From positions 1 to 33,842 of the forward strand of contig JAISBH010000245.1 in assembly GCA_031266295.1 (NCBI GenBank): a stretch of DNA of 33,842 nucleotides, written 5' to 3'. A program made the translations under genes and the position numbers. The stretch comes from Oscillospiraceae bacterium (GTDB taxonomy: Bacteria; Bacillota; Clostridia; Christensenellales; Aristaeellaceae). The notes beneath the pieces are model-generated. The model had not been told where the DNA came from. It ran no database searches and worked only from the letters and a program-made list of their open reading frames with translations. Positions 1-33,842 of the stretch are shown piece after piece; within the stretch, counting starts at the first letter, position 1; each line of letters opens with the position of its first letter.

Positions 1-1774
1 CCTGATCCATGAACATCTGGTGATACAGACCCTTCTTCTCCAGCAGTTCAGCGTGCGTGCCTCGCTCGGCCACGCGCCCGTCGTCCAGCACGATTATCTG
101 ATCGGCATGGATAACCGAAGATATGCGGTGCGCGATGATGAACGTCGTGCTCGAGGTAAATTGTTGGTTGCGGCTGGCCAATCCTTGCTGGATATCAGAC
201 TCGGTCTCCATATCGACCGCCGAGGTCGCGTCATCCAGCACCAGTATCTTCGGATCATACGCCAGCGCGCGCGCTATAGAGACGCGCTGCTTCTGACCGC
301 CGGACAACCCAAGGCCGCGCTCACCGACGACGGTGTCCCATCCCTGAGGCAGCTTCTCAATAAAATCGTGCGCCTGCGCGATCCTCGCTGCGGATTCGAC
401 AGCGTCCATATCCAATCCTGGCTGGCCGAACGCTACGTTCTCGCGTATCGAGTCAGAGAACAGGAAGGTATCCTGCATCACGAACCCGATCGATCGGCGC
501 AGATTATGTAGCCGTTGCTTCCTAACATCAACTCCGTCGACCATCACGCTGCCAGAGCGGATGTCGTAGAACCGCGCCAGCAGATATACCAGCGTCGTCT
601 TGCCGCTGCCCGTCGCGCCCATTATCGCAACGGTCTCGCCTGGTTTAGCCTCCAGGCTGACGCCGCGCAATACTACTTGCTCGCGGTAGGCGAACGTCAC
701 GTCGTCCAGTTTTACATGGCCGAGCCGGACGGACGGTTCCTCTATCTCGGGCGGATCCTTGACCGTCGCGCCCAGATCCAGGTAGTAGAACAGCTTCTCC
801 GCCGAAGACAGCCCTTGCGCATACACGTTAACAAAGTTGGCCAACATGCGCAGCGGGTTGACCAGAACCCACACATATCCCGTCGCCGCAATGAGCGATC
901 CAAGATCCAGCGTCCCACGCTCAACCAGCCAGCCGCCGCACAGAAGCAGCATCGGCACGGCCAGACTGCTGAGGAAGTCCATCACCGGGTTGAAGTTGGA
1001 CCAGATATGCGTCGCGTTCATGTGCAGGTTGCGAACCTTCTGATTGTCCTTCTCGAACTGAGCGCTCTCATACGGTTCACGCGCGAAGGCCTTCACCACG
1101 CGCACGCCCGCTATATTCTCCTGGGTGCGCGTGTTCAGCACTGCGTTCTGCTCGCGTACGGCCGCGTGTGCCGGACGGATCTTCTTATTGAAGAAGTACG
1201 CGAACACAGACAGCGGGATAGCGGCCGCAAGCGTGACCGCCGTGAGCAGCCAGCTGATCGAACCCATGAATATCAGTGCGCCGATGAACACGAACGCTTG
1301 CTCACACATCGTCTGACAGAAGTTCATTATGAAGTTGCGCACACCCTCCAGATCGCCAGTCATTCGCGACATGATCTCGCCGATCCGGTGCGTATCGTAG
1401 AACGAGTGGCTTTGCGCCTGGAGTTTGGCGTACAGGTCGGTTCTCAGCTGATAGATGGTATCCTGGGATACGCGTTCGAATAACATTCCGCGGTTGTACA
1501 GCAGGAACAGTCGGATAACGGTCAACCCCATCAGCAGCCCACCCAACCTCCACATCAGCGTGAAATCACGGTTGGGGATGACGTTGTTCACGACCTCGCG
1601 CGTTATCAACGGGAACAGCAGCCGCAGCAGCTGGCCGATCAGCATCATGACTACGCCGACCGCCATTCGCTTGCGGTAAGGGCTTAGCCGCTCGAATATC
1701 CGTACGAGCATCCCCTGAGGTTTTCGGATTCGGAAGTTGAAACGCGATGGTCGTCGTGACGCGTTTGTCTCCAT
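1..1774 (-). CDS. ABC transporter, fused permease and ATP-binding protein (MsbA/multidrug exporter type), 3' end truncated by window edge
   Basis: Minus-strand frame open from ATG at 1774 to the window edge (about 591 codons). Reads METNASRRPSRFNFRIRKPQG...ending ...GTHAELLEKKGLYHQMFMDQ, typical of the exporter C-terminus. Absent from the ORF track because it has no stop inside the window. Confidence 0.9.
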   Translation of the reverse strand, partial: METNASRRPSRFNFRIRKPQGMLVRIFERLSPYRKRMAVGVVMMLIGQLLRLLFPLITREVVNNVIPNRDFTLMWRLGGLLMGLTVIRLFLLYNRGMLFERVSQDTIYQLRTDLYAKLQAQSHSFYDTHRIGEIMSRMTGDLEGVRNFIMNFCQTMCEQAFVFIGALIFMGSISWLLTAVTLAAAIPLSVFAYFFNKKIRPAHAAVREQNAVLNTRTQENIAGVRVVKAFAREPYESAQFEKDNQKVRNLHMNATHIWSNFNPVMDFLSSLAVPMLLLCGGWLVERGTLDLGSLIAATGYVWVLVNPLRMLANFVNVYAQGLSSAEKLFYYLDLGATVKDPPEIEEPSVRLGHVKLDDVTFAYREQVVLRGVSLEAKPGETVAIMGATGSGKTTLVYLLARFYDIRSGSVMVDGVDVRKQRLHNLRRSIGFVMQDTFLFSDSIRENVAFGQPGLDMDAVESAARIAQAHDFIEKLPQGWDTVVGERGLGLSGGQKQRVSIARALAYDPKILVLDDATSAVDMETESDIQQGLASRNQQFTSSTTFIIAHRISSVIHADQIIVLDDGRVAERGTHAELLEKKGLYHQMFMDQ

Positions 1775-1781
1775 CGAATGA

Positions 1782-3347
1782 TTACCTTCCTTCGCCAGTC
1801 AACCCGGATAATTTGTACTCTATCGAGTCCGTCAACGCGCGCCAGCACGCCTCCATTATATTCCGTGACACGCCCACAGTACCCCAGACCGCCGCGCCAT
1901 CCGTCGATTCGATGCTCACCCGCACCGTCGAGCCGGTGCCGCCGCTGTCTATCACGCGCACCTTGAAATCCACCAGCCGTACCTCCGCCAGTTCCGGGTA
2001 GAAGACGCTCAGCGCCTTCCTCAGCGCTTGATCCAGCGCGTCAACCGGGCCGTCTCCTTCCGCCGCCGTGATCTCCTTGCGCCCGTTCACCGCGATCTTG
2101 ATGTAAGCCTGCGCGCCGCCGGTGGACCACGGCTGCTCGCAGAACACTCGGAAGTCTAACGCCTCGAAGTGAGGTTCCGCCCTGCCTAGCAGGCGCAGCG
2201 CCATCAGCCGGAACGATCCCTCCGCCCCCTCGTACACGTACCCCGCCTGCTCGCTTCGCTTCATCTGCTCCACAATATCCGTCACGCGCGGATCGTCGCG
2301 GGTTAGATCGGGCGCGATGTCCAGCAGCTGTGCCATTAACGCTGTGCGTCCCGCCTGGTCGCTTATAAGCAGCCGCCGATTGTTCCCTACGCGCGAGGGA
2401 TCGATGTGCTCGAAACTGCGGTGATCCTTGCGCACGCCGTCGGTATGCATACCGCCCTTGTGCGCAAACGCGCTCGCGCCGACATACGGCGTACGCGGCG
2501 GCACCTCCAGGTTCATGATGTCCGCGATAAACCGCGCCGTCCGCGTCAGCGCGGGCAGCCTCTTCTCGCAGCTGGTCTCAAGGTTCATCTTCTCCGACAG
2601 TGCGGGCAGAATGCTGCATAGATCGGCGTTGCCACACCGTTCGCCCACGCCGCAGAACGTGCCGTGCACAATGGCCGCGCCCGCCTCGACCGCGCACAGC
2701 GTGTTCGCTACAGCCGTGCCAGTGTCGTTGTGACAGTGAACGCCAATCGGCGCGTCCCACTCCAGCGCGGCGGCGCGCACAATCTCGGCGGCGCGCCATG
2801 GCAGCGTGCCGCCGTTTGTGTCGCACAGTATCACCGCTACCGCGCCGCCGCGCAAGGCAGCCCTTACGCACTCGCGCGCGAACAGCGCGTCCTGGCTATA
2901 CCCGTCGAAATAATGCTCTGCGTCGAAGTGCACCGTCCGTCCCCGTTCAGTCAGGTACCTGACAGATTCCTCGATCATCAGGAGATTCCGTTCGGGAGGG
3001 ACGCGCAGCACGCCACGTACATGGAACAGCGACGCCTTGCCGAACAGCACGATTGTGTCCGTCTTGGCCTTGAGCAGCGCGGCAAGTCCCGCGTCATTTT
3101 CGACAGCGGAATCCGCGCGCCGGGTTGCGCCGAACGCCGCGAGTTTTGCGTGATTTAGCGCCGGAGGATCGGCAAAAAACGCCGCGTCCTTTGGATTCGC
3201 CGTCGGATTGCCGCCCTCGACGATGTCTACGCCCAAGCGATCCAGTTCCCGCGCGACACGTTCCTTGTCCTCAACAGAGAAACTGACGCCCTCCGACTGC
3301 GCGCCGTCGCGCAGTGTCGTATCAAGAACCGTTATAGCTCGCCGCAT
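1782..3347 (-). CDS. cimA: (R)-citramalate synthase / 2-isopropylmalate synthase family
   Basis: 521 aa; MRRAITVLDTTLRDGAQSEGVSFSVEDKERVARELDRLGVDIVEGGNPTANPKD, HCHNDTGTAVANTL, HKGGMHTDGV motifs of the DRE-TIM/LeuA2 family, CimA subtype. Confidence 0.9.
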   Translation of the reverse strand: MRRAITVLDTTLRDGAQSEGVSFSVEDKERVARELDRLGVDIVEGGNPTANPKDAAFFADPPALNHAKLAAFGATRRADSAVENDAGLAALLKAKTDTIVLFGKASLFHVRGVLRVPPERNLLMIEESVRYLTERGRTVHFDAEHYFDGYSQDALFARECVRAALRGGAVAVILCDTNGGTLPWRAAEIVRAAALEWDAPIGVHCHNDTGTAVANTLCAVEAGAAIVHGTFCGVGERCGNADLCSILPALSEKMNLETSCEKRLPALTRTARFIADIMNLEVPPRTPYVGASAFAHKGGMHTDGVRKDHRSFEHIDPSRVGNNRRLLISDQAGRTALMAQLLDIAPDLTRDDPRVTDIVEQMKRSEQAGYVYEGAEGSFRLMALRLLGRAEPHFEALDFRVFCEQPWSTGGAQAYIKIAVNGRKEITAAEGDGPVDALDQALRKALSVFYPELAEVRLVDFKVRVIDSGGTGSTVRVSIESTDGAAVWGTVGVSRNIMEACWRALTDSIEYKLSGLTGEGR

Positions 3348-3359
3348 GTTAAAAGGACA

Positions 3360-3842
3360 TCAGCGTTCATGATCGAGTCCAAGCTCGGCCTCCAACAGCG
3401 TAACGGCACGCTCAATCAGCCGATCGCAAGGCCGCACATCCATCGGCGGCATCGGATCGGCGCGGCTGGTCAGCCCCAGCAGTCTCATGCAATTCAGCGT
3501 GCCTTCCGCCTGTTCAAACGGTTCGCCCACGCGGCGTACCGATTCATAAATCGCCTGCTTGCGTTCCGGCGTCGGCGCCCCTTCGCCTCCATTAATCCAT
3601 CCCAACACGATGGACGCGCCCACTACCGCGCCGCATACCTCGCGCATCTGTCCGACGCCGCCGCCCAGCCCTGCGCCAAGCCGCGTTGCCTGACTCTCAT
3701 CAAGACCCATATCCCGCGCAAAGGCTATCAGCACACCCTGCGCACAGTTATAACCCTGTCTATGACAGTCGACCGCGCGCATCGCCCGGCTCGGCTCGCG
3801 CGAAGCGACCAAAACCGCCTCGGTTAACTCAGTACTATCCAT
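3360..3842 (-). CDS. C_GCAxxG_C_C family (putative redox) protein
   Basis: Internal ATG at 3842 (MDSTELTEAV...) is a better start than 3959 because it follows the rubrerythrin stop by a few nt. Contains CHRQGYNCAQGVL...GLGGGVGQMREVCGAVVGASIVLG. Confidence 0.85.
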   Translation of the reverse strand: MDSTELTEAVLVASREPSRAMRAVDCHRQGYNCAQGVLIAFARDMGLDESQATRLGAGLGGGVGQMREVCGAVVGASIVLGWINGGEGAPTPERKQAIYESVRRVGEPFEQAEGTLNCMRLLGLTSRADPMPPMDVRPCDRLIERAVTLLEAELGLDHER

Positions 3843-3847
3843 TATCC

Positions 3848-4390
3848 TTAATAATTCTCGTTGTTGATCTGGAAGTATGCCTGCGCGTGCTTGCATACCG
3901 GGCATACGACTGGCGCATCCGTGCCGGCATGGATATGCCCGCAGTTCGTACAGATCCACGTTTGGGACTGGTCGCGGTGGAACACCACGCCCTGCTTGAT
4001 GTTGTCGGCCAGTTTGAGGTAGCGTTCCTCATGGCGCTTCTCAATGGCGGCGACGCCCTCCATCTGCGCAGCGATGGCGTTGAAACCTTCTTCACGCGCG
4101 GTTTGCGCGAATCCGGAGTACATGTCCGTCCATTCGTAATGCTCTCCCGCGGCCGCGTCGAGCAGGTTCACGTCGGTCTTGGGGATAGAACCACCGTGCA
4201 GAAGCTTAAACCACAGCTCGGCGTGTTCCTTTTCGTTGCCCGCCGTCTCGGTGAAGATATTGCCGATCTGAACCAGGCCGTCCTTCTTGGCCTGGCTTGC
4301 GTAGTAGCTGTATTTCGTATACGCCTGCGCCTCGCCCGCGAACGCCGCCATAAGGTTAGCCCAGGTCTTGGTGCCTTGCAGATCCGCCAT
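3848..4390 (-). CDS. rbr: Rubrerythrin family protein (diiron domain plus C-terminal rubredoxin-like CxxC...CxxC)
   Basis: [38 protein letters not shown]...; C-terminal [29 protein letters not shown]. Confidence 0.93.
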
Positions 4391-4525
4391 GTCACCCTCC
4401 TAATCGTCGCTGTCATCGTCCAGTATCTATAGTGGAATATCCTGTCCGGAATTATCCCACCCGCGATATTTTACACCTAACGAAGGATGAGCGCAAGGCG
4501 GCGGAGCATCCAACTCCAAAAAGAC

Positions 4526-4556
4526 AGCCGCGCCGGATCTTTTCTCCGGCGCGGCT
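4526..4556 (-). terminator. Rho-independent terminator of the 7998-4580 ABC operon
   Basis: Perfect 12-bp stem AGCCGCGCCGGA / TCCGGCGCGGCT with 7-nt loop. On the minus strand it is followed by GTCTTTTTGG. Confidence 0.85.
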
Positions 4557-4579
4557 ATTAGCATGGCTTCCAGTGATAG

Positions 4580-6121
4580 TTACTTGTACATATTATCCCA
4601 CGCCGCGATCTTTTCCTCCATGACTGCCTGGCCGCCATCGCGCATGTACTGATCGCGCAATTCGTGGAATACCTTCAGGCAATCCTCAGGCGCGGCCATC
4701 GTCGCCTTGGTTAGCAGCTCGCGCTTGAACGCGGTCAGCGACGTGTTGTACTGCGCGTCAGCGGTAAGGATTACATCGAAGTGGAAGTTCGTTACCAGCG
4801 GATCGATTGCAGCGACGTCGAACATCGCCTCGAATTTATCCGCGTAGTTTTGATATGAGTAAGACTGCGCCTTTATCAACAGCGATGGATCGGAGAATTC
4901 CTGCCCGTTTGTCAGCAGCGTATAGTCGATGTTTTGCATACTGTCGAACTTGGTCTCGTCCGTCACGTCCAGCAGGATCGGCACGCCTTCCTCGTCCAGC
5001 TCGTGATGCTTGCCTTCCTCGCCGTTCTGCAGGAAGTACAGCGTATCCAGATCGGTCAGCCAATCCAGGTACATCACTGCCGCCTCGGGATTCTTGGCGT
5101 AAACAGGGATAAAGTTGAATATCCCGTTGGGCGCGTACATCGCGTGATAGTACTTGGCCGGATCGGTCACGGACTCAAACGCGTTTACCGATACCAGGTC
5201 GGCTTCGGGTTCAAACGCGTTCAGCGTGCCCAAGATGCCCGGCGATACGCGGATCGGGTGATCGTAGTTGTAGGTATAGCCGCCAGCCTGACCCGCCGCG
5301 ACCGCCTTGGTATGCGTCTCGTTATTATCCAGTGCGAAGTCCGGCGACACCAAGCCCTCGTTGTACAGCTTGTTTAAGAACAGCACGTAGTCGTCGTAGC
5401 CATCCCACAGGATGTCGGGCACGGTCGCCAGCGTCTTTGCATCGAGGCTAGAGATATACGACAGCATCAGGTGGTTGTGGGTCGTAAGGTCGTAGTTGAA
5501 CGCGTAAGGAACCAGGTTCTCCACATTCCCCGGATTCTGATCGCGGAACGCCACTAGCGCGTTATAGAATTCTTCCTTGGTTTCGGGCACCGACAGACCC
5601 AGCTTATCCAGCCAGTCTTTGCGCAGGAAGAATCCGTTCGTCGCCAGCACGACGCGCTTGGCTGGCACGGCGTATTGACCACCCTCGAATATGCCGAACT
5701 TGAGCAGGTCTTCACCCAGGTATTCCTTGATGCCTTTGCCGTACTCGTTGAGCAGATCGGTCAGCTCAATGACGCCGCCCTGCTGCACGTAGTTCGTGAT
5801 TACCGACTCCGTATATGTAAAATGGATGTCGGCTGCGTCTCCCGAGGCCATCAGCACGTTGAGCTTATCGATTTCCTCGCTGCGCGGGATCGGGATAAAC
5901 TTGACAGTTATGTTGCGCGGATCGCCGAAATCCTTCTGGATCCAATCAGTCCACCAGTTGTTGTCCACCGGCGTTTGTCCCGTTGCTCCCCGGTCGAAGA
6001 CTGCCACCTTCAACGTGATCGGCTGGTCGTACCGGAACGGCGCGACTTCTTCGGCCGCCGCGAACGACAGCAGCGACAGGCACATCATCAGGCACAGAAC
6101 CAATGATACCATTCTCTTCAT
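4580..6121 (-). CDS. Extracellular solute-binding protein of a CUT1/Lpl-type carbohydrate ABC transporter
   Basis: 513 aa with signal peptide MKRMVSLVLCLMMCLSLLSFAAAEE; downstream of two permease genes. Confidence 0.9.
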   Translation of the reverse strand: MKRMVSLVLCLMMCLSLLSFAAAEEVAPFRYDQPITLKVAVFDRGATGQTPVDNNWWTDWIQKDFGDPRNITVKFIPIPRSEEIDKLNVLMASGDAADIHFTYTESVITNYVQQGGVIELTDLLNEYGKGIKEYLGEDLLKFGIFEGGQYAVPAKRVVLATNGFFLRKDWLDKLGLSVPETKEEFYNALVAFRDQNPGNVENLVPYAFNYDLTTHNHLMLSYISSLDAKTLATVPDILWDGYDDYVLFLNKLYNEGLVSPDFALDNNETHTKAVAAGQAGGYTYNYDHPIRVSPGILGTLNAFEPEADLVSVNAFESVTDPAKYYHAMYAPNGIFNFIPVYAKNPEAAVMYLDWLTDLDTLYFLQNGEEGKHHELDEEGVPILLDVTDETKFDSMQNIDYTLLTNGQEFSDPSLLIKAQSYSYQNYADKFEAMFDVAAIDPLVTNFHFDVILTADAQYNTSLTAFKRELLTKATMAAPEDCLKVFHELRDQYMRDGGQAVMEEKIAAWDNMYK

Positions 6122-6145
6122 ACTCCAGTTGCCTCCCTGTTTTAT

Positions 6146-7063
6146 TTATTCCTTAACGGCGCCGATCATCACGCCCTGCACGAAGTACCTCTGCAGGAAC
6201 GGATACACTATCAAGATAGGCACCGTCGCGAACACAATAGCCGCGGACTTGATCGTATCGGACAGCACTGCGTTCCGTCCGCCCTCGATCATGTTTACCT
6301 CTGTATCCGTGCTGTTGAACACCACCTGGTACAGCTTCATCTGCAGCGTGTAATACTGGGTGGAGTTGATGTAGTAGCGCACATCCGCGAACGTGTTCCA
6401 GCGCGATACCGCGTAGAACAGGCTCAGCGTCGCCAGCGCCGGCACGGACAGCGGCAGTGCTATCTTCCACAGTACGGTGAAATCCCCTCCTCCGTCGATC
6501 ATCGCGGATTCCTCCAGGCTGGCCGGTATGCTGCTGAAGAAGTTGCGCAGTATGATCGTGTTGTATGTGGATATCAGTATCGGTAGCAGCAGCGACAGCG
6601 GCCTGTCCACCAGTCCGAGCGTCTTGATCCATAGATACTCCGGGATGATGCCGCCCGAGAAGTACATGGGGATCAATATGAACAGCATCAGACCCTTGCG
6701 GCCCGGCAAACGCGCCTTGCACAGCGGATACGCCAGCAGCACGCTCCCTGTCATCGCCAGCACGGTATAGCTCATGGTCAGCGCGATGGAGAACACCAGC
6801 GCGCGCTGCATGCTCTTATCCATGAACACGGACGTATAGGCGTTGAAGTTGAAGTCCTTCGGCCAGAACGTCACCTTGCGGGCGAGCACGGCGTCGCGTC
6901 CCGACATCGACAGCGCTAGTATGTGCAGCACGGGTATCACGCAGATCGCTACGCTGGCGATTACCACCGCGTATATGATTACGCTTGAGAACCCATACCG
7001 CTGCGCGTTCAAGCGGCCGCCGGAACGCCTCGGGGTTCTTTGAGGCTGAACACCGTTTACCAT
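6146..7063 (-). CDS. Carbohydrate ABC transporter permease (YtcP/LplC-like)
   Basis: Multi-TM; EAA-loop-like region IPASLEESAMIDGGGDFTVLWKIALPLSVPALATL; C-term GVMIGAVKE typical of this family. Confidence 0.9.
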   Translation of the reverse strand: MVNGVQPQRTPRRSGGRLNAQRYGFSSVIIYAVVIASVAICVIPVLHILALSMSGRDAVLARKVTFWPKDFNFNAYTSVFMDKSMQRALVFSIALTMSYTVLAMTGSVLLAYPLCKARLPGRKGLMLFILIPMYFSGGIIPEYLWIKTLGLVDRPLSLLLPILISTYNTIILRNFFSSIPASLEESAMIDGGGDFTVLWKIALPLSVPALATLSLFYAVSRWNTFADVRYYINSTQYYTLQMKLYQVVFNSTDTEVNMIEGGRNAVLSDTIKSAAIVFATVPILIVYPFLQRYFVQGVMIGAVKE

Positions 7064-7998
7064 AGCCCATCCTCCCCCAACCGCTTCGCGCCGATATTAG
7101 CCGCCAGCAGGAACAGCATGTTCACCACAGAACCGAACATCCCCACCGCCGTCGCGAATGAGTACCGCGCGTTACGCAGACCCATCTTGTATACGAACGT
7201 GGATATGACCTCCGCCACGTTCAGCACCATGTCGTTGGCCATCACGTACGGCCGTTCAAACCCGATGGCGACCATCTGTCCCAGGCGCAGTATCAGCATT
7301 ACGACGATCGTCGGCATTATGCACGGCAGCGTCACATGGATTATCCGCCGCCAGCGTCCGCATCCGTCCACCTCAGACGCTTCGTACAGATCCGTGTTGA
7401 CCGCCGATATAGCCGCCAGGTAGATGATCGTGCCCCAGCCGGCGCTCTGCCATATCCCCACCGCGACGTATACGATCGTCCAATTCGTCTCGTTCATCAG
7501 GAAATTCGCGTTGCGGCCCAGAAGTTTGGACGCTACTTGGTTCGCCATGCCCGTGCTGCCGAATATCTGCGTGACGATGCCTCCAATGATTATCCACGAC
7601 AAAAAATGAGGCAGGTATAATATCGTCTGCGATATGCGCTTGATCGTCAGCGAACGCATCTCATACAGAAACACCGCCAGTATTATCGGCATCGGGAACC
7701 CGAACGCCAGATCCAGCGCGTTTAGTATGACTGTGTTCTTCAGCGCGAGCCAGAACTTGGGGTTTGTGAATATTTCCTGGAATACCTTTGTGCCTACCCA
7801 CGGGCTGGCCCACATGCCCTTGAACATATTGAAGTTTTTGAACGCAACCTGAAGTCCCATCAGCGGCGCGTACCGGAATACGGCGTACTGAATAAGCGGC
7901 AGCGCGAGCATCAGGTACAACATGCGGCTACGGTAGATGCGTTTCATCAACGAACTACGATAAAAACGCCGCCGCGCGGTGGGTGAAGCGGTGGTCAT
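7057..7998 (-). CDS. Sugar ABC transporter permease (LplB/YteP-like)
   Basis: MKRIYRSRMLYLMLALPLIQYAVFRYAPLMGLQVAFKNFNMFKGMWASPWVG...; EAA-like AVNTDLYEASEVDGCGRWRRIIHVTLPCI. Confidence 0.9.
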   Translation of the reverse strand: MTTASPTARRRFYRSSLMKRIYRSRMLYLMLALPLIQYAVFRYAPLMGLQVAFKNFNMFKGMWASPWVGTKVFQEIFTNPKFWLALKNTVILNALDLAFGFPMPIILAVFLYEMRSLTIKRISQTILYLPHFLSWIIIGGIVTQIFGSTGMANQVASKLLGRNANFLMNETNWTIVYVAVGIWQSAGWGTIIYLAAISAVNTDLYEASEVDGCGRWRRIIHVTLPCIMPTIVVMLILRLGQMVAIGFERPYVMANDMVLNVAEVISTFVYKMGLRNARYSFATAVGMFGSVVNMLFLLAANIGAKRLGEDGLW

Positions 7999-8047
7999 GC
8001 CGACACCTCCTGCGAGCGATAGAAAAATCAGGAATGATTTTTATTGC

Positions 8048-8076
8048 ATTATACACCTATCTTCGACAATAGTCAA
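8048..8076 (-). promoter_or_regulatory. Sigma-70-type promoter for the 7998-4580 operon
   Basis: Minus strand: TTGACT - 17 nt - TATAAT, located 50-80 nt upstream of the first permease start. Confidence 0.75.
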
Positions 8077-8472
8077 TGACAATTTATTCGAGTTTCATAA
8101 AGGCAACGTCTCTTGCGCCCTTATATATTTATATGACTGCATCTATTCAACCCCGCCCGGCAAGAGCAACAGCAACTGAAGTTCAAAGCTGTAATAAAAT
8201 GAAAACAAGGGACACGGCTTCCGCCGCATCCCGATTAAACAAGATTACCGAAAGACGCTGTTTTCGGCGTGCATTAATATGAAGCGATGCAGTTACCCCG
8301 CGTTAACTAAACGCCGTTATTCGGTTCAGGCCGCAACCCCTATGCGAACGTCCTTGAGAACCGGCATTCATACAACCCCTTTAGAATCAGCGAACGATCC
8401 CTTGAACGATTTCCGCCGCCGAATAAGGCGAGCACAGCGGAACGGCGGTTAAGGCGTCAAGATGAACCCGCG

Positions 8473-9633
8473 TTATATCTCGCCGACATCCACCCATGCG
8501 CACCGCTGGCTGGACAGTTCAACCGCGTCCATAATCTGCGCGACCGCCACGCCATCCGCGAAGTTAGGCGCGCACGGCCGCCCTTGAGACGCACACTGCA
8601 CAAATTCGTACAGTTCATGAACGAACGTCTCCGGGAATCCAATCACGTGACCGGCCGGCCACCACTTGTCCCAGTAAGGATGAACGCCCTCGGAGACCTG
8701 TATCATCCGCCAGCCCTGTTCGCCTGGCTCATCCTCGGCGCTAAAGTACCACAGCTCATTCATCCGCTCAAACTCAAACTTCAGCGAGCCCTTCTCACCG
8801 TTCACCTCTATGCGCATGTCGTTCTTATGCCCTTGTGCGAACCGCGTCGCCTCGAACAGCCCCATCGCGCCGTTTTCGAAACGGGCGATGAACGAGCTGG
8901 CGTCGTCAACGTCCACTTTGGCACGAGGCGCGTCGGCGCTCGCCTTGCCCGACAGGCCGGCCATGCGCTCGACGACGGGACGTTCCTTAACGAACGTAGT
9001 CAGCGATCCGACAACTTCGGCTATGTCGCCGACAAGGTAACGCGCCGCGTCGATCACGTGCGCGCATAAATCGCCCAGCGCGCCGCTGCCGCAGACCGTC
9101 TTATCCAGCCTCCACACCTTCGGAAAGTCTGGATCAATGATCCAGTCTTGCAGGAAACTGCCACGGCAGTGAAATATCTTGCCGATCTTTCCGTCGTCAA
9201 TCAGCTTCTTGGCAAGCGCCAGCGCGGGCGCAAAGCGGTAATTGAATCCAATCTGGTTCGCTACCCCGGCCTTCTCGGCGGCCTCCTGCATCAACCGCGC
9301 GTCCGCAGTAGTCAGTGCGAGCGGCTTTTCGCAGAATACGTGCTTACCCGCCTGAGCCGCCGCGATTGCGATGTCGCGATGCACGTTTGACGGTGCGGTG
9401 ATGTCGATCGCGTCGACATCGTCGCGCGTGACCAGCTTCTTCCAATCGGTTTCGATCTCCTTGAACCCTAGCGTCTCTGACGCCTGTTTGACCCACACCG
9501 CATCGCGTCCGCACAGTACGGCGCGCTCTACTGGTACATCCGTTTCAAAGAACATTGGCAGCCGCGCCAGTGCGTTCGAGTGTGCCTTACCCATGAATTT
9601 ATACCCAATCAACCCAAAACGCATCGGTTTCAT
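8473..9633 (-). CDS. Gfo/Idh/MocA family oxidoreductase
   Basis: MKPMRFGLIGYKFMGKAHSNALARLP (Rossmann N-term), VFCEKPLALTTADARLM motif. Start placed at internal ATG 9633. Confidence 0.93.
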   Translation of the reverse strand: MKPMRFGLIGYKFMGKAHSNALARLPMFFETDVPVERAVLCGRDAVWVKQASETLGFKEIETDWKKLVTRDDVDAIDITAPSNVHRDIAIAAAQAGKHVFCEKPLALTTADARLMQEAAEKAGVANQIGFNYRFAPALALAKKLIDDGKIGKIFHCRGSFLQDWIIDPDFPKVWRLDKTVCGSGALGDLCAHVIDAARYLVGDIAEVVGSLTTFVKERPVVERMAGLSGKASADAPRAKVDVDDASSFIARFENGAMGLFEATRFAQGHKNDMRIEVNGEKGSLKFEFERMNELWYFSAEDEPGEQGWRMIQVSEGVHPYWDKWWPAGHVIGFPETFVHELYEFVQCASQGRPCAPNFADGVAVAQIMDAVELSSQRCAWVDVGEI

Positions 9634-9666
9634 GCCGACCCCTCCATTCATCAAACCCAACGGCTA

Positions 9667-9695
9667 TATATAAGATTCGTTTCACATTATTGTAA
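9667..9695 (-). promoter_or_regulatory. Probable promoter for the Gfo/Idh/MocA gene
   Basis: Minus strand TTACAA - 17 nt - TATATA just upstream of the start. Confidence 0.5.
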
Positions 9696-9786
9696 CACCA
9701 GTCAGCGGGAATGGAAAGCCCCGGCGGCGAATTACCTGATTGAATTGGAGTATTGAACAGGGATTATGAAATGAAGGAGACATTGC

Positions 9787-10815
9787 ATGGCAAACGAGCT
9801 AATCCATTTGGAAAACGATTACAGCGAATGCGCGCATCCGGCGATACTGGAACGGATCGCGAGGGAGAACACAACGTCCCGATCAGGCTACGGCGTAGAC
9901 GACGCGTGCGATTCGGCCGCAGCCAAGATACGCGGGTTGATCGGACGCGATGACGCAGATGTGCACTTCCTAATAGGCGGAACGAGTGTGAATTTGATCG
10001 CGCTGGCAGCGTTCCTGCGCCCGCATGAGGCAATCATATGCGCCGAGCAGGCGCATATCAACGTCCACGAGACCGGCGCGGTCGAGGCCAGCGGACACAA
10101 ACTGCTGACCGCCTCGACGACGGATGGGAAACTGACTCCGGAGCTGGTCGAGCTGCTCTATTCCAAGCAGACGGATGAACACATGGTGAAACCGCGGCTG
10201 GCTTACATCTCCAACGCGACGGAACTGGGAACCGTTTACACCGCCGATGAACTGCGCAAGCTGCGTGGATGCTGCGACGCGCTAAATCTGCTGCTCTACA
10301 TGGACGGCGCGCGGCTTGGCTCCGCGCTGGCTGCATCGGATCTCGAGTGGACGCATTTGCCGCGATATCTGGATGCGTTCTATATAGGCGGGACGAAGAA
10401 TGGCGCGCTGTTCGGCGAGGCGATGGTTATCATCAACGATGCGCTGAAGCCTGACTTCCGCTACCTGATCAAGCAGCGCGGCGGTATGCTGGCCAAAGGT
10501 TTCCTACTGGGGCATCAGTTTGACGTATTGTTCGAGGACGACCTGTTCCTCAGCCTGGCCCGGCACGCTAACAGGATCGCCGACGGGCTGCGCGCGGCGC
10601 TGGTGGCGAAGGGCGTTCGTTTTCTCGTTGAAACGCAGACAAATATGTTGTTCCCGATATTGCCGAACGAGTGGGTCGCCAAGTTACGTAAGCGGTTCGC
10701 GTTCCACGACGCAGAGAGGATATCAAATACCGAAACGGCGGTGCGACTGGTGGCAAGCTGGGCTTCGCCGGAGAGTATCGTTGATGAATTCGCTGCTTGT
10801 GTAAACCAACTATAA
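9787..10815 (+). CDS. Low-specificity L-threonine aldolase / beta-eliminating lyase family, PLP-dependent
   Basis: LENDYSECAHPAILERI...; FLIGGTSVNLIALAAFLRP; YMDGARLGSALAAS; FYIGGTKNGALFGEAMV (PLP lysine region). AAGGAG about 10 nt upstream of ATG. Confidence 0.88.
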   Translation: MANELIHLENDYSECAHPAILERIARENTTSRSGYGVDDACDSAAAKIRGLIGRDDADVHFLIGGTSVNLIALAAFLRPHEAIICAEQAHINVHETGAVEASGHKLLTASTTDGKLTPELVELLYSKQTDEHMVKPRLAYISNATELGTVYTADELRKLRGCCDALNLLLYMDGARLGSALAASDLEWTHLPRYLDAFYIGGTKNGALFGEAMVIINDALKPDFRYLIKQRGGMLAKGFLLGHQFDVLFEDDLFLSLARHANRIADGLRAALVAKGVRFLVETQTNMLFPILPNEWVAKLRKRFAFHDAERISNTETAVRLVASWASPESIVDEFAACVNQL

Positions 10816-10823
10816 TTACACGG

Positions 10824-10852
10824 TTGACTTAGCGCAGACAAAGGCATACAAT
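10824..10852 (+). promoter_or_regulatory. Probable promoter for bioY
   Basis: TTGACT - 17 nt - TACAAT. Confidence 0.65.
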
Positions 10853-10896
10853 CATCCCGGCAATAGACGCTGAACAATAATTGTTGAGGTGATTGC

Positions 10897-11493
10897 ATGG
10901 TCAAGACAACCAGCCGCAAGCCGGCGAACATAGCCAAGCCGTTCGCCGTGATTCGAATAACGCGCGTCGCGTTGGCTGCGGCGATGGTCGTTATAGCGAC
11001 GTTCATACGATTCCCGCTGGGGTTTGCGCCGGTGATGTTCACGGCGCAGGTATACATGGTGTTGACCGTTGGGCTGCTGTTAGGCGCGATGGACGGCATG
11101 TTCGCGCTGACTGTGTACCTGCTGATCGGACTGATGGGGATGCCTGTATTCTCACGTGGCGGCGGATTCAGCACGCTTGCCACGCCGGAGGGTGGATACC
11201 TGCTGGGCTTCGTCGCGGCGGCGGGCATATCTGGTTTGATCAGCGAAATGACGCTGACGAAGGAGCCGTATTGGGAATTCATCGCGGCGTTCACGGGTGC
11301 GGCGGCCTGCTATGCGATCGCGCTGCCGTTCATCGCCATTCAGCAGGCGGCGCTGGGCAATCCAGTTGCGGTGGGGAGGCTGTTTGCGGTGTACTTCCTC
11401 GCGTTCCTGCCGTTAGACGCGGTGAAGGCCGCGTTGGCCGCTCTGACGGCAAGGGGACTGCGCCACGCTGCACCGTCTCTTTTCGCTCGCTGA
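10897..11493 (+). CDS. bioY: BioY-type biotin ECF transporter S-component
   Basis: RFPLGFAPVMFTAQVYMVLTVGLLLGAMDGMFALTVYLLIGLMGMPVFSRGGGFSTLATPEGGYLLGF matches the BioY pattern (P-x-PV-x-T-Q..., GG...P..GY). Confidence 0.88.
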   Translation: MVKTTSRKPANIAKPFAVIRITRVALAAAMVVIATFIRFPLGFAPVMFTAQVYMVLTVGLLLGAMDGMFALTVYLLIGLMGMPVFSRGGGFSTLATPEGGYLLGFVAAAGISGLISEMTLTKEPYWEFIAAFTGAAACYAIALPFIAIQQAALGNPVAVGRLFAVYFLAFLPLDAVKAALAALTARGLRHAAPSLFAR

Positions 11494-11573
11494 CACAAAT
11501 CATGAAGGAATCCTTCCCCGCGCCGCGAATTATAACAATATAACTCCAGATAACATAACGAGGGGGTTTTGCC

Positions 11574-12113
11574 ATGCGCATCATATTCAGCGCGAAGAAT
11601 TACGACGCGTCGCAGAGACTGCGCGCAAGGATCGAGCGCAAGATCGACAAGCTGTCCCGGTATTTCCTTCAGGATGTCGAGGCGCGGGTGCGCCTGTCCG
11701 CTGAACACGTTGGCCATAAGGGTTGCGAGATAACGATACCATTCGATGGCGGCGTGCTGCGAGCGGAGGATTACACGGACGATATGTACCAGTCGGTGGA
11801 CGTCGCGCTGGCGAAGATAGAGCGCCAAATCCACCGTCACCGCACGCGCCTGGAAAAGCGGCTGCGTGTGGACGCGTTCAAGTCCGAGGAAGGCGAATTC
11901 ATAGACGAGTATCCCGCCGAAGAGCCGGAGGCGCGGTATGTATCGCGCACGAAGCAGTTCCCGATCAAGCCGATGGTCATTGAAGACGCTATCGAGCAGC
12001 TTGACATGCTGGGACACGCGTTCTTCGTGTTTGTGAACAGCGACACCAGTCAAACCTGCGTGCTGTACAAGCGCAAGGATGACAGCATCGGAATGCTTGA
12101 GCCGGAGGCGTAA
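11574..12113 (+). CDS. hpf: Ribosome hibernation promoting factor, long form
   Basis: N-terminal S30AE domain (MRIIFSAKNYDASQRLRARIERKIDKLSRYF) and C-terminal dimerisation domain (RTKQFPIKPMVIEDAIEQLDMLGHAFFVFVNSDT...VLYKRKDDSIGMLEPE). AGGGGG upstream. Confidence 0.93.
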   Translation: MRIIFSAKNYDASQRLRARIERKIDKLSRYFLQDVEARVRLSAEHVGHKGCEITIPFDGGVLRAEDYTDDMYQSVDVALAKIERQIHRHRTRLEKRLRVDAFKSEEGEFIDEYPAEEPEARYVSRTKQFPIKPMVIEDAIEQLDMLGHAFFVFVNSDTSQTCVLYKRKDDSIGMLEPEA

Positions 12114-12114
12114 C

Positions 12115-13338
12115 ATGCCCGGCGTCAATTATAACCGCACGCGCAAGGCGTGCTATATTAGTTTCATCGTGCAGGCAGTAGTTAACAACCTCGCGCCGAT
12201 GCTGTTCCTAACGTTTCAGCGTGAGTTCGGCGTCACGGTTGAGCGAATAGGCGCGTTGATCGCGTTGAACTTCATCACGCAGATGACTGTCGACGCGCTG
12301 GCGGTAAAGTACGCGGCGCGGATAGGCGTCCGTCCATTGGTGCTGGCCAGCGAGTTGTGCGCGGCGCTTGGGCTGATAGGTTTAGCGATATTCCCCAGGA
12401 TACTGCCCAGGCCGTTTGCGGGACTGTGCATGGCGACGATATTGGGCGCGATAGGCGGCGGACTGATTGAGGTGCTGGTCAGTCCCATCCTTGAGAGTCT
12501 GCCCAGCGGCGACAAAGCTGCGTCTATGAGTTTCCTGCATTCATTCTACTGTTGGGGGCAGGCTGGAGTAGCGCTGATGAGCGCCGCGTTCTTTTTCATG
12601 TGCCCGCCCAGCGCATGGCCGGTGCTGGCGATTATCGGGGCGTGCGTTCCAGCGGTGACGTTCGTATTGTTCCTGCGCGCGCCGTTCGCGGCGCTGCCTG
12701 GAGACGCGCAGCCTATATCGATTAAGCGGCTTGTTAGGAACAGGCTGTTCCCGCTGCTGTTTGTAATGATGGCGGCGTCGGGCGCGTCTGAGATAGCGAT
12801 GGCGCAGTGGGCTTCTTATTTTGCCGAAACGGGGTTGGGCGTGACCAAGTCGCTGGGGGATTTGTTGGGGCCGTGCGCGTTCGCGATAGCGATGGGTGTA
12901 ACGCGCGCATGGTACGGAGTGAAAGGCTCAAGTGTAAATTTGGTGAAGGCGCTGTCGGTCAGCGCAGCCGCGTGTGTGGGATGCTATCTATTGGCGGCGC
13001 TGTCGGGGAATCCGTTCATGTCGCTGGTTGGGTGCGCGTGCTGCGGATTTACGGTCGGGTTGATGTGGCCGGGAATGCTGAGCTTGTCGGCGAGAAGGAT
13101 GCCCGAGGGTGGAACCGCGCTGTTCGCGGCTTTAGCGCTAGGCGGGGATACGGGATGTACGCTGGGACCGCTGCTGGTCAGCGCAGTGGCGGGCGCGGTC
13201 GATCGTGGCGTGTTGACCGGAATAGGTCAATCCGGGCTGAAAACCGGTCTATTCTCAGCTATTCTATTTCCGATAATCCTAATAGCAGGTACACAATTGT
13301 TAAGAGTCAATGAAAGCAAACCCTCGCCAAAACAATAG
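12115..13338 (+). CDS. MFS transporter
   Basis: About 12 predicted TM segments; start placed at ATG 12115 immediately after hpf stop. AVKYAARIGVRPLVLASE and FLHSFYCWGQAGVAL are typical MFS elements. Confidence 0.85.
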   Translation: MPGVNYNRTRKACYISFIVQAVVNNLAPMLFLTFQREFGVTVERIGALIALNFITQMTVDALAVKYAARIGVRPLVLASELCAALGLIGLAIFPRILPRPFAGLCMATILGAIGGGLIEVLVSPILESLPSGDKAASMSFLHSFYCWGQAGVALMSAAFFFMCPPSAWPVLAIIGACVPAVTFVLFLRAPFAALPGDAQPISIKRLVRNRLFPLLFVMMAASGASEIAMAQWASYFAETGLGVTKSLGDLLGPCAFAIAMGVTRAWYGVKGSSVNLVKALSVSAAACVGCYLLAALSGNPFMSLVGCACCGFTVGLMWPGMLSLSARRMPEGGTALFAALALGGDTGCTLGPLLVSAVAGAVDRGVLTGIGQSGLKTGLFSAILFPIILIAGTQLLRVNESKPSPKQ

Positions 13339-13384
13339 CGCAAGTTCGCCGGAAGTGCACGTCATGCCGTTAAAGTTTTCCATG

Positions 13385-13530
13385 GATTCACGATGAACTT
13401 TCGCCGCTCACCGACGAGGGAAGGCCCCTTTACGGTCTGCTGACTGGATGAGCGCCTCGGCGCCCACCGCTAAGCAAGTCGACGTGAGCGGCGAAAAGAC
13501 GCGTGAAGATACGTGGATTTTATGCATCAA
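13385..13530. repeat. Intergenic element copy A, with imperfect inverted termini
   Basis: GATTCACGatgaactTTCGCCGCTCAC ... GTGAGCGGCGAAaagacgcgtGAA (perfect 12-bp inverted arms at 13400-13411 and 13484-13495). Colinear with 14271-14461. Confidence 0.6.
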
Positions 13531-13546
13531 GCAGCGTATTTCATGC

Positions 13547-13575
13547 TTGACAAACGGGCGCGCATCAGTTAAGCT
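13547..13575 (+). promoter_or_regulatory. Promoter for the tRNA cluster
   Basis: TTGACA - 17 nt - TAAGCT, about 60 nt upstream of tRNA-Val. Confidence 0.7.
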
Positions 13576-13635
13576 ATACGAGTCGCGAATGGATTGGACA
13601 ACGCCTCCCAACGGAGTCTGGATTGTCCAGGGCGG

Positions 13636-13711
13636 GGGAGCATAGCTCAGTTGGGAGAGCATCTGCCTTACAAGCAGAGGGTCACAGGTTCGAGCCCTGT
13701 TGTTCCCACCA
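13636..13711 (+). tRNA. tRNA-Val(TAC), CCA encoded
   Basis: Cloverleaf GGGAGCA...CTGCCTTACAAGCAG...ACAGGTTCGAGCCCTGT TGTTCCC ACCA. Confidence 0.97.
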
Positions 13712-13768
13712 TGCACCCGATGCTTGGTATGATGTTTGTTAAGTAGCCGTCGCGAGTTTTATGGCCAC

Positions 13769-13845
13769 GGCCCAGTAGCTCAGTTGGTTAGAGCGCCAGC
13801 CTGTCACGCTGGAGGTCGAGGGTTCGAGCCCCTTCTGGGTCGCCA
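13769..13845 (+). tRNA. tRNA-Asp(GTC), CCA encoded
   Basis: GGCCCAG...CCAGCCTGTCACGCTGG...GGGTTCGAGCCCC...CTGGGTC GCCA. Confidence 0.97.
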
Positions 13846-13850
13846 CACTC

Positions 13851-13926
13851 GCCTTGGTAGCTCAGTCGGTAGAGCAGTAGACTGAAAATCTACGTGTCGG
13901 TGGTTCAATTCCGCCCCAAGGCACCA
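13851..13926 (+). tRNA. tRNA-Phe(GAA), CCA encoded
   Basis: GCCTTGG...GTAGACTGAAAATCTAC...GGTGGTTCAATTCCGCC CCAAGGC ACCA. Confidence 0.97.
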
Positions 13927-13932
13927 ATTGCT

Positions 13933-14007
13933 GCGGTAGTAGCTCAGTGGTAGAGTGCGACCTTGCCAAGGTCGAAGTCGCGAGTTCGAATCTCGTCTAC
14001 CGCTCCA
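13933..14007 (+). tRNA. tRNA-Gly(GCC), CCA encoded
   Basis: GCGGTAG...CGACCTTGCCAAGGTCG...GCGAGTTCGAATCTCGT CTACCGC TCCA. Confidence 0.97.
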
Positions 14008-14100
14008 ATATCATTAATCGTGCGGGGTTGTTGGTTTTGTATTGTTAGGCATATCTCGCGAAGTGCTGACGTACAATCGACAGTCCCGTGTGATGTATAG

Positions 14101-14172
14101 GGCGCCATAGCCAAGTGGTAAGGCGAAGGTCTGCAAAACCTTTATTCCCCAGTTCGAGTCTGGGTGGCGCCT
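14101..14172 (+). tRNA. tRNA-Cys(GCA), CCA not encoded
   Basis: GGCGCCA...AAGGTCTGCAAAACCTT...CCCAGTTCGAGTCTGGG TGGCGCC T, then CAACA. Confidence 0.95.
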
Positions 14173-14190
14173 CAACAGTCAAACGGTGTG

Positions 14191-14236
14191 AAAATGACGA
14201 TTTTCCCTGAAGATTCAGGAAAAGTCGTCATTTTTG
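14191..14236 (+). terminator. Rho-independent terminator of the tRNA cluster
   Basis: AAAATGACGATTTTCCCTG-aagatt-CAGGAAAAGTCGTCATTTTT: long imperfect stem followed by T-run. Confidence 0.88.
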
Positions 14237-14270
14237 TGTTATGTTGCTTGACGCCTATAATTCACAACAG

Positions 14271-14461
14271 ATTCACGGCAGATTTTCGTCGTTCGCTAAA
14301 GTGAGTTACGAGGCCTTCCTTACGATCCTCTGCCCGAGTGTGCTCGGTTTTGCACAGAGCCGCAGCTGACGACGGTCGGCGAATCGACAATGCAAACCGC
14401 TGCAAGAACCGACGCGCGCGGCAAAAACTCATCGCGAATCTATACGAATTTTATACTTCAA
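14271..14461. repeat. Intergenic element copy B, diverged homologue of 13385-13530
   Basis: Colinear blocks with copy A at both ends: GATTCACG, TTTCGnCGnTC, ACGAGG, TTACGnTC, CTCGG, then CCGCT..AAG.A..CGACG.G.GCGGC.AAAA and ATTTTAT.C.TCAA. Confidence 0.55.
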
Positions 14462-14629
14462 ACGGTATAAAAACCACAAAACAATGATTTATTGGCGTCT
14501 TTTGCTAGGCAATACAGAACCGGCATTGTTGCGGTAAGCTTCAATATGGCTTGCATTAATCACAGTCCTTAACCTACCGATTCGCTCATAGAATAAACCG
14601 GCATTTTATATTATTCCGGGAGGTAGGAT

Positions 14630-15550
14630 ATGGCCCCGCTGCTCAGCGTAATAGTTACAGTCCATAATAAAGCTCCGTTCATCAAACGCTGCGCGTTAAG
14701 CGTGCTCAATCAGACGTACCACGACCTAGAATTAGTCATCGTGGATGACGGCTCGACCGACAACAGCGATAGATTGTGCGATATGATCCAAGCCGAGGAT
14801 CCCCGCGTACGCGTGATCCATCAGGATCAGTTGGGCGTGGTAACCGCGCGCCGGAATGGAACAGACTCCGCGCTTGGCGAATATATTCACCATGTAGATG
14901 GTGACGACTGGTTAGAGCCTAACATGGAGTCCGCGCTGACGTCCGCGCTGCTGGATACAGGCGCTGACGTCGCGTTGACTGGTTACATCGACGAGCGCAA
15001 CGGCAAACACTGGCCTGCCGGCACGATTCCTAGCGGCGTATACTCACGCGCGGAATTGGAGAGGAACGTGTTTCCATATATGATAGCATCGCATGGCGAG
15101 GGTACGATGGGGTTGTACTCCTCACTGTGGACCAGCGTAATGCGCAAGTCGCTGATCGCGCCGATACTGCACGGCGTCGACCCGGCGCTGAAACGCGGCG
15201 AGGACTCGCTATGTCTGTATCAGGCCGTAACGCAGGCGCGCGGTGTGGTAATACTGGATGGATCGTATTACCATTACTGCGTCAACCCTTCGAGTGTGAC
15301 TGCCCGCCCCTTGCCCGGCCATTACAGCAACCTCGAGCGGCTGATGAATGGGTACCTGTCCTCTCCATTGGCGGGGATACAGTCAGTCAAGCGGCAGCTT
15401 CCCAACAAATTCTGGTATCATGTGCTGCATGGCGATTTGCTCGCACATAGATCCGGCAAATCATACAGCGCGGAAGAGTTGGTATGCCGCGCGCGCGTCG
15501 TCTCCCAGATAGAGGCTCTGGAACGGAATCTATTTAGAATTACAGAATAA
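14630..15550 (+). CDS. Glycosyltransferase family 2 (1 of 3 tandem)
   Basis: LSVIVTVHNKAPFIKRCALSVLNQTYHDLELVIVDDGSTDNSDRLCD...GEYIHHVDGDDWLEPNM; GGGAGG RBS. Confidence 0.93.
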   Translation: MAPLLSVIVTVHNKAPFIKRCALSVLNQTYHDLELVIVDDGSTDNSDRLCDMIQAEDPRVRVIHQDQLGVVTARRNGTDSALGEYIHHVDGDDWLEPNMESALTSALLDTGADVALTGYIDERNGKHWPAGTIPSGVYSRAELERNVFPYMIASHGEGTMGLYSSLWTSVMRKSLIAPILHGVDPALKRGEDSLCLYQAVTQARGVVILDGSYYHYCVNPSSVTARPLPGHYSNLERLMNGYLSSPLAGIQSVKRQLPNKFWYHVLHGDLLAHRSGKSYSAEELVCRARVVSQIEALERNLFRITE

Positions 15551-15575
15551 TCATGACAGGAGCGTGTAGACCTAG

Positions 15576-16811
15576 ATGAATGAACTGCTGACGGTGGTTG
15601 TCACCGTACACAATACAGAGGCATATGTAGGGCAATGCGTGGAAAGCATTATAAAACAAACATACACCCCCCTTGAGATCATTCTGGTGGACGATGGATC
15701 GACGGACGACAGCGACAAGATATGCGATACGCTGGCAACGCTCGATTCTCGCATACAGGTAATCCATCAGGAGCAGCAGGGAGCGGCTGCAGCGCGCAAG
15801 GCAGGAATCCAGGCCGCGACAGGCGAGTACATCCACTTCGTCGACGACGACGACTGGCTGAAACCCAACATGGAAGCCGTGATGATGAACGGCCTAACTA
15901 AGAACGATGCCGACGTCATCGTGTGCGGATATCTGGATTACGTGGGTGATCACGTATACAGGCGCGCGCCCGGCCAGATAAAGCCCGGCGTGTACGACCG
16001 TAAGGCGATGATCCGGGACGTATTCCCATATATGATGCTGCCATATCCGCGCACATATAGCGGCGCTGGGCTGCAGATACCGCTGTGGATGAAGGTGTTC
16101 CGCACATCAATCGCATACGACGCGGTCATGCGCGTCGATCCCTCAATCAAGAAGCACAACGACCTCGCCTGTGTGTATGAGGCAATATACAACGCGAACC
16201 GCATGGTCATAATATCAGATAACCTGTACCATCATCGGCGCGGACGAAAAAACAGCATCACCAAGCGATTCCTGCCCGATCTGTACTCCGTAATCGAGGC
16301 GCTTATGAACCATATGCTCTCCGGTCCGCTGGCGGAAGATCTGCTCATTGCCAAGCAGCTGCCCAAACTCTTCACGATCAATATCGCCTACAGCGAGTCA
16401 ACGAATGGCAGAGGCCAGCGAAGCATCGAGGAGATGCAAGTACGCATGCGCATTCGGCAGCGGATTAAGGATCTGGCACGCCAGTTCACCCAGGCGTCGC
16501 GCAACGCGCAATCTACGGCGCAATCGGTGGGTACACGCCGCCCGAAGCCCAAAGCGCGTCCGTATCATCCGGCGCAACCAAGCGCGAAAGTTCAATCAGG
16601 AGTCCAGACACAGCCGCAATACGCCTCAAGAAAGCGCGTGACAAGACATGTCCAACGTCCGGCGAGGTCGATCCCGCATAAACTCCAGCGCAACGAGAGG
16701 GCAGCCGTGCCGTCTCACCCCAGACAGCACCCCGCCGTGCAACGGAGCAAGCGCAAGCCGCCGATCTCTATCAGGGTCGTCAAGTCTGGGAAGAGGGGGA
16801 GAGATTCATGA
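15576..16811 (+). CDS. Glycosyltransferase family 2 (2 of 3 tandem) with basic low-complexity C-terminal tail
   Basis: LTVVVTVHNTEAYVGQCVESIIKQTYTPLEIILVDDGSTDDSDKICD...GEYIHFVDDDDWLKPNM; last ~90 aa rich in R/K/P/Q. Confidence 0.93.
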   Translation: MNELLTVVVTVHNTEAYVGQCVESIIKQTYTPLEIILVDDGSTDDSDKICDTLATLDSRIQVIHQEQQGAAAARKAGIQAATGEYIHFVDDDDWLKPNMEAVMMNGLTKNDADVIVCGYLDYVGDHVYRRAPGQIKPGVYDRKAMIRDVFPYMMLPYPRTYSGAGLQIPLWMKVFRTSIAYDAVMRVDPSIKKHNDLACVYEAIYNANRMVIISDNLYHHRRGRKNSITKRFLPDLYSVIEALMNHMLSGPLAEDLLIAKQLPKLFTINIAYSESTNGRGQRSIEEMQVRMRIRQRIKDLARQFTQASRNAQSTAQSVGTRRPKPKARPYHPAQPSAKVQSGVQTQPQYASRKRVTRHVQRPARSIPHKLQRNERAAVPSHPRQHPAVQRSKRKPPISIRVVKSGKRGRDS

Positions 16812-17914
16812 CAGGCGATTTAATCAGCGTGGTCGTAACTGTCCACAATACCAAATTGTACTTGCGAAAATGCATTGGGAGCATACTGGGTCAGACATAC
16901 GGCAACCTGGACATCATACTGGTCGACGACGGTTCGACAGACGGTTGCGCTGAACTGTGCGACATGTTCCGGAAAACCGACAAGCGCATACGCGTGATTC
17001 ACCAAAGCGCGAAAGGAGCGGCCGCCGCTCGCGCGGAAGGTATGCGTATCGTCAGGGGCAAGTTTGTCCACTTCGTCGACGACGACGATTGGATGGACGC
17101 GGACATGGAGGAGAAGATGATGCAGGCGCAGGATCGAACCGACGCCGACGTTGTTATAAGCAGACACATCGTTGAGCGCGGTACGCCTCACTTTGGTGGA
17201 TCGGGCAAATGCCCGCCTGGGGTTTACGATCGCGCACGCATGGAGCGGGAGATATTCCCGGGAATGATGAGCTGGAATAACACCAGCGAGCGCGGCATCC
17301 ACCCAAACCTGTGGATGAAGCTGTTCCGTACAGAGACAGTGCGCGACGCCATCCTGCGCGTCGATCCCCGCATACTTAAGGCGAACGATGTCGCGGCCTG
17401 CTACGAGGCACTGTATGCCGCCAACAAGATCGTTATCATACCAGAGAGGTATTATCATTATCGGCTGGGTAGGCCCAAGAGCATCACTACGTCGTTCGTC
17501 GCGAAATACTACGAATCCATGCAAGCCTTGCTGGATCACCTGCTATCCAGCCCTATGGCGCAGCGGCCAGAGATAGCCCGGCAGATTCCACGCATCATGC
17601 GTAGCTGTCTAAATTACGGTATGCAGGGCGGATGCGGCCGAAACGTCGGCGATGAGGCCAAGATACGCGCCAAACTTATGTCGCGCTTATCCCAGCTGGA
17701 GCAAAACCGAACGGCTAGGCGTTTGCAGGCACACCAAAACGGACACCGAACGAATTCGCGCGGAGCAATGCCCGGTGCGCTGAACCCGGCGAGAGCGCCA
17801 AGGGCAACAACTAGGCCGTCAACTCCGCTTGCCATCAGGCGCGTGATAAACCGCGGCAGCAGAGTATCGACGGCTCAAATAGGGAATAGGCCCTTGCCTC
17901 AGGATATAAAATGA
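16808..17914 (+). CDS. Glycosyltransferase family 2 (3 of 3 tandem) with basic low-complexity C-terminal tail
   Basis: ISVVVTVHNTKLYLRKCIGSILGQTYGNLDIILVDDGSTDGCAELCD...GKFVHFVDDDDWMDADM; ATGA overlap with previous gene's stop. Confidence 0.93.
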   Translation: MTGDLISVVVTVHNTKLYLRKCIGSILGQTYGNLDIILVDDGSTDGCAELCDMFRKTDKRIRVIHQSAKGAAAARAEGMRIVRGKFVHFVDDDDWMDADMEEKMMQAQDRTDADVVISRHIVERGTPHFGGSGKCPPGVYDRARMEREIFPGMMSWNNTSERGIHPNLWMKLFRTETVRDAILRVDPRILKANDVAACYEALYAANKIVIIPERYYHYRLGRPKSITTSFVAKYYESMQALLDHLLSSPMAQRPEIARQIPRIMRSCLNYGMQGGCGRNVGDEAKIRAKLMSRLSQLEQNRTARRLQAHQNGHRTNSRGAMPGALNPARAPRATTRPSTPLAIRRVINRGSRVSTAQIGNRPLPQDIK

Positions 17915-17976
17915 CGCGAACCTAACGGAGCGTTTCCCGCCGCAACGGACAGCCGCGGATTGCGCGGCGCAGTCCG
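17914..17976. repeat. Short GC-rich interspersed repeat, copy 1
   Basis: CGCGAACCTAACGGAGCGTTTCCCGCCGCAACGGACAGCCGCGGATTGCGCGGCGCAGTCC aligns with 32312-32369. Confidence 0.5.
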
Positions 17977-18008
17977 CGGATCTGCGCTATAGTTGACGCG
18001 GCGCAGGG

Positions 18009-19490
18009 TTACTTCCTCAACCCAATCAAATTAAGATTAACTTGACTGAATCCTACGTTTCGCGAGCAATTAACGCGAATCGCGCCGCCGACGAACGTCA
18101 CGCGGATATCGTCGATGAACGGCGTGGTAGTATAGACGACGCGAATGTGCCATGTACCATCCTCGATAGCGCACACGGCTGACAGCGGATACGGCGTGAC
18201 GCCGCTGTTGAGCGATGATGGTGCAGCGGCGCAGCCTTCACGGTTGTAGTCTGTTTCTATCCATCGGCGGGTTCTTGCGCGTATAACAGTGCTGGCGTGC
18301 TCATATTGGAGCGTAAACGCATCAACCGCGTCATTACAACCCAGCGACACAACCACGCTCTTAATACCCAGTACGTTGTCGGCAAAAATGTAGGTGGCGA
18401 TTCCCTCCGGCGCGTCTGGCAGCGACGCCGCGCGAGGCGGATACTCCTCGTCGATTGAGTCTCTATCGGCGGTCAAGGCGATCGATTCGACTGAAAGTGA
18501 ACCTAACCTGGCGTCTAGCTCGGCTTGGGCGGCTGCATCCTCGGGTATCGGGTGATCGTGAAGCCCAGGCACAAGTTCGTCGAAGAACAGATCCATCTCC
18601 TCTTGCATGTCGCCAAGCCCAGCGTTCACTGCAAGTATCATGTCATGCTTGGGCAAAACGACGCATAACTGACCGAACGCGCCGTCGCCTCGGAACGCGT
18701 CCTCGCGCGCGCAGCGCCAGAACTGGTATCCATACCCGGCGCACCAATCCGGTGTAGAGTCGGGCTGGCGGATGTGGAATGACGTAGCGTCGTCAATCCA
18801 CTCTGAGTTCAGTAGCTGTTTGCCATCCCATTGACCGCGCTGCAGCAAGAATTGGCCGAACTTCGCAATGTCGCCCGTGCGCAGACTCAACCCATATCCT
18901 CCTGCACAGATATCCCCCGGCAAGCGTTCCCAACAATAACCCTCAATGCCTAGCGGGGCGAATAGGCGCGGGTTCAGGTATTCGTCCAGATGCATGCTCG
19001 TGACTTTCTCGATGATCGCGCCCGCCATGCAGCTGCCCGCCGTGTTATATAGGAAGCGGCTGCCCGGTTCCAGCGGCACATACGATGTAAGGAACGTGCG
19101 GATGAAATCCTCGTCGATCGGCGGTTCGGTCATATGTCCGGTGCACATGCCCAGCAAGTGACGCACCTTCATAGCCAGCATGTTCGCGCAGGGTGGGGAA
19201 GGCAGCTTTTCGGGAAAAAACGAAACGACGGGCGCGTCCAGTGAAAGCAATCCCTCCTGTATGGCAAACCCGGCGGCGGTTGACATGAAACTCTTCGTCA
19301 GCGAGAAGAGCATGTGTCGCAGGTCTTCACGGTACGGCTTGTACCAACCTTTGCTGATCACGTGTCCGTGCCGAACCAGCACTATCCCATTCAGGTTGAT
19401 ATGTTTTTCGGCGGCGGCGTCCAACAGGCGCAGTATCGCCTTGGGGTCGACTCCCATCTGGCTGGGGGAAGCGGCGGGCAGTTGTGTCAT
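18009..19490 (-). CDS. Serine hydrolase, class C beta-lactamase/penicillin-binding-like family
   Basis: SLTKSF (SxxK) motif; NGIVLVRHGHVISKGWYKPYREDLRHMLFSLTKSFMSTAAGFAIQEG; YNTAGS. Start placed at ATG 19490. Confidence 0.88.
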   Translation of the reverse strand: MTQLPAASPSQMGVDPKAILRLLDAAAEKHINLNGIVLVRHGHVISKGWYKPYREDLRHMLFSLTKSFMSTAAGFAIQEGLLSLDAPVVSFFPEKLPSPPCANMLAMKVRHLLGMCTGHMTEPPIDEDFIRTFLTSYVPLEPGSRFLYNTAGSCMAGAIIEKVTSMHLDEYLNPRLFAPLGIEGYCWERLPGDICAGGYGLSLRTGDIAKFGQFLLQRGQWDGKQLLNSEWIDDATSFHIRQPDSTPDWCAGYGYQFWRCAREDAFRGDGAFGQLCVVLPKHDMILAVNAGLGDMQEEMDLFFDELVPGLHDHPIPEDAAAQAELDARLGSLSVESIALTADRDSIDEEYPPRAASLPDAPEGIATYIFADNVLGIKSVVVSLGCNDAVDAFTLQYEHASTVIRARTRRWIETDYNREGCAAAPSSLNSGVTPYPLSAVCAIEDGTWHIRVVYTTTPFIDDIRVTFVGGAIRVNCSRNVGFSQVNLNLIGLRK

Positions 19491-19706
19491 ACGACGCACT
19501 CCAATCGCAGTTTCTGCAGGTCATTTCACTATCTCTATTATGTTTCAGGATAATCCTCGTGTCAATATCACGCCGCAAATACCATACCGTAAATATTGCT
19601 AGTCAGAGAACGGAAAACATATTGTGCCTTCATACTGTATATGCTATACTTGCTAAGAATACTGGATGTAATATATCGCAAGCGGTATATGGGGGGAGGC
19701 TCGGGT

Positions 19707-20684
19707 ATGACTGGAGTGAGTACAGGGACTGTACGTCCACTTGCGAAGCGGCTTGGTTCGGCAAAGACGAAGAAGCTGATCGCGCTGACGAGCATGGCTC
19801 TGCCTGGCGCGGTGTGGCTGCTGCTGTTGCGGTATCTGCCCATGTTCGGTATAGTCATAGCGTTCAAGGAATACAGGATATATACGAAGGCCAACACGCT
19901 GCTGAACAACATAATTCACAGCAAGTGGGTGGGGCTGAAGAATTTCTCGTTCCTGTTCACAACGACCGACTCGCTTCGGATGATACGCAACACGGTCTGC
20001 TACAACCTCGTCTGGATATTCCTGGGAATGGTCGTCGCGGTGACGTTCGCCGTGCTGCTCTCGCAGCTGCCGCGCCAGAGGATAGCCAAGGGATATCAAA
20101 CGGCGATGTTCTTTCCGTACTTCCTCAGCTGGGTGGTTGTAAGCTATTTCGTGTTCGCATTCATCAGTCCGGACAAGGGATTGATAACGGCTGGTCAGCG
20201 CGCCGCAGGCGTTGTGATGCCCACCAACTGGTATACCGTGCCGGGGTATTGGCCAGGGCTGCTCACCGTCGCAAATCTGTGGAAGAACGCCGGCTATTCC
20301 AGTATACTGTATCTGGCGACGATTACGGGTATCGATGCGTCGCTGTACGAAGCCGCGCGGATTGATGGCGCAACCCGACCGCAGCAGGTGCGATATATCA
20401 CACTGCCACAGCTGCGATCGATGATACTGATACTGCTGGTGATGAACCTGGGTCGAGTGTTCAACTCGGATTTCGGCCTGTTCTACAACGTACCGATGAA
20501 CAGCGGGCCGCTGTTCCCCGTCACGCAGGTTATTGATACGTACGTATATCGCACATACATCACAACCGGCAACATTGGTATGTCGTCGGCAGCCGGATTG
20601 TTCCAGCAAGCGGTAGGCTTCGTGTTTATGATGACGATGAACATGGTGGCCAAACGGATAGATCCCAACGGCGGGTTGTTCTGA
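19707..20684 (+). CDS. Sugar ABC transporter permease (LplB/YteP-like)
   Basis: ALPGAVWLLLLRYLPMFGIVIAFKEYRIY...WVGLKNF; EAA-like IDASLYEAARIDGATRPQQVRYITLPQL. GGGGGGAGG upstream of ATG 19707. Confidence 0.9.
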   Translation: MTGVSTGTVRPLAKRLGSAKTKKLIALTSMALPGAVWLLLLRYLPMFGIVIAFKEYRIYTKANTLLNNIIHSKWVGLKNFSFLFTTTDSLRMIRNTVCYNLVWIFLGMVVAVTFAVLLSQLPRQRIAKGYQTAMFFPYFLSWVVVSYFVFAFISPDKGLITAGQRAAGVVMPTNWYTVPGYWPGLLTVANLWKNAGYSSILYLATITGIDASLYEAARIDGATRPQQVRYITLPQLRSMILILLVMNLGRVFNSDFGLFYNVPMNSGPLFPVTQVIDTYVYRTYITTGNIGMSSAAGLFQQAVGFVFMMTMNMVAKRIDPNGGLF

Positions 20685-20708
20685 TAATTAGAGCGGGGAG
20701 GGATTGAG

Positions 20709-21635
20709 ATGAACGCTGCGCAGGCCGCGCGTAAACCGATGAAACTGGATCGGATAGGGGTCGGCTGGGAAGCGATACTGCACACCATATTAGGCGGATT
20801 CTCGCTAGCGTGCGTGGTTCCGTTCATATTCGTGATAATTATATCCTTCTCGGCCGAGAGTTCGCTAAAGACGATCGGGTTCTCATTCTGGCCCAATCAG
20901 TTTTCAGCGGAGGCGTATCAGTATGTGTTCCGATGGGGCGACCAACTGTGGCGGTCGTATTTCAACAGCTTTTTTGTGACAATAGCGGGCACGTCGATCT
21001 CGCTGGTCATAACTTTGCTGTACTCATACGCGCTGTATCGCAAGGATTTTAAGTTCCGCACATTCTTCTCGTTCCTCAGTTTCATCACGATGATATTCGG
21101 CGGCGGGCTGGTGCCGACCGTCATGGTGTGCAAACAGCTGCTCGGGTTGAATGACAACTACTGGGCGCTGATTGTCCCCGCCCTGGTAAGTCCGTTCATG
21201 TTCATAGTGATGCGCACGTTCTTCGCCTCGACGATCCCGGACGCATTGATCGAATCCGCGTCCATCGACGGCAGCGGGGAGTACCGCACGCTGGCGCAGA
21301 TCGTCCTGCCTATCTCCACGCCGGGGATCGCGACGGTCGCGCTGCTTACCGCGCTCAGCTATTGGAACGAATGGTTCCTCGCGCTGCTGTACATCAAGAG
21401 CGCGCAGTACATACCGCTGCAATATCTGCTGATGCGTATGCAGAATCAGATAGACTTTCTGGCGAGAAACAGCGCGATGATCGGCATTGAGGCCGCAAAT
21501 ATCGCCGCGCAGTTGCCTCGCGAGAACCTGCGCATGGCACTGGTGGTGTTCATCGTGCTGCCTATCGCGTGCGCGTATCCGTTCTTCCAGCGGTATATCG
21601 TCGCGGGACTGACAATCGGTTCGGTCAAGGGATAG
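20709..21635 (+). CDS. Carbohydrate ABC transporter permease (YtcP/LplC-like)
   Basis: IPDALIESASIDGSGEYRTLAQIVLPISTPGIATVALLTALSYWNEWF; C-term GLTIGSVKG. Confidence 0.9.
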   Translation: MNAAQAARKPMKLDRIGVGWEAILHTILGGFSLACVVPFIFVIIISFSAESSLKTIGFSFWPNQFSAEAYQYVFRWGDQLWRSYFNSFFVTIAGTSISLVITLLYSYALYRKDFKFRTFFSFLSFITMIFGGGLVPTVMVCKQLLGLNDNYWALIVPALVSPFMFIVMRTFFASTIPDALIESASIDGSGEYRTLAQIVLPISTPGIATVALLTALSYWNEWFLALLYIKSAQYIPLQYLLMRMQNQIDFLARNSAMIGIEAANIAAQLPRENLRMALVVFIVLPIACAYPFFQRYIVAGLTIGSVKG

Positions 21636-21720
21636 AGGCAATGAATAAAAGGTGATACGGCGGAGTGATCCGTCTTAGTTCACAAATACGAAAAGACAAA
21701 ATGAAGGAGGACCATTGTCT

Positions 21721-23217
21721 ATGAAACGCGGACTGGCTATCACCCTGGCGCTGGCGATGCTGGCTGTATTGTTCGTCGGCATTCCCGCAGCTGGCGCAAG
21801 CGAACCCACCGTAAAACTCAAGTGGATGCTGCACGGCAGCAATGTTATCGATGACAAACCCATTCTGGAGGCTGTCAACGCGTACCTGAAGGACAAGATC
21901 AACGCCGAGCTGCAGGTCATCTGGGGCACATGGGGCGATTTCGACACCAATGTCGTCACGTCCATCAACAGCGGCGACGATATCGACATCTATTTCACCT
22001 GTTCATGGTCGGCAAACGAGTACAGCCGTTACGCAAAGCAGGGCGCGTATGTGCGCCTGGACGATCCAGATAACAACCTGCTGGAGCAGTACGCGCCTGA
22101 TCTTTTCACAAAGCTGCCAAAGGTGCTGGCTGACGCAGCCGTAGTAGAAGGCGCGGACGGCGTGGGCGTCTACGGCATCCCGGGATACAAGGAAGTCGCA
22201 CAGCAGTATACATGGGACATCAACACCCCGCTGCTGGAGGAACTGGGCTACACTGTAGATGATGTAGGCGATTTCTACGAACTTGGCCCGCTGCTGCAGA
22301 AGGCTAAGGAAGCAAAAGGGCCGGACTTCTACCCGTTGAACCTGGAAGTGGGCGTGATCATCCGCATAGCGATGAACACGACATTCCCGGCCAGCGATTC
22401 GCTCATCTCATTCCCGTTCAATCCCGAGCATCCCGCACAGTCCGGCACCGAGGTATACGACACGTTTGAGATGCCGGAATTCGCGAAGTACTGCGCGAAG
22501 ATTCGTGAATACTTCCTGGCCGGTTACATCAATCCCGTTCACGCAACGGCCGAGGCCAGCAGCGCCGCGCGAACGGACGCTCAGATGACGGGCAATTACC
22601 TGATTGGCACGCAGGTCTATTCACCGGGTTATGACACCCAGGCGAGCCTTGAGCGCAAGTTCCCCGTGACATTCAAGCCGACCCATAAGTCGCTGATCGA
22701 CACGGTTTCAGCGCGCGGCGCCATGATGGCGATATCAACCGCCTCTAAGAATCCCGCCAAGGCGCTGGAATTTCTGGCGCTGCTGAACACCGACCCGACG
22801 CTGTTCACGATGGTTGCGTACGGCGTGGAAGGCATCCATTACAACCTGACCGACGAAGGCTTGATTGAGTTCACGGATAAGCACAACGATTACCTGCCGT
22901 GGCGCAACGGCCTGGGCAACATCACCCAACTGCCACTTACCGTGCAGGATGATCCGCTGATCTGGGAGAAGTTTGCCGAGTTCAACGACGGCGAAGGTCT
23001 GCCGATCCTCGGCTTCACGCTAAATCAGGAACCTATCCAGAACGAACTGGCCGCGCTGGCCAATGTACGCGCCGAGTATATGGATCAGCTGGGTTCGGGC
23101 GTGGTTGATCCGGACGTCGTGCTGCCGGAAGCGATAGCGAAATTGAAGGCAAATGGCATTGACAAGGTGATTGAAGAAGTCAACAGTCAGATTAAGGCGT
23201 TCATCGAGTCCAAGTAA
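21721..23217 (+). CDS. Extracellular solute-binding protein of a CUT1/Lpl-type ABC transporter
   Basis: Signal peptide MKRGLAITLALAMLAVLFVGIPAAGASEPTVKLKWM; AAGGAGGA RBS; follows two permeases. Confidence 0.9.
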   Translation: MKRGLAITLALAMLAVLFVGIPAAGASEPTVKLKWMLHGSNVIDDKPILEAVNAYLKDKINAELQVIWGTWGDFDTNVVTSINSGDDIDIYFTCSWSANEYSRYAKQGAYVRLDDPDNNLLEQYAPDLFTKLPKVLADAAVVEGADGVGVYGIPGYKEVAQQYTWDINTPLLEELGYTVDDVGDFYELGPLLQKAKEAKGPDFYPLNLEVGVIIRIAMNTTFPASDSLISFPFNPEHPAQSGTEVYDTFEMPEFAKYCAKIREYFLAGYINPVHATAEASSAARTDAQMTGNYLIGTQVYSPGYDTQASLERKFPVTFKPTHKSLIDTVSARGAMMAISTASKNPAKALEFLALLNTDPTLFTMVAYGVEGIHYNLTDEGLIEFTDKHNDYLPWRNGLGNITQLPLTVQDDPLIWEKFAEFNDGEGLPILGFTLNQEPIQNELAALANVRAEYMDQLGSGVVDPDVVLPEAIAKLKANGIDKVIEEVNSQIKAFIESK

Positions 23218-23236
23218 GGCTTCGGCTATGCGGCGT

Positions 23237-23262
23237 GCCTCCCTGGCTTCGGCTGGGGAGGC
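23237..23262. terminator. Terminator-like hairpin between convergent SBP and ASKHA genes
   Basis: GCCTCCCTGGC-TTCG-GCTGGGGAGGC, 11-bp stem (two G-T pairs) with UUCG loop, followed on + strand by GTTTCTCTT. Confidence 0.75.
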
Positions 23263-23293
23263 GTTTCTCTTATGGGCGACGAGGAGGCTCACC

Positions 23294-24826
23294 TTACTCG
23301 CCGAACACCATGCCCTCAACATATTCATCCATAAACATCGGGTTTGAGGACAGTTCGATCAGCCTTACCGCGCAGTCGATATGCTCGCTCTGCACCCGTA
23401 TATCGTCATTGAGCAGTACCATCACCGCGCCCATGCCAGCACCGTTCCCTATCGCGCGCGCCTTCGCCGCGAATCCTTTGGGCAGCAATCCTATCCGCTC
23501 CGCCGAATCCGCGCGTATCTTGCTGCCGAACCCACCCGCCACCACCAGCGTATCCACATCGCCGACCGTCAGCCCAGTCTCGCCGAGCAGCGTCAGCATA
23601 CCCGCGCGGATGGCGGCCTTGGCCAATTGCAGCGCGCGCACATCCTTTTGAGTAACGGTCACATCCGTGCCGGGAAATGTGAAATCGCCGCCGTCAAGAT
23701 AACCGGATTCATCCAAGATTCCGGCGTCCAGCAGCGCGGCAGCCGCGTCTACCAGCCCCGTGCCGCACACGCCGCGCGCGGGAGCGCCACCGATCGTAGA
23801 GAACCGGAACGCTCCGTCGATCCAGTCCACACGATCTATTGCTCCTGGTTCGGCTAACATCCCGCACGATATGCCAGCGCCCTCGAACGCGGGGCCGGCC
23901 GCCGTCGCGCAGCAGGTCAATACGCCGTTTGCCGCAAGCGCAATCTCACCGTTCGTGCCGATGTCCACCATCAACAGCGGCGCGCCGCCGTGAACGCGCC
24001 CGTTGACGAACAAACCGCCTGCCAACATGGCCGTCGTGATGTCCGCGCCGACATACGCCCCGACGCAGCGCGGCAGGTATACCTCTACCGTATCAGGTAA
24101 GCGCAGCGAGTCCGGCCGACGGAACTCGCCGAACAAATGCTCCGCGACGAAGGGCATCGCGGACAATGGTTTCGTCGGCAGACCGCACAGCAGCGTCAGC
24201 ATGGCGGTGTTGCCCGTGAGCGCCAGCCGCCGCAGTTCGGCTGGATCGCGTTCGTTTGCGCGCAGCAGCGCAGCGATCAAGCCGCTTACGCAGCGGCCTA
24301 TGGATTCGGCCAGCGCGGCGGCGTGCCCATCCATTGAGGCTTGGACGCGCGATATAACGTCCGCGCCGTATGGCGCCTGCGGGTTCAGCGCAGACGACGC
24401 TGCCAAGCGTTCGCCGCTGACCATATCATACAGATACGCGGCGACCGTTGTTGTGCCGATATCCACAGCCACGCCTAGGCCGATTAAGCTGTTTGAGACG
24501 GTGAAGGCTGGGGTTACGCCTTCGATCTGGATAGGCACGAGTTGATCTGGCGAATTTTTCGCGAGTAGTGTGGCGTCGCCCAATACAGTCATGCGGCACG
24601 CGTAACGTATGCCGCTTCCCGGCTGAATGAGCTCCGATTCGACCGCGTCCGGCTCGGACAGCTTACCCGATATTGCCACGGTGCATTGATTGCAGCGCAT
24701 CATGCCTCCGCATGGCGCGTGCACTGGTGTGCCGCTGCCGCGCAGCAGATCGAGCAATCGTATCGGCGGAGTGAACATAATCGAACGGACGGCGGCGTTT
24801 CCTTCGCGGACGGTTAATGTTGACAT
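23294..24826 (-). CDS. 2Fe-2S / ASKHA domain protein (DUF4445; RACo/RamA-like corrinoid-activator family)
   Basis: N-terminal ferredoxin-like HAPCGGMMRCNQCTV...YACRM (C-x5-C-x2-C...C); ASKHA motifs VAVDIGTTTVAAYLYD, LTGNTAMLTLL, LMVDIGTNGEIAL, VVAGGFGSKI. Start placed at ATG 24826 with GGAGG upstream. Confidence 0.85.
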   Translation of the reverse strand: MSTLTVREGNAAVRSIMFTPPIRLLDLLRGSGTPVHAPCGGMMRCNQCTVAISGKLSEPDAVESELIQPGSGIRYACRMTVLGDATLLAKNSPDQLVPIQIEGVTPAFTVSNSLIGLGVAVDIGTTTVAAYLYDMVSGERLAASSALNPQAPYGADVISRVQASMDGHAAALAESIGRCVSGLIAALLRANERDPAELRRLALTGNTAMLTLLCGLPTKPLSAMPFVAEHLFGEFRRPDSLRLPDTVEVYLPRCVGAYVGADITTAMLAGGLFVNGRVHGGAPLLMVDIGTNGEIALAANGVLTCCATAAGPAFEGAGISCGMLAEPGAIDRVDWIDGAFRFSTIGGAPARGVCGTGLVDAAAALLDAGILDESGYLDGGDFTFPGTDVTVTQKDVRALQLAKAAIRAGMLTLLGETGLTVGDVDTLVVAGGFGSKIRADSAERIGLLPKGFAAKARAIGNGAGMGAVMVLLNDDIRVQSEHIDCAVRLIELSSNPMFMDEYVEGMVFGE

Positions 24827-24973
24827 ATACTGCCTCCATAATGTTTCCACTTGACATAGCGATGCGCGCGCCTCACAATGGATACAGCATACACTGCCCA
24901 ACGGCAGTATGGCAAGAGACTCGCCGTCTTTAAATAAAAGGATGGCGAGCAGTACCGCTTCGGAGGTGCAGCA

Positions 24974-25726
24974 ATGCGTATCGCGCTGATAGGCTGCCGC
25001 GTATTCTCGCGGGAACTCAACTACTACGCCTCGCAAAGTCCGCATACGGTCGAACTAACCTGGCTGCCCCAAGGGCTGCATTCATATCCCGACAGGCTGC
25101 GCCAGACGGTTCAAGACTCTATAAACGAGCTGGAACGGCAATATACCGAGAAGGAAGCACATTTCGAAGCTAACGTGATCGCGTTGGGGTATGGGCTGTG
25201 CTCGAATGGCGTGATCGGGTTGAAGGCGGGCAGATTGCCGTTGGTCGTGCCGCGCACGGACGACTGCATCGCTGTGTTCCTTGGTTCGCAGGAGCGTTAT
25301 CTGGATTTGTTTAACCAGATGCGCGGGTGTTACTGGCTAAACAACGGCTGGATTGAGTACGGCTGGCTGGAAGAAGGTCACATCCCGTCCAGCGATATGC
25401 TGCGGTTGCGTCGCGCCGAGTACGCCGAGAAGTACGGCGAGGACAACGCGGATTTCCTGATAGAGACTGAGTTGTCATGGATTAAGAACTACCACACGTG
25501 TACCTACATCGAGTCGACGGTGTACGACTGCCCAGCCTATCGCGAGACGGCGCAGCGCTTTGCCAGCGAGAACAGCTGGGAATGCCGGACGGTTTGCGGT
25601 GATCATCGGATGCTACGGATGCTCGCCGAGGGCGCGTGGAACAATGATGAGTTCCTGATCGTACCGCCGGGACATAAAATAGCGCCCGTGTATGACGGGC
25701 GCAAGATGATCGCGGTGGAAGGTTAA
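24974..25726 (+). CDS. DUF1638 domain-containing protein
   Basis: VIALGYGLCSNGVIGLKAGRLPLVVPRTDDCIAVFLGSQERYLDLF and GTYYL-equivalent GCYWLNNGWIEYG; GGAGG RBS. Confidence 0.82.
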   Translation: MRIALIGCRVFSRELNYYASQSPHTVELTWLPQGLHSYPDRLRQTVQDSINELERQYTEKEAHFEANVIALGYGLCSNGVIGLKAGRLPLVVPRTDDCIAVFLGSQERYLDLFNQMRGCYWLNNGWIEYGWLEEGHIPSSDMLRLRRAEYAEKYGEDNADFLIETELSWIKNYHTCTYIESTVYDCPAYRETAQRFASENSWECRTVCGDHRMLRMLAEGAWNNDEFLIVPPGHKIAPVYDGRKMIAVEG

Positions 25727-25736
25727 CCTTCGGTTC

Positions 25737-26507
25737 TCACAGGCTTGTCTTGCCTTGCAGGATATCCCTGGCGTGTAATTCGCCATGGGAATTTAGCCAA
25801 GCCGCCCAGTCGAAGTTCTCGAACAGTCGTTTCCCGTTCTTTTCTACATGGAATAGATTGAGGGCACTTTTCGATCTTGGACGCCTGAATCTGTCCAGAT
25901 TCACTGCGTCGGGATGATTTATATTCCTGTTTGTGAAGAATATCTTGGGATAAGGCAGACGCATGAACCGCTTGACCTGGCTGACATTGCAGCAGCCTTG
26001 CGTTGCTGACATCACTACATATAGTTCATCCGTATTGACGCGCGTTTTTCTGCGATTCCATTTTTCTCGGGCTTCGGCAAATGTTTTGTCATGACTAAAG
26101 TGTAGCGTTACCTTGTCTCCCAGCAAACCGAGCGGATAGCGGAAACCGGTTTTTTGACGCGGTTGTCTGCTGCTGCCTGAGACGTCTACGGGATCAAGCG
26201 TCAAATAATAAGGCAGATTTTCCAGAAACTCTAGATAGTCTTCGGCATACATAAATAGCGACTGAGTCGGTGAGCGATATTCTTGATCCCAAAGCAGATA
26301 GATAAACGCCGCAAGGCAGTTGTTCGAAAACAGTGAGAATGATCTGTTAGTTAAGCTCGCTTTTTTTGATTCCGAATATTGATTCCGTAATTGTTCTTCT
26401 GTCTGTATATCAGGATTGTGGATTCGGGTTTGATTGCGGGTTTGGGTTTGCCTATGGGTTTGATTACGGATTCGAACCCTATTAAGGATTCGAGTTTGAT
26501 CAGACAT
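25737..26507 (-). CDS. DUF1919-type (exopolysaccharide biosynthesis-associated) protein, paralogue 1, with Arg/Gln-rich repeat N-terminus
   Basis: NRSFSLFSNNCLAAFIYLLWDQEYRSPTQSLFMYAEDYLEFLENLPYYLTL...RYPLGLLGDKVTLHFSHDKTFAEAREKWNRRKTRVN...RFMRLPYPKIFF; similar throughout to 26904-27650. Confidence 0.8.
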   Translation of the reverse strand: MSDQTRILNRVRIRNQTHRQTQTRNQTRIHNPDIQTEEQLRNQYSESKKASLTNRSFSLFSNNCLAAFIYLLWDQEYRSPTQSLFMYAEDYLEFLENLPYYLTLDPVDVSGSSRQPRQKTGFRYPLGLLGDKVTLHFSHDKTFAEAREKWNRRKTRVNTDELYVVMSATQGCCNVSQVKRFMRLPYPKIFFTNRNINHPDAVNLDRFRRPRSKSALNLFHVEKNGKRLFENFDWAAWLNSHGELHARDILQGKTSL

Positions 26508-26745
26508 TGGATGTTTTACCTTGGATGGGTGTTTGGTTCCGATTGGGGATTCGGTTTCGATTTCGTATTTGGGCTTTAAGGCGGAGTTGGTCTTGACGAC
26601 GGACGCGGGCTTGATCGCGCAGTTGGGCTTGATAACGGAGCTTTTCTTGATGACGGATGCGGGCTTGATCGCGTAATTGGGCTAGATAATGGAGATGGTT
26701 TTGGTGATGGATTCGGGCTTGTTGGTGGATGGCCGCTTGAACGGA
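26421..26745. repeat. Degenerate 18-bp tandem repeat array
   Basis: Eleven contiguous 18-nt units at 26548-26745 (e.g. gacgcgggcttgatcgcg, cagttgggcttgataacg, gatgcgggcttgatcgcg, gattcgggcttgttggtg), plus further units at 26421, 26451, 26469 and 26487. Confidence 0.85.
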
Positions 26746-26760
26746 GCGATTCTTAATCAA
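26500..26760 (-). CDS. Hexapeptide-repeat ORF overlapping the start of DUF1919 paralogue 1; likely its ancestral N-terminal region, now in another frame
   Basis: TTG start at 26760 with AAGGGAGG 8 nt upstream; MIKNRSVQAAIHQQARIHHQNHLHYLAQLRDQARIRHQEKLRYQAQLRDQARVRRQDQLRLKAQIRNRNRIPNRNQTPIQGKTSNV; stop overlaps next start (ATGTCTGA). Confidence 0.55.
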   Translation of the reverse strand: MIKNRSVQAAIHQQARIHHQNHLHYLAQLRDQARIRHQEKLRYQAQLRDQARVRRQDQLRLKAQIRNRNRIPNRNQTPIQGKTSNV

Positions 26761-26852
26761 GTTGGTTACCTCCCTTTTCCTATGTATTATATGCATACAG
26801 CGTTGTCTTTGATACAAACTATGACGGAAATATGTCCGGCTTTGAGCCAAAT

Positions 26853-26885
26853 AATCCCCGCCACTGAACGTGGGCGGCGGGGATT
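26853..26885 (-). terminator. Hairpin downstream of DUF1919 paralogue 2, terminator-like
   Basis: AATCCCCGCC / GGCGGGGATT, 10-bp perfect stem; only a weak T-tract follows on the minus strand. Confidence 0.55.
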
Positions 26886-26903
26886 CGTGTTCACTCGAAC
26901 AGA

Positions 26904-27650
26904 CTAAATGGTCTTGCCTTGCAGTATGTCTCTTGCCCGTAGCGTACCGCGCGCGTTCAGCCACGCCGTCAGGTCGAAGTTCTCGTAAGGACACAGCCCG
27001 TTCGCGCGAACCGTGTTGGTGGTCAGCGGCACAGAATCACCCAGCTGCCGGTAGGCGCTCAGGTTGACAGCGTCCGGATGATCAACGGGCTTCAGCGCGA
27101 AGTATATCTTCGGGTAAGGCAGGCGCAAAAACCGTTCGCGCTGACTGCCATTGCAGCAGTCGAACAATTCAGACATTATAACGAATATGTTATTCATATC
27201 GACGCGTCCGCAACGGCGGACCCACTTCTCGCGCGCGTCTGCAAACGTGAGGTAATGGTTGAAGTGAATCAGCACGCTGTCGTCCAGCCGACCTAACGGA
27301 TACCGATAATCGGCCCCCATGATCTTGGCGATCTTGTTGGGCAGATGTCTAAGAATCTGCCGGTCGCTGTTTGTGTAGTCGATAGGTTCAACAGTCAGGT
27401 AATGAGGCAGGTTCTCCAGGAAATTTAGATAACTGTCACTCAGCATAAACAGTGACATCGTCGGTGAATTATATCGCAGTCCACGATCTATACAATAACG
27501 AACAGCCAAGCAATTGTTGGTAAACAAAGAAAACGACCTGTTGACCAGTCGCTTTTTTTCGTTCTCAATATATTTAAGCCGCCGCGAATCAGGTGTGCCG
27601 CCCATCGCACCGCTCCCCACCATATGCGCTCTTTGACGCTTTCCTTTCAT
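26904..27650 (-). CDS. DUF1919-type protein, paralogue 2
   Basis: NRSFSLFTNNCLAVRYCIDRGLRYNSPTMSLFMLSDSYLNFLENLPHYLTVEPIDY...YRYPLGRLDDSVLIHFNHYLTFADAREKWVRRCGRVD...RFLRLPYPKIYF; lacks the hexapeptide repeats. Confidence 0.8.
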   Translation of the reverse strand: MKGKRQRAHMVGSGAMGGTPDSRRLKYIENEKKRLVNRSFSLFTNNCLAVRYCIDRGLRYNSPTMSLFMLSDSYLNFLENLPHYLTVEPIDYTNSDRQILRHLPNKIAKIMGADYRYPLGRLDDSVLIHFNHYLTFADAREKWVRRCGRVDMNNIFVIMSELFDCCNGSQRERFLRLPYPKIYFALKPVDHPDAVNLSAYRQLGDSVPLTTNTVRANGLCPYENFDLTAWLNARGTLRARDILQGKTI

Positions 27651-27756
27651 ACATTGATACCACCCTTACATTTTGTATATGATATGACGGGAGTATAAGC
27701 GGTGTGCAAGGGCACCGTCTTTACATGTTTTGCCGTATATGTTAATCTATGGTTGT

Positions 27757-28131
27757 ATGATAGTAGGTTTGGGCGTTGATCTCGCGCCGATAAGCGCGTT
27801 TCAGGATGAACAAAGGCGGAATCGGTTCGCGGCGCGGTGCTTTACCGCTGACGAGCAAGAGTATGCGGCTTCGCGCGGAGTAGCGGCGGCGCAATCGGCG
27901 GCAGCCATATTTGCCGCAAAGGAATCCACGTTGAAGGCATTCTCCGTCGGCATCGGCGACATTCCGCTGACCGATATTGAGGTAACGCACGCTGCAAGCG
28001 GTGCGCCTTCGCTGTCTTTGCATGGCGCCGCGGCGAGGCGTGCGGAATCGCTGGGCGTGGCGCGATTACATCTGTCCATCACCCATCAAGGTGAATATGC
28101 CGCCGCAGTCGTTATCCTGGAGGCTGATTAG
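27757..28131 (+). CDS. acpS: Holo-[acyl-carrier-protein] synthase
   Basis: MIVGLGVDLAPISAF...RCFTADEQEYA...AAIFAAKESTLKAF...LHLSITHQGEYAAAVVI. Confidence 0.92.
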   Translation: MIVGLGVDLAPISAFQDEQRRNRFAARCFTADEQEYAASRGVAAAQSAAAIFAAKESTLKAFSVGIGDIPLTDIEVTHAASGAPSLSLHGAAARRAESLGVARLHLSITHQGEYAAAVVILEAD

Positions 28132-29562
28132 ATGATCCGCGCAATCTCGTCGGCTGACATGCTCGCGCTGGAACGCCGCTTCATGGACGAAACAGGTACG
28201 CCAGCACTGCTGTTGATGGAGCATGCGGCGGCGGCAGTCGCAGGCGCACTGACTGGAACGCGGCGCGCGCTGTTTCTGTGCGGGCCGGGCAACAACGGTG
28301 GCGATGGACTAGCGGCGGCACGGATGTTTAGGATGAACGGCGGCGAGGCGATCGTATGGCAGTTCGGCGGTAACGCGTCCGAAGTCGTCCAGCATCAATC
28401 GGCTATGCTTCGAGGGGTAGGCGCGGCGATTCACAAAATAGCAGACGCGCTGCCTAAGCTGCCGGACGTGGATTGCATAGTTGACGCAATGTTTGGTATC
28501 GGGTTGTCGCGCCCGCTGGACGGAATGTATGCCGAAGCGGTCGAACGGGTCAACGACAGCGGCGCGGAAGTGCTGGCTGTTGATATCGCGTCGGGCATTG
28601 ACGGCACGACGGGGCGCATACTTGGCGCGGCGATACGGGCGGGTCGCACGGTCACATTTCATCGGCCAAAGACGGGGCAGTTCCTCTATCCAGGCCGGGA
28701 GTATACTGGATCGCTAGCTGTCGCGCCCATAGGGATACCGCTTGAGTATGGAGCGACCGTCAGCGACCCGGTGACGCTTGAGGACAGCGACGTCGAAGCG
28801 TTCCTGCCGCCGCGCAAGCCTAACTCGCATAAGGGTAATTATGGCAGTGTGATGATACTGGCGGGCAGTGTCGGCATGGCCGGAACCGCCGCGTTGTGCG
28901 TGAAGGCCGCGTTGCGTTCCGGTGCGGGACTGGTCACAGCTGCGTGTCCGCCGCAGACGATGCCGATAGTGCAGACCCTCGCGCCGGAGGCCATCGCGCG
29001 CGCCGTCGAAACCGCTGACGACATTCGCGCCGCACTTGAGGGTAAGACCTGCGCCGCCGTCGGACCGGGGTTGGGTAGGGACGCGCTGCCGCTGCTGGAG
29101 CCGCTATTCGATGCGGACATCCCACAGGTGTGGGACGCTGACGCATTGAATGCGCTGGCGGAATCAGGACGGCGTGCGCCCGCTCGATCCATCATTACAC
29201 CGCATCCGGGCGAAGCTGCGCGGTTGCTGGGCACGTCCACCGCGTCGATCACCGCCGATCCGATCGCGGCGGCGCACCGTTTGCGAGAACGTACCGGAGC
29301 GGTCGTACTGCTCAAGGGCGCAACCACTGTTATCACCGACGGCGAGTCGGTCACGCTGAACATCAGCGGCTCGCCCGCGATGGCAAAGGGCGGCATGGGC
29401 GACACGCTGACGGGCATCATCGCGGCGCTGCTGGCGCAGGGATTGTCGCTTTATGATGCGGCGCGGGTTGGTGCATACATGCATGGCCGGGCAGGTTCGC
29501 GCGCCGCAGCGGAACATGGCGAACGGTCCGCGCTCGCGTCGGATTTGTCGGATTATCTGTGA
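28132..29562 (+). CDS. nnr: Bifunctional NAD(P)H-hydrate epimerase / ADP-dependent dehydratase
   Basis: N-terminal YjeF epimerase (LFLCGPGNNGGDGLAAARMF) and C-terminal dehydratase (GNYGSVMILAGSVGMAGTA, SPAMAKGGMGDTLTGIIAALLAQG). Confidence 0.94.
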   Translation: MIRAISSADMLALERRFMDETGTPALLLMEHAAAAVAGALTGTRRALFLCGPGNNGGDGLAAARMFRMNGGEAIVWQFGGNASEVVQHQSAMLRGVGAAIHKIADALPKLPDVDCIVDAMFGIGLSRPLDGMYAEAVERVNDSGAEVLAVDIASGIDGTTGRILGAAIRAGRTVTFHRPKTGQFLYPGREYTGSLAVAPIGIPLEYGATVSDPVTLEDSDVEAFLPPRKPNSHKGNYGSVMILAGSVGMAGTAALCVKAALRSGAGLVTAACPPQTMPIVQTLAPEAIARAVETADDIRAALEGKTCAAVGPGLGRDALPLLEPLFDADIPQVWDADALNALAESGRRAPARSIITPHPGEAARLLGTSTASITADPIAAAHRLRERTGAVVLLKGATTVITDGESVTLNISGSPAMAKGGMGDTLTGIIAALLAQGLSLYDAARVGAYMHGRAGSRAAAEHGERSALASDLSDYL

Positions 29563-29567
29563 GCAAC

Positions 29568-29596
29568 TTGACATAATATACTCGATATGTTACTTT
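29568..29596 (+). promoter_or_regulatory. Probable serS promoter
   Basis: TTGACA - 17 nt - TACTTT. Confidence 0.5.
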
Positions 29597-29642
29597 GTTG
29601 GTCATTCGAGCAAGTCGAGCAGGTCGAGGAGGTTGAACCCGT

Positions 29643-30914
29643 ATGCTGGACGTCAATCAGATTCGCAGAGAACCCGAGTCCGTCGCGGCGGCTCTTAAGA
29701 AAAAAGGCTATATCGTTGATTTTACCGAGTGGCTTGGCTGGGACGCGGATCGTCGCGCCGCGATGAACGAGGCCGACCAGCTGAAAGCGCGGCGCAACAC
29801 CCTCTCCGCCGAGGTGCCCAAGCGAAAGAAGGCAGGCGAGGACGTCGCGCCCATATTCGAGGAAGTAAAGCGTATCGGCGAACAGATCGCCGAACTGGAT
29901 GGTAAAATCAACGCCCTAACCGCCAAGTCCGACGAATTACTAATCGCGCTGCCCAACCTGCCAGACGAGGACGTCGTTCCAGGTGGCAAGGAGAACAACG
30001 AGGAACTGCGCGTATGGGGCGATCCGCCTAAGTTTGGCTTCCCGGCGAAGAATCATGTCGATTTGGCGGAATCGCTGGGGTTGATCGATTATCAGCGCGG
30101 CGTAAAGCTGGGCGGCAACGGCAAGTGGATATACACCGGCGACGGTGCAAGGATGGAATGGGCGCTGCTCAACTACTTCATCGACGAGCATTTGAAAGAC
30201 GGATTCACGTTCATGCTCGTGCCGCACATACTCAATGAACAATGCGGGTTCGCGGCGGGACAATTCCCCAAGTTCCGTGACGATGTGTTCATGCTGCAGA
30301 CGGTAACGCACTTTATGCTGCCCACCGCCGAAACGGCGCTGGTCAACGTGCATCGTGACGAGATACTGCGCGAGGATGAACTACCCAAGAAATATTTCGG
30401 TTACACACCGTGCTACCGCAAGGAGGCGGGATCGTACCGCGCCGAGGAACGAGGCATGATCCGTGGTAATCAGTTCAACAAGGTAGAGATGGTGATGATC
30501 ACCGCGCCGGAGGATTCGCCGGCCGCATTCGAACTGCTGACGCGTAAGGCGGAATCGCTGGTACAGGGGCTGGGTCTGCCGTATCGGCTGAGCAAACTGG
30601 CGGCGGCGGATTGTTCCGCGTCGATGGCGCGCACGTACGACATAGAGGTGTGGCTGCCGTCGATGGGTATATATAAAGAGGTCAGCTCCGTGTCGAACGC
30701 GAACGCGTATCAGGCGAGGCGCGGCAACATCCGCGTCAAGCGTAAGGGAACCGGCAAGAATGAGTATGTACACATACTGAATGGCTCTGGTCTGGCGACC
30801 AGCCGCGTGTTCCCCGCGATACTGGAGAACTTTCAGCAGCAGGACGGCAGCGTCAAACTGCCCGACGTGCTTGCGCGAAGGATGGGACAGGAGTATCTGA
30901 AACCAGTAAAATGA
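29643..30914 (+). CDS. serS: Serine--tRNA ligase
   Basis: MLDVNQIRREPESVAAALKKKG; motif 2 region YRKEAGSYRAEERGMIRGNQFNKVEMV; motif 3 LNGSGLATSRVFPAILENFQ. Confidence 0.95.
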   Translation: MLDVNQIRREPESVAAALKKKGYIVDFTEWLGWDADRRAAMNEADQLKARRNTLSAEVPKRKKAGEDVAPIFEEVKRIGEQIAELDGKINALTAKSDELLIALPNLPDEDVVPGGKENNEELRVWGDPPKFGFPAKNHVDLAESLGLIDYQRGVKLGGNGKWIYTGDGARMEWALLNYFIDEHLKDGFTFMLVPHILNEQCGFAAGQFPKFRDDVFMLQTVTHFMLPTAETALVNVHRDEILREDELPKKYFGYTPCYRKEAGSYRAEERGMIRGNQFNKVEMVMITAPEDSPAAFELLTRKAESLVQGLGLPYRLSKLAAADCSASMARTYDIEVWLPSMGIYKEVSSVSNANAYQARRGNIRVKRKGTGKNEYVHILNGSGLATSRVFPAILENFQQQDGSVKLPDVLARRMGQEYLKPVK

Positions 30915-30963
30915 CGATTGCACGATTCGGCAGGGACGTGCGTTGTCCGCGCGTTTCGCCATT

Positions 30964-31968
30964 ATGACTGTCCGTTCACGGCTTGAACGGGAAGAGCGCA
31001 CGCGGCTGTCGCCTTACGCCATGTTGAGCGAGGCGACGGATGGGCGTGTGTTTGCTATCTCGCCGGATGATATGCGCACGGAATTCCAGCGCGACCGCGA
31101 CAGGATACTGCATTCCAAGAGTTTCAGACGGCTGAAGGATAAAACCCAGATGATCGTGATCCCGCACGGGGATCATTATCGTACGCGACTGACGCACACG
31201 CTGGAGGTAGCGCAGGTTGCGCGTACGATCGCCCGCGCGCTGAGCCTTAACGAAGATCTGACGGAGGCTATAGCGTACGGGCATGATTTGGGGCACACGC
31301 CGTTCGGACACATGGGTGAACGCACGCTGAATCGGGTGTACCCACCGGGTTTTCGGCACAACGAACAGAGTCTGCGCACAGTGGAGTTGCTGGAGCGTGA
31401 AGGTATCGGGCTGAATCTCACCCAGGAAACACGGGACGGGATATTATGTCATTCAGGCGAGCGCAAACCCAGGACGCTTGAGGGGTGGTGCGTGCGTTAC
31501 GCGGATCGCATAGCGTACGTCAATCATGATATTGACGACTCAATAAGGGCGGGATTGCTCAAGCAGTCAGACCTGCCGGACGAACTGGTAGCGAAGCTAA
31601 GCGATTCGCATGGGGAACGCATCGCGCGGATGGTGGGCGACGTCGTTCACGAGAGCGAGGGCAGATCTATGCTGAGTATGTCGTCCGAGATACAGGAGGC
31701 CAGCGACGAACTGCGCAAGTTTCTGTTCGAACGAGTGTACCGAGCCGAATGGGCGCTTCGAGAAGAGGCAAAAACCGACGGGTTGATGGAGTCTCTATAC
31801 TGTCGATTTATCGCTGAACCGGGGTTGATGCCCGCCGAATTTCACGCGCGTGCGTTGTATGAGACTGCGGAACGTTCCGCAGTGGATTATCTGGCGGGGA
31901 TGACGGATCGTTTTGCGCTTGACCGGTATAGGCGGCTGTTCATGCCCAATGTGAATAGGTTTTTATGA
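30964..31968 (+). CDS. dgt: Deoxyguanosinetriphosphate triphosphohydrolase-like HD protein
   Basis: RRLKDKTQMIVIPHGDHYRTRLTHTLEVAQVARTIARAL...EAIAYGHDLGHTPFGHMGE; HNEQSLR. Start placed at ATG 30964. Confidence 0.92.
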   Translation: MTVRSRLEREERTRLSPYAMLSEATDGRVFAISPDDMRTEFQRDRDRILHSKSFRRLKDKTQMIVIPHGDHYRTRLTHTLEVAQVARTIARALSLNEDLTEAIAYGHDLGHTPFGHMGERTLNRVYPPGFRHNEQSLRTVELLEREGIGLNLTQETRDGILCHSGERKPRTLEGWCVRYADRIAYVNHDIDDSIRAGLLKQSDLPDELVAKLSDSHGERIARMVGDVVHESEGRSMLSMSSEIQEASDELRKFLFERVYRAEWALREEAKTDGLMESLYCRFIAEPGLMPAEFHARALYETAERSAVDYLAGMTDRFALDRYRRLFMPNVNRFL

Positions 31969-31973
31969 ATGGA

Positions 31974-32042
31974 GCAACCCCCTCTGTCGCTGCGGCGACA
32001 TCTCCCCCTATGGAGGCGATGAGGGCTAGTGGGACGGGTTGC
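31974..32042. repeat. Compound inverted-repeat element (REP/MITE-like)
   Basis: Outer arms GCAACCC (31974-31980) / GGGTTGC (32036-32042); inner TGTCGC-TGCG-GCGACA hairpin; CCCTC/GAGGG. Confidence 0.5.
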
Positions 32043-32108
32043 GTTCCGGAACAGACTATCCAGGTACAACAGGCAGTCCGAAGCCGGTAGATTGTGTATC
32101 ACGATGGT

Positions 32109-32213
32109 CCAGGCGAAGCCTGGTCAGGATTCGAAAGGGCGGATAGCCCTTCGCAGGGTCTGGGACGGCGGCGCATCCGCGCCTTCGGGAAGGGGATTGA
32201 GATCCCCCTCCCG
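32109..32213. repeat. Cluster of short hairpins in intergenic DNA
   Basis: CCAGGCgaaGCCTGG (32109-32123), AGGGCggataGCCCT (about 32136-32150), CGGGAaGGGGATtgagATCCCCcTCCCG (32186-32213). Confidence 0.55.
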
Positions 32214-32311
32214 ACCTCCCCAGGGGCTTGGAATGGGAGAACGTATGCTGTAAGCTAGCAGTCATCTTCCATTATAATGGCGGGGCGCCACAAACTTAAA
32301 GCGCATTCGGT

Positions 32312-32369
32312 TCGCAAACCGAACAGCGTCCCGCCGCAGCGAACAGCCGCTGCTCTCGCGGCGCAACCC
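32312..32369. repeat. Short GC-rich interspersed repeat, copy 2
   Basis: CGCAAACCGAACAGCGTCCCGCCGCAGCGAACAGCCGCTGCTCTCGCGGCGCAACCC; aligns with 17914-17976. Confidence 0.5.
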
Positions 32370-32387
32370 ATATCCCCACATTATTAC

Positions 32388-32933
32388 TTATATCGCGGAA
32401 CTACCCCTGCGCCATTCATCGGCCAGCAATCCCATTGCCACCAGATCATGATACAACCCTTCTCGCCAGACTTCTTTGCGCAACCTGCCTTCTATTTGGA
32501 ATCCGCACGCGCTATAGCATCTAATTGCGGCCTCGTTCTCGGCCATCACGGTCAGCGCAAGCTTGTTCATGTTCATCTCGCCGAAACCGACGCGGCACAG
32601 CGTGCGTATCGCGTCGCTGCCGAAGCCGTGTCCTCGAAGGTTAGGGTTGCCGATCAATATACCCACCTGTCCGACTCGGTTCTTCCAATCGACCTTGTGA
32701 ATGCCACAGCCGCCGACATACTGTTCGTCCAGCGTTTCGATCGCGAACTGGTACTCTCCGTGACCCATGGAGGTTTGCTGGCTGATCCAGCGCATCTCAT
32801 CGTCATATGTCGCGGGCAGTATAACGCCCGACGCTGACATTCTTACGGAGTCGTAATCGTTTACTTGGCGTAGTACGTTCTCGATATCCTGCTGGCGATA
32901 CGCGCGGAGACGGACTTTATTGCCTTGATACAT
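32388..32933 (-). CDS. GNAT family N-acetyltransferase (RimJ/RimL-like)
   Basis: VRLRAYRQQDIENVLRQVND...YVGGCGIHKVDWKNRVGQVGILIGNPNLRGHGFGSDAIRTLCRVGFGEMNMNKLALTVMAENEAAIRCYSACGFQIEGRLRKEVW. Confidence 0.92.
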   Translation of the reverse strand: MYQGNKVRLRAYRQQDIENVLRQVNDYDSVRMSASGVILPATYDDEMRWISQQTSMGHGEYQFAIETLDEQYVGGCGIHKVDWKNRVGQVGILIGNPNLRGHGFGSDAIRTLCRVGFGEMNMNKLALTVMAENEAAIRCYSACGFQIEGRLRKEVWREGLYHDLVAMGLLADEWRRGSSAI

Positions 32934-33027
32934 GAAAGCTCCTTCAGTTATATTGTATTTACTATTGACGGATTATTATATCATATCCTTCGGCTGAAAA
33001 CAACGCAAGCCGCATTTGCCAATAGCA

Positions 33028-33056
33028 TTGATTCTTTTCAGCTTACCGAGTATAAT
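33028..33056 (+). promoter_or_regulatory. Promoter for ppdK
   Basis: TTGATT - 17 nt - TATAAT. Confidence 0.75.
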
Positions 33057-33104
33057 GGGAAGGCTTAATGAAGGACAAAACTGGCAATGGTAAGGAGAAG
33101 AGAC

Positions 33105-33842
33105 ATGGCGGACAAGTATGTATACCTGTTTAAAGAAGGCAACGCGGGGATGAAGAACCTGCTGGGCGGCAAGGGCGCAAACCTGGCTGAGATGACCGGA
33201 TTGGGACTGCCGGTGCCGCAGGGTTTCACGATCACAACAGAGGCATGTATCCGTTACTACAAGGACGGACAGACCATCGCGCAGGATATATTGGATCAGG
33301 TCTATGCCGCGCTGGCTGAGACCGAGAATGTAGCGGACAAGAAGTTCGGCGATCTGGGGAATCCGTTCTTGGTATCGGTGCGTTCAGGCGCGCGTGTATC
33401 GATGCCTGGCATGATGGATACGATCCTGAACCTTGGACTGAACGACGTGGCCGTTCAGGGATTGGCGAACCTCACCCAGAACGAACGCTTCGCGATGGAC
33501 AGTTACCGTCGTTTCATCCAGATGTTCTCGGACGTCGTGATGGAGATCGACAAGGCAAAGTTTGAAGCCGTTCTAGACGCCGTTAAGCAGAATAAGGGAG
33601 TCAAGTACGACAAGGATCTGACTGCGGAGGATCTCAAAGAGGTCATCAAACGCTATAAGGAACTGTACATCCGCGAGAAGGGCGAGGAATTCCCGCAAGA
33701 TCCCAAGGTGCAGCTGCTTGAGGCTATCAAGGCTGTGTTCCGCTCGTGGGACAATCCGCGCGCGATATACTATCGCCGAATGAACGACATCCCGGGCGAT
33801 TGGGGAACCGCCGTCAACGTGCAGTCGATGGTGTTCGGCAAC
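33105..33842 (+). CDS. ppdK: Pyruvate, phosphate dikinase, N-terminal part (truncated by window end)
   Basis: MADKYVYLFKEGNAGMKNLLGGKGANLAEMTGLGLPVPQGFTITTEACIRYY...LVSVRSGARVSMPGMMDTILNLGLND; frame open to window end (246 codons). AAGGAGA RBS. Confidence 0.96.
   Translation, partial: MADKYVYLFKEGNAGMKNLLGGKGANLAEMTGLGLPVPQGFTITTEACIRYYKDGQTIAQDILDQVYAALAETENVADKKFGDLGNPFLVSVRSGARVSMPGMMDTILNLGLNDVAVQGLANLTQNERFAMDSYRRFIQMFSDVVMEIDKAKFEAVLDAVKQNKGVKYDKDLTAEDLKEVIKRYKELYIREKGEEFPQDPKVQLLEAIKAVFRSWDNPRAIYYRRMNDIPGDWGTAVNVQSMVFGN

Follow-up and report, generated by a model that had tools for sequence, protein, structure and literature searches.

Organization of the locus

The window, by which we mean the whole 33,842-nt stretch of DNA that was analysed, comprises positions 1 to 33,842 of contig JAISBH010000245.1 (Oscillospiraceae bacterium, a gut bacterium of the GTDB family Aristaeellaceae). 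On its minus strand, two overlapping open reading frames (ORFs) that together span 26760-25737 share an array of short repeats, and the second of them encodes a DUF1919 domain. The features of the locus are given here in the direction of transcription.

26904..27650, minus strand: tandem DUF1919 paralogue, which has no array
26769..26776, minus strand: Shine-Dalgarno sequence AAGGGAGG, a good to strong site 8 nt before TTG 26760
26500..26760, minus strand: array ORF of 86 aa with TTG start at 26760 and stop at 26502-26500; basic, predicted to form a single alpha-helix
26545..26727, minus strand: upstream array part, read as hexads within the 86-aa ORF, with a 54-nt (18-residue) higher-order unit
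26508..26530, minus strand: divergent linker, next to which a net change of -11 nt relative to the sister species falls
26500..26507, minus strand: 8-nt overlap ATGTCTGA, in which the start codon of the DUF1919 ORF lies over the stop codon of the array ORF
26472..26493, minus strand: 9-bp hairpin (TCGAATCCT-TAAT-AGGGTTCGA) just after the overlap
26415..26504, minus strand: downstream array part in the +1 frame, forming the N-terminus of the DUF1919 ORF (SDQTRI LNRVRI RNQTHR QTQT RNQTRI HN)
25737..26507, minus strand: DUF1919 (PF08942) ORF of 256 aa, with an HMM match of 146 bits over residues 39-239

An earlier note on this DNA had called the downstream ORF a DUF1919 protein and proposed an HMM search as a check; the match obtained is above the curated gathering score of PF08942 (25 bits). 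When the domain of the AlphaFold2 model of the intact sister protein described below was searched with Foldseek, the only PDB match at E <= 0.001 was 2g6t, an uncharacterised Clostridium acetobutylicum protein (E 1e-11, probability 1.00, TM-score only 0.41-0.45), which was also retrieved by phmmer (E 8e-17). The Pfam score and the 2g6t fold both place the protein in the DUF1919 family. DUF1919 genes sit in polysaccharide clusters, as seen for Cps17F in the A. pleuropneumoniae capsule cluster (PMC5901230) and for a gene within the L. johnsonii eps (exopolysaccharide) cluster (PMC3609815), and from this cluster context the domain is probably that of a polysaccharide enzyme. No paper on DUF1919 function or on 2g6t was found.

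The imperfect 18-nt array runs from about 26727 to 26415 and encodes x-Q-x-x-[ILV]-R-type hexads, at first in the 86-aa ORF (HQNHLHYLAQLRDQARIR / HQEKLRYQAQLRDQARVR / RQDQLRLKAQIRNRNRIP) and then one frame over in the DUF1919 ORF. TRF, which had also been proposed as a check, found the array with periods of 18 and 54 (score 182 for period 54), and the 54-nt unit is the stronger of the two. Self-match was 0.58 (18-nt) and 0.65 (54-nt) in the upstream part and 0.58 (18-nt) in the downstream part. None of 20,000 codon shuffles attained these values, and the repeat character of both parts is not due to chance. A position matrix built from the upstream units placed the downstream units AATCAAACCCGAATCCAC (26435) and GATCAAACTCGAATCCTT (26501), which stand in the other frame, in the best 14 of ~67,000 window positions. 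Several statements of the earlier note are borne out at this level: the hexads do occupy two overlapping ORFs in different frames, with both frames, the stop at 26502-26500 and the ATG at 26507 all present; the upstream ORF does have its strong ribosome binding site (AAGGGAGG at 26776-26769, 8-nt spacing) before TTG 26760; and the tandem paralogue does lack the array.

The 86-aa ORF carries a charge (K+R-D-E) of +14 over its first 75 residues, and its helix part has 18 K+R against 4 D+E. It had no Pfam match at E <= 10, and its NCBIfam scores of 13-15 bits were all below the cut-off. A tRNA T-loop-like word, GGTTCGAATCC, occurs in the array hairpin at 26472-26493 and extends one or two bases past it; no tRNA gene was predicted there.

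Junction between the two ORFs

Exactly one usable start codon per frame precedes the domain, namely TTG 26760 and ATG 26507. A weak Shine-Dalgarno-like motif, AAGGT (26522-26518), lies 11 nt before the ATG. The start and the stop are within 10 nt of each other, as in translationally coupled pairs; the co-location is not conserved, as the sole orthologue found is fused. By our own estimate, an in-frame start would fall within a few codons of a stop by chance in perhaps 1 in 5 cases.

The hexad register is broken by 61 nt between hexad starts 26547 and 26486. The size of this break and the +1 relation of the frames had been read correctly before, with coordinates that were off by one. A second register break in the window, RNQTHR-QTQT-RNQTRI, corresponds to a +12 nt difference from the sister species that keeps the frame. 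The hairpin just after the overlap is a perfect 9 bp formed by two array units; it is not stronger than in shuffled sequence (z -1.1) and, by inspection, is absent from the sister sequence. Neither a homopolymer nor a near-perfect repeat is present at the junction, where the longest exact repeat is 8 nt, and neither ORF has further stops or frame breaks. The split is known from one draft assembly (a MAG) and thus from one genome.

An intact gene in a sister species

A syntenic locus, flanked by the same genes and likewise carrying the tandem pair, was found in a sister species (G003 = L010/L037; JAITDK010000262.1, Oscillospiraceae MAG Nm470_bin129), which is a different species from that of the window. 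Here, a single ORF of 388 aa covers array and DUF1919 without interruption, and its hexads stay in register through the junction (PIQSEP PVKSKE PGQPQM PNKVRI RNQTQT RNQPRI), the array of the fused form being ~115 residues long. This agrees with the proposal in the earlier note that a once-continuous gene was split within the array. The purine-rich site and the TTG start are found in the sister species as well.

From SNRNQT to PNKVRI, the sister gene has exactly four hexads (72 nt) and the window 61 nt, i.e., 11 nt fewer. Two other indels distinguish the arrays, both of them in frame: +12 nt downstream of the junction and -9 nt close to the start. The net length change across the junction part of the array is +1 nt (-11 +12). 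The segment around the break also diverges from the sister by many substitutions, and the break is therefore not a lone homopolymer slip. Over ~7.1 kb aligned between window and sister, the junction indel is the only intragenic one whose length is not divisible by three; the remaining indels are intergenic or in frame.

Within the genus, the comparison covered four genomes, three with and one without DUF1919, and besides the window's own genome the array locus was present in only one of them. Elsewhere in the genus, sequences resembling the array were matched only weakly (E 0.007 or worse), and the frames inspected at these were unrelated and R-rich. The unbroken register of the fused form, together with the fused extensions on other DUF1919 genes of the genus, makes the fused state the likely ancestor. 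In G001 and G002, the neighbouring gene (24974-25726) is present but has no DUF1919 gene next to it, and the tandem pair may thus have been acquired in the line shared by window and sister.

Selection on the two parts

Window and sister differ in the array by 18 changes. Read in the frame of the 86-aa ORF, 12 of them are synonymous and 6 nonsynonymous (dS 0.26, dN 0.035, dN/dS 0.135; Fisher p 7e-5 for the rates), and 12 fall at third codon positions. The other two frames give dN/dS values of 1.5 and 2.4. These rates are from two genomes and integrate the whole time since the species parted, including that before the split, and the low value in its own frame implies that the array has been selected as protein there for most of that time. 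Judged by its substitutions, the array is translated and under constraint in the frame of the 86-aa ORF, as the earlier note had supposed in regarding the upstream ORF as still translated.

For comparison, dN/dS is 0.18 in the DUF1919 domain, 0.14 in the tandem paralogue and 0.08 in the neighbour. Polarised with 16 relatives as outgroups, the 22 residue differences in the domain comprise 5 that look derived in the window, 10 that look derived in the sister and 7 that were unassignable. The domain sequence thus shows no sign of decay, and early decay, one of the outcomes considered before, finds no support in its dN/dS or in its count of derived residues, which is lower than that of the intact orthologue.

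Predicted structure

AlphaFold2 modelled the intact sister protein with a helix over residues 2-77 (pLDDT about 90, block means about 78-94), followed by residues 89-119 below pLDDT 50, taken as a linker, and then an alpha/beta domain. The array is thus predicted to be one ~76-residue helix that a disordered linker connects to the domain, with the caveat that R/Q-rich low-complexity sequence and a shallow alignment can make such a helix prediction over-confident. For the 86-aa ORF of the window, the helix is taken from this 90%-identical sister orthologue. The break in the window maps to the low-confidence linker of the model, and each ORF would thereby carry a whole module.

The hydrophobic moment of the array is strongest at 180 degrees, not at 100. 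A left-handed beta-helix, as in hexapeptide-repeat acyltransferases, was considered on the grounds that three hexads make 18 residues, that aliphatic and small residues stand at i/i-2 and that the moment peaks at 180 degrees. It was rejected, as there was no hexapeptide model match and the helix prediction was confident.

Other basic extensions in the genus

A further DUF1919 gene of the window's genome has N-terminal RLERQ pentads in 15-nt units (L002 1450-2232, minus strand; L009 1360-2124, plus strand), and the copy in the sister species is shorter by an in-frame deletion in the pentad region. The DUF1919 protein of a third species has NNRKAx hexads (L038 3938-4702 = L008 1447-2211), and its N-terminus is predicted to form a helix of 57 residues that continues into the domain. 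These proteins resemble the array gene in having a basic, repeat-built N-terminal extension on DUF1919, which in L038 is predicted to be one long helix like the array of the sister protein, and differ from it in repeat unit and period and in not being split. The array was previously described as a gain specific to this copy, and this stands for the tandem paralogue but not for the other DUF1919 proteins of the genus, given their basic extensions. In more distant DUF1919 relatives, the basic N-terminus is mostly short, no more than a few tens of residues. From these sequences, an ancestral basic N-terminus seems to have been extended several times within the genus, each time by other repeats.

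In the window, two of three adjacent family-2 glycosyltransferase genes (15576-16811 and 16808-17914, plus strand) have long R/P/Q-rich basic C-terminal tails (112 aa with 27 K+R and 2 D+E; 68 aa with 14 K+R and 1 D+E), and the third (14630-15550) has none. Similar tails occur on related glycosyltransferases of the other three species of the genus, and the two tails in the window point the same way as the proposed N-terminal lengthening. In a sister species, L026 encodes an RNA-methyltransferase-like protein (TrmH-like by eye) with an N-terminal ESRPPREQYPP repeat array. Two species have an ORF of 331-337 aa directly before a DUF1919 gene (L003 321-1316; L011 308-1321), with a glycine-rich stretch near the C-terminus and the conserved ending NFCECLNASK.

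Discussion

The closest working analogue of the array is the poly-psi domain of NeuO, the polysialate O-acetyltransferase of E. coli K1, a repeat-encoded N-terminal extension (PMC3046976). Catalytic efficiency of NeuO rises in proportion to the length of its RLKTQDS extension, and contact with the anionic polymer has been proposed (PMC3046976). In both cases, tandem repeats at the 5' end of the gene encode a basic, R/K- and Q-containing extension that lies apart from the catalytic fold, the enzyme role being putative here, and the reading frame depends on array length. NeuO differs in having perfect, frame-switching 7-nt units in 2-93 copies on a left-handed beta-helix enzyme, whereas the window has imperfect, frame-neutral 18-mers and a DUF1919 domain. 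Moreover, a start codon is situated at the break in the window, and the DUF1919 domain is thus not simply switched off. The array was accordingly rejected as a NeuO-type phase-variable domain, which would have near-perfect units of a length that is not a multiple of three.

Apart from its N-terminus, the protein is like other DUF1919 proteins (Cps17F, PMC5901230; L. johnsonii eps, PMC3609815; 2g6t) in Pfam domain and fold match, and it is the repeat array of ~115 residues in the fused form that sets it apart from the short basic N-terminus of most relatives. A stop and a start within 10 nt is an accepted signature of translational coupling, as in the GeneTack clusters (PMC3711429). Like the frame-transition pairs described there, the window has overlapping ORFs that are one protein elsewhere, with stop and start within this distance; unlike those clusters, the pair is known from one genome and forms no conserved cluster (PMC3711429).

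The break in the window is documented against an intact relative, and the main alternatives are that it is fixed in the species or that it is an error in the draft genome. A sequence or assembly error, with the real gene continuous like that of the sister, is unlikely but carries some weight: given the net +1 nt (-11 +12), one erroneous base together with in-frame changes in the repeats would look identical, short-read assembly handles repeats poorly, and both parts appear fully constrained. Such an error would nevertheless have had to arise at a junction that contains no homopolymer or near-perfect repeat and that is set apart from the sister by numerous substitutions rather than a single base, while the other genes in the ~7.1 kb alignment have no frame errors. 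It is improbable that the change is a recent inactivating mutation, which abolished the fused protein and left one or both parts to drift, with decay not yet visible. The split is indeed not conserved, being seen in one genome only, but the two ORFs have acquired no extra stop or frame break, the domain has a dN/dS of 0.18 and shows fewer derived residues than that of the intact orthologue, and a start codon is located at the break. That the two genes are ancestral and were fused in the sister species would be compatible with the two genomes taken alone; we regard it as very unlikely, as the hexad register is intact where the gene is fused and interrupted where it is split, and as the basic extensions on other DUF1919 proteins of the genus are fused ones.

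Two further explanations, both raised by the earlier note, find little room. A phase-variable switch, in which slippage in the array alters the frame at a high rate as in neuO, is suggested by the repeat-encoded basic N-terminus on a probable polysaccharide enzyme, as in NeuO (PMC3046976), and by the fact that indels do happen in the junction part of the array. It is nonetheless extremely improbable, because the 18-nt unit is a multiple of three, such that gain or loss of whole units never shifts the frame, and because the units are imperfect, with a longest exact repeat across the junction of 8 nt. Hardly more credible is programmed +1 frameshifting that makes a fused protein from the overlapping ORFs. 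There is an open overlap of ~60 codons in the frame needed, and the 9-bp hairpin is just downstream, but no prfB-like or other strong +1 slippery site was evident by inspection at the stop or junction, the hairpin is within chance, and the sister gene requires no shift.

We therefore favour, as somewhat probable, a recent fission of one gene into two intact modules, which are probably translationally coupled. The original locus would have been a single gene encoding a basic alpha-helical stalk built from repeats, a flexible linker and the DUF1919 domain. In the line leading to the window, the array-derived linker would then have changed in length by a number of nucleotides not divisible by three, which left two overlapping ORFs, each retaining a complete module, with the stalk still translated from its strong TTG site. 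Ribosomes finishing at TGA 26500 would probably restart at the overlapping ATG 26507, giving both proteins sequentially from one mRNA. By analogy with NeuO, the stalk most likely guides the putative enzyme to a polyanion, either an acidic glycan chain or an anionic membrane surface; after the split, it may act through non-covalent association with the enzyme or not at all. A stronger version, that the split is real, fixed and selected and that the stalk now exists as a small protein of its own, produced from the shared mRNA by termination-reinitiation, is in our view improbable. If true, it would mean that a tethered polymer-binding arm has become a diffusible, separately dosed cofactor.

Tuning of glycan enzyme activity by a repeat-encoded charged extension is known in one well-studied case, NeuO. 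In DUF1919, a little-studied family, charged extensions seem to have been gained repeatedly from unrelated repeat units within one bacterial genus, and one copy may have been caught in the process of separating from its stalk at the linker. The fused and split genes would constitute a natural pair, and thus a clean system in which to ask what role such stalks have.
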